Shown here piece by piece: positions 1 through 64,000 of a DNA stretch of 64,000 bases (the stretch's first letter is position 1; every line of letters starts with the position of its first letter). The DNA lies in contig NZ_SMGG01000004.1 in NCBI RefSeq assembly GCF_004339245.1, forward strand, positions 62,001 through 126,000. The letters run 5' to 3'. A program made the position numbers and the translations under genes. This stretch comes from Seleniivibrio woodruffii (GTDB lineage Bacteria > Chrysiogenota > Deferribacteres > Deferribacterales > Geovibrionaceae). The notes under the pieces are model-generated. The model did not search any database. It saw only the letters and a program-made list of their open reading frames with translations, and was not told where the DNA came from.

Positions 1-626
1 GGGACGATATTAAAGATTTCGACGACATGAAAGGGAAAACTCTGGCCGCTATAGATCCTGAAGGGTTCGGAGCCTACTGGATGATCCTGAAAGAACTCAG
101 GGATGCCGGACTGAAAGAGGGAAAGGATTTTAATATGGTTTTCACAGGCACTCAGGACAAGGTTGTTGAGAGTGTTTTGGAGGGAAGGGCAGATGCCGGA
201 ACTGTACGTTCGGGTATTTTGGAAAAGATGGCGAAAAACGGCCATATAGATTTAAAGAATATAAAAGTCATAAACAGCGTAACAGACGGCCTCCCGCTTC
301 TGCACAGCACAAAGCTTTATCCTGAATGGGCATTTTCCGCCGGAAAAGATGTCAGCGAAGAGACTGTGAACGAGGTTCAGAACATACTGACAAACATCCC
401 GCAGGATGCTCAGGTGCTTAAAGAAAGCGGATATGCCGGATGGATACTCCCTGTGAGCTACATCAGCGTTTATGATATTATGAAAGACCTCAAAAAAGGC
501 CTTTATGAGGAACAGCCTATGCTCGGCTTCTCCGACTGGCCTTTCTATATGAAAATTCTTGTGCCCATACTTATAATCTGGGTGATCATACTGGGTTATG
601 TCGGTTTTTCAATATATAGAAAATGA
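1..626 (+). CDS. PhnD-like periplasmic substrate-binding domain with C-terminal membrane anchor (5' partial)
   Basis: The reading frame is open from base 3, so the gene begins outside the window; the ATG at 27 is internal. About 170 residues resemble the second lobe of PhnD/phosphonate-type binding proteins: 'KGKTLAAIDPEGFGAYWM' is the typical lobe with small residues lining an oxyanion pocket, and 'EGRADAGTVRSGILEKM' is the usual 'adds-up-to-a-binding-domain' segment. The last 27 residues form one hydrophobic helix followed by a short basic tail, YRK, and then stop. This resembles the sensor half of TtrS-type histidine kinases, where a PhnD domain is followed by a membrane helix, but here no kinase follows in frame. 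A membrane-tethered binding protein that presents a ligand to a partner is my inference. A thioredoxin-like gene follows 51 bp downstream. A split sensor or an unrelated anchored binding protein are both possible. Confidence 0.75.
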   Translation, partial: DDIKDFDDMKGKTLAAIDPEGFGAYWMILKELRDAGLKEGKDFNMVFTGTQDKVVESVLEGRADAGTVRSGILEKMAKNGHIDLKNIKVINSVTDGLPLLHSTKLYPEWAFSAGKDVSEETVNEVQNILTNIPQDAQVLKESGYAGWILPVSYISVYDIMKDLKKGLYEEQPMLGFSDWPFYMKILVPILIIWVIILGYVGFSIYRK

Positions 627-677
627 TTCATATTGATTTCCTGAGATGAAGGGATTATTCTTTCAGCGGGGGAGATC

Positions 678-1118
678 ATGAGAAAGTTTATCATCATAAC
701 AGCCGTGCTTCTGCTTCCGTTCGGTCTTTTTGCCGGACAGCTGAAAACAGCGGAAACGGCGGATATCATTAAAGCGGCTAAATCGTTCAAAGGAAAGACC
801 GTTGTCGTGTTCTGGGCGCCCTGGTGTCCCCACTGCATGCGTGAGCTGAGAATGCTCAGGAACAGTCCGGATTTTATCAGAAAGAACAATATTCAGGTAA
901 TAGGCATAACCAAACAGAACGATGAGAAGAACGCAGAATCCGCTATCAAAGAAGAAAGATTCCCTTTCAGGTTCTACACCGGGTCTCAGGCTCTGCACAA
1001 AGATATGATGAAGATAGATGCCGTACCGTTCACCAGAGTGTACAACAGTAAGGGCGAGGTTCTGGACGAGGAATACGGATCTCAGACCCTTGAAGATATT
1101 GAGTTAATGGTCAACTGA
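678..1118 (+). CDS. Exported thioredoxin-like (TlpA/DsbE-type) protein
   Basis: This 146-residue protein begins with a signal peptide (basic MRK, a hydrophobic core, then AGQL near residue 20). A thioredoxin fold follows, with the active-site stretch 'VVFWAPWCPHCMREL' around residues 42-56; CPHC is the redox-active pair. The cis-proline region 'DAVPFTRVYNSKGEVL' lies near residue 115. The length matches minimal TlpA/ResA-like periplasmic disulfide reductases. It could reduce cytochrome c or partner cysteines in the periplasm, but the substrate cannot be told from sequence. The start has a GGGGGAG ribosome site just upstream. It probably shares a transcript with the binding-protein gene before it. 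Its 3' end overlaps the convergent methyltransferase gene by 8 bp. Confidence 0.85.
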   Translation: MRKFIIITAVLLLPFGLFAGQLKTAETADIIKAAKSFKGKTVVVFWAPWCPHCMRELRMLRNSPDFIRKNNIQVIGITKQNDEKNAESAIKEERFPFRFYTGSQALHKDMMKIDAVPFTRVYNSKGEVLDEEYGSQTLEDIELMVN

Positions 1119-2307
1119 GCCTTATATAAATGCATTTAAGGTATGCGCCCTCCGCAAAGCCCACAGGATGATCCGGAGCGTTGAGGGTGCGGTCAATTTC
1201 GGTGAATTTCCTGCCTGATTTTCTTACAGTTTTCAATACTGCGTCGAAAAAATCCTCCGCACTTACCCTTGCCGAGCAGGAAGCGGATATGAGTATTCCG
1301 TCTTTATCCGTGAGGTTTACACCAAGTCTGGTGAGCTTTTCGTAAGCCGCGAGGGCGTTGGGTATGTCCGCCTGCTTGCGTGCGAACGAGGGGGGATCGA
1401 CGATCACCATCCCGAATTTCCTGCCCCTGTCAGCCATATGCTTCATGGCTTCGAATGCGTCGGCACAGATGGTCTCGTGCTTTGCTGCAAGCTGAGGATT
1501 GAGGGCAAAGTTGCGCTTTGCGGCCTCCAGAGCCTGCGGGGCTATGTCCAGACTGATCACTGACCTTGCGCCGCCCTGAGCCGCATATAATGAGAACCCG
1601 CCGTTGTATGCGAATATATTTAAAACGTCACGTCCTTTTGCGAGTTTTCCTGCCTTTGCTCTGTTCTCCCTCTGATCCAGAAAAAATCCGGTCTTCTGAC
1701 CGTTGACCGGATCAGCCTCGAAAAGTAACCCGTTCTCCGAGAACACAACCGCACCTTTAACAGGTCTGCCTCTGAGGATGGCTCCGTCAGAATATTTTCC
1801 GGTGGGTTCAATTGTGCGGGAGAGCCTGAGGACGATGGTTTCCGGCTTAACAAGTGCTGAGAAAATGTCGCATATCAGCTCGATGTGGGGCATCCACCCT
1901 GCGGTATCGATCTTTATGACCAGAACGTTGCGGTAGATGTCCGCCACAAGGCCGGGGATATTATCGTTTTCGCCGTGGAGCAGGCGGAAACCGTCAGTAT
2001 CGGGATCATCGAAAAGTTTCTGCCGTTTTTCCAGTGCAGAGGTTATGGCGGATGTCAGCCACTCGCTGTCGATGGTGGTTTTAGGCTTTGTGGAGAGAAT
2101 GCGTATCCTGATAGGGGATGTCGGGTCGAAGAGCCCCAGAGCCACAAACTCCCTCTTGGAGCTGAATATGGCCGCTATGTCGCCTGCATCGGCTTCACGG
2201 CTGGTTTTTACCACCGCTTCGGCATACACCCATGGGTGTCCTTTCTTAATACTCTTTTCTGCGGCGGGTGTCACCTGAACTGATACTGCGGGGGCTATTG
2301 GCGGCAT
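1111..2307 (-). CDS. rlmI: Class I SAM-dependent 23S rRNA (cytosine-C5) methyltransferase, RlmI family
   Basis: The 398-residue product has an N-terminal PUA-like domain ('KSIKKGHPWVYAEAVV') followed by a Rossmann methyltransferase domain. Visible motifs are 'VLNIFAYNGGFSLYAAQGG' (SAM-binding motif I region), 'VISLDIAPQALEAAKRN', the catalytic-site 'VIVDPPSFAR' and a C-terminal 'SASCSARV' with the family cysteine. RlmI methylates C1962 of 23S rRNA in E. coli; this protein is similar in length and order of motifs. I place the start at the ATG at 2307 because AAGGAGAT lies 5 bp upstream; an upstream in-frame ATG at 2397 would add 30 residues without similarity to the family. It converges on, and overlaps by 8 bp, the thioredoxin-like gene. 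Related YccW-type paralogues exist, so the exact target base is inferred. Confidence 0.88.
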   Translation of the reverse strand: MPPIAPAVSVQVTPAAEKSIKKGHPWVYAEAVVKTSREADAGDIAAIFSSKREFVALGLFDPTSPIRIRILSTKPKTTIDSEWLTSAITSALEKRQKLFDDPDTDGFRLLHGENDNIPGLVADIYRNVLVIKIDTAGWMPHIELICDIFSALVKPETIVLRLSRTIEPTGKYSDGAILRGRPVKGAVVFSENGLLFEADPVNGQKTGFFLDQRENRAKAGKLAKGRDVLNIFAYNGGFSLYAAQGGARSVISLDIAPQALEAAKRNFALNPQLAAKHETICADAFEAMKHMADRGRKFGMVIVDPPSFARKQADIPNALAAYEKLTRLGVNLTDKDGILISASCSARVSAEDFFDAVLKTVRKSGRKFTEIDRTLNAPDHPVGFAEGAYLKCIYIRLS

Positions 2308-2389
2308 GTGATCTCCTTTGATGTGGGAATATACAGTAAATGAGCGGAAAAGACAAAGAAAATGAGGGGACGAGACTGCGTGACACATA

Positions 2390-2722
2390 GTTGTCATTCT
2401 GAGCGAAGCGAAGAATATGACTATTCGTGGAAGACTGCTTCACTTCCGTTTCACTTCCGTTCGCAGAGACGGTAAATATTCGTCATCGCGAACCCTTTAT
2501 GGGCGAAGCGATCTTCCATGTTAAGTAATGCTTAAGGGCTCAGTTTTGCTGAGGTGATGAGACTGCCACAGCCCTGCGGGCTTCGCAGTGACGGGAAAAA
2601 AGGATTCCATTTTCTGTTTAGATGCGAGTTATGCAAGGAAGGTTGAGTGAAGCGAGCTGAGCATACATAGTGAGTATGTGATGCGAGCGAACGAAAGCTG
2701 ACGCAGCAGAACGAAGAATATA
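2390..2722. repeat. Composite of dispersed intergenic palindromic repeats
   Basis: The gap between the rlmI start and the hydrogenase terminator has no convincing gene. It is filled with repeat-like modules: a GAGCGAAGCGAAGAA stretch, the module 'TGGAAGACTGCTTCACT' also present near 49083, a 'GTCATCGCGA...GGCGAAGCGATCTTCC' inverted module, and 'GATGAGACTGCCAC...CGCAGTGACG' shared with 44398. From about 2640 a different module contains the palindromic GCATACATAGTGAGTATGTGATGC-type stem (2670-2694). Similar modules recur at 21309, 44397 and 49008 in this window. These are typical REP/MITE-like intergenic repeats; function unknown. Confidence 0.7.
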
Positions 2723-2732
2723 AACGGAAGGA

Positions 2733-2767
2733 ATTAAAAAAGCGGCAGGGGGGGTTATCCTGCCGCT
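2733..2767 (-). terminator. Rho-independent terminator of the hydrogenase operon
   Basis: On the minus strand a GC-rich stem (AAGCGGCAGG paired with CCTGCCGCTT, arms at 2740-2749 and 2758-2767) is followed by a run of T (the plus-strand AAAAAA at 2735-2740). It lies 20 bp after the stop of the last hydrogenase gene. Confidence 0.85.
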
Positions 2768-2787
2768 TAGAGAAGAGGTATGGGAAA

Positions 2788-3276
2788 TTATGCCGCTATA
2801 ACGGGCGACAAATATATGTCCATACTTTTAAGTTCTTCGATAATGAGGGCTTCGATCTCGTCCAGCCTTTTCTCAACCTCGGGGCTGAGTTCCACCGAGC
2901 TTTCGAGGCTTCCGGGGATAACACCGTAAAATGTTATCGTTTCGGGTGCGTTTCCTCTCATTTCGCTGAGGGTCAGCACTTCCTGCAGACCGATCTGATG
3001 GGGGGACATCTTAGCAGGAATACGCTCCAGCATGATATCCTCTTTCTTATAAACTCTCAGTTCGCCTGCTTCTCCGGTCGCATCAAGGCTGTCCACGATA
3101 ATCACGTGAGCGGTCTCCTCAAGTTTGTGGGTAGCAAGGATTCCCATAGTGCCGCCGTCGTAAAACTCGACGTCATCTGAGGGAAGATATTTCTCATTCA
3201 TCCGTCTGACGAGATGAACTCCGAGTCCCTCGTCACTTAAGAGCAGATTTCCTGCTCCGAAGACCACCACCTGCAT
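2788..3276 (-). CDS. hybD: Hydrogenase maturation protease (HybD/HyaD family)
   Basis: This 162-residue protein belongs to the M52 endopeptidase family that clips the C-terminal tail of the [NiFe]-hydrogenase large subunit once nickel is inserted. The family signature 'VVFGAGNLLLSDEGLGVH' is at the N-terminus; the glutamate of SDEGLG, the aspartate of 'EFYDGGTMG' and the histidine of 'KMSPHQIGL' correspond to the nickel-sensing residues of HybD. It is the last gene of the operon, one base after the large-subunit gene whose product is its substrate, and a terminator follows. The length is normal for the family. Specificity for the neighbouring HybC-type subunit is inferred from position. Confidence 0.93.
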   Translation of the reverse strand: MQVVVFGAGNLLLSDEGLGVHLVRRMNEKYLPSDDVEFYDGGTMGILATHKLEETAHVIIVDSLDATGEAGELRVYKKEDIMLERIPAKMSPHQIGLQEVLTLSEMRGNAPETITFYGVIPGSLESSVELSPEVEKRLDEIEALIIEELKSMDIYLSPVIAA

Positions 3277-3277
3277 A

Positions 3278-4960
3278 TTATCTCACCTTCACGTTTACAA
3301 GCTCTTTGCCCTCGGGGTCGATTGAGTGTACAGCACAAGCTATACAGGGGTCAAAAGAGTGCACTGTTCTGATAACTTCCAGAGGCTTGTGAGCGTCTGC
3401 AACGGGGTTGCCCTGAATACTTGCTTCATAGGGTCCTGCTGCGCCGTTTTCGTCTCTGGGGCCGGCGTTCCATGTTGAGGGAACAACAGCCTGATAGTTT
3501 TTAAGTTTTCTGTCTTCCACAACCATCCAGTGTGACAGTGTACCTCTGGGTGCTTCGTGGAAACCAACGCCCTGATATTCGCCTTTAGGCATTTCAACAT
3601 GGTTAGCGTATACTGTATCGCCTTTTGAATAGTTGTCAATAAGCATATCAAGGTATTTAAGGGATTTGTCAGCCATGATAACAGAGCGGATAGCACGTGT
3701 TACGTGGCGTCCCATAGTAGACTGAAGAGCGTTTACGCTGATGCCAAGTTTGCTGCAAACCGAGTCAACGATAGCTACCACTTCTTTGTCGCCTGCTGCA
3801 TAGGAAGCGAGGATCTGAGCTATCGGGCCTACCTGAACAGGTCTGCCGTCCAGACGGGGAGCCTTGCACCATGTGTATCTGCCTTCGGGTTCGAAGTCAG
3901 TGTATTCGGGCTCAGTAACGCCTTCATAGGGATGTTTGGGAGTGTCTTTTTTGTACCATGCGTGAGCTGTTGACTCAGTGATGCCGTTGATGAGTGCTTC
4001 GTCTGAGTGGTTTGTCAGCTTACGGAAGTTTTTAAGGTCGCCGCCGTGGATGATACCGCCGGACATGTCGAACTTAGTCATTTTAGAATCAAGGGGGAAC
4101 TCAGGAACAGCGAGGTAGTTGTCTACGCCGCGTCCGTAAGTGAACCAGTCTTTGTACATGGAACCGATGGCAACAACGTCGTTGAAGAGGACTTTTTTAA
4201 CGAAGTCTCTTGTTTCGGTCATGAGGCTTCTGAGCAGAGCAACACGCTCCATGTTCAGTGTAGCTTCGTTGTCGAAGTTGATCGCAGTTGCAACGCCGCC
4301 CATGCAGAGGTTCTGGATGTGGGGGTTCTTTCCGCCGAGGATAGCAACGGCAGCCGCAGCTTTTTTCTGATAGTCAAGTGCTTTCAGGTAGTGTGCTGTG
4401 GCAAGCAGGTTAACTTCGGGCGGAAGTTTCATTGCGGGGTGACCCCAGTATCCTGAGCCGAAGATGCCCAGTCTGCCTGTCTGAACGAAGGCAGCCAGTT
4501 TTTCTTTAACGGCTTTGAATTCTGTTTCGCTGTTTCCGGGCCAGTCAGAGATAGACTGAGCAAGCTGTGCAGTCTTTTTGGGATCTGCGGAAAGAGCAGA
4601 AACAATGTCTACCCAGTCAAGTGCTGACAGATGGTAGAAGTGAACTATGTGGTCCTGAAGCGAGTGCTGTGCGATAATGATGTTACGCACAAGCTGAGCG
4701 TTCAGGGGTACTTCAACGTTGAATGCGTTTTCAACAGAGCGGATTGAGCTGATAGCGTGTACTGTAGTACAAACGCCGCAGAATCTCTGTGCGAAAACCC
4801 ACGCATCTCTGGGGTCGCGGCCCAGAAGGATTTTTTCGATACCTCTCCACATCTGTGCAGAGGACCATGCCTTAGAAACCTTGCCGCCTGCAACTTCGAA
4901 ATCGATGCGGAGGTGTCCTTCAATACGGGTGATCGGGTCGATTGTGATTCTATTGGACAT
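3278..4960 (-). CDS. hybC: [NiFe]-hydrogenase large (catalytic) subunit, group 1
   Basis: The 560-residue product carries the two cysteine pairs that hold the NiFe(CN)2CO centre: 'RFCGVCTTVHA' near residue 58 and 'DPCIACAVHSIDP' near the C-terminus. Cleavage by the maturation protease is expected after the histidine of CAVH, removing 15 residues. 'RIEGHLRIDFEV' at residue 12 and 'HLSALDWVD' are also typical of group 1 enzymes. The protein works in the periplasm with the small subunit and reaches it by hitch-hiking on the small subunit's Tat signal; it has no signal of its own. The start has AGGAG 10 bp upstream. It is fourth in an operon with hybO, hybA, hybB and hybD. The order and the membrane partners point to a group 1c-like, H2-oxidising, quinone-reducing enzyme. 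Confidence 0.96.
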   Translation of the reverse strand: MSNRITIDPITRIEGHLRIDFEVAGGKVSKAWSSAQMWRGIEKILLGRDPRDAWVFAQRFCGVCTTVHAISSIRSVENAFNVEVPLNAQLVRNIIIAQHSLQDHIVHFYHLSALDWVDIVSALSADPKKTAQLAQSISDWPGNSETEFKAVKEKLAAFVQTGRLGIFGSGYWGHPAMKLPPEVNLLATAHYLKALDYQKKAAAAVAILGGKNPHIQNLCMGGVATAINFDNEATLNMERVALLRSLMTETRDFVKKVLFNDVVAIGSMYKDWFTYGRGVDNYLAVPEFPLDSKMTKFDMSGGIIHGGDLKNFRKLTNHSDEALINGITESTAHAWYKKDTPKHPYEGVTEPEYTDFEPEGRYTWCKAPRLDGRPVQVGPIAQILASYAAGDKEVVAIVDSVCSKLGISVNALQSTMGRHVTRAIRSVIMADKSLKYLDMLIDNYSKGDTVYANHVEMPKGEYQGVGFHEAPRGTLSHWMVVEDRKLKNYQAVVPSTWNAGPRDENGAAGPYEASIQGNPVADAHKPLEVIRTVHSFDPCIACAVHSIDPEGKELVNVKVR

Positions 4961-4980
4961 CTTCGTTTTCTCCTAAAATA

Positions 4981-6192
4981 TTAATGCGCTTTTGCTGCGT
5001 CCGAACCATGCTCGCCGTGAACTTTGGGCATGATCGGGAACAGTTTGATAAGCACCATGTATCCCAAGATCTCGAAAGCTACGAGACCGACTGTGATAAA
5101 GAATTCCGGCAGTGAAGGGAAATAGCTCCAGTTGCCGTGGGGCTTAAAGCCGATGATATACACGTTGAAACGATACCAGCCGCCGCCTATCATGAGGAGC
5201 ATCGCAGCGATGAACACCATTCTGGGTGACTGTCTGTACTGTTTCCACATAAGTATGTATGTACCTGTCAGAATCAGAAGAAGCTCTGCAAGGAACATCC
5301 ATGAGTAGTAGTCTCCGGCGAAAGCTGCGCTCAGCTGGCCTCTGATGTAGAGGTCGATGAAGCGGACAGACAGCCAGATTCCGGTTACGTAGGGAATGAT
5401 TCTGGAAAGCTGCTGAACCTCTTTCTCGAAAGGTCTTTTGAATGCCATCGATGAAGCGAAGGATTCAAAGATTACAGTAGCATAACCGATGTAAAGTGCA
5501 TTGATTATGAACAGCAGGGGGAGTATCTGTGTGTGCCATATGGGGTTCAGCTTCGACTTGGCAATGATAAGCATTGAGCCGAGTGAAGACTGGTGCATAG
5601 AGGGCAGGGTGATACCCAGAATAACTATGAAAATCAGAACCTTGTCAAGTTTAGGATAGATGATCATAGCGTAGTGTTTCAGCTTGGGGAACTTGTTCTC
5701 CTTCATGTGGATGAAGCGCTCAAGTATCGCAGGCATAACTTCGATGATAAGAACCACGTTGTACGCCATGATACAAACGGCAACTTCAAACATTACCGAG
5801 TTGGGCTGCCAGCGTGAAGGCATGAAGAAGCTGTATGCGTTCCAGTAACGGCCCACGTCGACCATAACAGACATACCCGCCAGCATATAACCGAACATAC
5901 TGGTGACCAGTGCGGAACGGATAAGGGGGTGGTATTTCATTCTGTTCATGATGTAGATGACAAGTGCCATCGCATAACCGCCGCATGCGAATGCCGTTGA
6001 TGTTGCAACGTCATAAGCGATCCAGATACCCCAGGGGTAGCCGTCGGACAGGTTGGAAACAGCGCCGATACCCATTACAAATCTGTATGCAATGAGCATA
6101 AAGCCGAGAAGCGTGAAGAAAAGGAGCACATAGAAGGCGGGAGTAAGTATCTTCGCCTTATGTACCTGATAGTCGTTGTGATTTCCGGCCAT
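4981..6192 (-). CDS. hybB: HybB/NrfD-type membrane subunit of the hydrogenase
   Basis: This 403-residue protein has about ten hydrophobic helices, starting at 'FYVLLFFTLLGFMLIAYRF'. It shows the NrfD/PsrC features 'DGYPWGIWIAYDVATSTAFACGGYA' and 'GRYWNAYSFF'. In E. coli, HybB is a haem-free integral protein that passes electrons from the HybA iron-sulfur protein to menaquinone. Its start codon overlaps the stop of hybA (ATGA-type overlap at 6192), so translation is probably coupled. The C-terminus is cytoplasmic and histidine-rich. A polysulfide-reductase role is unlikely given the hydrogenase subunits on both sides. Confidence 0.92.
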   Translation of the reverse strand: MAGNHNDYQVHKAKILTPAFYVLLFFTLLGFMLIAYRFVMGIGAVSNLSDGYPWGIWIAYDVATSTAFACGGYAMALVIYIMNRMKYHPLIRSALVTSMFGYMLAGMSVMVDVGRYWNAYSFFMPSRWQPNSVMFEVAVCIMAYNVVLIIEVMPAILERFIHMKENKFPKLKHYAMIIYPKLDKVLIFIVILGITLPSMHQSSLGSMLIIAKSKLNPIWHTQILPLLFIINALYIGYATVIFESFASSMAFKRPFEKEVQQLSRIIPYVTGIWLSVRFIDLYIRGQLSAAFAGDYYSWMFLAELLLILTGTYILMWKQYRQSPRMVFIAAMLLMIGGGWYRFNVYIIGFKPHGNWSYFPSLPEFFITVGLVAFEILGYMVLIKLFPIMPKVHGEHGSDAAKAH

Positions 6193-7169
6193 TAGTGTTT
6201 GCCCTCCTTCTTCTCTTCTTTCTCTTTTTCCAGCTCGTGCTGAATTTCAACTTCCAGCTCGTGCTCAACCTCGTGCTCATGAGCAACCTGATCAGCAGAT
6301 TTTCTGTTTTTCAGGGCTATGAAAGCGAGGAAGCCGTAAAGCGCAACGGGGGCTATGAAGCCTTTGTAGACCGTGTGCTGAACGTGTTCGGACATAAGAG
6401 CTGCAGATTCGTGGTCCAGTTTGGGGAAGCCGAGGTTTTCAAACGATGTACCTGCAAGGTAGATAACGTTTGTTCCGCCCACTTCGAACTCACCGTAAAT
6501 AGCTTTCTGATATTTTCCGGGGTTCGCAGCCTGACGGCGTTTCGCTTCTGCAAGAAGGTCTTTGCGTTTGCCGTAGATAACAGCATTCGTGGGGCAGACC
6601 TCGCAGCATGCGGGAATGTTCTTCAGCTTCAGGTTGGTAAACTTGCAAAGGTCGCATTTTACTATCTTGGGGAAAGTCTCCGGCCATTCGAACTTGGGAA
6701 TGTTGAACGGACAGGCAACCTGACAGTATCTGCAGCCGATGCAAATGTTTTTGTCATAAAATACGATACCGGTGCCTTCTTCTTTAACCATTGCACTAAC
6801 GGGGCAAGCGGAAACGCAGGCCGGTTTGATGCAATGCATGCACTGGTGTTTAACATAAGCGTGGTCGTTAACATCTTCCTCGTTTTTGTAGAGTTTGATG
6901 ATGTTTCTGGTGCGGTAGTCAAGATCTTCGGGAGCATCCCACAGCCTGTCGCTGTCTCCGGGCATGGGAGCGGCTGCCATGTCGTTGACTGCCTTGCACT
7001 TTGATACGCACGCCTTACAGCCGACGCAAAGTGTCGAGTCATAGAACATGCCTACGGCTTCGTCATCGGCTTTGATTTCTTGCTGCGCCTGAACACTCAG
7101 GGGAGCAAGCATAAGTGCTCCGCCTGCGGCGGCAGTTTTCAGGAAATCACGCCTTGTCTTCTTCATCAT
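6192..7169 (-). CDS. hybA: HybA-type ferredoxin subunit with Tat signal and C-terminal anchor
   Basis: The N-terminus has a twin-arginine signal ('KKTRRDFLKTAAAGGALML'). The mature part carries four ferredoxin-like [4Fe-4S] cysteine clusters, for example 'CVGCKACVSKCKAVN', 'CMHCIKPACVSACP', 'CIGCRYCQVACPF' and 'CDLCKF...CCEVCP'. A single hydrophobic helix near residue 275 is followed by a highly charged tail (EHEVEHELEVE and so on), matching HybA's membrane anchor. It should relay electrons from the small subunit to HybB on the periplasmic face. Two ATGs are adjacent at the start (7169 and 7166); AGGAGG sits only 2 bp before the first and 5 bp before the second, so the second is the likelier start. 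The 5' end overlaps hybO by 23 bp. Confidence 0.93.
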   Translation of the reverse strand: MMKKTRRDFLKTAAAGGALMLAPLSVQAQQEIKADDEAVGMFYDSTLCVGCKACVSKCKAVNDMAAAPMPGDSDRLWDAPEDLDYRTRNIIKLYKNEEDVNDHAYVKHQCMHCIKPACVSACPVSAMVKEEGTGIVFYDKNICIGCRYCQVACPFNIPKFEWPETFPKIVKCDLCKFTNLKLKNIPACCEVCPTNAVIYGKRKDLLAEAKRRQAANPGKYQKAIYGEFEVGGTNVIYLAGTSFENLGFPKLDHESAALMSEHVQHTVYKGFIAPVALYGFLAFIALKNRKSADQVAHEHEVEHELEVEIQHELEKEKEEKKEGKH

Positions 7170-8250
7170 CCCCTCCTTTAGGCAGCTTGTTCGCCATTAT
7201 CGCACTTGCAGCGATAGCAGCGCCTGCTACCATGCCGATTACACCGGTAGTGACCGGATCAGCACCTTTGCCGCGGGGAGCGGGGTTAGCGTTGGGGTAT
7301 GTATCGGGCGGAGTAACTTCGTGGATTTGGGGTTTGTCATATATTGACGTGTGGAACATAACGTCGGGCTCTGTACAGCCGATGCAGGGGTGACCCATTG
7401 AAACAGGCCATACGCCTACGTCGTTGAATCTCTGAACTGAGCAGTTTGCAAAAGTAACGGGACCTTTACAGCCCAGTTTGTAGAGACAGTAGCCTTCTGA
7501 GTGGCCTTTGTCGCCGAACTGTTCTGCAAAACGGCCTGCATCGAAGTGAGGTCTGCGCTCGCAGTGTTCGTGTATTCTTCTGCCGTATGCGAACTCGGGT
7601 CTGTTGAGTTTGTCAAGTTTAGGCAGTTTTTTGAAAGTCAGGTAGTAAAGGATGGTCGCCAGCAGGTTGTAGGGGCTGGGAGGACATCCGGGAATGTTGA
7701 TCACGGGCTTGTCTTTGATAAGGCTTGCGGCCGAAACAGCCTGTGTGGGGTTGGGGTCGGCTGCCTGAACACCGCCGAAAGCAGCGCAGGTTCCGATGCA
7801 GATAACCGCTGCAGCGCCTTCTGAAACATCTCTGAGTGAGTCAACGGCTGTTTTGCCTGCAACTTTGCAGTAGATACCGTCTTTTGCCAGAGGAACCGCA
7901 CCTTCAACCACGAGGATGTATTTGCCCCAGTTGGCTTTCATGCTGTCTTCAAGTGATTTCTCAGCCTGATGGCCGGAACCGACCATAAGTGTTTCCTGAT
8001 AGTCAAGTGAGATGAGATCAAGGATCAGAGCAGCGGGGTCCGGATGGCCGGAGCGGATGAGAGATTCGGTGCAGCCTGTACATTCCTGGAAGTGAAGCCA
8101 GATTACGGGCGGTCTGTTGTCCGCTGTGGCTGCCTCTGCAACCTTTGTGTGCATAGCGTAAGGAAGACCCATCAGAGCGGTCAGACCTGCGGTAAGACGC
8201 AGGAAATCACGTCTGTGGAGCCCTGTGCTGAACAGAGTGTTATCAGACAT
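7147..8250 (-). CDS. hybO: [NiFe]-hydrogenase small subunit with Tat signal
   Basis: This 367-residue protein holds the iron-sulfur relay of the hydrogenase. The Tat signal 'HRRDFLRLTAGLTAL' lies near residue 14. 'WLHFQECTGCTESLIRS' starts the proximal cluster ligands, followed by 'CIGTCAAFGG' and 'NIPGCPPSPYN'; the distal and medial cluster ligands are in 'HEHCERRPHF...YCLYKLGCKGP' and 'NCSVQRFNDVG...HPCIGCTEPD'. A C-terminal hydrophobic helix ('GVIGMVAGAAIAASAIM') anchors it to the membrane. I use the ATG at 8250, with GAGG 7 bp upstream; an in-frame TTG at 8262 lies inside that ribosome site. It is the first gene of the hyb-type operon. The hyp accessory genes needed for metal-centre assembly are not in this window. 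Confidence 0.95.
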   Translation of the reverse strand: MSDNTLFSTGLHRRDFLRLTAGLTALMGLPYAMHTKVAEAATADNRPPVIWLHFQECTGCTESLIRSGHPDPAALILDLISLDYQETLMVGSGHQAEKSLEDSMKANWGKYILVVEGAVPLAKDGIYCKVAGKTAVDSLRDVSEGAAAVICIGTCAAFGGVQAADPNPTQAVSAASLIKDKPVINIPGCPPSPYNLLATILYYLTFKKLPKLDKLNRPEFAYGRRIHEHCERRPHFDAGRFAEQFGDKGHSEGYCLYKLGCKGPVTFANCSVQRFNDVGVWPVSMGHPCIGCTEPDVMFHTSIYDKPQIHEVTPPDTYPNANPAPRGKGADPVTTGVIGMVAGAAIAASAIMANKLPKGGDDEEDKA

Positions 8251-8346
8251 TTTAAACCTCAAAAAGTTAAAATTAGGAAAATCTGAAACGTAAGCAATAA
8301 TAAGGAAACCAAAAAACTATGCAAATAAAGGGAAGCACGGCTTTAA

Positions 8347-8380
8347 ATGTATGTTGCGCCGTTGATAACTTAATACATAC
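8347..8380. promoter_or_regulatory. Inverted repeat upstream of hybO, possible operator
   Basis: TGTATGT at 8347-8353 is mirrored by ACATACA at 8374-8380, with 20 bp between. It lies about 100 bp upstream of the hybO start. The spacing suits binding of a regulator dimer, but I cannot name one and AT-rich DNA gives such repeats by chance. Confidence 0.3.
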
Positions 8381-8753
8381 AAAATAAATTAATGCAATAG
8401 GCTATTCTTGGTCATTTGTTTTTAAAACACCTATTCAAACAGTTTTCAAAAATTGCAAAAGTGTTCTTTTTGAATCTTCAACATTTGACTGCAATTCATA
8501 GCTTTTAAATATGTAATCAGTAAAAGTTATTATTTATTATTGCGTTGTGATTAGAAAATCCTTTGAGTCCGGTTATGGTATTACTAAATTTTATATAGTA
8601 TGATTTGCATGTGTTCAAAATTACATGTTAAAAAAAATATTGAAAAATCTTGTGTTGAATTAAAATAGAACAATTTTATATGCAAATATGCAGTTGGGAT
8701 TGACCTTTCCTGTGTAAATAAGCCTCATAATATGCTTATGGTGCATAATTATC

Positions 8754-8773
8754 GTATACGGTATACAGTATAC
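8754..8773. repeat. Three tandem GTATAC hexamers with 7-bp period
   Basis: GTATAC occurs three times in a row, at 8754, 8761 and 8768, each separated by one base. Each hexamer is self-complementary, so the block is both a direct and an inverted repeat. It sits in non-coding DNA. A multimeric protein-binding site is possible; no known consensus is assigned. Confidence 0.6.
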
Positions 8774-9160
8774 TCTGATTTTCAGATTAAATTATTAGGT
8801 CTTCCATGCCGCCGCCTGTTTTTATAATGCTGTCTGTTTTTTCTGCGTAACAAAGTAATGTTGAATGCTGAAAGTCCCTCTGGGAGCGGCTGTCAGGATT
8901 GAAGTGCCTCTGATGAAGATATTTCCGAAATTGGTTTTCAGGTGTGTTTTTCAGTTTGTTTGTCTGCGGAAATATCCTCACGACGAATGCTTTATGTTTA
9001 AGAATTACCATATCTGATTTTTTAGCAGTTTTTTACCTGTTTATGAGCCGCTCATGGAGGATGATCGTATTTCTAAGTGACTGATTTTGAATATAAATTT
9101 GTCAGGTTAGATAAATTGCCCCATTTTCTTTTAACTGAGCCTTATTTTGAGCTTACAGAG

Positions 9161-10222
9161 TTACTTTGTCAGGTGGTTGAGCCATGCCTGAGAGAGTCCT
9201 TGCTGTCTGAGAAAAAGCCTGTAGCCGTAAGCAGTTTTGTTCAGTATGCCATATCTGGCCGGGAAGTATACCGCAGTGCCTTCGAGGGATGACCCTTTTG
9301 AGAAATACTCAATGAATGTGTCCTGATAGTTAACATTTATCTGCCTGAGAACTGCTGTGAGATCACCGTTTATTCCGAACAGGGTAACGGGGTTTTCGGG
9401 CAGTCTGTTATGCATTCTGACAGTGAGTTTTCTTAAACTGTCATAAAATAGACCTGCTGTTCTGTTAAGCTCCTCGCCGGTCTTGGTAATGAAAACGGTG
9501 AGGGGTTGTGTAGTGTCCTTATAGGAGACTCTGTAGCCTTTCAGATAAGCCCTTGCGGCATATTTTGGCGAAACTTTATGATGTTTTTGAAAATAGTTTA
9601 TGAACACAGTAAAATCGTTTCCCGCAGCTGGAAGAGTGGTGGATGCGGATACTATGTAGTCGGCGGTTCCGTTTAGAACGAGCAATGATTCCAGACTGCC
9701 AAGATAGCACATATCAAGCCCCAGCACATCAGGCTCAATGCCTTTCAGTGCCTGCTGAATATGAAGAGCGTTCAGAGAGCCGGATCTGCTCATGTAGGGA
9801 GGCATCCCGTGAGCTGTTATTGAGTAGAAATACCTGTCTGATCTGTAGTTTGCCTTAACATATGAAAAGAATTTTTTAATGGTTTCCGTACTGTAGGTTT
9901 CCGTTCCGAGGTCAGGGATATCTATGAATCCCTTGCAGTCGGAAACGTATGTCATGTCTTTAAGGTTTGATTTGTCGGCAGTTGTTTTCTGTCTGTCGTG
10001 GAGGAAAACTATATTGACGTTTTTAAGGTCAGGGTCTGCGCATATCTCTTTGACGTTGGCCTGCTGTTCTTTGTAAAAGTGTTCGCCGTCCGCCAGATAG
10101 AAAGCCAGAGTCCAGCTTTCGGATGCGAAGGCTGGCAGAAGAGAGACGGAAAGCAGTAACAGAAGTATAGAGAGCCTAATCTGCGTCCCCCTGAATATGG
10201 GAGGTTTCGGTTTTGTGTTCAT
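9161..10222 (-). CDS. Secreted clostripain-family (C11) cysteine peptidase
   Basis: The 353-residue protein has a hydrophobic signal near residues 17-35 ('LSILLLLLSVSLLPAFASES') and then a caspase-like fold of MEROPS family C11. 'WTLAFYLADGEH' is the usual first strand, the catalytic histidine is in 'FYSITAHGMPPY', and the catalytic cysteine is in 'VLGLDMCYLGSLESL', which matches the D-x-C-x-x-G pattern of the family. C11 enzymes cut after basic residues; the natural substrate here is unknown. The ATG at 10222 lacks a clear ribosome site and overlaps the upstream gene by 47 bp; the true start may be a non-ATG codon just before the signal peptide, near 10180. It probably shares a transcript with the membrane protein gene upstream. 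Confidence 0.82.
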   Translation of the reverse strand: MNTKPKPPIFRGTQIRLSILLLLLSVSLLPAFASESWTLAFYLADGEHFYKEQQANVKEICADPDLKNVNIVFLHDRQKTTADKSNLKDMTYVSDCKGFIDIPDLGTETYSTETIKKFFSYVKANYRSDRYFYSITAHGMPPYMSRSGSLNALHIQQALKGIEPDVLGLDMCYLGSLESLLVLNGTADYIVSASTTLPAAGNDFTVFINYFQKHHKVSPKYAARAYLKGYRVSYKDTTQPLTVFITKTGEELNRTAGLFYDSLRKLTVRMHNRLPENPVTLFGINGDLTAVLRQINVNYQDTFIEYFSKGSSLEGTAVYFPARYGILNKTAYGYRLFLRQQGLSQAWLNHLTK

Positions 10223-10595
10223 CCAATGCGTTGTGGCCGACGGCTGTCATAAGCATTGCAACACACAGAAGGAATATCTTCAGATATACCAGATTTTTAA
10301 AGTTATTAGCCCTCAGTTTTTTAATTCTGAGCGCCAGCCCCGCTATTGCAGTGAAAGCTACGAGGATAAGTCCGCCCAGCAGCAGCAGGGGGCGTTTGTC
10401 CGTTGTGAAAAGGTGAGCCATCAGAACGGCCAGAAGCACGGGCGTGAGATAGAAATGGAGCTGGATCAGAAGAGGGCGCCTGACCTTTACAATATCCTTT
10501 ATTGCGGCAAACTGGAATGCCGCCATTCCCAGAACTACCAGCGCAACTATTATAGTAACGGCGAAGGAACCTGTCAGTTCATGCAGCTCTTTCAT
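10176..10595 (-). CDS. Small four-helix membrane protein, unrecognised
   Basis: I do not recognise this 139-residue protein. It has four predicted membrane helices, starting with 'FAVTIIVALVVLGMAAFQF' and ending with 'IFLLCVAMLMTAVGHNAL'. Histidines occur at the helix ends (QLHFYL, LMAHLF, VGHNALDEH), which would suit haem or metal binding as in small cytochrome b-like proteins, but this is conjecture. AAGGTGA precedes the ATG by 4 bp. It lies 9 bp after pyruvate kinase and overlaps the start of the C11 peptidase gene, so the three are probably co-transcribed. Confidence 0.7.
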   Translation of the reverse strand: MKELHELTGSFAVTIIVALVVLGMAAFQFAAIKDIVKVRRPLLIQLHFYLTPVLLAVLMAHLFTTDKRPLLLLGGLILVAFTAIAGLALRIKKLRANNFKNLVYLKIFLLCVAMLMTAVGHNALDEHKTETSHIQGDAD

Positions 10596-10603
10596 ATGTC
10601 ACC

Positions 10604-12010
10604 TTATATTTCGAACACCTTCACTATGTTTGTTGAACCTCTGACACCAAGGGGTGTTCCGGCGGTGATTATTATTCTGTCGCCGGACTTTGCCAGCCCT
10701 TTTGAAACGGCAAATTCTGCCGCATTGGCGAAAAGTTCGTCAAGGTCTGCAAATTTTCCGCAATGACCGGGTGTAACTCCCCAGAACATGTTCAGCTTGC
10801 TGTATGTGCTGTCGTTGGGAGTCAGGCCGAGGATGGGGCAGACAGGGCGGAAACGGGACACGGACGCAACCGTGAAGCCGGATTCGGTATAGGCTACGAT
10901 GGCCTTGGCATCAAGGTCTTTCGCAAGCCAGCTTGCGGAACGTCCCACAGCCCAGGAAACTGACTTGGTGTGCGTTTCTGAGCTTGATATATCGAAGTCG
11001 TTGTTTATGTGGCTTTCGGTGGCATTGGCCAGCCTGTTCATAACGTTCACCGCCTCAACGGGATATTCTCCCGATGCGGTCTCTTCGGAGAGCATTATGC
11101 CGCATGTGCCGTCGAACATGGCGTTTGCCACGTCCGTACATTCCGCACGGGTGGGCTGGAAGCTGCTCACCATGCTCTTGAGCATCTGGGTGGCGGTTAT
11201 GGTTATTTTGCCCTCTTTGCGGGCTTTTCTGATTATCTGTTTCTGGATTACCGGAACTTCATAAAGGGGCATTTCCACGCCGAGGTCGCCTCTGGCAACC
11301 ATTATGCCGTCAACCATGGGGAGTATCTCGTCAAGGTTGTGGACAGCCTGAGGTTTTTCTATTTTTGCAATCAGCAGGGGCTGATGGTCGTGTTTTGATA
11401 TCAGCGAACGTATTTTAACGAGGTCGGCGGCACTTCGCACAAACGACAGAGCCACTGCATCCACTCCCTTCTCTATGCCGAAGATGAGGTCGGCACGGTC
11501 TTTCTCGGTGAAGGCCACTATGCTGAGGTTCGTTGAGGGCATGTTAACGCCCTTTTTGGTGAATGCTCTGCCTCCGACGATTATTCGGCAGATGACTTTG
11601 TGCCCGTCGATGCCCTCCACCTTAAGCTCCATTGTTCCGTCAGCCAGAAGAACCCTGTCGCCGATGTTCAGGTCTTCGGCCAGATTGGGATACTGAACGG
11701 GCAGTGCGCCGTCCTGTGCAAACTCTTCGGAAGCGAGCACACAGGTTTCGTCCGCCTTAAGAAGCACTCCCTCCTCTGGAAGTATTCCGAGGCGTATCTT
11801 GGGGCCGCAGAGATCCTGAAGGATGGTTACTGCCGCACCTTTTTTGGCGGAAAGCTCTCTGATGGTGTTTATCATCTCTCCGTGGGATTCGTGGGTTCCG
11901 TGTGAAAAATTCAGGCGGGCGACGTTCATTCCCGCATCTATGAGTTTTGAAAGGGTCTCCCTGTCACAGGAAGAGGGACCTATGGTTGCCACAATTTTGG
12001 TTCGTCTCAC
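10604..12010 (-). CDS. pyk: Pyruvate kinase
   Basis: The 468-residue enzyme transfers phosphate from phosphoenolpyruvate to ADP in glycolysis. It starts with the typical 'RRTKIVATIGPSS', followed by 'MNVARLNFSHGTHESH', the metal-binding 'LIAKIEKPQAVHNL', 'DGIMVARGDLGVEMP' and 'ITATQMLKSMV...PTRAECTDVANAMFDGTCGIMLSEETA'. The C-terminal allosteric domain ends in 'GVRGSTNIVKVFEI'. I choose the GTG at 12010 because GGAGGA lies 8 bp upstream; the in-frame TTG at 12025 would put that ribosome site inside the gene. In ATTERPT-type enzymes the motif reads similarly; here it is SSFQPTRAE. It begins a likely three-gene operon. Confidence 0.97.
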   Translation of the reverse strand: MRRTKIVATIGPSSCDRETLSKLIDAGMNVARLNFSHGTHESHGEMINTIRELSAKKGAAVTILQDLCGPKIRLGILPEEGVLLKADETCVLASEEFAQDGALPVQYPNLAEDLNIGDRVLLADGTMELKVEGIDGHKVICRIIVGGRAFTKKGVNMPSTNLSIVAFTEKDRADLIFGIEKGVDAVALSFVRSAADLVKIRSLISKHDHQPLLIAKIEKPQAVHNLDEILPMVDGIMVARGDLGVEMPLYEVPVIQKQIIRKARKEGKITITATQMLKSMVSSFQPTRAECTDVANAMFDGTCGIMLSEETASGEYPVEAVNVMNRLANATESHINNDFDISSSETHTKSVSWAVGRSASWLAKDLDAKAIVAYTESGFTVASVSRFRPVCPILGLTPNDSTYSKLNMFWGVTPGHCGKFADLDELFANAAEFAVSKGLAKSGDRIIITAGTPLGVRGSTNIVKVFEI

Positions 12011-12068
12011 AATACGTTCCTCCAATCATTATACTAATAGCATAACGGAAGCGGCGGAATTTACAATC

Positions 12069-12803
12069 TTATTTATGCGAACATACGGGACACTGCGGAT
12101 TACGGTTCAGCTTCGGCATCACCGTACGCATTTTCATGAAATCGATGAACATCATACGGCCGTTCAACGGTTCGCCGTGGCCTGTTATTATTTTGATTAT
12201 CTCAACCGCCGCCAGACATCCTATGGTTCCGGAAACTGCGCCGAGCACTCCGAAGCCCAGCTCTTTCCAGTCCTTGTCGTCGGCGGGCATGTTGCAGGCG
12301 AGGCATGGGGTCTCATGGGGCATGACAGTGAAAAGGTATCCGTTCATGTCGTCCATTGCCGCCTCAATCATGGGTATACCTTTGTCAACACAGGCTTTGT
12401 TCAGCGAGAGACGTTCGGGGAAGTTGGGGCGGGCGGACATTGCTATGTCGCAGTGCTTTATCAGCTCAGGAGTGTTTTCGTCGTTCAGGCGGACGTTGTG
12501 CATCTCCAGTTTCAGATCGGGGTTTATCTTCATCAGGTTTTCATAGGCGATGTCGACCCTTGGCTCGCCCACACGGTTTATGTCCATGAGCAGCTGACGG
12601 TTCATGTTGGTTTCGGTGAGGTTTCCGTAGTGTGAGATTACCAGCCGGCCTATGCCAGCAGAGGCGAGATACGCCGCCGTTGCGCCGCCAAGCCCGCCGA
12701 TTCCGCCCACGAAAACTGAGGCGTTTTTCAGCTTCTCCTGCTTCTCCGGCGTGAAATCCTTCATCATCATCTGGCGTCTGTAGCGTTCGTTGTAGTCGTG
12801 CAT
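12069..12803 (-). CDS. E1-like adenylating enzyme, ThiF/MoeB/HesA family
   Basis: This 244-residue protein adenylates the C-terminus of a small sulfur carrier of the ThiS/MoaD type. 'RYRRQMMMKDFTPEKQEKL' and the ATP-binding 'VFVGGIGGLGGATAAYLASAGIG' are typical of the family, as is the arginine in 'NMNRQLL'. Two zinc-binding pairs, CLAC near residue 165 and CPVC at the C-terminus, are intact. There is no rhodanese domain. The start at 12803 has GGAGG 6 bp upstream; a frame extension to 12839 is not needed. No carrier-protein gene is beside it, so whether it serves thiamine or molybdenum cofactor synthesis cannot be decided. Confidence 0.87.
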   Translation of the reverse strand: MHDYNERYRRQMMMKDFTPEKQEKLKNASVFVGGIGGLGGATAAYLASAGIGRLVISHYGNLTETNMNRQLLMDINRVGEPRVDIAYENLMKINPDLKLEMHNVRLNDENTPELIKHCDIAMSARPNFPERLSLNKACVDKGIPMIEAAMDDMNGYLFTVMPHETPCLACNMPADDKDWKELGFGVLGAVSGTIGCLAAVEIIKIITGHGEPLNGRMMFIDFMKMRTVMPKLNRNPQCPVCSHK

Positions 12804-12913
12804 GTCATCTCCTCCCGATTGGGCTAAGTGTATTATCATGCAGTCTTTATGGCAAGCGGGAATAACGGGGGAGGATTGTATTTTGCTATCACTCCGGCAT
12901 GGTGAATGGTTTT

Positions 12914-13001
12914 GGCTTACTCTGCCTGAGCGGCAGTGAACTTTGAAAGCGGTCTGGTGATTTCATGAAGTTTTTTCTAAGCTGCCTATACGGCAGTGAA
13001 C
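12914..13001 (-). CRISPR. One-spacer CRISPR array downstream of cas6f
   Basis: Two 28-bp type I-F repeats flank one 32-bp spacer (12942-12973). Read on the minus strand, the first repeat (13001 to 12974) differs from the main-array repeat in one loop base (GTATA instead of GCATA) and keeps the 8-nt handle CTTAGAAA. The second (12941 to 12914) keeps GTTCA, the CTGCC/GGCAG stem and a GCTCA loop but its 3' handle is eroded to AGTAAGCC. This is what is needed to make one crRNA: the first repeat supplies the 5' handle and the second only the Cas6f cut site. It has its own promoter-like sequence (13014-13022) and lies beyond the cas operon terminator. Confidence 0.9.
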
Positions 13002-13013
13002 TGGAACCATTTT

Positions 13014-13022
13014 ATTATAACA
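13014..13022 (-). promoter_or_regulatory. Extended -10 promoter of the one-spacer array
   Basis: On the minus strand the sequence TGTTATAAT is a perfect extended -10 element. Its last base is 12 bp before the first repeat, so the transcript would start about 5 nt before the repeat. No good -35 is seen, which extended -10 promoters do not require. Confidence 0.6.
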
Positions 13023-13056
13023 TATTCTCAACGAAGAAAAAGCTACGACATTACAT

Positions 13057-13107
13057 ATAAAAACCCTTTTGTACAGCCGTTTTAAAAACTACTGATACAA
13101 AAGGGTT
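13057..13107 (-). terminator. Terminator at the end of the cas8f-cas6f operon
   Basis: A perfect 12-bp stem (AACCCTTTTGTA at 13062-13073 and TACAAAAGGGTT at 13096-13107) with a 22-base loop ends, on the minus strand, in TTTTTATAT. It lies 22 bp after the cas6f stop. The plus side also has a T-run, so it may work both ways. Confidence 0.75.
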
Positions 13108-13129
13108 ATTTTTTGAGGACTAAAAAAGG

Positions 13130-13681
13130 TCAGAATTTGGGTACTGTGGCCTTTGTGCTGAGTCCGTATGTGCTGAACTCTCCGGCTGTGCCTGCTGTCT
13201 GCTCGGATTGCCTTATGAATAGCCTGAATTTCTGTCCCGTGCTTCTGCTGTTCAGTATGATAAACGGAAGATCCAGAAATTTAGCCTTGCTGTCCGGTAT
13301 TTTTTCTTTTGCCTGTTCTTCTGTCAGCCCAAGACATTTCATGCTTCTTCTGCGCAGCCTTTCCGGGCTGCTTTTTGCCTGAACTCTGCTGACAAGCAGA
13401 TATCCTGTTTTTTCAGGGATTTTTTTAATTCTGCCCACCAAGGCGTAATCCTGCATCACTTTAACAAATCTGTGTTCAAGAACATCCTGAAGTGGGTCAA
13501 GTTCCCCGTGGAGCCTGAGTACTGTGCCGAGGTTTTTGTCGGCTTCGGGAAAACTTATCCCGACATCGTTTCTTTTTTGTTCGGCCAGAACCAGATGTAG
13601 CTTTTCATACAGCATATTCAGAACCACTTGCGGCGCAATCTCCGGATTCGGCTGAATTTTTATATCAGTATAATACTGCAT
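13130..13681 (-). CDS. cas6f: Cas6f (Csy4) crRNA endoribonuclease
   Basis: The 183-residue protein cuts the CRISPR transcript at the base of each repeat hairpin and stays bound to the 3' end of the crRNA. 'MQYYTDIKIQPNPEI' is the usual Csy4 start, and the histidine of 'YEKLHLVLAEQ' near residue 29 fits the catalytic histidine. An arginine-rich helix, 'SPERLRRRSMK' near residue 110, would lie in the major groove of the hairpin. The C-terminus 'STYGLSTKATVPKF' resembles the family ending YGLS..TVP.F. The start codon follows cas7f by 3 bp, with AAGGA inside the end of cas7f. It is the last gene before the terminator. Confidence 0.95.
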   Translation of the reverse strand: MQYYTDIKIQPNPEIAPQVVLNMLYEKLHLVLAEQKRNDVGISFPEADKNLGTVLRLHGELDPLQDVLEHRFVKVMQDYALVGRIKKIPEKTGYLLVSRVQAKSSPERLRRRSMKCLGLTEEQAKEKIPDSKAKFLDLPFIILNSRSTGQKFRLFIRQSEQTAGTAGEFSTYGLSTKATVPKF

Positions 13682-13684
13682 GGC

Positions 13685-14707
13685 TTAATCCTTTTCGGCT
13701 TCGCCGAATACACCGCCACGGACAAAGATAGCCATTACAAAGTGCTGGTTTTCCGCTGAAGGTTTTTTATCTTTCAGCATCCAGTTGTCCAGAAGGTTAT
13801 AAAAATCTGTTTTGTCTTTCGGCTGGCGATATGCGCACCCCAGTGATGTCACAGAGCCATAGGGCTCAACGGCGATGGGCATTTCCGCCAGATCGTCGTA
13901 CCATGTATCTATAGTGCGGATGGCGTTTCCGACTTTTTGGGAATGCAGCCCTGCTGCACCGCTGACTTCATAAAGCGTTCTGCTTTTTTTACCTTTCCCG
14001 CTGCCTCCGTCCAGAATGAGTTCCTGAGAGGGGAATACCTCCTGACCTTTGCCGAGCCTTGCGAAGGCTGTCACATCGAAGATTACGAATGAACTGCCTG
14101 CCAGACCATCAGCGATTGCATCTCCCAGTTCTGATACTTTTTTGTCGGTTTTGCTGAAATCGCTCAAAGGATACTCGAACCCGTCAAATGTCCAGCTTTT
14201 TTCAGTTTTCCCTGCTGATACCCTGTTTACAACAACTTCGACCTGTTCTGCTCCGACCCTGTTTCTCCAGAGGAAGCGGCCGTTTGCGATGTTGTATGCA
14301 TATCTGTCAGCAAGGATTTTGAATCCGAACTCTGCCTTATATGCTTCAACAGTGGCTTTCAGTTTCTCCTGATATTCCGCAAGGTTACAGGCGGAGGGCG
14401 TGCCTATGCCGCTGAGGACTTTCAGAGAAAATCTTACGCAAAGTGTGTCCGCATCCGAGGGGAGGGCGGCCACATCAACTGTCTGGAGGTTTGCCGACTC
14501 AATTTTTGCATTGAATTTTGCAGGATCATCCTCTTTAGCTTTCATTCTGTTTGAGATTGTTCCTCTGACTGACTTTTGTTTCAGCTCGATCTGAGGCCAT
14601 GTGCCGTAATTTGCTTTGTCGTCCCATTTTCCGCCGTAAAAAAGGGCGTCCGATACATCGATTTTGCGTTCGAAAGCGAGCACTGATGCGTTTTTAGATA
14701 AAGCCAT
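13685..14707 (-). CDS. cas7f: Cas7f (Csy3), Cascade backbone subunit
   Basis: Several copies of this 340-residue protein coat the crRNA guide in type I-F Cascade. The N-terminus 'ASVLAFERKIDVSDALFYGG' and the segment 'YAYNIANGRFLWRNRVGA' are hallmarks of Csy3. 'HFVMAIFVRGGVFGEAEKD' near the end also fits. The length matches the family. AAGGAG lies 7 bp before the ATG. It sits between cas5f and cas6f in the standard I-F order. Nothing points to a truncated or transposon-associated variant. Confidence 0.96.
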   Translation of the reverse strand: MALSKNASVLAFERKIDVSDALFYGGKWDDKANYGTWPQIELKQKSVRGTISNRMKAKEDDPAKFNAKIESANLQTVDVAALPSDADTLCVRFSLKVLSGIGTPSACNLAEYQEKLKATVEAYKAEFGFKILADRYAYNIANGRFLWRNRVGAEQVEVVVNRVSAGKTEKSWTFDGFEYPLSDFSKTDKKVSELGDAIADGLAGSSFVIFDVTAFARLGKGQEVFPSQELILDGGSGKGKKSRTLYEVSGAAGLHSQKVGNAIRTIDTWYDDLAEMPIAVEPYGSVTSLGCAYRQPKDKTDFYNLLDNWMLKDKKPSAENQHFVMAIFVRGGVFGEAEKD

Positions 14708-14718
14708 TGTATTTCTCC

Positions 14719-15609
14719 TTATTCGTAGATTTTTTTATGTTTGCAAGCGTATATGCCGTTTTTGGCATCTGAGGTGTAAAACCAGAGCAGTTCGTCCAGT
14801 CCTTTCAGTTTGGATGGGCTTTTCCATTGGCCCAGGGTGTAAATCGCCTCGGCAAACCGGAACGGAGTCTCTTTGTCCCTTGTGTTTGCAACCTCGCCGG
14901 GCTGATAGAGCGGTGAGATTCCTGCATAGCCCACAGGGATGGGCACAAGCCATCCGGAACCCTCACGGTATGTCTGCCATTCGCCCTTGCTGCCTTCGGT
15001 TTCGATGTAGCCATGTTTCATGGCGGACAGGTCGAAGAGGGCATCCAGAAGAGTTTTTTCTTCCGGCATGTTCTTGTGGTGTTCCATCAGCAGGTCGCTT
15101 CTGTCGGTCAGGGTGAAGCCGGGCAGAAGCTTTCTTGCCAGTTTTTTATAGGTTTTTCCGTCCTGTTCGGCGAATTTGTCCAGAGATATGACTTTTGCTC
15201 CGGAAACAGGCAGGATTGATCCTCCGGCAAGACGAAGAGTTTCGGCCAGAGTCGCTGTTTCGTCTGCGTCAGGTTTCCCGCCGTAAACGCCTATTATAAG
15301 GCTGACGGTGACGTGTGCTCTTCCTTCTTCAATGATTCCTGCGGTGCTTCCGTCACTCTCCAGAGGGTTTCTGGTCTGGCTGAACTTTTTTTCATAGCCC
15401 GACTGGTAGGCCTGCGGTTCGAACGAGTGGCTTATTATACCCACTCCGTCCAGAACGGTCTGATCGCCCAGCTTTCTGCTGAGTGCGTGAACGAACCCGC
15501 AGAATGCTGTTACGGATGGAAATCCCCATGTGAGGGGGCCCGAAACACAGTTAACGTTTATTACCCGCATACGGGGCAGAACGAGGAGATGGTCAGGTAT
15601 TTTATGCAT
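14719..15609 (-). CDS. cas5f: Cas5f (Csy2), Cascade 5'-handle subunit
   Basis: The 296-residue product binds the 5' handle of the crRNA together with Cas8f. 'LVLPRMRVINVNCVSGPLTWGFPSVTAFCGFVHAL' (residues about 8-42) is the recognisable Csy2 start, and 'WLVPIPVGYAGISPLY' near residue 225 is also typical. Its start overlaps the end of cas8f by 8 bp, with GAGGAG upstream, so translation is probably coupled. Eleven bases separate it from cas7f. Confidence 0.95.
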   Translation of the reverse strand: MHKIPDHLLVLPRMRVINVNCVSGPLTWGFPSVTAFCGFVHALSRKLGDQTVLDGVGIISHSFEPQAYQSGYEKKFSQTRNPLESDGSTAGIIEEGRAHVTVSLIIGVYGGKPDADETATLAETLRLAGGSILPVSGAKVISLDKFAEQDGKTYKKLARKLLPGFTLTDRSDLLMEHHKNMPEEKTLLDALFDLSAMKHGYIETEGSKGEWQTYREGSGWLVPIPVGYAGISPLYQPGEVANTRDKETPFRFAEAIYTLGQWKSPSKLKGLDELLWFYTSDAKNGIYACKHKKIYE

Positions 15610-16924
15610 AGCTGTGCTCCTCGATAAGCTCTTTCAGAACTTCTTCCGCTATATTTTTCCACTCCCTGAACTCGTTTTCTCCGACTTCCTTTTTTCCTTT
15701 GTGTATTTTGTATATTTCTTTGTTCAGCCACTTTGCAAAACTCTTTGCGACTTCCCTGCACCAGTATCCGTCCTTGTATAGCTGAAATCTTTCCGTGTCC
15801 TCTTCCGACGGGGGATCCAGCCACAGTTTTTCTGCGGAGTTCAGACGACATTTAGGGTCTTTGCTCCAGCCGGACTCAAACAGGGATGCCATTTCATAAA
15901 ATATAGTGATCAGCTCGTCTGCGATATTGCGGATAAGCTCCTCTCTTTCAAGTCTGATGTCGATGTTGTTATTTTCATGCCAAAGCAATCGGTTCAGCTG
16001 TGAAAGTGACTCTTTCACGTAGGTTCTTTGCCTGAACTGATAGGTGAATGCGGATGCGTTGTGAATCGGCGCAGCCTTTTTGCTGTCCCATTTTGGAGGC
16101 AGGGATGGCAGCAGAACGTTCGAACCGCCACGGACACTGTTCAACTGGCTGACGTTCTGCGGTTTGGTTCCGCCATATGCCACAACGGATGTGTGCGGAA
16201 ATTCTATATAACCGCTTTCGTGAGGCAGTCCTTTTTTTCTGGCCTCTTTTGCGGCTTTCGTTTCCTCAGAATAGCGGGCTGTTCTTACCTGCTCATGAAC
16301 ATAGTGAAACATAGAAGAGGGGAAAACAGGGCTTAACAGGTGATATGTGCCGTCCTCAAGTGGGAAGAACACCTGTTTCATAAGCGTGTGAGATGATGGG
16401 GAACTTATCTCTTTAACGGTCAGAAAACCGTCGATCCACTCGTTTGCCTCTTCTTTATTGTCTGACAGTGCGGCGATAATTTCAGGCGTTCGCTCTTCCA
16501 TGTGCAGCAGAATGGTTTTGCCTTCGTATTCCTGCCGGAGGAAGGAGAAGACATCCAGGGCGGCGGCATTGCCTGATACGTCCGGCTGAATATCCCGCAG
16601 AGTGTGTGTGCCGATGTAGGCTGTATCCGGTTTATCGGAATAATAGACCGGAGATGCTTTCGCTGATGAATGTGTGAATTTCGGGATGTGGGTGGCAACT
16701 TTTATCTGCGAGGCACGCTTTGCCGCAGAAGCCAGCCATTTTTCCCTGCTGTATTCATCCTTGAGTTTCTCGGCCTTTTCCTCCAGTTTTTGCAGGGCTT
16801 CTGGAGTGCTTTCCTTTTTCATCTGTTTTTCTATCTCTTCCAGCTTGGGTTTCAGTCGTTCACCGATGAACCATTCGATGAACTCCCGAAGTGTTCGTAT
16901 AACTTCATCTTCTTTTTGGGGCAT
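15602..16924 (-). CDS. cas8f: Cas8f (Csy1), Cascade large subunit
   Basis: This 440-residue subunit recognises the PAM and contacts the crRNA 5' end. It has a charged N-terminal helical part ('EEIEKQMKKESTPEALQKLEEKAEKLKDEYSREKWL') and family segments such as 'VYYSDKPDTAYIGTHTL', 'SSHTLMKQVFFPLEDGTYHLLSPVFPS' and 'PQNVSQLNSVRGGSNVLLPSLPP'. I use the ATG at 16924, which has GGAGG 8 bp upstream; the ATG at 16939 overlaps that site. It is the first gene of the effector operon, and the gap upstream (16925-17088) holds its promoter and the crRNA-like element described separately. Confidence 0.94.
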   Translation of the reverse strand: MPQKEDEVIRTLREFIEWFIGERLKPKLEEIEKQMKKESTPEALQKLEEKAEKLKDEYSREKWLASAAKRASQIKVATHIPKFTHSSAKASPVYYSDKPDTAYIGTHTLRDIQPDVSGNAAALDVFSFLRQEYEGKTILLHMEERTPEIIAALSDNKEEANEWIDGFLTVKEISSPSSHTLMKQVFFPLEDGTYHLLSPVFPSSMFHYVHEQVRTARYSEETKAAKEARKKGLPHESGYIEFPHTSVVAYGGTKPQNVSQLNSVRGGSNVLLPSLPPKWDSKKAAPIHNASAFTYQFRQRTYVKESLSQLNRLLWHENNNIDIRLEREELIRNIADELITIFYEMASLFESGWSKDPKCRLNSAEKLWLDPPSEEDTERFQLYKDGYWCREVAKSFAKWLNKEIYKIHKGKKEVGENEFREWKNIAEEVLKELIEEHSYA

Positions 16925-16976
16925 GCGTTGTACCTCCATTATGGACTATTACTGATTTTTACATATTATATTCTTA

Positions 16977-17005
16977 TTGTAAATATAATTTTCATCCAGT
17001 ATATT
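16977..17005 (+). promoter_or_regulatory. Predicted promoter of the crRNA-like RNA
   Basis: TTGTAA at 16977-16982 and TATATT at 17000-17005 are separated by exactly 17 bp. Transcription would start near 17012, about 6 bp before the first pseudo-repeat. The -10 lies inside the sequence matched by the pseudo-spacer. The region is AT-rich, which makes promoter-like matches common. Confidence 0.45.
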
Positions 17006-17029
17006 ATAAGATATATTTTATTCTGTCGA
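17003..17029 (-). promoter_or_regulatory. Predicted promoter of the cas8f-cas5f-cas7f-cas6f operon
   Basis: On the minus strand TATAAT (17008 to 17003) is a perfect -10. TCGACA (17029 to 17024) matches the -35 in five of six bases, but the spacing is only 15 bp. The -10 lies inside the pseudo-spacer match and the -35 lies inside the first pseudo-repeat. The expected start near 16996 gives a leader of about 72 nt before cas8f. Confidence 0.45.
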
Positions 17030-17092
17030 ACAGACAGTTTAGAAGAGCATATTATATGATATGGATAAACTGCCGCACAGGCAGCCGCTTAT
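17018..17092 (+). ncRNA. crRNA-like RNA (CreR/CreA-type pseudo-repeat, pseudo-spacer, pseudo-repeat)
   Basis: Two degenerate type I-F repeats face the opposite way to the cas genes. The first (17018-17045) has stem CTGTC, loop GAACA and stem GACAG, then TTTAGAAG; compared with CTGCC, GCATA, GGCAG and CTTAGAAA of the real repeat, 17 of the last 23 bases agree, and the C to T and G to A changes in the stem are compensatory. The second (17065-17092) keeps CTGCC, loop GCACA and GGCAG, with an eroded handle, and runs into the cas2-3 stop codon. Between them is a 19-nt pseudo-spacer (17046-17064). Its first 17 nt match 16998-17014 at 15 positions, next to CC at 16996. By analogy with CreR/CreA RNAs it would make a short guide that places Cascade on this promoter without cleavage. 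Confidence 0.65.
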
Positions 17093-20000
17093 TTCAGTTT
17101 GCTGTATATCCCCAGATGCGGGCTGAACAACATGTCTGTATCTCCGGCGGTGAATCGACCGAACCTGAGAGAGCTTTCCGCCATACCCATTTCAAACTGT
17201 TCTGAAAGCTCTTCCAGAAGATCCTTGTAGTTCAGCGGAATGAAAAAGCTTTTGCCTGTTTCAAATTTATCCTGCTCAATGTTCATAGATTCGGCAACCT
17301 TTCCCGTCTTTGCGTCAATGGTGTGGAAATCTGCCCATTCATCGTTTTCATCCCAGAGATACACAAACTCCTGCTCATGGGAACTCTTGCGGAAAGGAAA
17401 TTCTTTTTGCAGATACCCGCTCAGATAATATTCGGTCTTCCAAAACTGATTTATGCCGATAACCTTTCTCTGATCTTCCAGAGCCATCACCGCTTTAAGG
17501 CGTGCATGTTCCAGATGGCACAGGTTTTCTCCCATGTGCATGGGTGAAGGCTCGATTATTCTGGGGATGGAGTTTATTGTTTCATATTGAACAGCGTCCA
17601 GAATTTTACTCAGCTCATGCTCTTTCAGCTCAAATTTGTCTGCCTCAAACCCCGGCATGGTATATGCGATGCTGTTTTTTTCATATGCCCTTATGTTCTT
17701 GTTCAGAATGAGCATATTCACTTTATCCCATGCTCCGTCCCTGTGCCTGCGGATACGTCCCGCAAGCTGTATCAGGGATTTCATGGATGATGGCTCGGCT
17801 ATCGCCCAGTCGTAGTCGTGGTCTCTGCCGACCTCCGCAACGGGTGAGGCGAACACAATGAAAATATGATCTTTTATGTCCGGTCTGCCCGCAATGGCTA
17901 TGCGGATGCAGTCGTGGTCATATATTTCTTTGCTGCCGTTCCTTTTCAGAACAGCATCCAGATGTTTTTCGATCTCCGAGCGCATCAGCATGGGAAATCT
18001 TGAGTGGTAGCAGCAGATTTTAAAATCGCCTCCGAGTGCGCTGAACTCTTTTACCAGTGCCACAAGATGCTTAATATTTGCAATGCGCACCAGCCCGATG
18101 CTGATGCGGTTGCCGTTTGCGTCTGTTGTGTGGTTGTCTTTGTGCAGTTCTAAGGCTTTTTCTGAAATTGTTTCCGCAAGGGCTTTATGTGAGAAGCTGT
18201 CGAGGTTCAGTAGTCGGCAGTTGCGCCTTATTTCGGCTTTTTGCAGTCTTTCCGCCCGTTTTTCGGCAAATTCTCTGTGCTTTTCTGCGAAGTTAAGCTG
18301 ATTTATGTCCGTTTCGGCAGTGGAACCGTATTCATCAAACCACCCGCATACGATTCCGTGGCTGTGCTGAACGTTTCTGTTTTTGTTGTAGAGCTGTCTG
18401 CCCGCCCTGTATGCATGGAAAAGCCCCTCGGCAATGGACGGGGTCACAGTGGCTGAGGAGAGAAGCACCCGACAGCCAAGCAGTCCGGCAAACCAGACCA
18501 GTCTGGAGAATGCATAGAGGTCGGAGATATCATAATCGTCAGGCTCATCAAGGATAAGGTCTCCGGTCATAAGCCTGAGCATGGGCGCAAGCTGTCTGCC
18601 GCCTGCCGTACCTTCTGATGCGGGGATTATGTGATCCACCGTGCAGACTGTAACAGGTGCCGATACCAGTTTGTCCGCACCCCGTGTTTTCCGGAGCCAT
18701 TCTCCTATAGGGGTTTCGTTCAGCCCGCCGTCATAATTTACGAATGAACAGGACGGCAGAAGCTCGTCTTCGGAAGCCGAAGGCGCATTTTCATTGCGCA
18801 GTGCGAAAAGCTCCTTTGTTGCCGCTCCGCCTGCCAGAACAGCCATCTCGTCCGATGAGAGGCCGAGCAGTCTGCGGTATTCCTCTCCGGTTTGCAGTGT
18901 CAGCGAGCGCAACCCAAGAGCGGCTGTGAACCTGCATCCTTTTTTCCTGTCCGAAAGTGCGTACATTATCCGTGCGTTTGCGATGGTCTTGCCGCATCCG
19001 GTGGAGGCCATGTTTATGCCGAAAAAGCCGCCCAGTTCCGCCGTGTGTCTCACTGCGTATGCAGTATCGAATGCTTTGTCCTGCCAGCTGTATTTCCGGA
19101 TTCTGTTCCTGCGGGTCAGTATATCGTTCCGGCTTATGTAGGGAAGCATACTGTCCGCTCTGGGCAGGGTGAAGAGTATCTGGCGGCATTGTTTTTCAAC
19201 TCCCAGCAGGTGTTCCTCCAGCGTCTGTTTCAGGTCGTTATTGCTGTCTGTGTTGGCATACAGCTCATCCTTACTTCCGGTCTTTGCCGCAGGCATGGAT
19301 GAGTAGATGTGGTCTGACAGCATAAGCACCATTCTGGCATTAAAGAGTATGAAAGGGTCGAAAATATCATGGGAGGGGAGTTTCAAAGCCCTTTGGGCTA
19401 TCTTTGCCGCCGCTTTCCGCCATTGAGCGGATGATGTGATGCATTTATCAAACTTCCAGTATCCGTCCGTTTTACCTTCCATCTCTGTGTGGCTTCTGCA
19501 CCATTTCGCCACGATGTTTTTCAGCACCTCCGGACTTGCTTCTTCCGGAATAGGCATCCTGTGGTGCGAAACTATCAGCCAGCATACTGCCAAAGCCAGA
19601 GGCGGAAGTTTTTCGAACGGCTTTTCGTTCGGATTGATAAGTTTTTGCCAGCTTTCGTCAAAGTCACCCTCAGCCAGTTTTGTTAACCATGTCCGGTCGT
19701 CATCACCGCCTATGAACGCCATGAACATAACGACCGATATCCATTCGTGGCGGATTATATTTCTTTCAGCTTTTCTGCTTATGAGTTTTGTCTGAAAGTC
19801 TGCGCAGCTCTTGCCGAAATCATGGAAAAGAGCGGCAAGGCAGGAGAGGACGCTGATAGTTTCCAGTGAGTTCCAGTTGTTTTCATCGGATGATTTCAGA
19901 ATATCCCGCAGGGTTGTGTTTGTGGGTACAGAGCCGTTTTCGCTGAACCTGCTGCTGTCTCCAACTATCCATAGAAGTTCCGAGCGGTTTTTGCCCCGTA

Positions 20001-20190
20001 TCCAGTGGCAGGCCACCGCCGTGTTTCTTCGTGCGGTCTTTTTCAGCAGTTTGCGAAGCATATCCAGCCCGTCTTTTGTGATCGGGGTGCTCCATGTCCG
20101 CTCTCCGGTGCGCTCGGCAAACTGGTCGATTATGCGGCGGGTTTCGGTCATGGCATTCTTTGAGCATTGGGATATCAGCAGAATATTCAT
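17089..20190 (-). CDS. cas3: Cas2-Cas3 fusion (type I-F Cas3 nuclease-helicase)
   Basis: The 1033-residue fusion is diagnostic of type I-F. Residues 1 to about 90 form a Cas2 domain ('MNILLISQCSKNAMTETRR'). An HD nuclease domain follows, with 'LAALFHDFGKSCADFQ' and later 'RHEWISVVMFMAF' and 'VSHHRMP' as metal ligands. The helicase part has Walker A 'NMASTGCGKTIANAR', the DEXD-type box 'LILDEPDDYD', 'LLSSATVTPS' (motif III) and 'QLAGRIRRHRDG' (motif VI). It degrades DNA recruited by Cascade and works with Cas1 in adaptation. Its start overlaps the cas1 stop (ATGA). All catalytic motifs look intact. The 3' end overlaps the antisense crRNA-like element by a few bases. Confidence 0.97.
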   Translation of the reverse strand: MNILLISQCSKNAMTETRRIIDQFAERTGERTWSTPITKDGLDMLRKLLKKTARRNTAVACHWIRGKNRSELLWIVGDSSRFSENGSVPTNTTLRDILKSSDENNWNSLETISVLSCLAALFHDFGKSCADFQTKLISRKAERNIIRHEWISVVMFMAFIGGDDDRTWLTKLAEGDFDESWQKLINPNEKPFEKLPPLALAVCWLIVSHHRMPIPEEASPEVLKNIVAKWCRSHTEMEGKTDGYWKFDKCITSSAQWRKAAAKIAQRALKLPSHDIFDPFILFNARMVLMLSDHIYSSMPAAKTGSKDELYANTDSNNDLKQTLEEHLLGVEKQCRQILFTLPRADSMLPYISRNDILTRRNRIRKYSWQDKAFDTAYAVRHTAELGGFFGINMASTGCGKTIANARIMYALSDRKKGCRFTAALGLRSLTLQTGEEYRRLLGLSSDEMAVLAGGAATKELFALRNENAPSASEDELLPSCSFVNYDGGLNETPIGEWLRKTRGADKLVSAPVTVCTVDHIIPASEGTAGGRQLAPMLRLMTGDLILDEPDDYDISDLYAFSRLVWFAGLLGCRVLLSSATVTPSIAEGLFHAYRAGRQLYNKNRNVQHSHGIVCGWFDEYGSTAETDINQLNFAEKHREFAEKRAERLQKAEIRRNCRLLNLDSFSHKALAETISEKALELHKDNHTTDANGNRISIGLVRIANIKHLVALVKEFSALGGDFKICCYHSRFPMLMRSEIEKHLDAVLKRNGSKEIYDHDCIRIAIAGRPDIKDHIFIVFASPVAEVGRDHDYDWAIAEPSSMKSLIQLAGRIRRHRDGAWDKVNMLILNKNIRAYEKNSIAYTMPGFEADKFELKEHELSKILDAVQYETINSIPRIIEPSPMHMGENLCHLEHARLKAVMALEDQRKVIGINQFWKTEYYLSGYLQKEFPFRKSSHEQEFVYLWDENDEWADFHTIDAKTGKVAESMNIEQDKFETGKSFFIPLNYKDLLEELSEQFEMGMAESSLRFGRFTAGDTDMLFSPHLGIYSKLK

Positions 20191-21164
20191 GCTTCCGCCC
20201 TTGACGCTTCAATTGAGGCCAGTTTAACCGTGTCTATCATTGTGTCCAGAGCCTCCGCCTGAACAAGAGCGTCTATACAGCTCTGGCGGAACTGCTGTTC
20301 CGTGTCGCCCCGCATGGCGGAGATGAATGCGTTCGGCATTATCAGGGCATCTTTAACGATGTCGGCAATATCGAAAACCAGTCCGCCCCGTCTGGTTTTG
20401 CCGTGGAGAACTGAAAATCCGTGGGGCAGTCCCAGAACCCATGCGGCTGTGGCGGCAAGTCCATAGGCAAGATAGTTGCCGTGATCCAGAAATCTGTTGG
20501 CACTGTCGCCGCCTTCGCCCCGTTTCGCTCGTTCAAAACTGCCGTATTCAACAGCTTTTGCGGTCAGCCTATACAGGTTTTTTGTGAGCCGAGCCTCTTC
20601 CAGTAAAAGATTCTCTGTGTCAGCGCAAACGTCTATGTTCTTTTCAAATATATCTAACACCTGCTCCAGCTGTCTGTCGTTGTGGTCAAAACAGTTTTCA
20701 GGGTCTTTTGCCAGCTTGCTCCAGTGTTTTCTTATCATCGCCGTGCGTGCGGTCTGAAAAATATTGGCCGCCTTAAGCCTTCTTGCGGGGTCATACCAGA
20801 AGCCTGCCCACTGTTGAAGGTATTGGGTAGGGCGATATTCGGACTGGGGACAGAACCAGACGATGTCAGTGTCCTGCTCCATTGCGCTGAAAAGCGGGAC
20901 TCCGCCGCCGCCGCAAAAACCGATTAGCACTCCGGCTTTCGCAAGGTCACGCACTGCGGCCTGAGTTATTGATGTTCCGTTGCCGAGGAGGATTACGGTT
21001 GTGTTCGCAATCGGTATGTTGTAGTAGTTGATTTTTCTTCCGGCTTCCGCCGCAAATTCCACTCTGCCGCCGTTGACCAGAATCCGGCAGTATTCCAGAT
21101 AATACATGTTTGCACGCTTTGAGTGCATTATGGTTTTCATCTCTGACGGCTTGAAGTAGTCCAT
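20187..21164 (-). CDS. cas1: Cas1 spacer-integration endonuclease, type I-F
   Basis: The 325-residue protein is the integrase of CRISPR adaptation. 'YLEYCRILVNGGRVEFA' and 'NIPIANTTVILLGNGTSITQAAVRDLAKAGVLIGFCGGGG' form the N-terminal beta domain of Cas1f. The catalytic C-terminal domain includes the glutamate in 'KAVEYGSFERAKRG' region, the histidine in 'LPHGFSVLHGKTRRGGLVFDIADIVKD' and the aspartates after it. GAGGAGGAG lies 5 bp before the ATG. It is the first gene of the adaptation pair with cas2-3 and lies downstream of the main array on the same strand. With an intact Cas2-3 partner, active spacer acquisition is plausible. Confidence 0.95.
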   Translation of the reverse strand: MDYFKPSEMKTIMHSKRANMYYLEYCRILVNGGRVEFAAEAGRKINYYNIPIANTTVILLGNGTSITQAAVRDLAKAGVLIGFCGGGGVPLFSAMEQDTDIVWFCPQSEYRPTQYLQQWAGFWYDPARRLKAANIFQTARTAMIRKHWSKLAKDPENCFDHNDRQLEQVLDIFEKNIDVCADTENLLLEEARLTKNLYRLTAKAVEYGSFERAKRGEGGDSANRFLDHGNYLAYGLAATAAWVLGLPHGFSVLHGKTRRGGLVFDIADIVKDALIMPNAFISAMRGDTEQQFRQSCIDALVQAEALDTMIDTVKLASIEASRAEA

Positions 21165-21308
21165 ATCTCCTCCTCAGAAACCTTACCATGTTTTCATATG
21201 GATTACTGATCTTTATATCGTGCATAAGCGTCAGTTGCTGTCGTCTGTGAAATATTTTTTTAGGTGAAAGATGATTTAAAAATGGGGAGCAGATATGGAA
21301 AGTGATTT

Positions 21309-21384
21309 TGATGAGACTCTGTGCTCTATTTGGCAATTAGCTTAAGGTGGACTCATACAGCCTTCAGCTAGTTTTCAGAGTGAC
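21309..21384. repeat. Dispersed repeat between cas1 and the CRISPR array end
   Basis: The stretch 21324-21372 (CTCTATTTGGCAATTAGC..., GTGGACTCATACAGCCTTC, AGCTAGT) is an inverted copy of 49107-49154, with most positions identical, including a 19-base run GTGGACTCATACAGCCTTC. It begins with GATGAGACT, shared with the modules at 2556 and 44398. It sits directly at the leader-distal end of the CRISPR array. Confidence 0.7.
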
Positions 21385-22732
21385 GGTTTGCGTTGCCTAT
21401 GCGGCAGTGAACCGGCTGGGAATACAAAGGCGAAAAGACATGGCTTTCTAAGCTGCCTATGCGGCAGTGAACTTATTAAAAGACTAAACGAAAACGGCGA
21501 AATCTTTCTAAGCTGCCTATGCGGCAGTGAACCAGGCATCCCTCTCATTAACCGCAAACAGGCATTTCTAAGCTGCCTATGCGGCAGTGAACACTATGGC
21601 CAAGGGAATAACAGCCCCTGCGAATTTCTAAGCTGCCTATGCGGCAGTGAACACAAAGCCCGCAGTAGAGATATTCGCACTTGGTTTCTAAGCTGCCTAT
21701 GCGGCAGTGAACCGGTTGCTTGATGAAGTGGGCGGCGGCTATGATTTCTAAGCTGCCTATGCGGCAGTGAACAAACTCAGTAGGCATGGGCGATATCTGG
21801 GTGATTTCTAAGCTGCCTATGCGGCAGTGAACATCGTCATGCCATATCCGAGGGAATCCAAAGCTTTCTAAGCTGCCTATGCGGCAGTGAACGTTAAGCG
21901 ACTGATGAATGGCAGGGAGGTTGCTTTCTAAGCTGCCTATGCGGCAGTGAACAGAGTTTGACGAATGGTATCAGACAACAGTCATTTCTAAGCTGCCTAT
22001 GCGGCAGTGAACGATAAAGGTTTTGCTCATGGATTTCTCAATGATTTCTAAGCTGCCTATGCGGCAGTGAACTCAAGCCCCCTCGCTTCCACCACATAAA
22101 TCAATTTCTAAGCTGCCTATGCGGCAGTGAACTTAAAACTATTTTTACGGTGCTGATGCTGATATTTCTAAGCTGCCTATGCGGCAGTGAACTCTCGGCT
22201 ATACAGTACGGGGCTTCAGTATTCTTTCTAAGCTGCCTATGCGGCAGTGAACCTGAAGAAACAGCAGTCTCAACTGCCGTTTCTTTTCTAAGCTGCCTAT
22301 GCGGCAGTGAACTATAATGAACTTGCATTTGAGGTAGAAACTGATTTCTAAGCTGCCTATGCGGCAGTGAACTATAATGAACTTGCATTTGAGGTAGAAA
22401 CTGATTTCTAAGCTGCCTATGCGGCAGTGAACTATCCAGACCATCGCCGATATATTCCAGCACATTTCTAAGCTGCCTATGCGGCAGTGAACGTTATGGT
22501 CTTCAAACTCAGTGCCGCACTTAGTTTCTAAGCTGCCTATGCGGCAGTGAACCTTTCGAGGTGCATTTTTTTGCGCGTCTCGTATTTCTAAGCTGCCTAT
22601 GCGGCAGTGAACTTGAACTTATCGTTTATGCGCTCCTGCAAAATTTTCTAAGCTGCCTATGCGGCAGTGAACATGGCCAGCACGTTCCTGCCGTCAACGC
22701 TCAATTTCTAAGCTGCCTATGCGGCAGTGAAC
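21385..22732 (-). CRISPR. Main type I-F CRISPR array, 23 repeats and 22 spacers
   Basis: Twenty-two identical 28-bp repeats occur every 60 bp from 21445 to 22732, plus one degenerate copy at 21385-21412, so every spacer is 32 bp. Read on the minus strand the repeat starts GTTCA, has a CTGCC/GGCAG hairpin with loop GCATA, and ends CTTAGAAA, the canonical type I-F form. The degenerate copy is therefore the leader-distal last repeat, and the leader lies above 22732. Two neighbouring spacers, 22313-22344 and 22373-22404, are identical. The array is transcribed in the same direction as the cas genes and probably has its own leader promoter. Confidence 0.99.
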
Positions 22733-22875
22733 CAGATTAATTTTAACAGAAGTCACGCTGACAATGGAAGAAAACTTTTTTGAGCTGTAAAAACCCTTTT
22801 ATTTTGCTCTTCTGTAAGTATCTCTGAAATATGGATAAAAATCAGATAGGAAAAATAGGGTTCAAAAGATGCTTT
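22733..22875 (-). promoter_or_regulatory. CRISPR leader of the main array
   Basis: This AT-rich stretch borders the conserved-repeat end of the array. Read on the minus strand it ends in TGTTAAAAT (an extended -10-like element at 22740-22748) 7 bp before the first repeat. It should hold the array promoter and the site where Cas1 and Cas2-3 insert new spacers. No gene is seen here. Confidence 0.7.
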
Positions 22876-22876
22876 C

Positions 22877-23002
22877 GGGGGGACTCGCTTTTTGTCTGCC
22901 CGCATCGTGCAGTCAGCCAAAAAGGCCAGTCCTTCGCCTGACGCACACATCCCTGTGCGCTTTTCCTCCTGCTCGTCGGCGGCAAAAGCCGTTCGAGTCC
23001 CC
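22877..23002. other. GC-rich segment with tRNA-like inverted ends beside tRNA-Leu
   Basis: The segment starts with GGGGGGACTCG (22877-22887) and ends with GTTCGAGTCCCC (22991-23002), so its ends are inverted repeats. The first end is also an exact direct copy of 11 bases of the T arm of the neighbouring tRNA-Leu (23054-23064). The inside is GC-rich with several small hairpins, for example GCGCACA with TGTGCGT. No complete tRNA can be folded from it. It may be a tRNA or integration-site remnant. Confidence 0.4.
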
Positions 23003-23009
23003 GAAATAC

Positions 23010-23043
23010 AAAAAGACCCATGTCATAAGACATGGGTCTTTTT
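23010..23043 (-). terminator. Terminator of the tRNA-Leu gene
   Basis: GACCCATGTC (23015-23024) pairs with GACATGGGTC (23029-23038), flanked by AAAA and TTTT, which gives a T-run on either strand. It starts 3 bp after the tRNA 3' end on the minus strand. Confidence 0.85.
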
Positions 23044-23046
23044 GTA

Positions 23047-23131
23047 TGCCGAGGGGGGGACTCGAACCCCCACAGGATTAACTCCCACAGGTACCTGAAA
23101 CCTGCGTGTCTACCAATTCCACCACCTCGGC
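23047..23131 (-). tRNA. tRNA-Leu (anticodon CAG)
   Basis: The 85-nt minus-strand sequence folds as a class II tRNA. The acceptor arm is GCCGAGG with CCTCGGC and discriminator A. The D arm contains AATTGGTAGAC. The anticodon stem CAGGT/ACCTG holds the loop TTCAGGT, giving anticodon CAG. A long variable arm (TGTGGGAGTTAATCCTGT region) and the T arm GGGGGTTCGAGTCCCCC follow. No CCA is encoded. A terminator follows directly, and the CRISPR leader lies beyond it. Confidence 0.95.
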
Positions 23132-23242
23132 TCTCACCACTGTAACCAGCGGTAAGGGGGTTTATACAGTTTTATTAAGCTCTTGTCAAGCAACTTATTT
23201 CAAAAAATATTATCTATATTTTCCAATGCTGTCCGCCGCCTC

Positions 23243-25105
23243 TCACGACCTGAACTTAAGAAGAAGAGCGGAATTTATGATGACCGCAACAGACCCGACG
23301 TTGTGCACCAGAGCACCCATTATGGGGCTGAGGCTGCCCTTCATAGCCAGAATGATGGCTACAAAGTTCAGAAGCAGCGACAGAGTGATATTCAGGTTTA
23401 TGGTGTTCATTGTCTTTTTTGCCAGACGCACCAGATGGGGTATGTTCTTTATCTCGTCACCCACCAGAGCGATGTCAGCCGCATCCACAGCAATGTCGCT
23501 TCCGATGCCGCCCATGGCTATGCCCACATGGGCTTTTTTAAGGGCGGGTGCATCGTTGATACCGTCCCCGACCATGCACACAAGTTCGTTCTCTTTCTGG
23601 TATTTATCGATTGCCGCCATTTTGTCTTCGGGCAGGCATTCGAATTTTACTGTATTTATTCCCGCCTCTCTGGCGATGTGGTTAGCCGCCTGAAGGTGGT
23701 CTCCTGTGAGAAGAATGCTCTCGATGTTTATCTTGCGAAGTCTGCGTACGACGTCTCTGCTGTCCGGCCTGATGCTGTCAGCAAGTGCGATGAATCCTGC
23801 CGCCAGTCCGTCAGCCGCAACATAGATCACCGTGCACCCTTCGCCTCTGCACTCTGCGGCATCCGAGCGAAGCTCAAGGGGGAGTTCTATTCTGTTCTCC
23901 TCCATCATCTCTGCGTTGCCCGCCAGAATTGCATGACTGCCGACAACTGCGCTGACCCCTCTGCCTGGTTTCAGAACAAAATCCTGAGGTTCGGGCAGTG
24001 CGTCTGCTGATTCCTTTTTATAGAACGCCACAACTGCCTTGCCCAGAGGGTGTTCAGATCTTTGCTCTGCGGCTGCGGCCAGAGTGAGCAGTTTTTTGCT
24101 GTCAATATCCTTTCGCCAGCTTTTAACCAGTCTGACATCGGGTTTGCCGTATGTAAGGGTCCCTGTCTTGTCGAAAGATATTTTTGATACCTTGGCAAGT
24201 CGTTCCAGAGCGTCGCCCTCACGGACAAGGATGCCGTATTTGGTTGCGTTGCCTATACCTGCCATTATGGCTGTGGGGGTGGCAAGAACCAGCGCACAGG
24301 GGCAGAAAACAACAAGAATGGTGACCGCACGGATGATTTCGTCTGTGACAAGCCATGTGCCTGCGGCAGAGACCAGGGCTATGACCACAATCCATGTCGC
24401 CCATCTGTCTGCCATACCAACGATCTTTGCCTTGCCTGCGTCTGCAGATTCCACCAGTCTTATCATTCTCTGAATTGAGCTGTCCTCGCCGACCTTCACA
24501 GCCTGCATGTCGAACGCTCCGAACTGGTTAACGGTGCCGCTGAAAACCTCATCCCCTGCGGATTTATCCACAGGAAGAGCTTCTCCGGTCATAATGGACT
24601 GATCGACCGAGGTCTGCCCGGAAGTTATGACTCCGTCAACAGCTATGGTCTCGCCCGCCAGAACCCGAAGGCTTTCGCCGACCTGAACTTCCTGTGCGGG
24701 AACGACCATCTCTTCGCCGTTTCTCAGCACTCTGGCTGTACGGGGTGTCAGGTGCACAAGCTTTTCAATGCCCGCTCTGGCCTTTGCCACCGTGCGCTCC
24801 TCAAGCATTGCGCCCAGAGCCATGATGAAGGCTATCTCTCCGGCGGCGAATATTTCGCCTATTATTACCGATGCGATCAGTGCGAGGGACACAAGAACAT
24901 CCGCCTTGATATCAAATTCAGTCACCAGCCCGATGATGGCTCCTTTGATTATGGGCAGACCGCACAGGATTATTGCCACCCATGCGATGTCGGGGCGGAT
25001 GTCCGCCACCTCGAAAAAACTGAGAACAAGGGAGAGGGCGGAAAGCGACAGGAAAAGTATCGTGCGCTTTTCGTCGTCCTCAAAAAACTCTTTGATTTTC
25101 TGCAT
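23243..25105 (-). CDS. P1B-type heavy-metal-transporting ATPase (probably Cu/Ag export)
   Basis: The 620-residue pump has the membrane CPC motif ('VVFCPCALVLATPTAIMAG'), the actuator 'SIMTGEALPVDK', the phosphorylation site 'ISFDKTGTLTYG', the P1B-specific 'SEHPLGKAVV' and the hinge 'MVGDGINDAPALKKAHVGIAMG'. It has no N-terminal metal-binding domain; the protein starts just before the first membrane helices. CPC is found in Cu+, Ag+ and also Zn/Cd pumps; the CsoR-type repressor gene 7 bp upstream and its ATACCC/GGGTAT operator favour copper. AGGTGA precedes the ATG. The two genes form one operon that should be released from repression by metal. Confidence 0.9.
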   Translation of the reverse strand: MQKIKEFFEDDEKRTILFLSLSALSLVLSFFEVADIRPDIAWVAIILCGLPIIKGAIIGLVTEFDIKADVLVSLALIASVIIGEIFAAGEIAFIMALGAMLEERTVAKARAGIEKLVHLTPRTARVLRNGEEMVVPAQEVQVGESLRVLAGETIAVDGVITSGQTSVDQSIMTGEALPVDKSAGDEVFSGTVNQFGAFDMQAVKVGEDSSIQRMIRLVESADAGKAKIVGMADRWATWIVVIALVSAAGTWLVTDEIIRAVTILVVFCPCALVLATPTAIMAGIGNATKYGILVREGDALERLAKVSKISFDKTGTLTYGKPDVRLVKSWRKDIDSKKLLTLAAAAEQRSEHPLGKAVVAFYKKESADALPEPQDFVLKPGRGVSAVVGSHAILAGNAEMMEENRIELPLELRSDAAECRGEGCTVIYVAADGLAAGFIALADSIRPDSRDVVRRLRKINIESILLTGDHLQAANHIAREAGINTVKFECLPEDKMAAIDKYQKENELVCMVGDGINDAPALKKAHVGIAMGGIGSDIAVDAADIALVGDEIKNIPHLVRLAKKTMNTINLNITLSLLLNFVAIILAMKGSLSPIMGALVHNVGSVAVIINSALLLKFRS

Positions 25106-25112
25106 ATTTCAC

Positions 25113-25388
25113 CTATCCCATTCTTGAAAAATGTTCCACGGCCTTTGCGAACTCGTCTATGGTCTTTTCCGCATCGCCGTGTTTGATTCCGTCATAGACG
25201 CAGTGGTGGAGGTGTCCTTCCAGAACCATTTTGCCGACCTTGTGCAGGGCACTTTTGGCGGCGTTTATCTGGATGAGGATATCCTCGCAGGGCACGTCCT
25301 TTTCGACCATCTCAGAAATCCCCCTGAGCTGGCCTTCGATCTTCTTCAGTCTTGTCTGAACCTTGGGAATGTCGATGCACTGTCTCAT
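25113..25388 (-). CDS. csoR: CsoR/RcnR/FrmR-family metal-sensing repressor
   Basis: The 91-residue all-helical protein has the family start 'IPKVQTRLKKIEGQLRGI' and the sensing residues: a cysteine in 'EKDVPCEDILIQI' and the pair in 'GHLHHCVYDGI', which fit the Cys-His-Cys set of CsoR. RcnR and FrmR use other residues (an extra N-terminal histidine or only the first cysteine), so a copper-type sensor is favoured but not proven. GGAGGAA lies 5 bp before the ATG. The operator upstream (25412-25428) suggests it represses itself and the ATPase gene behind it. Confidence 0.88.
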   Translation of the reverse strand: MRQCIDIPKVQTRLKKIEGQLRGISEMVEKDVPCEDILIQINAAKSALHKVGKMVLEGHLHHCVYDGIKHGDAEKTIDEFAKAVEHFSRMG

Positions 25389-25411
25389 AACTATTCCTCC
25401 GCTAACTGGAT

Positions 25412-25428
25412 ATACCCTATAGGGGTAT
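25412..25428. promoter_or_regulatory. CsoR-type operator
   Basis: ATACCC, five bases and GGGTAT form a perfect inverted repeat 24 bp before the repressor start. GC-tract inverted repeats of this form are the known binding sites of CsoR/RcnR-family repressors. The neighbouring GGGGTATGTG adds a partial third copy. Confidence 0.75.
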
Positions 25429-25487
25429 GGGGTATGTGTTTACTCCTGTTGAGACTTATTGTCAATAATGATTTGAGAACGGGCACA

Positions 25488-25522
25488 AAAAAACCGCCCG
25501 ACTTTTTCAAGAGGGGCGGTTT
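25488..25522 (-). terminator. Terminator between the csoR promoter and the upstream part of the SH3 gene's strand neighbours
   Basis: AACCGCCC (25492-25499) pairs with GGGCGGTT (25514-25521); on the minus strand a run of seven T follows. It lies 23 bp after the stop of the SH3-repeat gene and ends that transcript before the csoR promoter. Confidence 0.85.
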
Positions 25523-25544
25523 GTTCTATTGATCAGTTGGCTTA

Positions 25545-26666
25545 TCAACGTTCGAGGTATTCGGCGGCTACCCAGCCTTTGCCGGTGTCGACCCAGCCGT
25601 ATTTGCGGTCGAACTCGCATACGGTGTCGCCACGGTTATAGGTTTTCAGAACTTTTGAACCGGCGTCAGGCTTCTTGCGGGCTTTCAGGGTTTTGGATGC
25701 CACAGTGAAGCATTTAACGTCTTTCAGGTTGGCGGTGTTCACCCAGCCTTTTTCGGTCTTTGCCCAGTCGTCGTTGAATTCGTAGATGCCGACCTTGTCG
25801 CCTGCGTCATAGTTTCCGATGAGTTTGGATTTTTTTGTGGGCTCTCTTCTGATGTTTGCTTTTTTGTATGAAACATACATGTATTTGATGAGTTTCGGTT
25901 TTTCAACTACAGGAACAGCTTTTGCGTCGGCCGATCTGTCGGAAACGTAGTCCAGATTTACCCAGCCGATGTCAGTGCGTCCCCAGCCGTTCTCGGTTTC
26001 CAGAATATCGATCCTTTCACCCCTCTGATACTGACCAACAACGTCTGCTTCTGTTGATGCCAGAGAGCGTATGTTGACCTTTGCGCCGGTGATGAATTTA
26101 GGTGATAATTTGGCCGCTTTAACTGCTTTGGGTGATTTCGGTTCGGATTTCTGTGCAACTACAGGGCTGTCGTAGTTGTATTCAGTCATGCGGGTCTTTG
26201 TTTCGGTGTCGGCGGGAACAGCTTTTGCTTCTGCCTTTGCCACGTCCTCAGGCATTTTGTCGGAGAGGAACTTTGTGTTCACCCAGCCTTTGCCTGTGTC
26301 TATCCATTCGCCGATGCGGTTTTCTTCGCAGATATAGCTGCCTTTTTTGTATATTCCTGTTCTTTCGGAGAGGAAAGAGGGATTGTTTCTGATGTTTGTT
26401 ACCTGAGAGGTGACATAGTAGCATTTCTTTTCGCCGGAGGCTTTTTCGACTGCTTTAGGCTGTTTGGAAAGGCGTGAATCGTCCTTCCATTTAATGGGGT
26501 CTGAGGAGGTTTCTGTCTCCTGCTGTGCGGGCATTGTTGTGTCGGCCAGTTCTATGCCCGATTTGGCAAGAATGCCTCTGATGTTGGGTTTTAAAGACTC
26601 TTCTGCTGATGCTGAATTTACGGCTAGAAATGCGGAAAGTACTGTGGAATATATATATTTTTTCAT
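25545..26666 (-). CDS. Exported protein with four SH3-type repeats
   Basis: The 373-residue protein has a signal peptide ending near 'NSASAEES'. A low-complexity linker (residues about 40-80) is followed by four bacterial SH3-like domains of about 55 residues each, at roughly 82-135, 194-246, 262-316 and 319-373. Each has the pattern 'xNIRxxPS...G.Y.KG....E....W.xT.KGWVNxxxL'. Such SH3_3/SH3b repeats bind peptidoglycan peptides or act as protein docking modules in the periplasm. No enzymatic domain is visible, so it is probably a scaffold or sensor of the cell wall. It appears to be a single-gene transcript. Confidence 0.8.
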   Translation of the reverse strand: MKKYIYSTVLSAFLAVNSASAEESLKPNIRGILAKSGIELADTTMPAQQETETSSDPIKWKDDSRLSKQPKAVEKASGEKKCYYVTSQVTNIRNNPSFLSERTGIYKKGSYICEENRIGEWIDTGKGWVNTKFLSDKMPEDVAKAEAKAVPADTETKTRMTEYNYDSPVVAQKSEPKSPKAVKAAKLSPKFITGAKVNIRSLASTEADVVGQYQRGERIDILETENGWGRTDIGWVNLDYVSDRSADAKAVPVVEKPKLIKYMYVSYKKANIRREPTKKSKLIGNYDAGDKVGIYEFNDDWAKTEKGWVNTANLKDVKCFTVASKTLKARKKPDAGSKVLKTYNRGDTVCEFDRKYGWVDTGKGWVAAEYLER

Positions 26667-26756
26667 AAGAACCTTTGTTTTGTTAATGAATATGCATTAT
26701 AACAGCATGGCTTTTTTTGTCCATACATTTTTAAGATTGTTAAGAAACGGGTTTGT

Positions 26757-27581
26757 TCAGTCCTTTTTGATGCTTCTGAACAGTGCCTGCCAGTCAAATT
26801 CCACCGGGGAAAATGAAGTTATCTGGCTGCCGGAGGGCAGGGAGAATTTTAGGGCTGCGGCAGGAAGCCGTTTTGCGGATTCACTTTTTCCGAAATAGAC
26901 GAACAGGCCGGGGATGCTCTCTGTCTCTGCGATTATGCGAAAGGTATCTTTATACAGCGGCTGAAGGCGTTTCTGGAAGTTATAGCAGAGGGTGACACCC
27001 GCATCGGCTTTTTTCAGATAGACCGCAGTATAGACCTCTTCGGAACTGCCGTAAAACGACTCTTCATATGACTTTTTACCTATGGTTTTGCCCAGCATTC
27101 CGGCGGGCAGATAGAAGCCTGCTGTGGAGTAGGGCGAGGTGAAGGCTATTTTTTTATTTTTAAGCTCCGTGATGTGCTTTATTCGGGATTCCTTGGGAAC
27201 GAAAATGTATGATTTTATATACAGGCTTTTGTTCAGCGATGCCAGCATGTCGGGCTTTGTTCCTTCGGCCGAATGCATCAGCATGGCGGGATATGCGGAC
27301 ACGAAGGCCATATGGATCTTTCCGTTTTCAAGTGCTTCGGCAACATCCTTCGGCGTATCCAGCTGTTCGATAACGGGTCTTTCGAAATGCCCGCTTTTGT
27401 CGGCGATATATTGCGCAAAGGGCTGAATGTCGGAATCCCTGAAAAAGTGGTCGTTTTTGATAACGCCTATTTTAAGGATCTCGGCTTCCGCTGAGACTGA
27501 AAAAAAGATTGCGGCGATGCATAACACCGCCGCAGTTATTATCTTGCGATGCCCAGACGCAGAAATTCTTTGAAAATACAT
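26757..27581 (-). CDS. PhnD-like periplasmic substrate-binding protein
   Basis: The 274-residue protein carries a signal peptide ('IITAAVLCIAAIFFSVSAEAE') and a phosphate/phosphonate-type binding fold: 'LKIGVIKNDHFF', 'QPFAQYIADKSG', 'ALENGKIHMAFVSAYPAML', 'ITELKNKKIAFTSPYSTAGFYLPAGML' and 'KKADAGVTLCYNF'. Classical ABC permease and ATPase genes are not next to it, so it may serve a distant transporter or a sensor. The ATG at 27581 overlaps the end of the CoA-binding gene by 43 bp and lacks a good ribosome site; a later start close to the signal peptide is possible. It is the second PhnD-like gene in this window after the one at position 1. Confidence 0.8.
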   Translation of the reverse strand: MYFQRISASGHRKIITAAVLCIAAIFFSVSAEAEILKIGVIKNDHFFRDSDIQPFAQYIADKSGHFERPVIEQLDTPKDVAEALENGKIHMAFVSAYPAMLMHSAEGTKPDMLASLNKSLYIKSYIFVPKESRIKHITELKNKKIAFTSPYSTAGFYLPAGMLGKTIGKKSYEESFYGSSEEVYTAVYLKKADAGVTLCYNFQKRLQPLYKDTFRIIAETESIPGLFVYFGKSESAKRLPAAALKFSLPSGSQITSFSPVEFDWQALFRSIKKD

Positions 27582-27955
27582 TTATCTTCAACGTAAGGAA
27601 TGTTTGCGTATGCGGCTATTTTTTTAGCTTCTTCGGACTCAACGCCCTCCTGAAGCCAGATGAACTTTGCGTTTTTGCCTGCGGCCTCACGCACAACCTC
27701 TGCGGCAAATGCGCTCTGACGGAAAACATCGACAATATCCGGCTCGAAGTCAAGCTCGTCCAGAGAGTCCACCGTGGGCACTCCCAGAACCTCTTTTTCA
27801 ATGGGGTTAACTGGAACGCAGGTGTATCCGTTTTTCATCAGAAATTTCATTATGCCGTTGCTGGCACGTTCGGGTTTGTTGGACGCACCCACAATTGCCA
27901 CTGTTTTTGCATTGAGCAAAAGTTCTTTAAGCTGATCGTCTGTAAGATTGGTCAT
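27539..27955 (-). CDS. CoA-binding (YccU-type) protein
   Basis: The 138-residue protein is a single Rossmann domain of the CoA_binding family: 'AKTVAIVGASNKPERASNGIMKFLMKNGYTCVPVNP' (residues 17-52), then 'FEPDIVDVFRQSAFAAEVVREA' and 'KFIWLQEGVESEEAKKIA'. The family is the N-terminal domain of succinyl-CoA-synthetase-like enzymes on its own; its role is unknown. I start it at 27955 with GGAGGA 7 bp upstream; the frame stays open to 28294 but that part is antisense to the flagellar-like gene. It diverges from that gene with 42 bp between. Confidence 0.88.
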   Translation of the reverse strand: MTNLTDDQLKELLLNAKTVAIVGASNKPERASNGIMKFLMKNGYTCVPVNPIEKEVLGVPTVDSLDELDFEPDIVDVFRQSAFAAEVVREAAGKNAKFIWLQEGVESEEAKKIAAYANIPYVEDKCIFKEFLRLGIAR

Positions 27956-27997
27956 TGAAATCCTCCGGATAGGATGTATTATAGCAGAAGGTGACTT

Positions 27998-28282
27998 ATG
28001 ATACAAGGACTGTATAACAGCCTGAACGGCATGAAAACACAGGTTGATGCGCTGGAGAAGACGGCAAACAACGTTGCAAATATCACCACCCCCGGATATA
28101 AAACCCCCGAAACGGCAGCCGCCGACGAGGTTATGGACAAGGTCGATATTAAGTGGTCGGGTGTTGATGCCTCTAAGGAGATGACGGATATGACCGTTGA
28201 AAAGCGTGCCTTCCAGTTTAACGTTGCCGCACTGAAAGCTCAGGATGAAATGCTGGGAACCCTTATCGATCTGAAAGGCTGA
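27998..28282 (+). CDS. Small flagellar rod/hook-type protein, stand-alone
   Basis: The 94-residue protein begins with the flagellar rod signature 'MIQGLYNSLNGMKTQVDALEKTANNVANITTPGYK', that is the N-terminal helix and NNVANxxTPGYK motif of FlgB/FlgC/FlgF/FlgG. The C-terminus ('AFQFNVAALKAQDEMLGTLIDLKG') matches the C-terminal helix of FlgC-like proteins. The middle domain is almost absent, so it is shorter than FlgC (about 135 residues). No other flagellar gene is nearby. It could be a minimal rod protein or a flagellar paralogue with another role. Its 3' end overlaps the convergent kinase gene by 20 bp. Confidence 0.75.
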   Translation: MIQGLYNSLNGMKTQVDALEKTANNVANITTPGYKTPETAAADEVMDKVDIKWSGVDASKEMTDMTVEKRAFQFNVAALKAQDEMLGTLIDLKG

Positions 28283-29378
28283 GCGGTATCTCAATATAAA
28301 ATACCGTTCCGCAGCATTCGGTTGATGTGAAGTTTATGCTCCCTTTAAGATATCTCTCCGTAAGAAGCCTCATGCTGTAGGTTCCAAGTCCCCTGCCTGC
28401 TCCCTTCGTTGAAAAAGACCTCTGAAAAATAGACGCTTTTACCTCTTCTTCCATAACTGTTTCGTTTTGAACATAGATATATGCCTTTTCCCCTTCGGTT
28501 CTGTATGAAAGGGTTACGGTGCTGAAATCTTTCGATGCCTCGGCGGCGTTCTTTGTCATATTGGTGACAACACGGTTCAGTATGTTCTGATCGGTATATA
28601 TAATAAGGTTCTCACACTCCGGCTGAACCTTAAAATCTATCTCCTTGTCCAGGGTGGTCTCTTTCAGGAATTTCGCAACCGAGGTGAGCATCCCCGTAAC
28701 ATCCACAGACGCAACACATACATCCAGTTCGTCCTTTTCTGCCAGAGCCAGCATATAGCTGGATTTTATTTCATTGTTCAGGTTGCTCATTGCGGAGGAG
28801 AGAAGAGGGACGGTTTCGCTTATGGAGTTCCAGTCCTCAATATATACATAGCCTTCCAGAAGATCGGAAATGAGTGTCAGTCCGCCCGCCAGATTGTTTA
28901 TGTCGTGGAAGAATATCTTTTCCAGCGCCTGTTTGCGTTTTTCGGAGCTGATGTCCACAACGCAGAAGAGCATGTGGGGACTGCCTTCGATATCAATTTT
29001 TGATGTGCTGACCTTCAGGTCGAACGCCGCTCCGTTCTGGGATTTGATACGGCACTCCTCAACCCTTTCCTCGCCTGTTGCGGCGGAGGTTATGGCCTTA
29101 TATGCGCCGCAGTAGCAGCAGAAGGGTGTGGTTCCGCAGACAGTTTCGCCGTCGTGCACCTGCGTACATCGGAATATGTGTCCGGGGCGCAGGCCTGCTG
29201 TGGTATCCAGATGATAGTTTTCGGCAAATTCTGCAAACCGTTTATTGAAGAAAACTATCCTTCTCATACTGTCGAGGATGAATATCATCTCGTGAACAGT
29301 CTCTGCGAGAGAATAGACCAGCGGATGCTTTTCCTTCAGCAGATTCGATATGTTGCCATTAAAATTATAATCTGACAT
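28263..29378 (-). CDS. PAS-domain histidine kinase with a cysteine cluster
   Basis: This 371-residue protein has no membrane segment. A PAS domain (about 20-135, 'MIFILDSMRRIVFFNKRFAEF') contains a cysteine-rich insert, 'FRCTQVHDGETVCGTTPFCCYCGAYKAI', with five or six cysteines. The phospho-acceptor region 'EKIFFHDINNLAGGLTLISDLLEG' follows near residue 155, and an ATPase domain with 'NILNRVVTNMTKNAAEAS' (N box) and 'FSTKGAGRGLGTYSMRLL' (G boxes) ends the protein. The start at 29378 has GAGGA 8 bp upstream. The cysteine cluster suggests a metal, iron-sulfur or redox ligand. No response regulator gene is adjacent, so its partner is unknown. Confidence 0.85.
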   Translation of the reverse strand: MSDYNFNGNISNLLKEKHPLVYSLAETVHEMIFILDSMRRIVFFNKRFAEFAENYHLDTTAGLRPGHIFRCTQVHDGETVCGTTPFCCYCGAYKAITSAATGEERVEECRIKSQNGAAFDLKVSTSKIDIEGSPHMLFCVVDISSEKRKQALEKIFFHDINNLAGGLTLISDLLEGYVYIEDWNSISETVPLLSSAMSNLNNEIKSSYMLALAEKDELDVCVASVDVTGMLTSVAKFLKETTLDKEIDFKVQPECENLIIYTDQNILNRVVTNMTKNAAEASKDFSTVTLSYRTEGEKAYIYVQNETVMEEEVKASIFQRSFSTKGAGRGLGTYSMRLLTERYLKGSINFTSTECCGTVFYIEIPLSLSDR

Positions 29379-29445
29379 GTTTTTTCCTCGCAAAGTATAG
29401 CGGTTTATGCTTGCTTTTGCATCTTATTTTTGTAAAAAAGCTGTA

Positions 29446-29474
29446 TTGAATAAAAAAACATAAGCTGATACTAT
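29446..29474 (+). promoter_or_regulatory. Predicted promoter of the argS operon
   Basis: TTGAAT at 29446-29451 and TACTAT at 29469-29474 are separated by 17 bp. Transcription would start near 29481, just upstream of the AGGAGG of argS. Confidence 0.55.
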
Positions 29475-29504
29475 AGCCGTTTAGACCAGCAGGAGGCACA
29501 TACC

Positions 29505-31154
29505 TTGAAACAGATTCTTCGCAGCATCCTTGATGAAGCACTTTTAAACCTCATGAAAGAGGATTCAATAGAGGCAGATCTGCCCGACTATACGGTGGAG
29601 ACTCCGAACAATCCCGACCACGGCGACTTTGCATCCAACATAGCAATGAAGTCCGCAAAGGTTTTCAGAGTGAAGCCCATGGATATTGCCGAGAGACTGA
29701 CAAAGGCTGTGAACCATCCTCTGGTCAGCTCGGCAGAGGCTGTTATGCCGGGATTCATAAACTTCCGCATCAGCCCTGAGTTCTTTCAGGACGTGGTAAA
29801 GCGTGCGGCATCGGACGACACCTTTTTCACCAGCAACTACGGCAAGGGCAGAAAGACAATGGTGGAGTTTGTCAGCGCAAACCCTACAGGCCCACTGCAT
29901 GTCGGTCACGGACGCAACGCCGCATACGGAGACAGCCTTGCACGGATCCTGAAAGCAGCGGGATTCGATGTTAAGACCGAATATTACATAAACGATGCCG
30001 GAAACCAGATGAACAATCTGGGCAAGAGCATCTATGCCAGATACATGGAGCTTCAGGGCAAAGAATTTCCTTTCCCCGAAGACGGCTACAAGGGCGACTA
30101 CATAATCGATATCGCCAAAGACCTTGAGAAGGAGCACGGAAAGGCTATTGCTGAGATGCCCGAAGAAGAGGGCGTGGGCGTGTGCTTTAAGAAAGGGCTT
30201 CAGGCAATCACCGACGAAATAGCACTGACCCTTAAGAATTTCAACGTTTCAATGGAGATATGGTTCAGCGAAAAATCGCTCTATACTTCCGGCGAGGTTG
30301 AAAAAAGCCTTCAGTTCATGAAGGACAAAGGGTTCATCTACGAGAGCGAAGGCGCACTCTGGTTCCGCTCAACAGATTTCGGCGATGACAAGGACAGGGT
30401 CGTTAAGAGAAGCAACGGCGAATATACCTATTTCACATCGGATATCGCTTACCACAAGAATAAATATGACAGAGGTTTCATGAGCGTTATCGACGTCTGG
30501 GGTGCGGACCACCACGGATATGTCAAGCGTCTCAGCTCCGCCATCGAGGCCATGGGATATGAGGACAGGGATTTTAACGTCAGCCTCATCCAGATGGTAA
30601 GCCTTCTCTCAGGCGGCGAAAGGGTGTCAATGTCCACCCGTGCGGGTACCTTCATCACTCTTGACTGGCTGGTGGAAGAGGTCGGCGCAGACGCGGCCAG
30701 ATTCTTTTACGCTATGAGAGACTACGAGGCGCAGTTCGATTTCGACATCGACCTTGCGAAAAAGAAAAGCTCCGACAACCCCGTCTACTACGTTCAGTAT
30801 GCCCATGCAAGAGTGCAGAGTCTGCTGAACAAAGCGAAGGAGGAAGGGGTCAAATTTGAGCTTTGCACACACCTCGACAAAATTTCTTCTAAAGAAGAGC
30901 TTGAGTTAATCAGGAAGATTTACGATTATAACAGTGTGCTCGAACAGGCGGCCAGAGGAAGACAGCCCCACAGAATGGCTTACTACCTTCAGGAGCTTGC
31001 GGCACTGTTCCATGCATACTACTTTAACAATACCATAATTAATTCAGAAGACAGTGAGCTGACATCGGTCAGGCTTTCTCTCTGTGTGGCGGTTGGCAAA
31101 GCTATCCGCAGCGGATTGGAGCTTTTGGGTGTCAGTGCTCCTGACAGGATGTGA
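29505..31154 (+). CDS. argS: Arginyl-tRNA synthetase
   Basis: The 549-residue class I enzyme charges tRNA-Arg. The N-terminal domain ('VETPNNPDHGDFASNIAM') is typical, the HIGH box reads 'TGPLHVGHGRNAAYGD', and 'INDAGNQMNNLGKSI' follows. The KMSKS-equivalent is 'GGERVSMSTRAG', as in most bacterial ArgRS that lack a canonical lysine. The anticodon-binding domain ends in 'GLELLGVSAPDRM'. The start is TTG at 29505, with AGGAGG 8 bp upstream. It heads an operon: its stop overlaps the GTG start of the SPOR gene (GTGA), so the two are translationally coupled. Confidence 0.97.
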   Translation: MKQILRSILDEALLNLMKEDSIEADLPDYTVETPNNPDHGDFASNIAMKSAKVFRVKPMDIAERLTKAVNHPLVSSAEAVMPGFINFRISPEFFQDVVKRAASDDTFFTSNYGKGRKTMVEFVSANPTGPLHVGHGRNAAYGDSLARILKAAGFDVKTEYYINDAGNQMNNLGKSIYARYMELQGKEFPFPEDGYKGDYIIDIAKDLEKEHGKAIAEMPEEEGVGVCFKKGLQAITDEIALTLKNFNVSMEIWFSEKSLYTSGEVEKSLQFMKDKGFIYESEGALWFRSTDFGDDKDRVVKRSNGEYTYFTSDIAYHKNKYDRGFMSVIDVWGADHHGYVKRLSSAIEAMGYEDRDFNVSLIQMVSLLSGGERVSMSTRAGTFITLDWLVEEVGADAARFFYAMRDYEAQFDFDIDLAKKKSSDNPVYYVQYAHARVQSLLNKAKEEGVKFELCTHLDKISSKEELELIRKIYDYNSVLEQAARGRQPHRMAYYLQELAALFHAYYFNNTIINSEDSELTSVRLSLCVAVGKAIRSGLELLGVSAPDRM

Positions 31155-32080
31155 CAGTGAGCGAGAAAGAAAAACCCACAGAACAGACTCCCGAAAAGGG
31201 CAAAAAGAGCTTCGGTAACACTATTGTCCTGTTCATCGTATTTTTCATCATCTTCACAGCGCTGGTTACAGGCGTTGCGTTCTTTGCCGACAAGCTTAAA
31301 CGCTCCGGCAAGGATGCCAAGACCACGGAAGAGGTCAAGCCCGAGGATATGACCAACCCCGACAGTGCGGAGACCCGCTCGTTTACAGTGGACGGAAAGG
31401 ATAACGTTGTTAAACAGGAAGGCGAAAAACCCGCCGAAACAGCCATGCCCGCAGAGCCTGCGGCGAAACCTGAACCTGTTCTGACATCGCCTCCCGTTGT
31501 CGCCGCCAAACCCGAAGAACATAAACCCGCAGAACCTGCGGCAAAACCTGAGCCTGTAAAGCCTGCGGCTCCCGCTCCTGCCGCTGTGGCACCTAAAGCG
31601 GAAGCTCCCAAGGCAGAAGCTCCTAAAGCGGCAGAACCCGCAAAGCCCGCCCCCAAGGCAGAGCCTGCGAAACCAGTCGCTCCCAAAGCTGCGGCTCCCG
31701 CTCCCACACCCAAGGCCGAACCTGCTAAGCCCGTTGTTAAGGCTGAGCCTGTGAAACCTGCCGTTAAGGCGGAAGCACCCAAAGCCGAGGCAAAACCCGT
31801 TGCCAAGCCTGTGGCTCCCAAGGCAACAGCAGTGGTAAACAAACCCGGTGAGTTCTACGTTCAGCTGGCATCCTTCAAAAGCCTTGATCTGGCAAAAGAA
31901 GAGTTCCACAGAATGAGCCCGAAGGTTAACGATCTTCAGCTTGTTCAGGTGGATCTGGGCGATAAGGGCACATGGTACCGCTTAAGATGCGGCACACCCC
32001 TTCCTTATGACAAAGCCCTCGCCAGAGCGGACGAAATAGCCGCTAAGACAGGATACAAGCCTGACATAATGAAGAAGTAA
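31151..32080 (+). CDS. SPOR-domain membrane protein with long Pro/Ala/Lys linker
   Basis: The 309-residue protein has a short cytoplasmic start, one membrane helix ('IVLFIVFFIIFTALVTGVAFF', about residues 26-46), a long linker of repeated KPA/EPA units (about 95-235) and a C-terminal SPOR domain ('EFYVQLASFKSLDLAKEEF...WYRLRCG'). SPOR domains bind denuded glycan strands at the division septum, so a role in cell division is likely, as for FtsN or DedD. The linker would span the periplasm. The first start codon is GTG at 31151 in the argS stop overlap; a second GTG at 31157 is possible. Its stop overlaps the ATG of the next gene (TAATG). Confidence 0.88.
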   Translation: MTVSEKEKPTEQTPEKGKKSFGNTIVLFIVFFIIFTALVTGVAFFADKLKRSGKDAKTTEEVKPEDMTNPDSAETRSFTVDGKDNVVKQEGEKPAETAMPAEPAAKPEPVLTSPPVVAAKPEEHKPAEPAAKPEPVKPAAPAPAAVAPKAEAPKAEAPKAAEPAKPAPKAEPAKPVAPKAAAPAPTPKAEPAKPVVKAEPVKPAVKAEAPKAEAKPVAKPVAPKATAVVNKPGEFYVQLASFKSLDLAKEEFHRMSPKVNDLQLVQVDLGDKGTWYRLRCGTPLPYDKALARADEIAAKTGYKPDIMKK

Positions 32081-33234
32081 TGGTTTTAAGATTTCTGATG
32101 ATAACAGCCCTGCTTTTTTCGGCAGGGCTTTCTTTTTCCTCCGAAGCATACCCCCGTCTGAACGGGGTTCAGGTGTTCGTTCTGGACAAAGCCTACGACA
32201 AAGACCTCGATACTTTTTTTGCCGGACTGAAAGCCGGAGGATACGACACGGTCTTTCTGAGAGTTTTCCACAACGGTTCTGACAGATACCACTACGGTGA
32301 AGCTAACCCCGAATGCAGAAGCGGCGTATATTTTCAGACGGATGAAGCGTGTGTGGTCAGGGATGTTTTAGGCGAGGCGGTCAGTTCTGCGAGAAAGCAT
32401 AACCTGAGGATATATGCGTGGATGGCCACCCGTTCGCTCACCTTTCTGAAAACCCCCGAACTGATGGAAAGATCATTCACAAAAGAGGGCACTGTAAGCG
32501 GCTACGGCGCATCCATATTCAAGAAAGAGGTTCGTGACAGGCTGATAGGTCTTTTCTGGGATCTGGCGAAATATGACATAGACGGAATCCTGTTTCAGGA
32601 TGATTTTATCCTGAAAAATGCTGAGGGCGCATCGCCGGAGGCTGTTCGGCAGTATCTGGCTGAGACGGGGGAGACGGCGTCATATGAAGCGCTTCTGTCC
32701 TGTTCCGGAAATTTTGCCCTGACAAAGGTCACAGGGGCATGTCCCGAAGCCTTTCTGCCCTGGGTGAGCTGGAAGAACAAAAAGCTGATGGGCATGTTCT
32801 CCGACCTGCGTGCCGCCGCAGAGGCTGTCAAACCGGATATAAAGTTCGCAGGAAACGTCTATTATGAAACCCCTCTGGACAGGGTCAAAGGGCTTTCATG
32901 GTATGCCCAGAGCATCCGCTCCATGCTGGACGGCGGGTTTGACTATCTGGCTGTAATGGGATACCACGACCAGATAGGCGAAGAGATGCTGAAATCCCAC
33001 GACGAGTCTGTGGACGTGCTCTATGAGATGGCGGAAAACCTTGTGGCAGTCACCAGCGATGAGAGCCGTGTGGTGCTTAAACTTCAGCTTTCATCATTCA
33101 GCAAGAACAGAACTGTTGACGACGTTCAGCTCGGTTCGTTGTGCAGAATGACCGCAGACTATCCCTTCATCAGCCGTGTGCTTGTCCCTGTAAATTCACT
33201 GTCGGATATAAATAATATCTGTTTCACCAAGTGA
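32080..33234 (+). CDS. Exported glycoside-hydrolase-like protein (PgaB C-terminal / GHL type)
   Basis: The 384-residue protein starts with a signal peptide ('MITALLFSAGLSFSSEA') and then looks like a TIM barrel related to the C-terminal half of PgaB (GH153) and other GHL families. 'AGGYDTVFLRVFHNGSDRYHY', 'ARKHNLRIYAWMATRSL', 'KYDIDGILFQDDFIL' and 'GGFDYLAVMGYHDQIG' are the best landmarks; the DD of LFQDD would be the catalytic acid site. It lacks the PgaB deacetylase half. The substrate may be a cell-wall or surface polysaccharide. It is translationally coupled to the SPOR gene, which points to a cell-wall role during division. Confidence 0.75.
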   Translation: MVLRFLMITALLFSAGLSFSSEAYPRLNGVQVFVLDKAYDKDLDTFFAGLKAGGYDTVFLRVFHNGSDRYHYGEANPECRSGVYFQTDEACVVRDVLGEAVSSARKHNLRIYAWMATRSLTFLKTPELMERSFTKEGTVSGYGASIFKKEVRDRLIGLFWDLAKYDIDGILFQDDFILKNAEGASPEAVRQYLAETGETASYEALLSCSGNFALTKVTGACPEAFLPWVSWKNKKLMGMFSDLRAAAEAVKPDIKFAGNVYYETPLDRVKGLSWYAQSIRSMLDGGFDYLAVMGYHDQIGEEMLKSHDESVDVLYEMAENLVAVTSDESRVVLKLQLSSFSKNRTVDDVQLGSLCRMTADYPFISRVLVPVNSLSDINNICFTK

Positions 33235-33299
33235 ACTTTTCAACTTGATAAAACTCTGTTATAGTATCATATTACATCTATACACCATAGGAGGACACC

Positions 33300-33983
33300 A
33301 TGCCCAGAATAGGTATTGTACTGAGCGGATGCGGAGTTTATGACGGTGCGGAGATTCATGAGGCCGTACTCTCAATGTATTATCTGAAAAAATACGGAAA
33401 CGAACTCCTCGTTATGGCTCCGAATGTGGATCAGGCTCATGTTGTAAACCATCTCACGGGAGAGGTTGAGCAGGGTCAGAAACGAAATGTTCTGGTGGAA
33501 TCCGCAAGGATCGCCAGAGGAGATATAAAAGATATCGCAAACGTTACAGCGGATGATTTTGATGCGCTGGTTTTCCCCGGAGGCTTCGGGGCGGCAAAAA
33601 ACCTTGTTACGTTCGCATTTGATGGTGCCGACTGCAAGATCCTGCCGGATGTTAAACGCCTCATAAAGGAGACCGTCGAGGCTAAAAAACCTCTGGCGGC
33701 GGTTTGCATCGCCCCTGTTGTTGTGGCCAAGGCTCTTGAGGATTCGGGACTGAAAGCCAAGCTGACAATAGGAAACGACAACGGAACTGCTGTGGGCATC
33801 AACATCATGGGTGCGGAGCACATAGAAACGCCCGTTAAAGAGGTTCTGGTGGACAGCCACCTGAGCATAATAACAAACCCTGCCTATATGCTTGCGGCGG
33901 ATATCGCCGAGGTTGGCGAGGCGATAAAGAAGACAATGCAGACTCTGACGGGGATGCTGAACAATATTTCCGCAGGCTGCTGA
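33300..33983 (+). CDS. elbB: ElbB-type glyoxalase/DJ-1 family protein
   Basis: The 227-residue protein belongs to the ElbB branch of the DJ-1/PfpI superfamily. The family start 'IGIVLSGCGVYDGAEIHEAV', 'DALVFPGGFGAAKNL' and the nucleophile region 'KPLAAVCIAPVV' (cysteine near residue 137) are intact. 'IGNDNGTAVGINIMGAEHI' is also typical. E. coli ElbB has glyoxalase activity and was linked to isoprenoid synthesis; the physiological role is unsettled. The gene has AGGAGG upstream, a TTGATA element at 33244 that may belong to its promoter, and a terminator at its end, so it is probably a single-gene unit. Confidence 0.9.
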   Translation: MPRIGIVLSGCGVYDGAEIHEAVLSMYYLKKYGNELLVMAPNVDQAHVVNHLTGEVEQGQKRNVLVESARIARGDIKDIANVTADDFDALVFPGGFGAAKNLVTFAFDGADCKILPDVKRLIKETVEAKKPLAAVCIAPVVVAKALEDSGLKAKLTIGNDNGTAVGINIMGAEHIETPVKEVLVDSHLSIITNPAYMLAADIAEVGEAIKKTMQTLTGMLNNISAGC

Positions 33984-34003
33984 ATCAGGTAATTATCTAT
34001 AAT

Positions 34004-34034
34004 AAAAAAGCCCGGTTTTCACCGGGCTTTTTTT
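34004..34034. terminator. Bidirectional terminator between elbB and the lipoprotein gene
   Basis: AAGCCCGGT and ACCGGGCTT form a strong stem with loop TTTC, flanked by A-run and T-run. It serves elbB on the plus strand and the convergent lipoprotein gene on the minus strand. Confidence 0.92.
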
Positions 34035-34056
34035 GTTTATTAAACGTTTTTAGTTA

Positions 34057-37000
34057 CTATCCGCCTCTGACACATCTGGTATAAAAGCTAAAGGTTTTAG
34101 TTGTATAGCCTACGTAACCATCATGGAAGTGGACATAGTATGCACTGGTGTTGGAATAATTATTGCTTGTTGATGACCAGTAAGCAATTCCAGGCCTTAT
34201 GGTAAATACCGGATTTATAGCAGGAACACTCAGGCTTTTGTCGGATATTGAGAAAATCTCTCTTATGTTCGGAAGCCTCCAGTCGGTGTATCCGCCAAGT
34301 TCAATTGTTTCGCAATAATCTAACGCTTGTGCCCATGTTTTCATCGGTGATGTATCATCCTGCCAAGTGAGCCCCGTACGTTTGTCTACAACAACCTGTT
34401 TTGAAGCGTCTCTTACAAAGTTTGCGGGGGAGGATGTACCACCGCGGACGCATCTGATGAAACCAATGTTGTTTTTGTTGGTTAAACCTGCCATTCCGTA
34501 ATAGAAATCGACAGATCCGGCAAAATCGGCATCGCCGACATATGTCGTTGATGTCCAGTAAATTTGCGAAGCAGTATTCTGAAACACTGAATGTATTGAC
34601 GGGGCTAAAGATCCGTAGTTAATGAGCAGCTCAAGCTCATCAATGGTCGGCAGTCTCCAGTCTGTGTAGCCGGAGAAGGAAAGGTTGTCGCAATAAAGTG
34701 CGGCACCGTCCTGCGTCGACTGTGAAATAGCAGCATCTACGTTATCCTGCCACATCAAACCATGCAGATTATCTATAACCAAGTCTGTTGTGGGATTTCT
34801 CATGAAGTCGGAGGATGTTCCCTTTTTGTATTCTCCATCATCGTAGGATGTGTATGACGCTGCTTGCCCTGTTTTTGTGAGTATATATGATGGTGTAAAT
34901 ACGTCTATTGTAACAACAAGTGTGCTTACGCCGCCTGTTCTGCCGTCGGAAACGGTTATTGTTACTGTAGAGGTTCCGGTTGCGGCTGTGCCTGAAACTT
35001 CGCCTGTGGATGTGTTTATGGACATCCATGCAGGGTTGCCGGATATGCTGAATGTCAGAGTGTCATTGTCGGCATCGGCGGCTGTGGGGGTGAAGCTGAA
35101 AGCATCTCCGTTCTGAATAATTGACGGGGGTGTACCGCTTATGGTCGGTGCGTGGTTCTGAACCACTATGTCGAAAGCTGCGAGAGACACGCCGGCACTT
35201 TTGCTGTCGGTCACCGTAATAACTATCCCCGCCCATGTTCCGGGTTCTGCGGGTGTTCCGGTCAGCGCACCTGTTGCTGTGCTGAACGTTGCCCAGTCGG
35301 GCTTGTTCGCAATGCTGAATGTCAGTGTGTCGTTGTTGGCATCGCTTGCTGTGGGCGTGAAGCTGTATGCTGTCTTGATATAAAGCGATGTTGCGGGAGT
35401 GCCGCTTATGGTCGGAGCAATATTGGGGTTTTCCACTGTTATTGTGAAGGAAGTGAGGGCGGTTGTAGATATGCCGTCACTTACGCTTATGATTATATTG
35501 GTGAACGTTCCCGCTGTTGTCGTTCCTGTCAGTGCACCTGTTGTTGTATCGAACGCTGCCCAGCTCGGCATGTTCTGAATGCTGTATGTCAGCGTGTCGC
35601 TGTCTGCATCCGCACCTGCGGGAGTGAAGCTGTAGGAGGCTCCCGTCTCGGCAGAGGTTGTCGGAGTGCCGCTGATGGACGGTGCACGGTTGGTCACTGT
35701 TATTGTGAAGGCCGCAAGGTCGGCTGTGGCTTTTCCGTCTGAAACAGTGATAACTATGTTACTGAAAATTCCGGCCGCCGCTGTTCCCGTCAGTGTGCCT
35801 GTGGTCTGGTTGAACGTTGCCCAGTCGGGTTTGTTGGCGATGCTGTAGGTAAGAGTGTCGCCGCTGTCCGCATCCGCACCTGTGGGGGTGAAGCTGTATG
35901 ATGCGTTTCTGTAAACAGCGGTTGCGGGGGTTCCTGTTATTGTGGGTGCGTTGTTGACAGGAGCAGAGGGTGTTACCGTGATGGTGAAGGGGGCAAGGCT
36001 TGTGGTTGCTTTGCCGTCAGTAACGCTTATGGTAATACCTGTGTAGGTACCTGTGACAGCCGTGCCTGTCAGTGCGCCTGTTGTGGTGCTGAAAGTCGCC
36101 CATTCGGGTTTATTTGTGATGCTGAATGTCAGAGTGTCATTGTCGGCATCGCTTGCTGTGGGTGAGAAGCTGTAGCTGTCACCGTTACCGATGGTGTAGG
36201 CAGGTGTGCCTGCTATTGTGGGCGCAGTGTTGGCGGGAGGTTCCTCTTCGCCGCCGCCGGGAGTTGACTGGCAGACGTCGTTGCTTTTAACAATTTCGCA
36301 TACCGCACCCACAGAGCCTATTCCGGCACCGGGTGCGAAGCATGTCAGCTGATAGCTTGCAAGAGAAGCGTTCGCATATGTAAGACCATAGATTTCGGCC
36401 ATCTTCTGTGTCATAGCCGCTGTGAGCAGTTCGCCGCCCCATGAACTTCCTATTTTGGTGTATGTTTTGGTGTCAACTGTCAGTCCGGCAAAAAGGAAAA
36501 CCTTTGCGCCTTTGACAGATGAGAGTTTGGCAGATATGTCTTCAGGTGTGGCGCATTCGGTGGACCAGCCTGTGCCTGTTCTTTCGGCCGTACCCATAAA
36601 GCTGAAATGTAGATTTGCCGCATCAGATGAAAAACCTGTGGGCAGTCCGCCGCTCTGTTTCATGGGAACTGCAAGATTGTATGCAGTGGCTCTTTCTGAG
36701 CGGTATTTTGTTTTTTTGCTTCGGGGAAACTGTGCCGCCAGTTCTGCGGGAGTGCCTATCAGTATCACATCGGAATATAAACCGTTGCTGTCTGATACAT
36801 GAACTACGGACTTGCCGCCGTTCTCCTCATAGGTCAGTTGAACTCCGGCAACGGGCATGCCCGACTCATTCAGAGCCGCTATTTCATAAACTATGCCCAG
36901 AGGGACGCTTGTTACTACAGCTTTGCCTGTGTTGTCTGTTGACGCAGAAACACCGACGTCGCTGTATATAACTTCGGAACCGGGCTTATCTTTTGAAGAT

Positions 37001-37077
37001 GAGCCGCCGTCGATGTCTAAAAAACATCCGTACAGCATGAACAAGGATGCAATCATAACAGTATGAATCAGTCTCAT
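34057..37077 (-). CDS. Large lipoprotein with Ig-like (He_PIG) repeats and two DUF1566 domains
   Basis: The 1006-residue protein starts with a lipoprotein signal (lipobox 'LYGC' at residues about 15-18). About 260 residues of unrecognised N-terminal region follow. Residues about 284-730 are five tandem putative-Ig repeats of about 90 residues, each starting like 'NTAPTISGTP' and containing 'SFTPTASDADNDTLTFSI' and 'ATFSTTTGALTGT', ending 'ISVSDGK'. Two DUF1566 domains (about 760-870 and 890-1006) follow, each with 'WQDD/N...YC....GYTDWRLPxIxE' and 'YWTST...FIRCVRGG'. Such architectures occur in surface and adhesion-like proteins of many Gram-negatives. The repeats are prone to recombination. 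It is a lone gene with a terminator behind it. Confidence 0.85.
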   Translation of the reverse strand: MRLIHTVMIASLFMLYGCFLDIDGGSSSKDKPGSEVIYSDVGVSASTDNTGKAVVTSVPLGIVYEIAALNESGMPVAGVQLTYEENGGKSVVHVSDSNGLYSDVILIGTPAELAAQFPRSKKTKYRSERATAYNLAVPMKQSGGLPTGFSSDAANLHFSFMGTAERTGTGWSTECATPEDISAKLSSVKGAKVFLFAGLTVDTKTYTKIGSSWGGELLTAAMTQKMAEIYGLTYANASLASYQLTCFAPGAGIGSVGAVCEIVKSNDVCQSTPGGGEEEPPANTAPTIAGTPAYTIGNGDSYSFSPTASDADNDTLTFSITNKPEWATFSTTTGALTGTAVTGTYTGITISVTDGKATTSLAPFTITVTPSAPVNNAPTITGTPATAVYRNASYSFTPTGADADSGDTLTYSIANKPDWATFNQTTGTLTGTAAAGIFSNIVITVSDGKATADLAAFTITVTNRAPSISGTPTTSAETGASYSFTPAGADADSDTLTYSIQNMPSWAAFDTTTGALTGTTTAGTFTNIIISVSDGISTTALTSFTITVENPNIAPTISGTPATSLYIKTAYSFTPTASDANNDTLTFSIANKPDWATFSTATGALTGTPAEPGTWAGIVITVTDSKSAGVSLAAFDIVVQNHAPTISGTPPSIIQNGDAFSFTPTAADADNDTLTFSISGNPAWMSINTSTGEVSGTAATGTSTVTITVSDGRTGGVSTLVVTIDVFTPSYILTKTGQAASYTSYDDGEYKKGTSSDFMRNPTTDLVIDNLHGLMWQDNVDAAISQSTQDGAALYCDNLSFSGYTDWRLPTIDELELLINYGSLAPSIHSVFQNTASQIYWTSTTYVGDADFAGSVDFYYGMAGLTNKNNIGFIRCVRGGTSSPANFVRDASKQVVVDKRTGLTWQDDTSPMKTWAQALDYCETIELGGYTDWRLPNIREIFSISDKSLSVPAINPVFTIRPGIAYWSSTSNNYSNTSAYYVHFHDGYVGYTTKTFSFYTRCVRGG

Positions 37078-37432
37078 TACGTTAAATCCTCCACTGAATA
37101 ATAGAAAATAATCACAGTTAAGAAATTATTAAAACATCAATATATCATGCTGTCAATATAACCATGTGGAAATTTTCACAAAAGATTTATCTGTGAACTT
37201 TTATAATTCGTATATTATACAAATGATTGTGGTGTTGTTGAATTTTTGTGCTGTAGCGGTTAAATACATGGCTATTAATTTGCAAGTAAATTATATCTCT
37301 TTCTTGCAGTTGAATTTCTTCTGAGTTGAACTCAGACAAAAAACGGGTAATTTTAACTAAACAGTTGTTTATCTGCTTGATAAACAATTCCAATTGATAT
37401 ATGGTAAAATTGAATAATAGTCTGGAGGCTTC
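37078..37432. other. 355-bp AT-rich intergenic region between the lipoprotein gene and surE
   Basis: The two genes diverge here. The stretch is very AT-rich. It must carry both promoters, and a GGAGG ribosome site for surE ends it. A frame at 37187-37438 on the minus strand has no recognisable domain or ribosome site and I do not call it. I see no other structure. Confidence 0.5.
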
Positions 37433-38200
37433 ATGCATATCCTGCTTGCAAACGATGACGGTATCTATTCTGACGGCATTTATGCCATGTATAAGGCTTT
37501 AAAGGAGTTTGCGGAGGTGACTGTCGTTGCTCCCATCTCCGAGCAGTCGGCTGTGGGGCATGCAATAACCATTGCAGACCCGTTGCGTGTGACCGATTTT
37601 TATAAGATGGGCGAGTTCTTCGGATACGGCATTAAAGGTACTCCGGCGGACTGCGTTAAGATAGCAATGAGCAACATTCTGAAAAAAGCCCCCGACCTTG
37701 TGGTGTCGGGCATAAACCACGGAGCGAACGTTGCTTCAAACGTAATCTACTCCGGAACGGTTTCCGCCGCTACAGAGGGTGCAATGCTGGGTATCCGCTC
37801 GGTTGCGGTCAGCCTTGCCACTAAAGAAAAGTTCGATTTCAGCCATGCGGCGCAGGTCGGAGCATATTTTGCAAAATATCTGCATAATTCCGACATGCCG
37901 GAAAGCACGGTACTGAACATAAATGTTCCTGCCCTGTCTATGAAGAATATAAAAGGATGGCGGTTTGCCGTTCAGGGCAAAGCCCGCTTCCTTGACACCT
38001 TCGAAAAGAGACAGGACCCCAGAGGCTACAGCTATTACTGGCTGACAGGTGAAAAGAAGGAGGATCTCAACGATGCGGACTCCGACGATTACCTTGTTTC
38101 GAACGGTTTTGTCAGCGTTACTCCTCTGATGTTTGACATGACGGACCATAAGATGTATAAACATTTGAAAGATAAGGGAGACGAAGGTGAATTTAATTAA
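37433..38200 (+). CDS. surE: 5'/3'-nucleotidase SurE
   Basis: The 255-residue enzyme hydrolyses nucleoside monophosphates. The family motif 'HILLANDDGIYSDGI' (metal ligands DD) is at the start, with 'PISEQSAVGHAITI', 'GTPADCVKIAM' and 'VVSGINHGANVASNVIYSGTVSAATEGAM' following. The length matches the family and CTGGAGGCTTC precedes the ATG. It is the first gene of a run of six or seven genes on the plus strand. Its last 14 bases overlap a small lipoprotein gene. Confidence 0.95.
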   Translation: MHILLANDDGIYSDGIYAMYKALKEFAEVTVVAPISEQSAVGHAITIADPLRVTDFYKMGEFFGYGIKGTPADCVKIAMSNILKKAPDLVVSGINHGANVASNVIYSGTVSAATEGAMLGIRSVAVSLATKEKFDFSHAAQVGAYFAKYLHNSDMPESTVLNINVPALSMKNIKGWRFAVQGKARFLDTFEKRQDPRGYSYYWLTGEKKEDLNDADSDDYLVSNGFVSVTPLMFDMTDHKMYKHLKDKGDEGEFN

Positions 38201-38315
38201 AAAATTCATCCTTGCGGTGCTTCTGGTCTCCGCATTCAGCGGAATTGTGGGTTGCGAGGGCGGTTGCTCCGATGCAAACCCCACATCACCCGACCAGCCG
38301 CAGCAAGGCAGCTAA
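38187..38315 (+). CDS. Very small lipoprotein (42 residues)
   Basis: A GTG start at 38187 inside the end of surE opens a 42-codon frame. The product has two lysines, a hydrophobic core ('FILAVLLVSAFSGIVGC') and a lipobox IVGC with the cysteine at residue 23. The mature part of about 20 residues is CEGGCSDANPTSPDQPQQGS, rich in Gly, Pro and Gln. GGAGACGAAG lies just upstream in surE. The overlap with surE and the 10-bp gap to the next gene suggest operon co-expression. It resembles small outer-membrane lipoproteins of the lptM type, but without a clear match. Confidence 0.7.
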   Translation: MNLIKKFILAVLLVSAFSGIVGCEGGCSDANPTSPDQPQQGS

Positions 38316-38325
38316 ACAAGGTTAA

Positions 38326-40971
38326 ATGAAGAAACTTACTGTATTAATAGCTTTTTGCGCACTAACATTTTCGGCCGAGGCGGCTGTAAGCCTGCCTGAC
38401 TTCGCTTTTACCGGGCAGGAGATAACCGGATTTTCCATCCGGCCGTCTTTTAAGCAGGTTTCGGTTTCGTTCAGCGTGCAGTCGGGATTCGACAGCTATC
38501 TGATGCAGGAGAACTTCGAACTCAAGCAGATCGACAGCAAGCAATATCAGTCTGCCGATCCCGGAGGAATGTACTCCGGCAGTTTCGGAACGTCCCTCTC
38601 CTCCGTTTTTGTGGGGGAGAAGGCCTACCGGAACAACATTGTGAAAGGATATCTGGACAAGCAATATCTGGCCGTTATACAGTCCTATGAAAAGTATTAT
38701 TCCAGAATCGAAAAATCCCAGTACGCACAGGAAGTAAGCCTTGTTTACTCCTTTGCCCTTCTGGAGACCGGATCAATCACCAAAGCCCTTGATATAATGA
38801 AAAACGTATCACTGGGCGAAGGTGTGTTCGCCGGTATAGCTTCCGACAGGGTGATGCAGTATTATCTGGATGCAAAACTCTATGAAGAGGCGGATATCTT
38901 CGCTTCCGGCCTGAAAAGGGTCACTCCCTATACACTTTACGGCTGGCTCTACAGCCTTCTCCAGCTCCAGCGCTACGACAGGGTGATTTCCACCTTCGAC
39001 AGCCACAGCGAGATAACCTCCAAAGACCAGCGTTTCTATGACTTCCTCATCACCGCCAGATACAGCCAGGGCGGGTTTGACGATGTCATTAAATACGGTG
39101 ACAAGGCCGCAGGAAACACAGTTGCGCTCCTTGCCGATTCATGTCTTGTGCGTGGTGACGTTAAGTGTGCCATCGACAGATACAACAGCATCCCCGACAA
39201 CAATATGAAGAACGTGATATTCGGCAAAATAGCCGTTGCTGAAGGAAACTATAAGGAAGCGGAAAGGGTTTTGAGTCATCTCGGCTCCGATGAGGACAGG
39301 CTGAACATCTTCTTCTTCTACATAGGAAAGAACTTTCCGAAGCTCGATTTGGAGTTTCTGGACAAGTTCGTGTTCGAAAGCAAAATAAACAACGACTACA
39401 ACAAATTCTATAAAGGTATCTACTACCTCTCCCAGCGTGACGAGATGAACGCCATCAAGCAGATCGACGGAATCATCTTCAACAGGGAGCTTATAAACAT
39501 AGCCTACTACTACAGAGGTCTGGCATATTCGGGAATTGATCCCGACAGAGCACAGCGTCATTTCCTGCGCTTCATGGAGATAAGCCACGATGAGCAGAAA
39601 CTGATGGTCTCCCGCTACATGGTGGGGCAGATGTATTATCTGAACGGCCGCTACGACGATGCGCTGATGCTTACCGAACCCTGTGAAACGGACTACTGCC
39701 GTATCCTTAAAGGCAAGATCTTCATGGAGAAGGGCAATCTCGATTCCGCATGGAACAGCGTCGATAAGGTTCGTGGCGATGAGGCGGCTCTGGTACGCTC
39801 ATCCATCCTTTACAACCGCAAGAACTACAAGGACGCTCTAACACAACTTAAGCTGATAACAAACAGTGACGCCCAGAGCGATCTGCTTCTGATGCTGACC
39901 CACCTCAAGCTGAACGACACCAAGTCCGCAGGCGAGGTTTTCAGCCGTAACTCAAAAGACCCCAGATTCATGGACGCATATATCGAGCACCTTATGCTCG
40001 CCGGGCAGTATCAGCAGGTGCTGACGCTCACTGAGAACGGCAAAGAGAAATACAGACTCGCACGTTCAAAAGCGCTCTTTTCCCTCGGCCGCTACAAAGA
40101 GGCGGTCGACGGCTTCCAGAGCCTTATCAAAGGCGGACAGAACAGCTTTGATGCGTGGTACGGGCTGCTTACCTCCTACGCCGCAATGAACGACAAGACA
40201 AACTTTGACAGGACGGCCAGAGATATCACTCAGGTGCGCCAGAGCTTTGACAGAAAGGATTTTCTGATCCTGCAAGCGGCAAAAATGGCGCTGGATTCGA
40301 AGGATACCAGACTGGCAACACTGCTTCTGAACCATTTCTTTGATAACTATGACATATCAGCATACAAGCGTGACGCATATCTTCTGCGTGGCCAGCTCTT
40401 CCGTGATACGGGACGTGTGGATCAGTGCCTTGAGGATGCGCAGATGATGCAGAAGGACGGAAGGAACGACGAGGGGCTTTTCCTGAAAGGCGAATGCCTT
40501 CAGAACTCCAAACCCGCCGATGCAATAGCGATATTCGACGACCTTGCGAAAACGTCCGACAGATACCGTGACTTAAGCTATGCGAAGCTGATCGATATAC
40601 AGAAATCTCCAAAAGAGCTTAAGACCGCAGTGACCTATTTCAAGGATAAGGACACTGCCATATATCTGAACGGGCTTGAAAAATATCTTTCAGTGCTTTC
40701 ACCCGCTCAGCTTGGTGCCGAGAAGCCTCTTCTGGACGGTCTTATAAAAGAGGGCAACCCTGCCGCTCTGCCCATGGCCTATTATTTCAGCGGCCTTGCG
40801 CAGTCCGGAGCGAAAGATTATGAGGAGTCCGCAAAGACTCTGCTCAAGGGATTCTATCTCTATCCGAATTCAAAGTATGCCTCAATGAGCATGGAAAAAG
40901 CGGCCGCCGCCTACGACAGTCTGGGAAGGACGGAAGAGGCGGACATTATGCGTAAAAAAATTAAAAACTGA
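38326..40971 (+). CDS. Exported TPR-repeat protein (881 residues)
   Basis: The protein has a signal peptide ('MKKLTVLIAFCALTFSAEAA') and is otherwise built of helical hairpins, many of them TPR-like, for example 'RAQRHFLRFMEISHDEQKLMVSRYMVGQMYYLNGRYDDALML' and 'RSKALFSLGRYKEAVDGFQSLIKGGQNSFDAWYGLL'. The C-terminal part ('ESAKTLLKGFYLYPNSKYASMSMEKAAAAYDSLGRTEEADIM') resembles YbgF/BamD-type repeats. It is the first of a group followed by ExbB-, ExbD- and TonB-like genes, so it probably supports a Tol/Ton-like envelope machine. AAGGTTAA precedes the ATG. Function is otherwise not recognised. Confidence 0.8.
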   Translation: MKKLTVLIAFCALTFSAEAAVSLPDFAFTGQEITGFSIRPSFKQVSVSFSVQSGFDSYLMQENFELKQIDSKQYQSADPGGMYSGSFGTSLSSVFVGEKAYRNNIVKGYLDKQYLAVIQSYEKYYSRIEKSQYAQEVSLVYSFALLETGSITKALDIMKNVSLGEGVFAGIASDRVMQYYLDAKLYEEADIFASGLKRVTPYTLYGWLYSLLQLQRYDRVISTFDSHSEITSKDQRFYDFLITARYSQGGFDDVIKYGDKAAGNTVALLADSCLVRGDVKCAIDRYNSIPDNNMKNVIFGKIAVAEGNYKEAERVLSHLGSDEDRLNIFFFYIGKNFPKLDLEFLDKFVFESKINNDYNKFYKGIYYLSQRDEMNAIKQIDGIIFNRELINIAYYYRGLAYSGIDPDRAQRHFLRFMEISHDEQKLMVSRYMVGQMYYLNGRYDDALMLTEPCETDYCRILKGKIFMEKGNLDSAWNSVDKVRGDEAALVRSSILYNRKNYKDALTQLKLITNSDAQSDLLLMLTHLKLNDTKSAGEVFSRNSKDPRFMDAYIEHLMLAGQYQQVLTLTENGKEKYRLARSKALFSLGRYKEAVDGFQSLIKGGQNSFDAWYGLLTSYAAMNDKTNFDRTARDITQVRQSFDRKDFLILQAAKMALDSKDTRLATLLLNHFFDNYDISAYKRDAYLLRGQLFRDTGRVDQCLEDAQMMQKDGRNDEGLFLKGECLQNSKPADAIAIFDDLAKTSDRYRDLSYAKLIDIQKSPKELKTAVTYFKDKDTAIYLNGLEKYLSVLSPAQLGAEKPLLDGLIKEGNPAALPMAYYFSGLAQSGAKDYEESAKTLLKGFYLYPNSKYASMSMEKAAAAYDSLGRTEEADIMRKKIKN

Positions 40972-40992
40972 TTATAAGTTTAGGAGGATCAT

Positions 40993-41610
40993 ATGTTCGA
41001 ACTTAATGTGGAGCTTCTGGAAAAGGGCGGGGTGCTGATGTATCCCATTATCCTGCTTTCAGTGATAGCTCTTGCTGTCTTTTTTGAGAGGCTTTTCAGC
41101 CTCAGGGAGTCGAACTTTGTCCCCAGAGATTTCATGGAAAGGCTGATGGAGAAGCTGAACAACAAGGACATCGAGGCAGCAAAAACAATGTGCGCCGAGA
41201 ACAGGTCGTCAATCTCAGTTGTTGCTTCCGACATTCTGAAAAACCTGAACCTGCCCTATTCAAGGCTGATGGAGACTGCGGAGGAGTCCGGAAGATATCA
41301 GGCGAAACGTCTTGAGCGTTTCCAGCCCACACTTCAGGCCATCTCCACCATAGCCCCCATGCTGGGTTTCCTCGGTACGGTTTTCGGTATGATAAAAACA
41401 TTCCTTGCGCTGGCTCAATACGGTGCGGGCAACGCACAGCCCCTTGCCGCCGGTATCGCCGAAGCGCTTATAACAACAGCCGCAGGTCTTTGCGTGGCTA
41501 TCCCCACCATGGCGTTTTACTATTTCATCCGTTTCAGAAGCGAGCGCATCACAGTTGAGCTTGAAAAAGCCGCCAGCAGGGTGATGAACGCTGTCGTTAA
41601 AGAGGACTAA
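40993..41610 (+). CDS. exbB: MotA/TolQ/ExbB proton-channel family protein
   Basis: The 205-residue protein has three membrane helices: 'GVLMYPIILLSVIALAVFFERL' near the start and two later ones in the conserved 'LQAISTIAPMLGFLGTVFGMIKTFLAL' and 'GIAEALITTAAGLCVAIPTMAFYYF'. These are the hallmarks of TolQ/ExbB, which form a proton channel with ExbD/TolR to energise outer-membrane transport or envelope constriction. The next two genes encode ExbD- and TonB-like proteins, so I favour ExbB over TolQ. AGGAGG lies 6 bp before the ATG. Confidence 0.92.
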   Translation: MFELNVELLEKGGVLMYPIILLSVIALAVFFERLFSLRESNFVPRDFMERLMEKLNNKDIEAAKTMCAENRSSISVVASDILKNLNLPYSRLMETAEESGRYQAKRLERFQPTLQAISTIAPMLGFLGTVFGMIKTFLALAQYGAGNAQPLAAGIAEALITTAAGLCVAIPTMAFYYFIRFRSERITVELEKAASRVMNAVVKED

Positions 41611-42009
41611 ATGAAATTTTCCCGTGAAGAAAAGAAAAATCCGGAAATAAATGTTACGCCGCTCATAGATATCGTATTCATACTGCTGATATTTTTGATG
41701 GTGTCCACTTCCTTTAACTTCACAAACTCCATAGACGTAAATCTCCCCGCCGCAAAAGGGGACGAAAAACCGCTTGTGGAGAATATCCGCATAGTTATGA
41801 CGAAGGAAGGGCTTATAACTGTTAACGATCAGACCGTCCAGATTGCCGAAGTTGAGGGCATTCTCGGAGAGTTCAAAAAGACCGCTCCCGCCGCAACTGT
41901 TATCATTGAGGCGGACAAAGAGGTTGCCCACGGTCAGGTTGTGACCGTTATGGATGCCAGCCGCAAAGCGGGATATGAGAAGTTTGCAATCGCTGTTGAA
42001 GAGGAGTAG
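41611..42009 (+). CDS. exbD: ExbD/TolR-type biopolymer transport protein
   Basis: The 132-residue protein has a short cytoplasmic start, the diagnostic 'EINVTPLIDIVFILLIFLMVSTSF' with the proton-carrying aspartate, and a periplasmic domain ending 'VTVMDASRKAGYEKFAIAVEEE'. Its ATG directly follows the exbB stop, with GAGGA upstream. It should form the channel complex with the preceding gene product and drive the TonB-like protein that follows. Confidence 0.94.
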   Translation: MKFSREEKKNPEINVTPLIDIVFILLIFLMVSTSFNFTNSIDVNLPAAKGDEKPLVENIRIVMTKEGLITVNDQTVQIAEVEGILGEFKKTAPAATVIIEADKEVAHGQVVTVMDASRKAGYEKFAIAVEEE

Positions 42010-42012
42010 CAT

Positions 42013-42750
42013 TTGAGGCTGACATTTTTCCTCGTTCTGTCCCTTTGTCTGCACATTCTTATTCTTATGAATGTCCGTGGGCTGACATTTGACAGAACAG
42101 AGAAGCCGAAAAGCAACATAATTGAAGTCGAGATAGTGCCACCCCAGCCGAAACCGGAAGAGGAGATCCTGCCGGAAATTCCTGAAACCGCTAACGACAA
42201 GGGGGCGGCGGAGATGGGCGACATGCAGGCGGGCAACGTTATACCTGCGCCCTCAATTGCGATTCCTGACATAAAGATACCCAAGATGACAGGGACGGAT
42301 CTGGCAAAAATAGCCATGCCGAAGCTGGATCTTGAAACTGCAGTATCATCGGGCAATTCAACCGCTGATACCACCCTGCGCAGTGAGCTTGAATCTGAGG
42401 CGGACAAATATCACCGCTCGGAAAAAAAGGCCGCAGGTTCCGATTCCTCCGGCAAAACACTGGGCAGTGAGGATGCTAACGACTTTTTCAGAATAAAGAA
42501 TCTGGGCGGAAACAGGAAACTGACATATATCCCCGAAAAGCCCGTTTTCTCTTTGTCTTCAAATACTAACGTACGTGTCAGCTTTAAGGTGGACAGAGAG
42601 GGCAACACCTATTCCATCCTCCTTTTAAACAGAACTGATTCCAACATCGAAAGGCTAGCCATTGACTTTGTCAGGAAATTGAAGTTTAATGCCGTACTGA
42701 ACGCAGATTCGGAATCTGCAGAAATAACTTTATATTTCAGAGTGAGATAG
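42013..42750 (+). CDS. TonB-like energy transducer
   Basis: The 245-residue protein starts with TTG at 42013, 3 bp after exbD. It has one N-terminal membrane helix ('FFLVLSLCLHILILM', with the histidine typical of TonB), a proline-rich stretch ('VPPQPKPEEEILPEIPE') and a C-terminal TonB fold ('NVRVSFKVDREGNTYSILLLNRTDSNIERLAIDFVRKLKFN'). It probably couples the proton channel to outer-membrane receptors; a TolA-like role is also possible. No receptor gene is nearby. Its stop overlaps the start of the next gene (TAGTG). Confidence 0.85.
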   Translation: MRLTFFLVLSLCLHILILMNVRGLTFDRTEKPKSNIIEVEIVPPQPKPEEEILPEIPETANDKGAAEMGDMQAGNVIPAPSIAIPDIKIPKMTGTDLAKIAMPKLDLETAVSSGNSTADTTLRSELESEADKYHRSEKKAAGSDSSGKTLGSEDANDFFRIKNLGGNRKLTYIPEKPVFSLSSNTNVRVSFKVDREGNTYSILLLNRTDSNIERLAIDFVRKLKFNAVLNADSESAEITLYFRVR

Positions 42751-43883
42751 TGGAAACAAGCCTGCAAACATACGTTGAGGAACTGGTCAGACAGAAGGGC
42801 AAGATAACCTTTGCCGAGTTTATGGACATCGCCCTTTACAAAGAGGGGATGGGATATTATCAGAAAGAGAACCCCTTCGGACAGCAGGGCAGTTTCTACA
42901 CGTCCGTCAACGCATCCGAATCCTTCGGCCGCACACTGGCAAAATCATTCGTTTACATGATAAAGACCCTCGGACTTGAAAATGCCTTCTGCGAGATGGG
43001 CGCCGGAAGCGGTATGCTGGCTAACGATATCCTCAACTATCTGAAAGCAGAGGAAAAGGAAATATATTCCGCACTCTCTTATACCATAATAGAGAAGAGC
43101 GGATACCTTATAAACAGACAGAAAGAGCTTATCGAAAAAGAGCACGCCGGAAAGGTCGTCTGGAAAACATTTGAAGAGCTGAAAGGCTTTTCGGGAGTTT
43201 TTTACAGTAACGAACTGGTGGACGCTTTCCCCGTTCACAGGGTCATCCGGATGAACGACGAGCTGAGAGAGCTTTATGTTAAGGAGACGGACGGAAAACT
43301 CCGTTTCTGGCCGGATGATTTTTCGACTCCCAAGTTACAGGAGTATCTGGACAACATCAATCTGCGTGTCGTTGAGACCCAGATAGTGGATATAAACCTC
43401 GATCTGGTGGGCTGGGTTCAGGCTCTGGCCGACAAGCTGGACAAGGCTGTTGTGGTCACCATCGACTACGGCTTCGAAGCTCCCATGCTTTACCAGTCAT
43501 ACAGACGTGACGGAACAGTCACCTGTTACTACCGCCACACACAGAACAACGATTTCTTCGAGAGAATAGGCTATCAGGACATAACGGCCTTTGTGGACTT
43601 TACTTCCCTGTCGCTGTACGGTTCGCAGAAAGGGCTTGAGCCTCTGGCTTTCATGCCGCAGTGGCTTTATCTGGTTCAGTCGGGCATTCTGGAAGAGATA
43701 TCCGCATGCAAAACCGACCTTCAGAAACAGTCTGTAAAGGCTCTGATAATGCCTGAGGGCGGCTTTGGAACTAACTTTCAGGTGTTCATTCAGGGAAAAG
43801 GGGTCAGCATCGACCCTGACTTCAGATATACCAAATCCGCAAGGGATGTGCTGGACGAGATGGGGAAAGTTTTTTCCTCCTGA
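42750..43883 (+). CDS. SAM-dependent methyltransferase, MidA/NDUFAF7 (DUF185) family
   Basis: The 377-residue product starts with GTG at 42750. Family features are 'ITFAEFMDIALYKEGMGYYQKENPFGQQGSFYTS', the SAM site 'FCEMGAGSGMLANDILNYL', 'VFYSNELVDAFPVHRV' and 'VVTIDYGFEA'. In mitochondria NDUFAF7 methylates an arginine of the complex I subunit NDUFS2; the bacterial target is unknown. Coupling to the TonB gene looks like simple operon packing. The length is normal for the family. Confidence 0.88.
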   Translation: METSLQTYVEELVRQKGKITFAEFMDIALYKEGMGYYQKENPFGQQGSFYTSVNASESFGRTLAKSFVYMIKTLGLENAFCEMGAGSGMLANDILNYLKAEEKEIYSALSYTIIEKSGYLINRQKELIEKEHAGKVVWKTFEELKGFSGVFYSNELVDAFPVHRVIRMNDELRELYVKETDGKLRFWPDDFSTPKLQEYLDNINLRVVETQIVDINLDLVGWVQALADKLDKAVVVTIDYGFEAPMLYQSYRRDGTVTCYYRHTQNNDFFERIGYQDITAFVDFTSLSLYGSQKGLEPLAFMPQWLYLVQSGILEEISACKTDLQKQSVKALIMPEGGFGTNFQVFIQGKGVSIDPDFRYTKSARDVLDEMGKVFSS

Positions 43884-43938
43884 TATTGGCACGGGATATG
43901 CTTGTTAGTCCTCAGAACAAAGTTTACAGGGGGCTAAC

Positions 43939-44370
43939 ATGATAATCTCAGGAAAATATTACCCGACACAGGATCTTACAAACACCAATACAAAGACTTC
44001 CTCAACTTCGAATGTTGACAGCCTTTCTGCGCTGAAAACTTTCTTCGGCGAGAGCGAAGACTCCAAACCCACAGGCTTTGCAGACACTGTTGATCTTTCA
44101 GCAAAGGCTCTTGCCGTGCTTGAGGACTATGTTAAATCATCCGGCACAACAGAGAGCGATTCGCTGCTCAGCTATATCAAAGGCACAGCCCGTGAGAAAT
44201 ATCTCGGAACATATGACAAAACTCCCATGGAAGACCTCTCCGGCGCACTCCAGTCTTTCAGCAACAGCGAGCTGAAAGAGGTTTATGAGAAGGTTAAAGA
44301 GGCCAACCAGCAGATGTCAGGCGGCTTCATTGCCACCGCATCCAGATACGGCGTTCAGTCTCTGCTTTAA
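43939..44370 (+). CDS. Unrecognised 143-residue protein
   Basis: I do not recognise this protein. The N-terminal 40 residues are rich in Ser, Thr and Asn and probably disordered ('NTNTKTSSTSNVDS'). A segment 'FADTVDLSAKALAVLEDYVKS' and a helical C-terminal part ('ELKEVYEKVKEANQQMSGGF') follow. The 'DTVDLSxKA' pattern occurs in flagellar and motility-associated small proteins, but this is weak. It has no signal peptide. A GGGGG site lies 8 bp upstream of the ATG. It lies 55 bp after the MidA gene. Confidence 0.6.
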   Translation: MIISGKYYPTQDLTNTNTKTSSTSNVDSLSALKTFFGESEDSKPTGFADTVDLSAKALAVLEDYVKSSGTTESDSLLSYIKGTAREKYLGTYDKTPMEDLSGALQSFSNSELKEVYEKVKEANQQMSGGFIATASRYGVQSLL

Positions 44371-44396
44371 GTATTTGCTTAGTGGCAGGCAACTTT

Positions 44397-44484
44397 GATG
44401 AGACTGCCACGCTGCGCTCGCAGTGACGCAAATTATTTGTCATCGCGAGGAGCGTTAGCGACGTGGCGATCTCATACCGTGTGC
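44397..44484. repeat. Dispersed palindromic intergenic repeat
   Basis: GATGAGACTGCCACG...CTCGCAGTGACG is followed after a short spacer by GTCATCGCGAGGAG and GACGTGGCGATCTCAT. The two halves are roughly inverted copies, so the whole can fold as a long hairpin. Modules are shared with 2450-2585 and 49008-49040. It separates two convergent genes. Confidence 0.7.
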
Positions 44485-44496
44485 TTATAGATAAGA

Positions 44497-45099
44497 CTAT
44501 AATTCAAAAAACTCAATAACATCATTAAATACAGACCTGACGGCATCGTCCGTCAGGTCGTTTAATATCGAGATGTTGAAATTGTCGGACTTCGCTGTCA
44601 TGAAATGGTTATTCACTGCAAATCCGGCAAAAGGCATATCCTCTTTATCCAGAAAATAATAGCTCAGCATCGCATGGTTGATGCATCCCAGTCTGTTGGG
44701 TACGACAACCACAGTCTCAAGTCCGCAATCCTTCGCTATATCAAAATTCATGTATTCATCGTTCAGCGGAACCATAAGACCGCCAGCACTCTCAACTATC
44801 AGCCAGTCGAACCCGCTGACAGCATTGATTTTTTCCACTGTCTCCTCATACGGGAAATCCTCAAACGCCAGATAGGGCGCAGCGGGCAGTTTTGCAGTGG
44901 CAAGGGTTACTGCGTTTTCGGGTTTCAGACCGGACATATTTATCACAGTCTGCCTGTCGTCATCTTCGGGGAAGCCTGTCTGGACGGATTTGACATAGAA
45001 AACAGATTCACCCTTTTCCAGCAGATATTTGCAGAGCAGGCCGCAGTAGTGTGTTTTGCCTATTCCTGTGTCGGTTCCGGTTATGAACAGTTTTCTCAT
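44497..45099 (-). CDS. bioD: Dethiobiotin synthetase
   Basis: The 200-residue enzyme closes the ureido ring of dethiobiotin using CO2 and ATP. Its P loop 'FITGTDTGIGKTHYCGLL' is the BioD signature. 'YVKSVQTGF', 'APYLAFEDF' (PHxA-like region), 'LIVESAGGLMVPLND' and 'PNRLGCINHAMLS' fit the family. The ATG at 45099 shares bases with the bioA stop (TGATG), so the two genes are translationally coupled. It is the penultimate enzyme of biotin synthesis. Confidence 0.95.
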   Translation of the reverse strand: MRKLFITGTDTGIGKTHYCGLLCKYLLEKGESVFYVKSVQTGFPEDDDRQTVINMSGLKPENAVTLATAKLPAAPYLAFEDFPYEETVEKINAVSGFDWLIVESAGGLMVPLNDEYMNFDIAKDCGLETVVVVPNRLGCINHAMLSYYFLDKEDMPFAGFAVNNHFMTAKSDNFNISILNDLTDDAVRSVFNDVIEFFEL

Positions 45100-46424
45100 C
45101 AAAGCACCTCGTAAACAGATTCGTAAGCTATATCAACAAGTTTGATCATTTCATCCTCGGTTATGACATAAGGCGTCATAAAATAGATAACATCCCCCAG
45201 ATTTCGCAGATATGCACCCTTTTCTATGGCTTTGCGGAATATCTGAAAGCCGGTACGGCTCTTCCAGTCAAATTTTTCCTTCGTGGCTGCATCCTTCACC
45301 AGTTCTATTGCGGAGACGCACCCCAGATGGCGGATCTCGCCAACGTGGGGTCTGCCGCCGAATTTTTTATTAATGTATTCGTGCATAACGGGGAATTTTT
45401 TGGCGTTTGCTTCCACCACACTGTCTTCACGGAATATTTTCATCGTTTCAACCCCCGCCGCACATGCCAGAGGGTTTCCTGTGTAGCTGTGGCTGTGGAG
45501 GAAGGCTTTCAGGGTAGTGTAGTCGTCGTAGAAGGCATCGTATATGCCGTCGTGGGTCATCACCACGCTGAGGGGCAGATAGCCGGATGTGATACCCTTT
45601 GAGAGGCAGAGGAAATCGGGGCACACGCCCGCCTGTTCCAGAGCGAACATTGTTCCCGTTCTGCCGAACCCGCAGGCTATCTCATCGAATATGGTGTGTA
45701 TGTCGTAATGTTTCGCCGCCTGAACCAGTTTTTTCAGGTAGACGGGCGGGAACATTTTAAAACCGCCTGCGCACTGCAGAAGAGGTTCTATGAGCACAGC
45801 AGTAATATGCTCGTGGTTCTCAGCCATTGCCTTTTCCAAGTGGCAGAAGCATTCGGCATCGCAGGAGTTTCTCTCTTTGCCGAAGGGACAGCGATAGCAG
45901 TCGGGTCCCTGAACACGGATGTTTTCTATCATTATCTGTCCGAAAAGCTCTGTGTAGAGCTGTTCGCCGCAGACAGAGAGGGCACCGAGGGTTTCGCCGT
46001 GGTAGCCGCTGTCCAGATAGATGTAGCGGTTCTTTTTTGCGTTCTGCGTGTTGTATCTGTAGCCGTAGCTCAGCTTCATTGCAGATTCCACCGCCGCAGA
46101 GCCGATATCGGCAAAAAATACCTTCGTCAGTTCATCCGGTGTCAGCGCAACAAGCTCTTCGGCCAGTGTCTGCGCCGGAGAATGGGTTATCCCTGCGAAG
46201 ATAACATGCTCGATTTTGTCCATCTGATCGGTTATGGCCCTTTTGAGTCTGGGGTTGTTATGCCCGAAGAGGTTCACCCACCAGGATGAAACAGCATCGA
46301 TATATCCTTTGCCGTCAGCATCGTAGATATAAATACCCTCTCCCCGTTCGATTCTGATGATGGGGTAGGTCTCGTGGTCTTTCATCTGGGTGCAGGGATG
46401 CCATATCGGCGTGTTAACTTTCAT
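45099..46424 (-). CDS. bioA: Adenosylmethionine-8-amino-7-oxononanoate aminotransferase
   Basis: The 441-residue PLP enzyme makes 7,8-diaminopelargonic acid. 'WHPCTQMKDHETYPIIRIERGEG' is the diagnostic BioA start. 'VSSWWVNLFGHNNPRL', 'GSAAVESAMKLSYGY', 'YHGETLGALSV' and 'IFDEIACGFGRTG' follow, and the PLP lysine is in 'LSKGITSGYLPLSV'. It diverges from bioF with a 51-bp gap that must hold both promoters. Together with bioD behind it and bioF, an esterase and bioC across, it covers the pathway apart from bioB. Confidence 0.97.
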   Translation of the reverse strand: MKVNTPIWHPCTQMKDHETYPIIRIERGEGIYIYDADGKGYIDAVSSWWVNLFGHNNPRLKRAITDQMDKIEHVIFAGITHSPAQTLAEELVALTPDELTKVFFADIGSAAVESAMKLSYGYRYNTQNAKKNRYIYLDSGYHGETLGALSVCGEQLYTELFGQIMIENIRVQGPDCYRCPFGKERNSCDAECFCHLEKAMAENHEHITAVLIEPLLQCAGGFKMFPPVYLKKLVQAAKHYDIHTIFDEIACGFGRTGTMFALEQAGVCPDFLCLSKGITSGYLPLSVVMTHDGIYDAFYDDYTTLKAFLHSHSYTGNPLACAAGVETMKIFREDSVVEANAKKFPVMHEYINKKFGGRPHVGEIRHLGCVSAIELVKDAATKEKFDWKSRTGFQIFRKAIEKGAYLRNLGDVIYFMTPYVITEDEMIKLVDIAYESVYEVL

Positions 46425-46441
46425 TATTCGTCCTTATACCA

Positions 46442-46469
46442 TTGACAGGGTCTGTGCCTCTGATATTAT
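46442..46469 (+). promoter_or_regulatory. Predicted bioF promoter (leaderless transcript)
   Basis: TTGACA at 46442-46447 and TATTAT at 46464-46469 are separated by 16 bp. The -10 ends only 6 bp before the bioF ATG, and there is no ribosome site between them, so transcription would start at or next to the start codon. Confidence 0.6.
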
Positions 46470-46475
46470 TTCCCC

Positions 46476-47660
46476 ATGAGGGATAAAATCAAGAAAAAAC
46501 TGAATGAATTGCGTGAGAACAGCCTTTTCAGGGTTATGCCTGAGATAAGCGAAGGTGCGGGCAAGTATATTTCCGTTGAGATAAACAAGGGCTTCGGCAA
46601 AACCGAGGTCAGAAAATATATCAACATGGCCTCCAACAACTATCTGGGGCTTTCGGAGATTCAGGAGATAAAAAGAGCGTCCGCCGATGCTGTTCTGGAG
46701 CTTGGAACAACAAGCGGGGCATCCAGAATCGTCACAGGGAACTATAACCTGTATGACGAGCTTGAGAGGGTCACAGCTGAGTTTAAGCAGACCGAGGCAT
46801 CTCTGGTGTTCAACAGTGGCTATGCGGCCAACGTGGCGGTTTTTTCCGCTCTGGCGGACAGAAACACAGCCGTGTTTTCGGACAAGCTGAACCACGCAAG
46901 CATCATAGACGGGATTCTCCTCAGCGGCGCAAAGCACATCCGCTACCGCCACAACGATATTGACGATCTGGCGGCACTGCTTGAAAAGCATAAAGACGAG
47001 AAAGATAAGATAATAGCCACCGACACGATTTTCAGCATGGACGGCGACGTGTGCCGTCTGCGGGCTATAGTGGAACTGGCAGAGGCCTACGGCGCAATGA
47101 CGATAGTCGACGAAGCCCATGCATCAGGAATTTTCGGACGGGGCAGGGGCTATGCCCACGAGGCGGGGCTTGAAAAGCGTGTGGATATCCACATGGGCAC
47201 GTTCAGCAAGGCGTTCGGTTCTTTCGGCGCATACGTTGCGGCAGACAGGGACATAATCGACTACCTGCGGAACAAAGGCCGCTCATTCATATATTCGACC
47301 TCGCTCCCCCCCGCTGTTGTTGCGGCGAATCTGGCGGCTTTGAAATACGTTAAAAATCACCACGACATAGGCTACAGACTTCTGGACGCTGCCGATGACA
47401 TCCGCAGGCAATTGCAGGTAATGGGGTTTGACACGGGGGACAGCGTTACCCAGATAATCCCCGTTATCCTCGGCACAAACGAAAGGGTGCTGATGGCCAA
47501 AGAGTTTCTTATGGAAAAGGGTATCTATGTGGGTGCGATACGTCCTCCCACCGTTCCTGTGAACACAGCCAGACTGCGCATGACCGTGCGGCTTGACGTG
47601 CTGGACGAGACGGAGAGGATTCTGGATGCGTTCAGGACTCTTAAGGCGGCAGGGATATGA
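46476..47660 (+). CDS. bioF: 8-amino-7-oxononanoate synthase
   Basis: The 394-residue PLP enzyme condenses pimeloyl-ACP (or -CoA) with alanine. It has 'NMASNNYLGLSEIQEIKRA', 'GTTSGASRIVTGNYNLYDELE', 'LVFNSGYAANVAVFSAL', 'DKLNHASIIDG', 'IVDEAHASGIFGRGRG' and the PLP lysine in 'HMGTFSKAFGSFGAYVA'. The start 'MRDKIKKKLNELRENSLFR' fits BioF. No ribosome site is seen before the ATG, and the predicted promoter implies a leaderless mRNA. It overlaps the following esterase gene by 4 bp. Confidence 0.96.
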   Translation: MRDKIKKKLNELRENSLFRVMPEISEGAGKYISVEINKGFGKTEVRKYINMASNNYLGLSEIQEIKRASADAVLELGTTSGASRIVTGNYNLYDELERVTAEFKQTEASLVFNSGYAANVAVFSALADRNTAVFSDKLNHASIIDGILLSGAKHIRYRHNDIDDLAALLEKHKDEKDKIIATDTIFSMDGDVCRLRAIVELAEAYGAMTIVDEAHASGIFGRGRGYAHEAGLEKRVDIHMGTFSKAFGSFGAYVAADRDIIDYLRNKGRSFIYSTSLPPAVVAANLAALKYVKNHHDIGYRLLDAADDIRRQLQVMGFDTGDSVTQIIPVILGTNERVLMAKEFLMEKGIYVGAIRPPTVPVNTARLRMTVRLDVLDETERILDAFRTLKAAGI

Positions 47661-48235
47661 GGGACGTTTTCGTTTCGGGCTGGTGCGGGTTTCCTGAGCT
47701 GTTCGGCAATTTTGCCGACAGGTTCGATTTTGTGGTTCCTTTCTGCGGGTATGATGAGCAGGATGTCGTAAAATTACTTGAAACATCGCAAGGTAAGAAT
47801 CTTGTATGCTGGTCAACGGGAGCCAACCTTGCTCTGAAAGCCAATAGACTCGAATTTGAAAATATTGTTCTGATCGCTCCGTTCATTCGTTTTACGGACT
47901 ATACCCCCGAAAGGGTGCTGAAACTGATGATAAAAAAATTCCGCACGGCTCCCCATGCGGTCATAAACGATTTCATAACAGCCTGCGGATGTTCTCTGCC
48001 TGCGGTGTTGTCGGAGTATGGAGGGGCTGGCGAAGGTCTGGAATATCTTCTGAACAGCGGCGATGGGATCCAGGATTCAATGCCTGCAATGACCATCCTC
48101 CACGGCACAGAGGACTCCATAGTAAATATTTCTGCGGGCAGGGAGATAGCGGTGCGTTTCGGCGCAAGGTTCGTTCCCGTGGAAGCTGCCGGGCATTTCG
48201 TTTCACCTGAGAAGATATCGGAATATCTGGTATGA
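47657..48235 (+). CDS. Pimeloyl-ACP methyl ester esterase (BioG/BioH-like)
   Basis: The 192-residue alpha/beta hydrolase has the nucleophile motif 'LVCWSTGANLAL' (W-S-T-G, serine near residue 53), an acid in 'LHGTEDSIVN' and the histidine in 'EAAGHFVSPEKI'. It is placed between bioF and bioC with ATGA overlaps on both sides. In biotin synthesis BioC methylates malonyl-ACP and an esterase such as BioH, BioG, BioJ or BioV frees pimeloyl-ACP. The short length and 'FVSGWCGFPELF' start favour BioG-like, but I am not certain which of these families it belongs to. Confidence 0.82.
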   Translation: MRDVFVSGWCGFPELFGNFADRFDFVVPFCGYDEQDVVKLLETSQGKNLVCWSTGANLALKANRLEFENIVLIAPFIRFTDYTPERVLKLMIKKFRTAPHAVINDFITACGCSLPAVLSEYGGAGEGLEYLLNSGDGIQDSMPAMTILHGTEDSIVNISAGREIAVRFGARFVPVEAAGHFVSPEKISEYLV

Positions 48236-48972
48236 AGATACACATCAAGCATGCATTCTGCAGTTCGTCCGGATCCTATGACTCATCCTGCGATATTCAG
48301 CGCATAGTTGCGGAACATCTGGCGGGTCTGACGGGTGAGGGGCACGAAAGCATTCTGGAGATAGGAACGGGCACAGGCATTTATACCAGACTGCTGAATA
48401 AGAAGTTCTGCGTGCCTGCTGTATGTGTGGACATCGCAGAAAATCTTCTTGCTAAGGCGGCATTGAGCTGTCCTGAAAACCTCTATATCTGCGGCGACGG
48501 CGAGTGCCTGCCCGTTCAAGGGGAGTACTCACTTGTCACAGGCTCATCGGCTCTGCAATGGTTTCAGAACCCGAAAGAGAGCATTCCCGCCATGCTGAAA
48601 CACCTGAAAAAGGGCGGCGAGTTCGCTTTCTCGGTTTTTGTTGAGGGAACTTTCATCGAAATGTCCATTCTTAACCAGATGACAGGCTTCGGCTCGGTCT
48701 ATTCACTGCCGAAAGAGGACGAGTTCTCGGCGATCTTCGAATCCTGCGGGGTGTCTGTTAACAGAAGTGTGAACGAATACGTTCTGCATTTTGAAAGCGT
48801 TTCCGAGTTTCTGAAAAAGCAGAAGGGCACAGGTGCAACCTTCAGCGGCAAAGACAAAATCACATCTAAAGCGTCATACAAAAAATTTCTTGAGCTCTAT
48901 CCTGAGCTGTTCGGCGAAGACGGAAAGATCCCCGTCACCTACCGTATTCTTTATATCACCGGAAAAAAGTAA
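48232..48972 (+). CDS. bioC: Malonyl-ACP O-methyltransferase
   Basis: The 246-residue SAM-dependent methyltransferase has the BioC pattern: a short 'FCSSSGSYDSSCDIQRIVAEHLAG' lead, motif I 'ILEIGTGTGIYTRLL', 'CVDIAENLLAKA' and 'LVTGSSALQWFQNPKESIPAML' (the QW segment is characteristic). 'GTGATFSGKDKIT' towards the end also occurs in BioC. It starts the pimelate branch by capping malonyl-ACP as a methyl ester. It is the last gene of the plus-strand biotin operon, overlapping the esterase gene by 4 bp. Confidence 0.93.
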   Translation: MKIHIKHAFCSSSGSYDSSCDIQRIVAEHLAGLTGEGHESILEIGTGTGIYTRLLNKKFCVPAVCVDIAENLLAKAALSCPENLYICGDGECLPVQGEYSLVTGSSALQWFQNPKESIPAMLKHLKKGGEFAFSVFVEGTFIEMSILNQMTGFGSVYSLPKEDEFSAIFESCGVSVNRSVNEYVLHFESVSEFLKKQKGTGATFSGKDKITSKASYKKFLELYPELFGEDGKIPVTYRILYITGKK

Positions 48973-49007
48973 GTTTATAGGGCAACTGTTTACGGCTAAC
49001 TCTGCAT

Positions 49008-49160
49008 GTCTTCGCGAGGAGCACTTAATGTGACGAAGCGAACTTCCACGCACAGATGCAGCGTAGGCATCATGTACCTGACTTGGAAGACTGCTTCACT
49101 CCGTTCACTAGCCGAAGGCTGTATGAGTCCACTTTAACTGATTGTCGAATAGAGTGACGT
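49008..49160. repeat. Composite dispersed repeat after bioC
   Basis: Modules seen here: 'CTTCGCGAGGAGCACTTAAT' related to 44442; 'TGGAAGACTGCTTCACT' at 49084-49100 as at 2429; and 49107-49154, an inverted copy of the module beside the CRISPR array at 21324-21372. No gene is visible. Confidence 0.7.
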
Positions 49161-49185
49161 TATTTTAGTCACTCCGCTGCGGCGC

Positions 49186-49214
49186 AAAAAAAAGGGGAGC
49201 CGAAGCTCCCCTTT
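49186..49214 (-). terminator. Terminator of the actP operon
   Basis: AAAGGGGAGC (49191-49200) pairs with GCTCCCCTTT (49205-49214) around loop CGAA. On the minus strand it is followed by eight T. It lies 21 bp after the actP stop. Confidence 0.92.
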
Positions 49215-49235
49215 CACGAAGGTTTTAGCAGCAGA

Positions 49236-50777
49236 TTACTCTGCGCCGATTCCGAGATAAGTTCTGATCTTGTCGTCTTCGAACTTCTCCTGAGCTTCAG
49301 GCTCGGGAGTGAGCAGAGAGACAACGATGGCAACTACGAAAGATGCTGTCATAGAGAAGATAGCGGGGTTCTTCATGGGGAAGATCGCTTTCTCGTTGCC
49401 GAGGATGTTAACCCAGATTGTGGGGCTGAGGATGATCAGGATTGCTGCTGTTGCGCTACCCACAAGGATAGACCATACTGCACCCTGAGTAGTCATCTTT
49501 TTCCACAGGATTGAAAGGAACAGAGCGGGGAAGTTCGCACTGGCGGCGATGGCGAATGCCAGACCGACAAGGAACGCAACGTTCTGACCTTTGAAAAGGA
49601 TTCCGAGAGCAACTGCTGCAACACCGAAGATCACAACGGAGATTCTTGCAACTTTAACTTGCTCCTCTTCGCTTGCGTGGCCTTTTTTGAACACGCTTAC
49701 GTAGATGTCGTGGCTCATTGCGGAAGAAGCGGCCAGTGTCAGACCGGCAACAACTGCGAGGATCGTAGCGAATGCAACCGCTGCGATGAAGCCGAGGAAG
49801 GGTGTTCCGCCGAGCATTTCAGCAAGAGCGGGAGCAGCCATGTTACCGCCGGCATCGATAGCTTTGATGTTTGCTTTGCCGATAAGAACAGCAGCTGCGA
49901 AGCCCACGATGGGGATTATAAGGTAGAAGTAGCCGATGAAAGTTGTTGCATAAACAACGGACTTTCTTGCTTCTTTAGCATCCGGCACTGTGAAGAATCT
50001 CATAAGGATGTGGGGCAGACCGAGCAGACCGAACATCAGCGCAAGACCCAGAGAGAATGCGTCTATCGGGCTTGTGATAAGACCGCCGGGGTTAAGCATG
50101 TTGTCTGCGGGATACATTGTAACCACTTCTGTGTAAAGAGTGCTGAAGCTGAAGTTGAACTTAGCCATTGCAAGAACAGCAAGAACTGTAACACCGAACA
50201 CAAGAAGAACAGCTTTGATGATCTGAACCCATGTTGTTGCAAGCATGCCGCCGAAAAGAACGTACATAAGCATAACCACACCAACGATGATCTCTGCCAT
50301 TTCATAGGGCATTCCGAACATCATCTGGATAAGTTTGCCTGAACCAACCATCTGAGCGATAGTGTAGCAAAGAACAACGAGCAGACCGCCGACAGCAGAA
50401 GCTATACGGATGGGGCCTGATTTAAGTCTTGATGCAACAACGTCTGCGAAGGTGAATTTACCGAGGTTACGAAGAGGCTCTGCGATAAGGAACATAAGAG
50501 CGGGCCAACCGACCAGCCAGCCTACCGCATAGATTGCGCCGTCATAACCGCTGAGAGCGACCATACCGGAAATACCGAGGAAAGATGCTGCGGACATGTA
50601 GTCGCCCGCAAGAGCAAGACCGTTCTGAAAACCTGTAACGCTGCGGCCTGCAGCATAGAATTCGCTTGTGGTCTTAGTTTTTTTAGCTGCGAAATAAGTG
50701 ATGATAAGAGTACCGATAACTACCAGACAAAAGAAAAGAATTGCCGTGGCATTAGGTTTACCGAGTGTTGATTCCAT
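49236..50777 (-). CDS. actP: Sodium:solute symporter, ActP-type acetate permease
   Basis: The 513-residue protein has about 13 membrane helices. 'TTSEFYAAGRSVTGFQNGLALAGDYMSAASFLGISG' is the family start, followed by 'FTFADVVASRL' and the Na+-site segment 'TILAVVAGLTLAASSAMSHDIY'. ActP imports acetate and related short acids together with a cation. The upstream small DUF485 gene (YjcH-like) is its usual partner. A cNMP/CBS/DUF294 regulator gene diverges from the pair, as often seen around acetate permeases. Confidence 0.92.
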   Translation of the reverse strand: MESTLGKPNATAILFFCLVVIGTLIITYFAAKKTKTTSEFYAAGRSVTGFQNGLALAGDYMSAASFLGISGMVALSGYDGAIYAVGWLVGWPALMFLIAEPLRNLGKFTFADVVASRLKSGPIRIASAVGGLLVVLCYTIAQMVGSGKLIQMMFGMPYEMAEIIVGVVMLMYVLFGGMLATTWVQIIKAVLLVFGVTVLAVLAMAKFNFSFSTLYTEVVTMYPADNMLNPGGLITSPIDAFSLGLALMFGLLGLPHILMRFFTVPDAKEARKSVVYATTFIGYFYLIIPIVGFAAAVLIGKANIKAIDAGGNMAAPALAEMLGGTPFLGFIAAVAFATILAVVAGLTLAASSAMSHDIYVSVFKKGHASEEEQVKVARISVVIFGVAAVALGILFKGQNVAFLVGLAFAIAASANFPALFLSILWKKMTTQGAVWSILVGSATAAILIILSPTIWVNILGNEKAIFPMKNPAIFSMTASFVVAIVVSLLTPEPEAQEKFEDDKIRTYLGIGAE

Positions 50778-50797
50778 ATTATTCTCCTCCTTGCCTG

Positions 50798-51091
50798 TTA
50801 CTGAAGATCTTGCTTAAGAGCTTCAACTTTTTTGTCATAGACGTTGTTTGCCCACACAACATAAACGAGTGTGAGCAGCCAAGAACCTATGATGACAGCA
50901 GCGCTGAGGACAATACCCAGTGTTACGTTTGTGCCTACCATGATGGCTGCAATTTCTTTGTGCTCTGCTACAATGTAGATGTAGCCGTAGTAGATCACGA
51001 ACAGGATAATCAGCATAAAGAAACTGAATGTCCAGCGTGTTCTAACTAAGTCTTTGAACTTTTCAGAGTTCGTAAAGTCTCTAGCAGTCAT
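50798..51091 (-). CDS. DUF485 membrane protein (YjcH family)
   Basis: The 97-residue protein has two membrane helices ('FSFFMLIILFVIYYGYIYIV' and 'LGIVLSAAVIIGSWLLTLVYVVWAN') with the family start 'LVRTRWTFSF'. DUF485 proteins are encoded just before ActP-type symporters in many bacteria and are thought to assist them. GGAGGAG lies 6 bp before the ATG. It begins the two-gene operon, 20 bp before actP. Confidence 0.92.
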   Translation of the reverse strand: MTARDFTNSEKFKDLVRTRWTFSFFMLIILFVIYYGYIYIVAEHKEIAAIMVGTNVTLGIVLSAAVIIGSWLLTLVYVVWANNVYDKKVEALKQDLQ

Positions 51092-51604
51092 TTGCTCCTC
51101 CTGATAAAATCTGCAAAGGTGTTAAGTAATGGAAAACATGGTTAACGATTTTTTTACCCTGTTAACCACATACGAAATATAAAACACTTTTTAATTATAA
51201 TCAACAATAAAAATATAAAAAATTTAAAATATTTTTTTAATAGTGTATGCGTTCAAAAATGCCGCTGGGTTCCCGTTTTGAGCAATCTCAATATAAAGCG
51301 ATGATAAATAATGTTAATAGTGGATTATTGATATGATGTATGTGTTATATTTCGATTTCTGAGTGAAATTTATTTGGCTGTCGGCAATGGTTAATTAGCA
51401 ATTGTATACAGTATTCAGAAGGGGTTTGAAACCTTTATTTTCAGCAAGGAGTTAATGAGGGCTTATATTTATCAATAAGTAGAAAATTAATAGCACATCG
51501 TTTGATAATATGAGTACAATATTTATTTAATTTTCCGTTGAAATAGGGTATAATTGGCTCATGCAGATATTCATATGTTTAACAGAACAGGTTCAGGGGG
51601 AGAC
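51092..51604. other. 513-bp AT-rich divergent promoter region
   Basis: This gap lies between the DUF485-actP operon and the cNMP/CBS/DUF294 gene. It is AT-rich without a convincing gene; frames upstream of 51605 open into the regulator gene but lack a ribosome site. It must hold promoters in both directions, which could be controlled by a global regulator such as a CRP-like protein. I see no confident operator. Confidence 0.5.
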
Positions 51605-53494
51605 ATGAGATATTCCGAAATATCTTCTGTAGAGGAAATCGTTGATGCGGCAGTCAAATTGTCTTTCTTTGCATCTGTGCCCAGAGAACGCCTAAAAAAA
51701 GCCATAATGAAATGCGAGTCTGTTACGGCGGATGCTTCCGAGGCTCTTTTTAAAAAAGGGGAGTCCTATCATAAGGGGCTGTATATCCTTTTGCAGGGAA
51801 GGGTGCGGATGACCGACGGCGGCAACAGAGAGGTTATTATTGACGACGGCGGCGTAATAGGCATTTCGACATTTATAGGTAAATCAACTTACAGGGTAAC
51901 GGCTTATGCGGAGCGAGCCTGCTCAATGCTGTTCATGCCTGAGATACTTGTATATAAACTAATGGAGGACGTTCCGGAATTCCGCAGCGCTTTTCATATC
52001 CTTGTTGCGGAGCGGAATGCCGAACTTGAGGGCAGATCGAGCTGGTCGGTGGCCTCCACAACCTATAAGCCTCTGGGCAGTTATATGTCCTCTCCCATCA
52101 TCTCGGTTAACATTTCCGATTCGGTTCTTGAAGCTTCAAAGCTCATGGCCGAATGCAACGTCGGCGCTATTGTTGTCTGCGACGACGGCGGCGAACTGCG
52201 GGGGCTTCTTACGTCAAAACATGTGGTTCAGAGATTCATTCCCGACATGCAGAACAACCCTGCGGACATAAGCTCGGGAAAATATATGGAGCGCAACCCC
52301 GTGGCTCTTCCGGCGGAGTTTCCCCTTGTAGAGGCTCTGGCGCAGATGCAGCACACCAGAGCGGACTACGTTGTTGTGGTTCGGGGAAATTTTCCGGTGG
52401 GCATCCTTTCTAACAACGATATATCAAGAATGCTCTTTCATAATATTAATGTGTTCGTCACCTACGTTGAGAAGCTGGATACCCTTGAAGAGCTGAAAAA
52501 AGCCTACGAGGATATGTATTCAGTAGCCTCATCTCTGATGGAAAACTCAAGGGTGAGTTACGATATCCTTCCGGTTCTCTCTTCTGTTCATCTGAATATC
52601 CAGAGGAAAATATACCGCATGTGCGGCGAGGAGTTTCACAGGGAGACAGGGTTCGACCTGACCATGGTAAGGCACACCCTTATGATAATGGGATCCGGCG
52701 GTCGCCGTGAGATGGCTCTGGATCCTGATCAGGACAACGGGTTCATATTTGACGACAACGTGACCGATGAGCAGATAACCATGTTCATCAGGTTCGGAGC
52801 GAAATATTCCGATGCTCTGGCCTACGTGGGCTATGAAAAATGCAAAGGCAACGTGATGGTGACCAATCCGGAGATGTCGCTCAGGATATCCGACTGGAAG
52901 CACAAGATATCCAAATGGGTGAGCAACCCCGGAAGTCTGGGGATAATGTGGTCGTCCATCATATTCGACTTTGACGGGTTTGCCGGAGACGAGAAGCTGG
53001 TCTGGGAACTGCGCAACCATATCTGCTCAACTATCAGCCAGAGTCCTGTGTTTCTGATACAGATGCTGGAGCGTGACAGCGGGCTCAGAATACCCATCTC
53101 AATGTTCGGAAAGTTCATAGGTGAAAAAGATGGGAAGCACAAGGGCGAAATAAACTTGAAATCATCCGCATCTGCGTTTATAGTTGATGTTATTAGAGCT
53201 TTCACGCTGAAGCATGGTCTGAACGATCTGAACACAGTGGAACGGATGAAGACCCTGCGCAGAATGAATGTCATCAGCGAAGAGCTGTACCTGCATACGC
53301 TCGAAGCCTATGAGACCATAGTTGACATCACTCTGAAAAGTCAGGTTGAGAAAGCTGCAACGGGCGTTCCTGTCAATAAATATATAAATCCCGACGAACT
53401 CTCCCTTTATAACAGGGAGAGACTGAAGAAAGCTCTGGGGCATACCCAGAAGCTGTTGAACATCGGGCTTCGTTATTTCAAGGGGCATCCGTGA
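51605..53494 (+). CDS. cNMP-binding / CBS / DUF294 nucleotidyltransferase-like regulator
   Basis: The 629-residue soluble protein has, in order: a cyclic-nucleotide-binding-like domain (about 1-130, 'ESYHKGLYILLQGRVRMTD'), a pair of CBS domains (about 155-285, 'SPIISVNISDSVLEASKLMAE' and 'YMERNPVALPAEFPLVEALAQM'), a DUF294 nucleotidyltransferase-like domain ('MIMGSGGRREMALDPDQDNGFIFDD', metal-binding DxD) and its DUF294_C helical domain. The arrangement resembles GlnD-type uridylyltransferases and is commonly found beside ActP permeases. I start it at 51605 with GGGGGAG 4 bp upstream. It may adjust acetate uptake or carbon use by modifying a partner protein; the target is unknown. Confidence 0.88.
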   Translation: MRYSEISSVEEIVDAAVKLSFFASVPRERLKKAIMKCESVTADASEALFKKGESYHKGLYILLQGRVRMTDGGNREVIIDDGGVIGISTFIGKSTYRVTAYAERACSMLFMPEILVYKLMEDVPEFRSAFHILVAERNAELEGRSSWSVASTTYKPLGSYMSSPIISVNISDSVLEASKLMAECNVGAIVVCDDGGELRGLLTSKHVVQRFIPDMQNNPADISSGKYMERNPVALPAEFPLVEALAQMQHTRADYVVVVRGNFPVGILSNNDISRMLFHNINVFVTYVEKLDTLEELKKAYEDMYSVASSLMENSRVSYDILPVLSSVHLNIQRKIYRMCGEEFHRETGFDLTMVRHTLMIMGSGGRREMALDPDQDNGFIFDDNVTDEQITMFIRFGAKYSDALAYVGYEKCKGNVMVTNPEMSLRISDWKHKISKWVSNPGSLGIMWSSIIFDFDGFAGDEKLVWELRNHICSTISQSPVFLIQMLERDSGLRIPISMFGKFIGEKDGKHKGEINLKSSASAFIVDVIRAFTLKHGLNDLNTVERMKTLRRMNVISEELYLHTLEAYETIVDITLKSQVEKAATGVPVNKYINPDELSLYNRERLKKALGHTQKLLNIGLRYFKGHP

Positions 53495-53564
53495 TGTATG
53501 CGAATAGTGGATATATTAACACGGGTTTCGGGGGTAAAGTCTCCCGAAAATAGAGGAGACAGTG

Positions 53565-53954
53565 ATGAAGAAGCTTGCCGTAGTTATGTCTGTATCGTCT
53601 TCAGCGACAGCATTGAAGGTGATGGCGATTATAAAGAATAAACTGGGGCAGACCAAGAGAACCCGTGTGATGTTCACAGACAACGGAAAACTGACATTCG
53701 TTTCCGGTGTGGCGCAGAAATCGGTCAGAGAAGTTTCCCAACTGGATAAATATAAGGCCTGCGATGTGCTCATTCTGCCTGTTTACGGTGATGATACGCA
53801 GGTTCAGCCTTCGCTGGCTGAAATAAAGATGTATCTTAATACTGCTCTGGGATTCAGCATTTACATTTGCGCCGTGCCCGACAAAGAGGATGCGGATATG
53901 CTGGAAACTGCCGAAACTGTTGTGGACATTGTAAAATCTAATCTGGGTATCTGA
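53565..53954 (+). CDS. Unrecognised 129-residue protein
   Basis: I do not recognise it. The protein looks like a small alpha/beta fold: 'KLAVVMSVSSSATALKVMAIIKNKLGQTKRTRVMFTDNG' at the start, 'KYKACDVLILPVYGDDTQVQPSLAEIKMYL' in the middle and a final helix. It has no signal peptide or membrane segment. The start is ATG at 53565 with GAGGAGA 5 bp upstream (a GTG at 53562 is in frame). It stands 70 bp after the DUF294 gene and 28 bp before a glycosyltransferase-like gene. Confidence 0.7.
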   Translation: MKKLAVVMSVSSSATALKVMAIIKNKLGQTKRTRVMFTDNGKLTFVSGVAQKSVREVSQLDKYKACDVLILPVYGDDTQVQPSLAEIKMYLNTALGFSIYICAVPDKEDADMLETAETVVDIVKSNLGI

Positions 53955-53982
53955 CGTTCTCTTTTCTCACTAACCATGCTTA

Positions 53983-55362
53983 ATGACTTCTTTCCGGATC
54001 GCTTTCACAGGAACCCACTCCCGCTCTGTAACATTTGCGCATATCGCACGCCGTCTGGCCGATATGGGTGTGGAGATTTTCTGGATAATGCCCGGAGCGA
54101 AGCATCGTATCGATCATATCGTTAAACAGGGCTTTTCACCTGATCGCATCCTTGATCTTGCCAATATCGATAAAAGCTATTGTCCTCAATCCATTGAGCG
54201 GATGGAGGCTCACAGCCGCCTCACCGCCTCACAGATGATAATCAACGACAGGCTGCTTTCGGAAGCGGACGGAGAAAAGGCTCTGGGATATCTGGGCGGT
54301 GTTTTCAGGAGCGTTTCAAAGTTTATAACCGACAACGGTATAGATATTGTTTTCTCAGAGGCCACATGGGCTTATGAGATGAGCGTCTGTGCGGCCTGCT
54401 CTGCATCGGGTGCTGATTTCATCGTGCCCCATGCCGTGCGTATACCCTCCGGCAGATTCGGGTTTTTCAGTGGCATCTTTCAGGATGAGCTTATCCGGAG
54501 TGGTTCGGACGGACGGGTTCTCCCCATGCCTTCCCGCTTTCAGGCTGAGACGGGTTATATGCCGCCGTCTTTTGTGTCTAAGCGTCATTTTTTCAGTTTT
54601 TTTAAACACATGGGCAGGTTCATCAGTGGTTCTGCAAAGGATGAGACAGAACAGACGGTGTTTCAGCTTATGGCTGAACGCATGATGAGAGCCTTCAACG
54701 GTCGGATGGCCGGGTTTGATAGAATGCCCGCAAAACCTGACGGCGATTATGTTCTTATGCCTCTGCATATATGCCCCGAGTCGTCACTGGATGTGCTGGG
54801 CGGCATGTGGAACAATCAGCTTGAACTTGTCCGCTGCGTCGCCCGTTCACTTCCCCATGGGATAAAACTGGCTGTGCGTGAGCATCCGGCGGGAATAGGC
54901 AGGCGGGATTTCAGGTTTTTCAGGCCGACGGCATCAATATATAATGTGGTGAACGTGTCGCCTTACAGCGATAACGCAGAGCTGATCAGAACCGCCAAAG
55001 CGGTAATATCTGTGTCTGGTTCGGCGTGTTATGAGGCGGCTTTCGCTGGAGTCGGTTCGGTGGTGTTTTCCGACGTTTTCTTCGGCTCATTGCCGACTGT
55101 GTTCCGGTGCCGTTCAGCGGAGGATATCGGCAGTGTGCTTAAAGAGGCCGTGAATGCAAGAGCTGACAGACATGCACTGGCTGAGTTTCTGGCGGATATT
55201 GCCGATAATTCATATGAAGGACGTGTGGAGTCGGCCGAGGTTGCCCCGCAGGCCATGACAGAAGAGAACGCCCGCAGGGTTTCGCAGGCGTTCATGGATT
55301 TTCTTGAAAACTATTCTTCGTCCGAAAGACCTCTGTATGCGGCATCTATGTCGTCCAGATGA
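53983..55362 (+). CDS. Capsule/polysaccharide-type glycosyltransferase-like protein
   Basis: The 459-residue protein looks like a two-domain GT-B fold: 'RIAFTGTHSRSVTFAHIARRLADMGVEIFWIMPG' (N-terminal Rossmann) and, in the second half, 'KLAVREHPAGIGRRDF' and 'TAKAVISVSGSACYEAAFAGVGSVVFSDVFFGS', which is the capsule-biosynthesis and CDP-glycerol transferase type signature with a conserved EHP and GS. It would transfer a sugar or alditol phosphate to a surface polymer; donor and acceptor are unknown. No ribosome site is clear before the ATG. The C-terminus overlaps the convergent gene by 52 bp, which is unusually long. Confidence 0.65.
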   Translation: MTSFRIAFTGTHSRSVTFAHIARRLADMGVEIFWIMPGAKHRIDHIVKQGFSPDRILDLANIDKSYCPQSIERMEAHSRLTASQMIINDRLLSEADGEKALGYLGGVFRSVSKFITDNGIDIVFSEATWAYEMSVCAACSASGADFIVPHAVRIPSGRFGFFSGIFQDELIRSGSDGRVLPMPSRFQAETGYMPPSFVSKRHFFSFFKHMGRFISGSAKDETEQTVFQLMAERMMRAFNGRMAGFDRMPAKPDGDYVLMPLHICPESSLDVLGGMWNNQLELVRCVARSLPHGIKLAVREHPAGIGRRDFRFFRPTASIYNVVNVSPYSDNAELIRTAKAVISVSGSACYEAAFAGVGSVVFSDVFFGSLPTVFRCRSAEDIGSVLKEAVNARADRHALAEFLADIADNSYEGRVESAEVAPQAMTEENARRVSQAFMDFLENYSSSERPLYAASMSSR

Positions 55363-56201
55363 ATCTGATATGCCTCATATAACGTAGCCTTCGCCTCGTC
55401 AGGGGAAATATGGCTTCCGGCTATGACTATTTCTGTTTTATGTTTCAGTCGGGCGTTGTAAAGATCCAGCTCGGCTGTCTGCTGTTCCTCGAAACTCTTG
55501 CCCATTATTTTCAGCTTGCCTGCAAAATTCTCCTCCATAACAGTGCGGATGAAGTTTTTAACTGCATCCTTGTGAAGGCTTCCCTTGCCGTGACCCATCG
55601 ATACTGAGATATCTATTTTAAGTCCCGAAAGAGTCTCAAGCATTTTGAAGTTCTCGCCTATCTCGCTGTCCAGAACGTTGCCTACAAAATCTGCGGCAGG
55701 AGCCTCGATGGACAGATTCAGCTTGCGGAATATCTCCCAGTTGGTCACCTGATCATATGCGCTGTTGACAAAGATTGGGCTTGAGCCTGCGGCAGAGTCA
55801 CCTGTGAGCCAGCGGGCGAAGTCGGAAAACGCCGAGACCGAAGGACCGAAACCGCCGGAAAGCGTCAGCAGAGCCTGCTTCTCAGGGTCTATCAGTGCAT
55901 AGCTCACATCGCCCAGACTGCCCCCCTCTGTGGGAGCCTCCTGAACTATGCCCTCTCTGTTGAACCATACGGGAAGAAATATCTTCTCCTTAATAAGGCT
56001 GACGATGAACAGCTTGCGGTCGGCAAGCACAATGGGGTCGAAAATCTTAAACATCAGCTCGCTGCTTTTGCCGTCGAAAAAGCCGTAGTCCATGCCGCCG
56101 GACGACAGCGCATCCAGCTTAAATTCCATATCCTGATAGAAGGTATCCACTGCGGATTCCAGTCTGTAAAAATTTACCGTAACATTTTTTCTTTCTGCCA
56201 T
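55311..56201 (-). CDS. Unrecognised 296-residue protein
   Basis: I do not recognise this protein confidently. It is soluble, with no signal peptide. The N-terminal half contains 'VNFYRLESAVDTFYQDMEFKLDAL' and 'DRKLFIVSLIKEKIFLPVWF', and the middle has 'GHGKGSLHKDAVKNFIRTVMEENFAGKLKIMGKS'. 'IVIAGSHISPDEAKATLYEAYQIH' is near the end. It resembles proteins that copy the form of phage-defence-associated unknown families, but I see no active-site motif. AAGGAA lies 6 bp before the ATG. It diverges from the thiamine-binding-like gene and converges with the glycosyltransferase-like gene. Confidence 0.6.
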   Translation of the reverse strand: MAERKNVTVNFYRLESAVDTFYQDMEFKLDALSSGGMDYGFFDGKSSELMFKIFDPIVLADRKLFIVSLIKEKIFLPVWFNREGIVQEAPTEGGSLGDVSYALIDPEKQALLTLSGGFGPSVSAFSDFARWLTGDSAAGSSPIFVNSAYDQVTNWEIFRKLNLSIEAPAADFVGNVLDSEIGENFKMLETLSGLKIDISVSMGHGKGSLHKDAVKNFIRTVMEENFAGKLKIMGKSFEEQQTAELDLYNARLKHKTEIVIAGSHISPDEAKATLYEAYQIHLDDIDAAYRGLSDEE

Positions 56202-56273
56202 TTCAATTTCCTTGAGTTAGAATGGAGTCATCTTATACTAACTGACAGAACAGTCAATATCAGGAGCGAAATT

Positions 56274-56570
56274 ATGAGTGCTATGGCGTATGTTTCAATA
56301 ACCCCCATCGGCGAGGGCGAGAGCGTTTCAAAATATGTGTCGGCATCCGTTCAGGTTATCAAAGACAGCGGACTCAGCTGGCAGCTGACCCCCATGGGAA
56401 CCATTATCGAGGCGGAGACTCCGGCGGAGATTTTTGCCGTTCTGGACAGGGCGATTCAGGCGCAGGATGCATGCGGCAGAGTGTCCATTTCCGCCAAGAT
56501 AGACTACAGAAAAAATAAACCCATTGGTATGAACAGCAAAGTGGAATCCGTGATTAATAAACTGAAATAA
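56274..56570 (+). CDS. MTH1187/YqgV-type thiamine-binding family protein (DUF77)
   Basis: The 98-residue protein fits the Thiamine_BP (DUF77) family: 'AYVSITPIGEGESVSKYVSASVQVIKDSGLSWQLTPMGTIIEAETPAEIFAVLDRAIQAQ' is the classical pattern of this ferredoxin-like fold. Family members bind thiamine or related pyrimidines and may be sensors or carriers. AGGAGC lies 8 bp before the ATG. No thiamine genes are nearby. Confidence 0.9.
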   Translation: MSAMAYVSITPIGEGESVSKYVSASVQVIKDSGLSWQLTPMGTIIEAETPAEIFAVLDRAIQAQDACGRVSISAKIDYRKNKPIGMNSKVESVINKLK

Positions 56571-56629
56571 AGGGTTAAGAATCCGCCGCAGATTCCGAAT
56601 TATAATTTATCAATATTCGGAGCGGTCAA

Positions 56630-56818
56630 ATGGCGGCGAAAGAATCTTCAGGCAATTATACGGATTTTCAGGAGCGTATCAGAGAGCTCCGGCTTATCAT
56701 AAAAAGCTGTGAACGCCACGGCGCACAGGCAGACGAACAGGTTGGCAGGCTTAAGGCTGTCGTCAAGGGGATGGAAGAGGTTATGAAAAGATCCCTTTCA
56801 TTCGGCGGAAAGAACTGA
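56630..56818 (+). CDS. Small coiled-coil protein (62 residues)
   Basis: I do not recognise it. Nearly all of it is one amphipathic helix ('DFQERIRELRLIIKSCERHGAQADEQVGRLKAVVKGMEEVMKRS'), which suggests a coiled coil or a small partner subunit. It has some resemblance to the small subunit of exonuclease VII but no clear signature. GGAGCG lies 6 bp before the ATG. Its stop overlaps the start of the next gene (TGATG), so the two are coupled. Confidence 0.7.
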   Translation: MAAKESSGNYTDFQERIRELRLIIKSCERHGAQADEQVGRLKAVVKGMEEVMKRSLSFGGKN

Positions 56819-57285
56819 TGAATTTCAGTTTTGCCTATACCCTTGCGGGAGTCGGAGCCACGCTGTTTCTTTTTGCCGTGTGGTTTGTTGCGGGCGTTCT
56901 TCTGGAGAACAGACGCATCAAGCAGAAATGCCTTCTGCTAGCAGATTCCATCTCCGTTCTGCGCAGCGGACGGGCGGCAGAGGGCGAGCTTACGGAAGCA
57001 CAGAGAGCCTGTTTCGAGCACCTTGCGGATGCTTTCAATACATATATCCGTCCCAATGCAAAATATAAAACAGCCCTTGTAAAGGCTTTGAACAGCATCT
57101 GCGGATGCAGCCACAGCCAGCTTGATATGTTCGACTGTTTCGAAAACAGACGGATGAACGGTTTTTTCAAGGACATGGTTGACAAGAGCGGTTATCTCTT
57201 CATTAATATGATATACATGGCGCATCTGGAACAGAAGGGCTACCATATGGCCGAACTGGAACACTCACTCTCCAAAAAACTCTGA
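56818..57285 (+). CDS. Unrecognised membrane-anchored protein (155 residues)
   Basis: A single N-terminal membrane helix ('YTLAGVGATLFLFAVWFVAGVLL') is followed by about 125 mostly helical residues containing several cysteines ('KCLLLADS', 'RACFEHL', 'SICGCSHSQLDMFDCFENR'). I do not recognise a family. It is coupled to the small coiled-coil protein in front, which could be its cytoplasmic partner. The downstream gap has an AT-rich stretch. Confidence 0.65.
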   Translation: MNFSFAYTLAGVGATLFLFAVWFVAGVLLENRRIKQKCLLLADSISVLRSGRAAEGELTEAQRACFEHLADAFNTYIRPNAKYKTALVKALNSICGCSHSQLDMFDCFENRRMNGFFKDMVDKSGYLFINMIYMAHLEQKGYHMAELEHSLSKKL

Positions 57286-57422
57286 CAGGTATTTTTTTCC
57301 TGTAAAAAAATTCCCCCGATTCGTAAAATATGAAAATTTCTTCCTCTTTTCTGCACATTTTGACCTGAAAATTTTGGCATGCCGTTTGTTATATACTCTG
57401 CGTAACGATATGGAGGCTAGTG

Positions 57423-57827
57423 ATGGCACAGCTTGCATCGGCAGAATATAACAACAGCCTGAGGACAGGACATGAACCCGAAATTCATGTCGCTTCACCG
57501 AGCGAGCGTATCCTCGACAGAGTATACGACTTTCCGGAAGCGCTTCCCGCAAAGGCTATGGATATGCTGGTGGAAATGGCCAGCGATGAAACTGTGAGCA
57601 ACAGGGAGATGGATTTCATCTATTTTCAGGTTATCACACTGCCGATGATGGCCTCGGCAAGCATGTTCTCTGATCAGAAACAGCGATTTCTCATCGAGAG
57701 CAAATGCAGCTTCAAAGATTATATCAGATACAGACTGAACCGCCTGAACCATATGGCCGCCCAAGGTCATGACAGGCAGTTTTGCGAGCGTATCAGACAG
57801 CTCCTCTGGAGATTCACTGTCGTTTGA
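57423..57827 (+). CDS. Unrecognised 134-residue soluble protein
   Basis: I do not recognise it. It is mainly helical, with 'RILDRVYDFPEALPAKAMDMLVEMASDETVSNREMDFIYFQVITLPMM' and a basic C-terminal end ('FKDYIRYRLNRLNHMAAQGHDRQFCERIRQLLWRF'). No signal peptide or membrane helix is present. The ATG at 57423 has GGAGG 6 bp upstream. A hairpin terminator follows. Confidence 0.6.
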   Translation: MAQLASAEYNNSLRTGHEPEIHVASPSERILDRVYDFPEALPAKAMDMLVEMASDETVSNREMDFIYFQVITLPMMASASMFSDQKQRFLIESKCSFKDYIRYRLNRLNHMAAQGHDRQFCERIRQLLWRFTVV

Positions 57828-57889
57828 CCTCGCCTTGAGTCTTTCAAACACGGCGTCGAAAGCGTGACTTGTTCACGAAATACTGTCCT

Positions 57890-57911
57890 GGGGGTGTGAT
57901 GATGCACCCCC
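57890..57911 (+). terminator. Hairpin after the 134-residue gene
   Basis: GGGGGTG and CACCCCC form a seven-bp stem with an eight-base loop, 63 bp after the stop; the following GTCCTTATTT is only weakly T-rich, so termination is likely but not certain. Confidence 0.5.
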
Positions 57912-57933
57912 GTCCTTATTTAAGGTTGTTGTA

Positions 57934-57994
57934 GTTTTCTAATTAAGTTCGACACTTTTCTAATTAGTCTAACATTTTTCTATTTAGTCGGACA
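57934..57994. repeat. Three tandem 20-bp AT-rich repeats, transposon-end-like
   Basis: TTTTCTAATTAAGTTCGACAC, then TTTTCTAATTAGTCTAACAT and TTTTCTATTTAGTCGGACAC follow one another at 57934, 57955 and 57975. Their inverted form (GTGTCGAACTTAATTAGAAA) is matched by the sequences at 59325 and 62361. Multiple short repeats at an end are typical of IS21- and Mu/Tn7-related elements. No transposase gene is in the window. Confidence 0.65.
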
Positions 57995-58065
57995 CTCAAT
58001 TCGAAGGCGACAAAATTTCATAAATTGGCTAATTTTATGTGAAGGTTAGAATATTATAATCCATT

Positions 58066-59199
58066 TTAAACCTTTATTGATTTTAACCAATGGTAGAATT
58101 CAACATCGTATATTTTATATTGGTCGCCGTCTTTGTAGATTGCCAGTTTTTCTTCCAGTGTTTTAAGAGCTCTTTGCAGTGTTGCGGTAGATATATCGTA
58201 TTTGCTGATTATCTCGCGGGAGAAGAGATTCTCGCTGCGTTGAGAGAGTATCAAAAGTGCCTTGCGCTGAGCCGCAGTGAAACTGTTTGGAAAGTAGTTT
58301 CTAAAGAAGTTATCGTTGCTAAGAGTAATGTCCTTTAGCACACACAAAATCAGTTCTTTGTTGATTTCTTCTGATTCATTCTCGAAAAGATAGTGGCAGA
58401 GCTTCTGGATAAACCTTGTTTCTCCAAAAGATAAATCGTAAATCAATTCAAAATCGGTTTCAGAGATATGTTTATTATTAATTCTAAACTTCGCCGAAAC
58501 AAAATCATAAAATTCATGTTTATCAATTGGCATAAGCTCTATGATGTCTGCCAGGGTGTAAAAAGGTCGACTTGTATTAATGAACATGTTGGCGAGTATG
58601 TGCTGTTTTGAGCCTGTAAAAACATATGAGAGCTGATTATGTTGCTGTACTTTGCCCCTGAGTAATGCTTCAAGGTCATGATCTTTAATCGAGCTAATCT
58701 GCTGAAATTCATCGAAGATTATGCAGCCTTTCATATTATTCTTTTTGAGAAAGCTGTTTAGGTTCTCAAAAGTATTTTCAAACCACACGAGAAAATCAAA
58801 GCCACCGGAATCCAGAGTAGGCGTTAAGGAAATCCCTCCTGACGGATCAGGCGATACTGATAGACGTACATTTTTCAGAATATTTCCAAGGTCTTTTAGT
58901 CGTGTGGTGATATCTTTTTTATAGTCAGAGTTGGCTATTCCGATTGAAACCTGTTTTGCAAAATCTGTTTCATCTGTAATGCTGAAAAGGTCGATGTATA
59001 TCTTCATAAAGTTTTTTGGCAGGTGAGATTCAAAGATTTCTTTCAACAGAGATGTTTTACCATATCTTCTTTTGGAAAAGAGAAGGATATTTACACTGTT
59101 ATTTATCTTGCCGACAATATCCTGGATATACTTGCTTCTGCCGCAGAAATGATCTCCGGTAACTATAGCGTTATACACAAATGGATTTTTCATGCCCAA
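58066..59199 (-). CDS. AAA ATPase of the archaeal-type ATPase (PF01637-like) family
   Basis: The 377-residue protein has 'NILLFSKRRYGKTSLLKEIF' (Walker A), 'MKGCIIFDEFQQISSI' (Walker B), a sensor-like 'LSYVFTGSKQHIL' and a C-terminal winged helix ('SREIISKYDISTATLQRALKTLEEKLAIYKDGDQYKIYD'). These STAND-like ATPases are widespread, frequently horizontally transferred and of unknown function. Its DNA is clearly more AT-rich than that of the genes before it. It stands alone between transposon-end-like repeats, so it is probably foreign. Confidence 0.82.
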   Translation of the reverse strand: MGMKNPFVYNAIVTGDHFCGRSKYIQDIVGKINNSVNILLFSKRRYGKTSLLKEIFESHLPKNFMKIYIDLFSITDETDFAKQVSIGIANSDYKKDITTRLKDLGNILKNVRLSVSPDPSGGISLTPTLDSGGFDFLVWFENTFENLNSFLKKNNMKGCIIFDEFQQISSIKDHDLEALLRGKVQQHNQLSYVFTGSKQHILANMFINTSRPFYTLADIIELMPIDKHEFYDFVSAKFRINNKHISETDFELIYDLSFGETRFIQKLCHYLFENESEEINKELILCVLKDITLSNDNFFRNYFPNSFTAAQRKALLILSQRSENLFSREIISKYDISTATLQRALKTLEEKLAIYKDGDQYKIYDVEFYHWLKSIKV

Positions 59200-59315
59200 C
59201 CTCTCTGATTAACAATAACGCCTTGAATTTGTAAAAACAAGAGAAATTATGCAAAATGCGTAATGCAAATTGCATAACAGATGCTTTTCTTGTAAAAGAT
59301 AACTGAGTAGCATTA

Positions 59316-59390
59316 GATTAGTTCCCAACTTAATTAGAAAGCTACATGTCATTTTCTATTAAAGTTCACCAATTTTCTAGTTGTTTTGCC
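59316..59390. repeat. AT-rich repeat upstream of the Ca2+-type ATPase gene
   Basis: GATTAGTTCCCAACTTAATT and AGAAAGCT (59316-59343) match 62352-62379 at 26 of 28 positions. The following TTTTCTATTAAAGTTCACC and TTTTCTAG units resemble the tandem repeats at 57934. The end, GTTGTTTTGCC (59380-59390), also recurs at 62386. It forms the left member of a direct-repeat pair around the ATPase gene. Confidence 0.7.
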
Positions 59391-59527
59391 AGAATGTTAT
59401 TAAGTTTGTAAATGATATTGCGCCTTCCTTTTGCAGTGATGGACTCTGTTATGAAGCAGCTAAATTCTTCCTAATATGAAATTAATAAATTTGACTCTTT
59501 CGGTCAGGCATTATCTACTTATATGAG

Positions 59528-59536
59528 TGTTATAAT
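59528..59536 (+). promoter_or_regulatory. Extended -10 promoter of the Ca2+-type ATPase gene
   Basis: TGTTATAAT is a perfect extended -10 element, 21 bp before the ATG at 59558. No matching -35 is clear at the usual distance. Confidence 0.5.
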
Positions 59537-59557
59537 CAGACATATGGTTATACGCTT

Positions 59558-62209
59558 ATGTACTATGACAATAAACCGGATGAAGTTTTCAGTTTACTGG
59601 ATTCAGACAAGGGAGGGTTGTCTTCTGCCTCTGCCTGTGAACGTCTGAGCATATATGGACGCAACAGGCTGTCTGAAAAACCTGCCAGAAATCCATTTCT
59701 TATCTTTCTTGATCAATTTAAAAGTGCGTTAGTGATAATTCTGCTTATTGCGGCTGTAATATCTGCGGCTGTGGGAGAAATTGTTGATTCAGCGGTTATT
59801 TTTGCGATTGTTGTGCTCAATTCTCTGCTGAGTTTATACCTGACCCTAAAAGCGGAAAAATCTATTCGTTCTTTAAAGGGAATGCTTAGCCATAAGGCAA
59901 ATGTTCTGCGTAATAATATGTCGGAGATAATTGACGCTGAGCTTCTTGTCCCGGGAGATATAGTGCTGCTTGAGAGCGGCAGTACTGTTCCGGCTGATAT
60001 ATACATATTTAATTCTGTTAATCTACATGTCGACCAGTCATCGCTTACGGGGGAATCAGTGGCTGTTGGCAAGCAGTCTGGCGTACAGAACGCCGAGACG
60101 CCTGTGACCGAAAGAACCAATATGGTTTTTATGGGTACTATAATCACCATGGGGCGTGCGACGGGGATTGTGACCGCAACAGGGATGCAGACGGAGTTTG
60201 GTCGCATAGCCGGACTAGCCAAAAGCATCGATACCGGAACTACAAGGCTTCAGCTGAAACTGGATATTCTGGGGCGCAAGCTTGGTATTGCATCGGTTTT
60301 GATAGCCTTTGCAATATTCGTTCTTGGGCTTTTTCAGGACAGAGAGCTTTTAAGTATGTTTTTAGTGGGAGTTTCCCTTGCTGTTGCAGTGATTCCGGAG
60401 GGATTGCCTGCTGTTGTTACAATTACTCTGGCACTTGGCGTGCGTAACATGATAAATCGAAACTGTCTGATAAGAAATCTTTCAGCAACAGAGACGCTTG
60501 GGGAAATATCTGTCATCTGTACAGATAAAACCGGAACTCTCACAAAAAATGAAATGACCGTACGAAGCATATATTGTGGAGCTAGGTTTTACACAGTTAC
60601 AGGAGAGGGGTATCAGCCTGAAGGTAAGATACTTTCAGAAGAGGCACCAGCTGATGATGCAATACTGAATCGTCTGATACTGACAGGGATGCTTTGTAAC
60701 AATACAGATGTTTTTTTGCAAGATGGCAAGTATACCGCCGCAGGGACACCGACAGAAGGTGCGCTGGTAACTCTAGGGATGAAATACGGTATTTCAAGTA
60801 ATGAACGAACCCGTAATCGCTCTTTTGCCAAAGAGATTGAATTTACATCTTCCCGGAAGAGGATGACATCTATTTATCTGGAGAACGGTTCTTACTGTCT
60901 GTATTGCAAAGGGGCGCCGGAACAGATACTGGCATGTTCAGCCTTATATGCTTCATCTGACGGGCTAAAAGAATTGACACCAGCTGTTAAGGTTGAACTT
61001 GAAGATGTTTATTACAGGATGGCTGGAGAAGGGCTGAGGATTATAGCCTTGGGTTATAGAATGATAGAAGACCCGAATCTTTCGGATAATGAACTGGAAG
61101 ATGCTCTGATTTTCCTTGGATTTACAGGTATATCAGACCCTCCGAGACCGGAAGTGAGAGAGGCTGTTGAAAAATGTCGTGACGCAGGTATAGAGGTTAT
61201 CATGATAACCGGTGACTCGCCTGTTACTGCACGTTCTATTGGGCGTGAGATAGGCATAAGCACAGATAATGCTGTCTGCGGTGTCGAGATAGACCGAATG
61301 AACGATGACGAACTTGGTGAAATTCTCAAGGAATGCAGAGTTTTTGCCAGAGTAACCCCTGAGCATAAATTCAGAATAGTCAAGCAGCTCCAGATGCAGG
61401 GGCATGTTACCGCTATGACAGGAGACGGCGTTAATGATTCACCTGCGCTCAAGCAGTCAGATGTTGGTATTGCCATGGGAATCAAAGGGACTGATGTGGC
61501 AAAAGATGCTTCAGATATGATCCTCACTGATGACAACTTTGCCAGTATTGTTGACGGAGTTGAGGAGGGGCGAAGACAATACGAAAATATACGCAGATTT
61601 ACCAATTTCATTATTTCAGCCAACTTTGGAGAGATAATCACTATCCTGCTGGCTATGCTTATGCATATGCCTGTTATCCTTTTTGCTGTACAGATATTAT
61701 GGATAAATCTGGCTACAGACAGCGCTTTGGCTCTTGCACTGGGCACAGACAGATCCGCTCCGGACAGCATGAAGAGCCCCCCCAGACCTCATAATACCGA
61801 TATACTGAACAGAGAGACAGTCGGTTTTCTGCTTTTTATGGGGCTCTGGATAGGAGGGCTCACTGCAGGTATCTTTTACTTTATGCTTAAAGCAGGACTG
61901 CCGGAGGCTGAGGCGAGGAGCGCAGCATTTATCGGACTTATTATATTCGAAATGATTCATATGTTTAACTTCAGAGAGGCTGATGTCTCAGTGTTCAGAA
62001 AGAGCTATCTGGATAATAAATCACTGAATATTGCTTGGCTGGCTACATTTGCCGCACAGCTGGTAATCATATACTGGCAGCCTGCTCAGGATGTATTTTA
62101 TACCAGACCATTATCAATGAACGACTGGTTTTTTATTTCCCTGGCTGGCCTTTCGATTATCCTGATGGCAGAGATTTACCGTGTTCTAAGAAATGTTCTG
62201 ATTAAATAA
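59558..62209 (+). CDS. P2A-type cation-transporting ATPase (Ca2+ pump-like, PacL family)
   Basis: The 883-residue pump has a cation-ATPase N-terminal domain ('LSIYGRNRLSEKPARNPFLIFLDQFKS'), 'DQSSLTGESVAVGKQ' (actuator TGES), the transport-site helix 'VAVIPEGLPAVVTITLALGV', the phosphorylation site 'VICTDKTGTLTKNEMTV', 'YCKGAPEQIL', 'MITGDSPVTARSIG' and the hinge 'MTGDGVNDSPALKQSDVGIAMG'. PEGLP and the order of domains fit SERCA/PMCA-like bacterial Ca2+ (or Mn2+) exporters. Four C-terminal helices end the protein. It is flanked by AT-rich direct repeats, and its codon use is more AT-rich than the biotin or argS genes, so it may have been acquired by transfer. Confidence 0.92.
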   Translation: MYYDNKPDEVFSLLDSDKGGLSSASACERLSIYGRNRLSEKPARNPFLIFLDQFKSALVIILLIAAVISAAVGEIVDSAVIFAIVVLNSLLSLYLTLKAEKSIRSLKGMLSHKANVLRNNMSEIIDAELLVPGDIVLLESGSTVPADIYIFNSVNLHVDQSSLTGESVAVGKQSGVQNAETPVTERTNMVFMGTIITMGRATGIVTATGMQTEFGRIAGLAKSIDTGTTRLQLKLDILGRKLGIASVLIAFAIFVLGLFQDRELLSMFLVGVSLAVAVIPEGLPAVVTITLALGVRNMINRNCLIRNLSATETLGEISVICTDKTGTLTKNEMTVRSIYCGARFYTVTGEGYQPEGKILSEEAPADDAILNRLILTGMLCNNTDVFLQDGKYTAAGTPTEGALVTLGMKYGISSNERTRNRSFAKEIEFTSSRKRMTSIYLENGSYCLYCKGAPEQILACSALYASSDGLKELTPAVKVELEDVYYRMAGEGLRIIALGYRMIEDPNLSDNELEDALIFLGFTGISDPPRPEVREAVEKCRDAGIEVIMITGDSPVTARSIGREIGISTDNAVCGVEIDRMNDDELGEILKECRVFARVTPEHKFRIVKQLQMQGHVTAMTGDGVNDSPALKQSDVGIAMGIKGTDVAKDASDMILTDDNFASIVDGVEEGRRQYENIRRFTNFIISANFGEIITILLAMLMHMPVILFAVQILWINLATDSALALALGTDRSAPDSMKSPPRPHNTDILNRETVGFLLFMGLWIGGLTAGIFYFMLKAGLPEAEARSAAFIGLIIFEMIHMFNFREADVSVFRKSYLDNKSLNIAWLATFAAQLVIIYWQPAQDVFYTRPLSMNDWFFISLAGLSIILMAEIYRVLRNVLIK

Positions 62210-62351
62210 GGTAGTATACCAATCTACAATTTATGCTGAACATGGGGAAGTTTTTCAAATGCCGGCTCTATTTGTCTGATTGCTTCCGGAGTGGTTATAG
62301 ATAATGAATTGCCCTTGGATTTATAGACACTTTTGGATCGTAAAAAAGTGA

Positions 62352-62396
62352 GATTAGTTTCCAACTTAATTAGAAAACTGCAAAGGTTGTTTTGCC
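62352..62396. repeat. AT-rich repeat downstream of the Ca2+-type ATPase gene
   Basis: GATTAGTTTCCAACTTAATT and AGAAAACT, followed by GGTTGTTTTGCC, is a shorter direct copy of 59316-59390 that lacks the middle of about 30 bp. The two copies bracket the ATPase gene. Confidence 0.7.
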
Positions 62397-62481
62397 CACC
62401 GCAGATGTCTCCATTGCGGTTCAATCAGACGGATATTCTTATGCAGTAGTTTTTAATTTAGATTTACTGTAATATCCAATC

Positions 62482-63876
62482 ATGTTTATCGAATACCTTA
62501 TATATCTTTTTTATGGTCTGGCTTTCATAATTCTCGGAGTTGCCGTTTTTGCCAAAGACAAACGGTTCAGCAAACTTAAGATAGCGGGTATACTCTGGCT
62601 TTTGGGCCTGTTCGGGCTGATCCATGGTGTGCACGAGTGGATGGATCTCTACAGGCTTTTCGGGTTCCATGAAGGCGATGACATAATATTCAATCCTGCT
62701 TTCAGGCTTGCTGTAATGAGTGCATCCTTTCTGGTGCTCCTTGTTTACGGAATAAGGCTCAACCTCATTGTTTCCTCAAAACTGAATAAGACTTCACATG
62801 CATTAAAATACATCGCTGCCGGATCGGTGGCTACTCTGCTTGTTACGTCAGCGGTTTTCTATTTTAACTGGGATACGGAGAACAGTGCTGCCATGTTTGT
62901 GCGCTGTTTTCTCGGGTTTCCTTCGGCGCTTCTTTCCGGAATCGGGATGATAGGATATTCCAGAGCGGTCAGACATATGTCGGCTGAGGGAGCCGGAAGC
63001 TTTGCTGCATCCGGTGCGGCGATGATAGCCTATGCCTTTTTTACCGGTCTTTTTCCTTCCGAAACGCTTATTCCGGCACTCAATATTAAAATTGTTGCTG
63101 TCCGGGGAGTCTGCGCCATCGTTATTCTGCATTTCATGATGAAGGCTCTGACCGTTTTTGACATTGAATATATGAATATGCTTGAGACAAGACTTCAGAG
63201 GCTTGCTCAGTCTGAAAAGCTTTCGTCTATAGGCAAGCTGGCTGCCGGCATTGCCCATGAGATAAATAATCCCCTTGCGAATGCATCCCTTGGCATAGAG
63301 ATAATCAAAGATCGGATAAGCGATGATATGGTAATGGCAAAGCTGGAATCTGTGGAAAAAAGTATAGACAGAGCATCGAAGATTGCCGGAGAGCTTCTGC
63401 TTTATGCAAGGGAGAAAGAGGCCGAGTTTGTAAGCTTTAACGTTTCAGAACTTTTAGACAGCATTAAAACACTTATTTCACACAGTCCTGCGGGGCGTCT
63501 TGTTGTTTACGGGGATATTGAAGATGCAAAAATTTCCGGAATAATCTGGAAGCTCGAAGAGGTACTTATCAATCTGATAATGAACAGCTGCGAAGCCACC
63601 GAAGGTGACGGTGAAATTCTCATAAGCTCTTCATTCAGTAATGGATTTTCTTATATAACTGTTGAAGACAGGGGAACAGGGATACCTCCGGAATATCTTT
63701 CGAGGATATTTGATCCTTTTTTTACAACCAAAGATGTGGGAGAAGGAACCGGAATGGGGCTTTCCATATGTTATAATATAGTTAAGATGCACGGTGGTGA
63801 TATTTCCATAGAGAACAGGATGAGCGGCGGTGTGCGTGCCGTTGTGTCTATTCCGGCGGAGAGAGCAGATGGATGA
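62482..63876 (+). CDS. Membrane sensor histidine kinase
   Basis: The 464-residue protein begins with about seven membrane helices (residues 1 to about 220). A dimerisation and phospho-acceptor domain follows with '[28 protein letters not shown]', histidine near residue 260, of the NtrB/AtoS subgroup. The ATPase domain has '[22 protein letters not shown]' (N box), '[24 protein letters not shown]' and '[22 protein letters not shown]'. The response regulator gene overlaps its end by 8 bp, so the pair forms a two-component system. The membrane part lacks a recognisable periplasmic domain, so the signal is unknown. Confidence 0.92.
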
Positions 63877-64000
63877 AAAGATTCTGATAGTTGACGATGA
63901 TGACGAACTGAGATCTAACATTGATGAAATACTGGTTGTCGCAGGATTTCAGACGCGGCAGGCATCCGGTGCGTCAGAAGCCATGAAGATGATTCAGGCT
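63869..64000 (+). CDS. Response regulator, receiver domain (3' partial)
   Basis: The first 44 codons encode the start of a receiver domain: '[32 protein letters not shown]' with the acidic triad DDD at residues 9-11. The gene runs off the window, so the phosphorylated aspartate and the output domain are not seen. It overlaps the histidine kinase gene by 8 bp and should be its partner. Given the NtrB-like kinase, an NtrC-type or a simple receiver output are both possible. Confidence 0.88.
   Translation, partial: MDEKILIVDDDDELRSNIDEILVVAGFQTRQASGASEAMKMIQA

Follow-up and report, generated by a model that had tools for sequence, protein, structure and literature searches.

A one-spacer array behind cas6f of Seleniivibrio woodruffii as a probable contracted second array of a type I-F1 locus

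Is a lone CRISPR spacer behind a cas operon the remainder of an ordinary array, or a guide dedicated to regulation? The question is raised by a stretch of 64,000 nucleotides of the Seleniivibrio woodruffii genome (the window, to which coordinates refer unless a locus or contig handle precedes them), where a mini array lies on the minus strand 3' of cas6f. The first-pass annotation had left both options standing; synteny, leader homology and leader geometry speak for the reduced second array, and no seed site lends support to the regulatory guide. The anatomy, synteny and leader homology of the mini-array locus and the integrity of its cas genes are direct observations. From these sequence comparisons, the mini array is likely to be a defence array of the ordinary kind, the second array on the cas6f side of a complete I-F1 locus, with only its last unit remaining.

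The mini array within a complete I-F1 locus

The mini array comprises one spacer between two repeats (12914-13001, minus strand), in agreement with its first description as a 32-nt spacer flanked by a good repeat and a repeat reduced to its hairpin. The leader-proximal repeat, GTTCACTGCCGTATAGGCAGCTTAGAAA (12974-13001, 28 nt), matches the I-F pattern with 0 mismatches; a pattern scan of the window yielded 23 such exact matches, against 0.00 expected from 100 shuffles. It is followed by the spacer (12942-12973), of which no other copy turned up in its own genome or in a search of 50 genomes of the phylum, and by the terminal repeat, GTTCACTGCCGCTCAGGCAGAGTAAGCC (12914-12941), in which inspection of the sequence shows the CTGCC/GGCAG stem intact and the final 8 nt, the handle portion, gone. 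The features of an I-F1 array are thus present: a 28-nt repeat with the CTGCC/GGCAG stem and the CTTAGAAA handle (stem only in the terminal repeat), a spacer of about 32 nt, and a leader with conserved blocks adjoining the first repeat, with one additional base pair of spacing (+1) and a displaced -10. As had been noted, the repeat loop is GTATA rather than the GCATA of the main array; it is the only GTATA loop among the 54 repeats that one pattern found in the genome. The predicted transcript of the mini array folds no better than shuffled sequences (z -0.96), and no trace of lost units was seen in the trailer. By eye, a 7-nt inverted repeat, AATGGTT/AACCATT, flanks the mini array on both sides, which we judge to be likely due to chance.

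The handle-less last repeat had been regarded as a special property of this array. It does exist, but it is standard in the family: the terminal repeat is altered within its final 8 nt in 11 of 13 other family arrays with a visible end (the main, C4 and C3 arrays of G000, both sides of G010, G006, G004 and G005, and the cas1 side of G008 and G002), so that a last repeat with hairpin kept and handle lost is the rule. The two unaltered terminal repeats belong to the cas6f side of G004 and the cas1 side of G002; the count was made outside the third array of G004 and the array of G047.

The six cas genes of the I-F1 locus are intact, form the full set of cas1, cas2-3 and csy1-4, and all score above the NCBIfam cut-offs. 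On the minus strand they comprise cas6f (csy4; 13130-13681; TIGR02563, 168.5 bits against a cut-off of 36.25), csy3 (cas7f; 13685-14707; TIGR02566), csy2 (cas5f; 14719-15609; TIGR02565), csy1 (cas8f; 15602-16939; TIGR02564), cas2-3 encoding Cas3f (17089-20190; TIGR02562, 1039.9 bits) and cas1f (20187-21164; TIGR03637, 475 bits). The main array, located by the repeat pattern at 21385-22732 on the same strand, has 23 repeats and 22 spacers. Besides the mini array, the repeat pattern identifies three I-F arrays with 9 to 22 spacers each in the 2.9-Mb genome (11 contigs): the main array and two arrays with GCACA loops, of 10 repeats (approximately C4:131.9-132.5 kb) and 23 repeats (approximately C3:1247.7-1249.0 kb). 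The mini array itself is bordered by cas6f on one side and, on the other, by genes of housekeeping type (moeB-like, pyruvate kinase).

Place and leader of the array

A DNA search across 99 genomes, the own genome included, gave matches at E <= 0.1 in 34, mostly single and weak. Many matches were obtained in seven other genomes (G002, G004, G005, G006, G008, G010 and G047), and the other five family members gave no match or one weak one. The cas6f-side locus was examined in the six family members among the seven, and G047 was used for its array alone. In all six, an array directly follows cas6f, with 15 repeats up to a contig end in G002, 10 in G004, 40 in G005, 51 in G006, at least 87 in G008 and 8 in G010. 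G002 and G004 belong to the same genus and carry many-spacer arrays at the place of the mini array, without its spacer. Because this position is occupied by long arrays in close relatives, the mini array reads as a shrunken ordinary array and not as a special regulatory guide. Two further features of these relatives were observed: two arrays of G005 (L034, 12584 and 1531) are identical in their terminal repeat and have about 23 nt of trailer sequence in common, as if one were a copy of the other, and G010 has tandem cas6f matches (L029 1579-2682) with 63% and 33% identity to the cas6f of the window, perhaps a doubled cas6f.

The comparison was extended to GTDB genomes, using the best 80 of 113 cas6f loci; three of these 80 are relatives already counted. 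Among these best 80, at least three repeats stand behind cas6f in 61 loci, and in 59 of the 61, across phyla, the first repeat begins 127-132 bp from the cas6f stop (108 and 150 bp in the other two); the cas6f stop therefore abuts the leader. At 128 bp, the mini array falls within this band. Array size was tallied for the 68 of the best 80 loci whose sequence continues for at least 700 bp past cas6f. By a strict count, 53 have at least ten repeats, three have five to eight, four have two, two have one (L103, with two by a looser count, and L109, with 81) and six have none (L078, L106, L108, L111, L135 and L138). The looser count gives two repeats in five such loci (L090, L103, L110, L114 and L142). 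In L110, from a Desulfovibrio MAG, the two-repeat unit (920-1030) stands 46 bp behind cas6f and its spacer has only about 21 nt.

The mini-array leader (13002-13129, minus strand) spans the 128 bp from the cas6f stop to the first repeat and contains an inverted repeat and an IHF-like TATCAG site. The inverted repeat, AACCCTTTTGTA..TACAAAAGGGTTTTT, is the element formerly called a strong terminator separating the array from the cas genes. It has a long loop, it is common to arrays that do not adjoin cas6f, and a simple scan of 12700-13300 detected no terminator-like site. The hairpin was accordingly dropped as a cas terminator in the main reading, as the same blocks stand in leaders far from cas6f, although it may additionally serve in that role. 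The perfect extended -10, TGTTATAAT, is indeed present 12 bp before the repeat on the correct strand (13014-13022, minus strand); TGNTATAAT occurs at 8 sites in the window against 1.56 expected. The array would thus have a promoter of its own, as proposed, but as a standard leader part of this family and not as a distinguishing feature. Both the "terminator" and the "own promoter" belong to the leader, since such parts recur in family leaders.

Spacing was compared with 16 other leaders from seven genomes, the own genome among them. In 12 of the 16 an extended -10 stands at a constant distance of 7 bp from the repeat; that of the mini leader lies 5 bp upstream of this usual place, which is occupied by TAAAAT without TG. 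Between the end of a GGGTTTT-type box and the repeat there are 57 bp in 15 of the 16 and 58 bp in the mini leader, so that the departures from an ordinary leader are the box at 58 bp and the displaced extended -10. The one other leader with 58-bp spacing, G006_up, precedes 69 repeats, which weakens the idea that the additional base pair abolishes spacer uptake. The IHF-like TATCA.. site, called by the IHF consensus, begins 95-96 bp upstream of the repeat in the mini leader, with one mismatch; 7 of the 16 others have it with at most one mismatch. The leader blocks ACCCTTTTT, CCCTTTT-TATCAG and AAAAGGGTTTTT recur, with some departures, on both sides of the cas genes and far from them. The mini leader agrees with the consensus at 36 of 42 positions, and other leaders range from 32/45 to 39/39. 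Its four closest leaders are all cas6f-side (G010 and G008, 63% identity; G006 and G004, 58%); identity to the other nine is 43-54%, including the cas6f-side leaders of G002 (48%) and G005 (43%). In published I-F work (PMC12259127), the I-F leader is described as folded by IHF and its conserved inverted repeats as bound by the integrase; the box pair of the mini leader would correspond to this integrase-bound motif.

Targets of the spacer and competing explanations

Type I-F systems use a CC PAM and a seed of positions 1-5, 7 and 8, every sixth base being flipped out. No copy or near copy of the mini spacer (at most three mismatches outside sixth positions) was found in its own genome or in the other 49 phylum genomes. 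The suggested BLAST check against genome, phages and plasmids gave no convincing match, and hence no full phage or plasmid match to mark an ordinary defence spacer: phages gave only weak matches (best E 0.9, 92% over 25 query positions), as did plasmids (best E 0.2, 92% over 25). Four patterns made from parts of the spacer gave 0, 0, 0 and 1 matches in IMG/VR, and the single match (L179) was rejected as a target, with 19/32 positions identical and no CC PAM. GTDB contigs, a set apparently without the own genome, gave 0 matches. Three of the 22 spacers of the main array, searched as patterns, likewise gave 0 matches in IMG/VR; the absence of an IMG/VR match for the mini spacer therefore says little. 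Because no protospacer was found in any set searched, the defence origin of the spacer stays putative.

For host targets, CC plus the 7 seed letters occurs at 10 sites in the genome, against 22 for a reversed control, with a longest run of 8 and a best total of 17/32. Of the 10 sites, 9 overlap an ORF of 100 aa or more, and the tenth, which is intergenic (L044), matches at 11/32. The proposed genome-wide search for CC plus seed near promoters thus disclosed no excess over chance. The earlier failure to find a good CC-flanked seed match in the cas promoters was reproduced: upstream of cas1 (21165-21384) the best CC-PAM seed run is 3, and no CC-PAM seed site of note was found in the regions before cas1, the main array or the moeB-like gene, or in the mini leader. 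Shuffled spacers equalled the mini spacer in 100, 184, 132 and 259 of 300 trials for cas1, the main leader, the moeB-like gene and its own leader, respectively; the lowest shuffle count, 28/300, belongs to a site in the mini leader without a CC PAM. The window contains five CC-seed runs of at least 5 for the mini spacer and 0 to 17 for each of the 22 main spacers.

These results bear on a dedicated guide of the CreR/CreA type, whose single crRNA would recognise a host promoter (of cas or of a toxin) through a short seed, bring the Csy complex there and so repress it. The one-spacer anatomy, the displaced -10, intact Cas6f and Csy, and the existence of conserved single guides behind cas6f in other I-F loci (though in genomes without Cas3f) would all suit such a guide. 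We nevertheless hold it to be very improbable, given the lack of a CC-PAM seed site of note before cas1, the main leader, the moeB-like gene or its own leader, the deficit of genomic sites relative to the reversed control and their overlap with ORFs, the ordinary-array distance of 128 bp against 97-124 bp in the Cas3f-less single guides, and the many-spacer arrays lacking this spacer at the same place in same-genus relatives. A frozen second array that has turned regulator, guiding an intact, Cas3-bearing Csy complex to a host promoter through a seed match indistinguishable from chance (such as L044), would be just as improbable. Somewhat less so, yet still unlikely, is a dead relic, untranscribed or unable to acquire spacers owing to a decayed leader. 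It would account for the TG lost from the canonical extended -10, for the +1 box-to-repeat spacing and for one spacer against 9 to 22 in the three other arrays; a perfect extended -10 is nonetheless present, the total leader length lies within the usual band, the 36/42 consensus positions kept are inside the range of other leaders, and G006_up combines the same +1 with a long array.

The preferred reading is a contracted second defence array, probably still transcribed. Its inner units may have been deleted by recombination between repeats, or the array may never have been extended; deletion between repeats would be the simplest route to one spacer. The leader promoter would yield a short precursor, Cas6f would cleave both hairpins, and one crRNA of the usual form, with the 8-nt CUUAGAAA handle, the 32-nt spacer and a 3' hairpin, would be loaded into the Csy complex and defend against some invader beside the crRNAs of the three longer arrays.

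Conserved single guides elsewhere and known systems

Of the five two-repeat loci, four show the gene order csy1-csy2-csy3-cas6f: L090 (Paraburkholderia elongata), L142 (Pararobbsia alpina) and the Nitrosospira loci L103 and L114. No match to cas2-3 was found before csy1 in the sequence examined; in the same four draft genomes, Cas3f was found in 0/4 and Cas1f above the cut-off in 0/4, with weak Cas1f matches in one. Their one-spacer arrays (L103 5561-5755, L114 5561-5750, L090 5561-5776 and L142 5561-5771; a further unit is L182 of G124) start 97-124 bp behind cas6f. Between the two Nitrosospira loci the repeat-spacer-repeat unit is conserved and the flanks have diverged: the spacers are identical at 25/32 positions, including 24 of the first 25, and the flanks are far less alike. 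A third related genome, G124, has the L114 spacer unchanged, with flanks close to those of L114. The Paraburkholderia and Pararobbsia spacers share their first nine letters and much of the rest, and here the flanks are also alike. The unit was present in 3/150 and 1/246 genomes searched; matches in G205 were discarded as repeats of an ordinary array. Outside the arrays, neither of the two genomes yielded a near copy of the Nitrosospira spacer, and the CC-plus-seed sites of the Paraburkholderia/Pararobbsia pair revealed no clear shared target except one orthologous site pair (L172, L165). Such Cas3f-less csy1-4 loci with a fixed guide could possibly represent repurposed Csy complexes kept to bind and not to cut, judging from sequence, and are the better place to seek them. 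By itself the mini array matters little; it shows that an ordinary array of minimum size can take the form of a single spacer, equipped with its own promoter, behind a cas operon, and two yardsticks, the distance from the cas6f stop and the box-to-repeat spacing, help to distinguish a defence array that has shrunk from a genuine single-guide regulator.

Among known systems, I-F3 CAST loci lack cas1 and cas2-3, have a fused cas8-cas5 and carry tns genes; the present locus has cas1f, Cas3f and separate csy1 and csy2. With the crRNA-like regulators CreR and CreA, as presented in the review PMC12737573, the mini array shares a single guide near cas genes and differs in that no promoter target was found. 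Where CreR has PAM and seed matches in the cas promoter that it regulates, the best CC-PAM seed run upstream of cas1 is 3 here; as for the neighbouring toxin promoter of CreA, no seed site was found near the mini array, and no obvious toxin gene was noticed between cas6f and the mini array. The spacer is not known to be conserved between related strains; other species of the genus lack it. The phage-encoded RNA anti-CRISPRs (Racr; PMC10651486) are likewise solitary repeat-like units, but the mini array is part of a host I-F locus, with cas6f and genes of housekeeping type as its neighbours. From the cas6f-side array of type I-F1 it differs in its one spacer, its GTATA loop (GCATA or GCACA in the other arrays of the genome) and a -10 displaced by 5 bp, and it shares with that array its place, strand, leader blocks, distance from cas6f, repeat, 32-nt spacer and degenerate terminal repeat.

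What the first reader, a model, noticed from the sequence alone, without database searches (positions are those of the whole stretch)
16977..17092. Self-targeting crRNA-like RNA (CreR/CreA-like) in the gap between cas2-3 and cas8f
Seen: two degenerate type I-F repeats on the plus strand keep the Cas6f hairpin geometry (5-bp stem, 5-base GNNNA loop, 5-bp stem), one with a compensatory C-G to T-A pair, and the upstream one is followed by TTTAGAAG, close to the true handle CTTAGAAA. The 19-nt pseudo-spacer AGCATATTATATGATATGG matches 16998-17014 at 15 of 17 bases, next to CC, the type I-F PAM; one mismatch is at guide position 12, a position known to be flipped out and not read in type I Cascade, and the other is at position 3. 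The matched site overlaps the predicted -10 boxes of both the RNA's own promoter and the effector operon's promoter. Known: CreA and CreR RNAs in other type I systems guide Cascade to nearby promoters by partial matches that repress without cleavage. Inference: Cascade represses its own operon, or this RNA, and the level would sense free Cascade or its inhibition by anti-CRISPRs. The short guide would limit Cas7f copies and so Cas3 recruitment. Caveat: the spacer and target are AT-rich, which raises the chance of random matches.
Basis: partly seen in the sequence, partly recalled or inferred. Interest (0 to 1): 0.92.

Follow-up and report, generated by a model that had tools for sequence, protein, structure and literature searches.

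The report
CRISPR guide RNA repressing its operon
A bacterial type I-F CRISPR system carries a tiny guide-RNA gene next to its own effector genes that very probably sends the CRISPR complex to sit on, but not cut, the promoter of those genes; the same arrangement recurs in distant bacteria, so it is a real self-control switch of a kind already known from other CRISPR types.

Summary
Between cas2-3 and cas8f, on the strand opposite the cas genes, lie two Cas6f-type hairpins (17023-17037, 17070-17084), a repeat handle and a 19-nt guide. Its first 17 nt match 16998-17014 at 15 positions, next to a CC PAM (p about 3e-4 against shuffled guides; best site in the 2.9-Mb genome). Comparative evidence goes further. 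Of about 100 type I-F loci surveyed, 25 have an antisense mini-array with a CC-PAM target between it and cas8f (csy1), including two other Deferribacteraceae with unrelated guides; shuffled loci gave 0 of 480. Guide-target mismatches pile up at positions 6, 12 and 18, bases Cascade does not read. The PAM abuts the -35 of a promoter pointing into csy1 in 14 of 16 loci examined. In the window and eight relatives csy1 begins 59-72 nt from the PAM, leaving no room for a toxin. I read it as a type I-F CreR: Cascade-guided autorepression of the effector operon. CreR is known for I-B, I-E and V-A, and an I-F CreA (with toxin CreT) at this same spot in Acinetobacter, so this is a new member of a known kind. 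The window's guide has a seed mismatch (position 3) and a weak -35; its strength is uncertain.

The parts
17038..17084 (+). predicted Cas6f-processed CreR-like RNA (8-nt handle, 19-nt guide, 20-nt 3' handle)
   Evidence: sequence; same anatomy as the 8+20+20 nt I-F CreA of Acinetobacter (PMC10097628)
17023..17045 (+). pseudo-repeat 1: stem-loop CTGTC-GAACA-GACAG plus handle TTTAGAAG
   Evidence: RNA fold z = -2.5
17046..17064 (+). 19-nt guide AGCATATTATATGATATGG
17070..17084 (+). pseudo-repeat 2 stem-loop CTGCC-GCACA-GGCAG; followed by a T-rich stretch, possibly the terminator
16996..17014 (+). PAM CC (16996-16997) and partially matching target (16998-17014)
   Evidence: 15/17; p about 3e-4; best site in genome
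16965..16995 (-). proposed promoter of the effector operon: weak -35 (ATGAAA 16990-16995 or TGAAAA 16989-16994), -10 TATAAT 16965-16970
   Evidence: position relative to the PAM equals that in relatives; the -35 itself is poor
16977..17017 (+). predicted promoter(s) of the CreR-like RNA: TTGTAA-17-TATATT 16977-17005 or TTTTCA-17-TATATT 16989-17017
   Evidence: in many relatives a -10 ends 5-10 nt before the psiR1 stem
15602..16939 (-). cas8f/csy1, first gene of the proposed target operon (likely start codon at 16924-16922, with Shine-Dalgarno GGAGG)
   Evidence: TIGR02564 348 bits; start
13130..15609 (-). cas5f (csy2), cas7f (csy3), cas6f (csy4)
   Evidence: TIGR02565, TIGR02566, TIGR02563
17089..21164 (-). 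cas2-3 and cas1, upstream of the gap
   Evidence: TIGR02562, TIGR03637
21384..22760 (-). main CRISPR array with the canonical I-F repeat

Best explanation
A type I-F CreR. A short RNA is transcribed from the + strand starting just before pseudo-repeat 1, cut by Cas6f in both hairpins, and loaded into Csy (Cascade) with a 19-nt guide, about four Cas7f subunits. The complex binds the CC-PAM site just upstream of the csy1 operon promoter and blocks RNA polymerase. Pairing stops at about 17 nt, so Cas2-3 is not recruited and the DNA is not cut. Free Cascade thus lowers its own synthesis; competition by ordinary crRNAs or loss of Cascade to anti-CRISPRs would lift the block. Shown here: sequence anatomy, guide-target match, comparative conservation, promoter geometry. 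Inferred: transcription, processing, binding, repression, sensing.
For: Window anatomy and p about 3e-4. Two Deferribacteraceae relatives with unrelated guides each match a CC-PAM site in the same gap at 15 of 15 read positions: L008 (the same locus as L003) and L007. Antisense mini-array with target in 16 of 48 loci, 0 sense, 0 of 480 shuffles; 25 loci with a same-strand target after a second survey. Without requiring a stem, 14 loci were found by handle plus match alone, and 13 have a perfect stem there. Mismatches over 25 loci: 21 at position 6, 19 at 12, 19 at 18, but 0-4 at every other position up to 17. The PAM lies 0-3 nt from a -35 reading into csy1 in 14 of 16 loci, the best-scoring promoter placement of the gap in 10. 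Compact loci (PAM to csy1 start: window 71, L007 59, L015 64, L054 63, L101 60, L119 61, L121 62, L096 70, L085 72 nt) leave no room for a toxin. I-F1 R-loops shorter than 32 bp do not trigger Cas2/3, and spacer length is 6N-4 for N Cas7f (PMC7296934).
Against: In the window the guide mismatches at position 3; in the Acinetobacter I-F CreA, mutating any of positions 2-5 abolished repression (PMC10097628), and the window is the only one of 25 loci mismatched there. The window's -35 is weak and 8% of other anchor positions in the gap score as well. Three of the six family loci with csy1 lack the gap and the RNA. No transcript data.
Confidence: 0.77

Rival explanations
1. A CreTA module: the RNA is a CreA antitoxin repressing a CreT toxin encoded in front of cas8f, so loss of Cascade kills the cell.
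For: The known I-F CreTA of Acinetobacter sits in the same cas3-csy1 gap with the same antisense layout, CC PAM and 20-nt guide (PMC10097628). Other loci in the survey have 180-530 nt between PAM and csy1 start that could hold a toxin.
Against: In the window only 71 nt separate the PAM from the csy1 start, and about 40 nt of it lie downstream of the proposed -10; no open reading frame with a ribosome site other than csy1 itself precedes it. The 33-bp mini-ORF with Shine-Dalgarno that marks the Acinetobacter creT is absent.
Confidence: 0.07
2. The RNA mainly represses its own promoter (self-limiting guide), with no real effect on cas expression.
For: In the window the target covers the predicted -10 of the RNA's own promoter.
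Against: In relatives the target often lies well away from the RNA's -10 while it keeps a fixed 0-3 nt distance to the csy1-facing -35.
Confidence: 0.08
3. A decayed remnant of a CRISPR array, or a chance match in AT-rich DNA.
For: The gap is AT-rich; the repeats are degenerate; position 3 is mismatched.
Against: Always antisense, never sense, in the first survey; 0 of 480 shuffles; conserved PAM-promoter spacing; mismatches concentrated at unread positions.
Confidence: 0.06
4. The palindromic hairpins act on the cas mRNA instead: a Cas6f cleavage site or 3' end separating cas1-cas2-3 from the effector genes.
For: Cas6f stems are near-palindromic, so the sense transcript also folds; the second hairpin abuts the cas2-3 stop.
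Against: Does not explain the guide-target match, the handle only on the antisense strand, or the PAM; no terminator-like site on the sense strand (one search finds one only on +).
Confidence: 0.02

Closest known systems
CreR, cas-regulating RNAs (type I-B, I-E, V-A)
   Same: crRNA-like RNA from a mini-CRISPR near cas genes, partial complementarity to a cas promoter, no toxin
   Different: type I-F; placed antisense inside the cas gene row between cas2-3 and cas8f, so the aimed-at promoter serves the effector genes and not cas1-cas2-3. The primary paper was not readable here; the subtypes are taken from a review (PMC13131331)
CreTA of type I-F Acinetobacter (PMC10097628)
   Same: same gap, antisense creA, two pseudo-repeats, 20-nt guide, CC PAM, mismatches mostly at flipped positions
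   Different: the Acinetobacter gap of about 400 bp holds a toxic creT RNA; the window has no space for it
CrePA (protein toxin CreP under CreA control)
   Same: Cascade-guided promoter repression (PMC12737573)
   Different: no protein toxin gene in the window gap

Membership tests
CreR | guide flanked by degenerate CRISPR repeats that keep the Cas6 hairpin | tested here: met
CreR | partial complementarity, with PAM, to the promoter of the cognate cas operon | tested here: met
   15/17 with CC PAM; conserved next to the csy1-facing -35 in relatives; the window's own promoter is predicted and weak
CreR | no associated toxin gene | tested here: met
   71 nt from PAM to csy1 start, no other ORF with a ribosome site ahead of csy1; an RNA toxin overlapping the csy1 leader cannot be wholly excluded
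CreR | RNA is transcribed, processed by Cas6 and bound by Cascade | not testable with these tools
   needs small-RNA sequencing
CreR | represses cas expression and is relieved by crRNAs or anti-CRISPRs | not testable with these tools
   needs reporters
CreTA type I-F | creA antisense in the cas3-csy1 gap with CC-PAM target | tested here: met
CreTA type I-F | creT toxin with Shine-Dalgarno and mini-ORF downstream of the target | tested here: not met
functional CRISPR immune array | near-identical repeats and 32-nt spacer | tested here: not met
   degenerate repeats, 19-nt guide

The most novel reading that the evidence does not exclude
Type I-F systems share a portable control cassette (antisense mini-CRISPR, CC-PAM site, -35 box 0-3 nt beyond the PAM) whose promoter drives either the effector operon directly (CreR, compact loci including the window) or a small RNA or peptide gene placed before it (toxin-like loci). 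Autorepression and toxin addiction would then be interconvertible states of one module, by insertion or loss of a short gene behind one promoter.
Probability: 0.35. Interest if true: 0.68.

Novelty: new member of a known kind. Interest (0 to 1): 0.56.

Why it matters
It extends RNA-guided autorepression of CRISPR systems to type I-F, a subtype against which many anti-CRISPRs are known, and shows its sequence signature in two phyla. It gives a simple genomic rule (antisense hairpins, CC PAM next to a -35 box, mismatches at 6/12/18) for finding such regulators, and it makes the idea that anti-CRISPRs provoke more Cascade synthesis directly testable in I-F.

Tried and rejected
Rfam found only ordinary CRISPR repeats, no known family for the gap RNAs. 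The mini-arrays of Yersinia rohdei/vastinensis (L012, L016; 13-nt guide in L012) gave no target. Chance and remnant-array readings were rejected on shuffles and comparative data. A terminator reading was rejected for lack of a sense-strand terminator-like site. Pfam gave nothing for three small ORFs near csy1 in other loci, only a very weak hit for a fourth, and DUF2188 for the one in L036. The primary CreR paper (Liu et al. 2023, known to me from memory) is not in the library; whether it already lists I-F candidates could not be checked.

Full report
What is there. The window holds a complete type I-F locus on the minus strand: cas1, cas2-3, cas8f/csy1, csy2, csy3, cas6f/csy4, each over its NCBIfam cut-off, and a main array with the repeat GTTCACTGCCGCATAGGCAGCTTAGAAA. 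In the 149-bp gap between cas2-3 and the cas8f reading frame, on the opposite strand, lie CTGTC-GAACA-GACAG, handle TTTAGAAG, guide AGCATATTATATGATATGG, then CTGCC-GCACA-GGCAG. The first 17 guide bases match 16998-17014 at 15 positions beside CC.

More than chance. With positions 6 and 12 left out, the match is 14 of 15. Dinucleotide-shuffled guides reach that in 0.03% of trials against the real gap, and shuffled promoter DNA in none of 20,000. Real spacers of the array score 12, 9, 8 and lower. In the entire genome it is the best PAM-bearing site, with a reversed-pattern control of zero. The RNA folds better than shuffles, z = -2.5.

Relatives. Of 12 genomes of the family, six have csy1; 51 genomes of the phylum add only one more. 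Three of the six, including the window, have a gap with a mini-array; the other three have no such gap. G009 (L003/L008) has guide TATACCTTTAAATTTGTTATTT against CC-TATACATTTAAATTTGTCATTT; G007 (L007, csy1 37% identical) has TATATCTTTGTATTTTATAT against CC-TATATATTTGTGTTTTAGAA, with mismatches at 6, 12, 18 and 20. These guides differ from the window's, so each guide and its site have stayed matched while the sequences diverged.

Survey. Csy1 loci came from a genome-contig scan and from evenly drawn genomes of the class and order of Yersinia rohdei. In the first 48 loci, an automatic search for stem, handle and CC-PAM target of at least 12 of 15 found 16 on the antisense strand, none on the sense strand, and none in 480 dinucleotide shuffles; in one of the 16 (L018) the target lies on the other strand. 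Dropping the stem requirement found 14 loci, of which 13 have a perfect five-pair stem at the expected place, in varied sequences (CTGTC/GACAG, CTATC/GGTAG, CTGCT/AGCAG, CTACT/AGTAG); this checks the hairpin without having selected for it. Nine of 54 further loci have it too. Over the 25 loci with a same-strand target the mismatches at guide positions 1 to 20 are 0,1,1,0,0,21,1,2,1,0,2,19,0,3,3,3,4,19,16,16. The search ignored positions 6 and 12 and everything past 17; low counts elsewhere are partly the result of selection, but if the pairs were mere duplicated DNA, positions 6 and 12 would match as well as their neighbours. These are the bases known to be flipped out in type I Cascade (own knowledge).

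Promoter geometry. Read on the csy1 strand, the PAM (GG) is followed after 0-3 nt by a -35 box with a 16-19 nt spacing to a -10 in 14 of 16 loci, and in 10 of them no other placement in the gap scores as well. In the window this puts the -10 TATAAT at 16965-16970 and a weak -35 at 16989-16995. The target therefore abuts the operon's -35, with the PAM side of Cascade next to it. The RNA's own -10 tends to end 5-10 nt before the first hairpin. In the window the target also covers that -10, so self-repression may be an added effect.

Regulator or antitoxin. A type I-F CreTA is known in Acinetobacter in exactly this gap, with a 20-nt guide, mismatches at 6, 11 and 18, and a toxic creT RNA behind the repressed promoter (PMC10097628). 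In the window the likely csy1 start codon lies 71 nt from the PAM, which leaves a leader of about 35 nt; L007, L015, L054, L101, L119, L121, L085 and L096 have 59-72 nt. These compact loci fit direct control of csy1. Others have 180-530 nt and may carry toxins. CreR autorepression is reported for I-B, I-E and V-A (PMC13131331). The window is best described as a type I-F CreR.

Why no cutting. Type I-F1 Cascade takes spacers down to about 14 nt, with length 6N-4 for N Cas7f subunits, and truncated R-loops do not engage Cas2/3 (PMC7296934). A 19-nt guide pairing over 17 nt fits binding without cleavage. For this locus that is inference.

Weak points. Position 3 is mismatched here, and mutation of any of positions 2-5 broke the Acinetobacter CreA. 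The window's -35 is poor. No expression data exist. The copy could be weakened or decaying even though the class is sound. The survey's promoter scores use approximate sigma-70 matrices written from memory, and these organisms' promoters may differ.

Noticed in passing
window 12913-13001 and 12827-12846, - strand: One-spacer mini-array downstream of cas6f with a TATAAT just before it; its guide matches the start region of the neighbouring ThiF/MoeB-family gene at 12 of 15 read positions (mismatches 2, 14, 15), but without a CC PAM. Could be a second regulatory guide or chance.
   Followed up: partly
window 22284-22432: Two adjacent spacers in the main array are identical (TCAGTTTCTACCTCAAATGCAAGTTCATTATA on the - strand).
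   Followed up: no
window main array (about 22.5 kb) against about 17050-17080, - strand: One ordinary spacer (TGTGCTGGAATATATCGGCG...) matches a CC-PAM site in and beside pseudo-repeat 2 at 12 of 15 read positions; other spacers score at most 9.
   Followed up: no
L070, L081, L083, L088, L097, L098, L106, L107, L111: In one group of loci the mini-array upstream of csy1 is in the sense direction, with a CC-PAM target; in L070 and L111 it lies just before a TTGAC-type promoter, and in L081 and L111 an ORF of about 100 codons lies between it and csy1. May be CrePA-like.
   Followed up: partly
L018, about 860 nt upstream of csy1: Photorhabdus mini-array whose guide matches a CC-PAM site on the other strand (13/15) upstream of a 58-aa ORF with a hydrophobic stretch; possible CRISPR-repressed small protein. 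No Pfam hit.
   Followed up: partly
L033, L036, L038, L040, L042, L046: Apparent hairpins shortly after the repressed promoter (L036: after the target site) and before csy1, seen by eye; candidate creT-like RNAs. No Rfam match.
   Followed up: partly
L065 1811 and 2157: Two spacers of one array share an 18-nt stretch (end of one, start of the other), as from overlapping protospacers.
   Followed up: no
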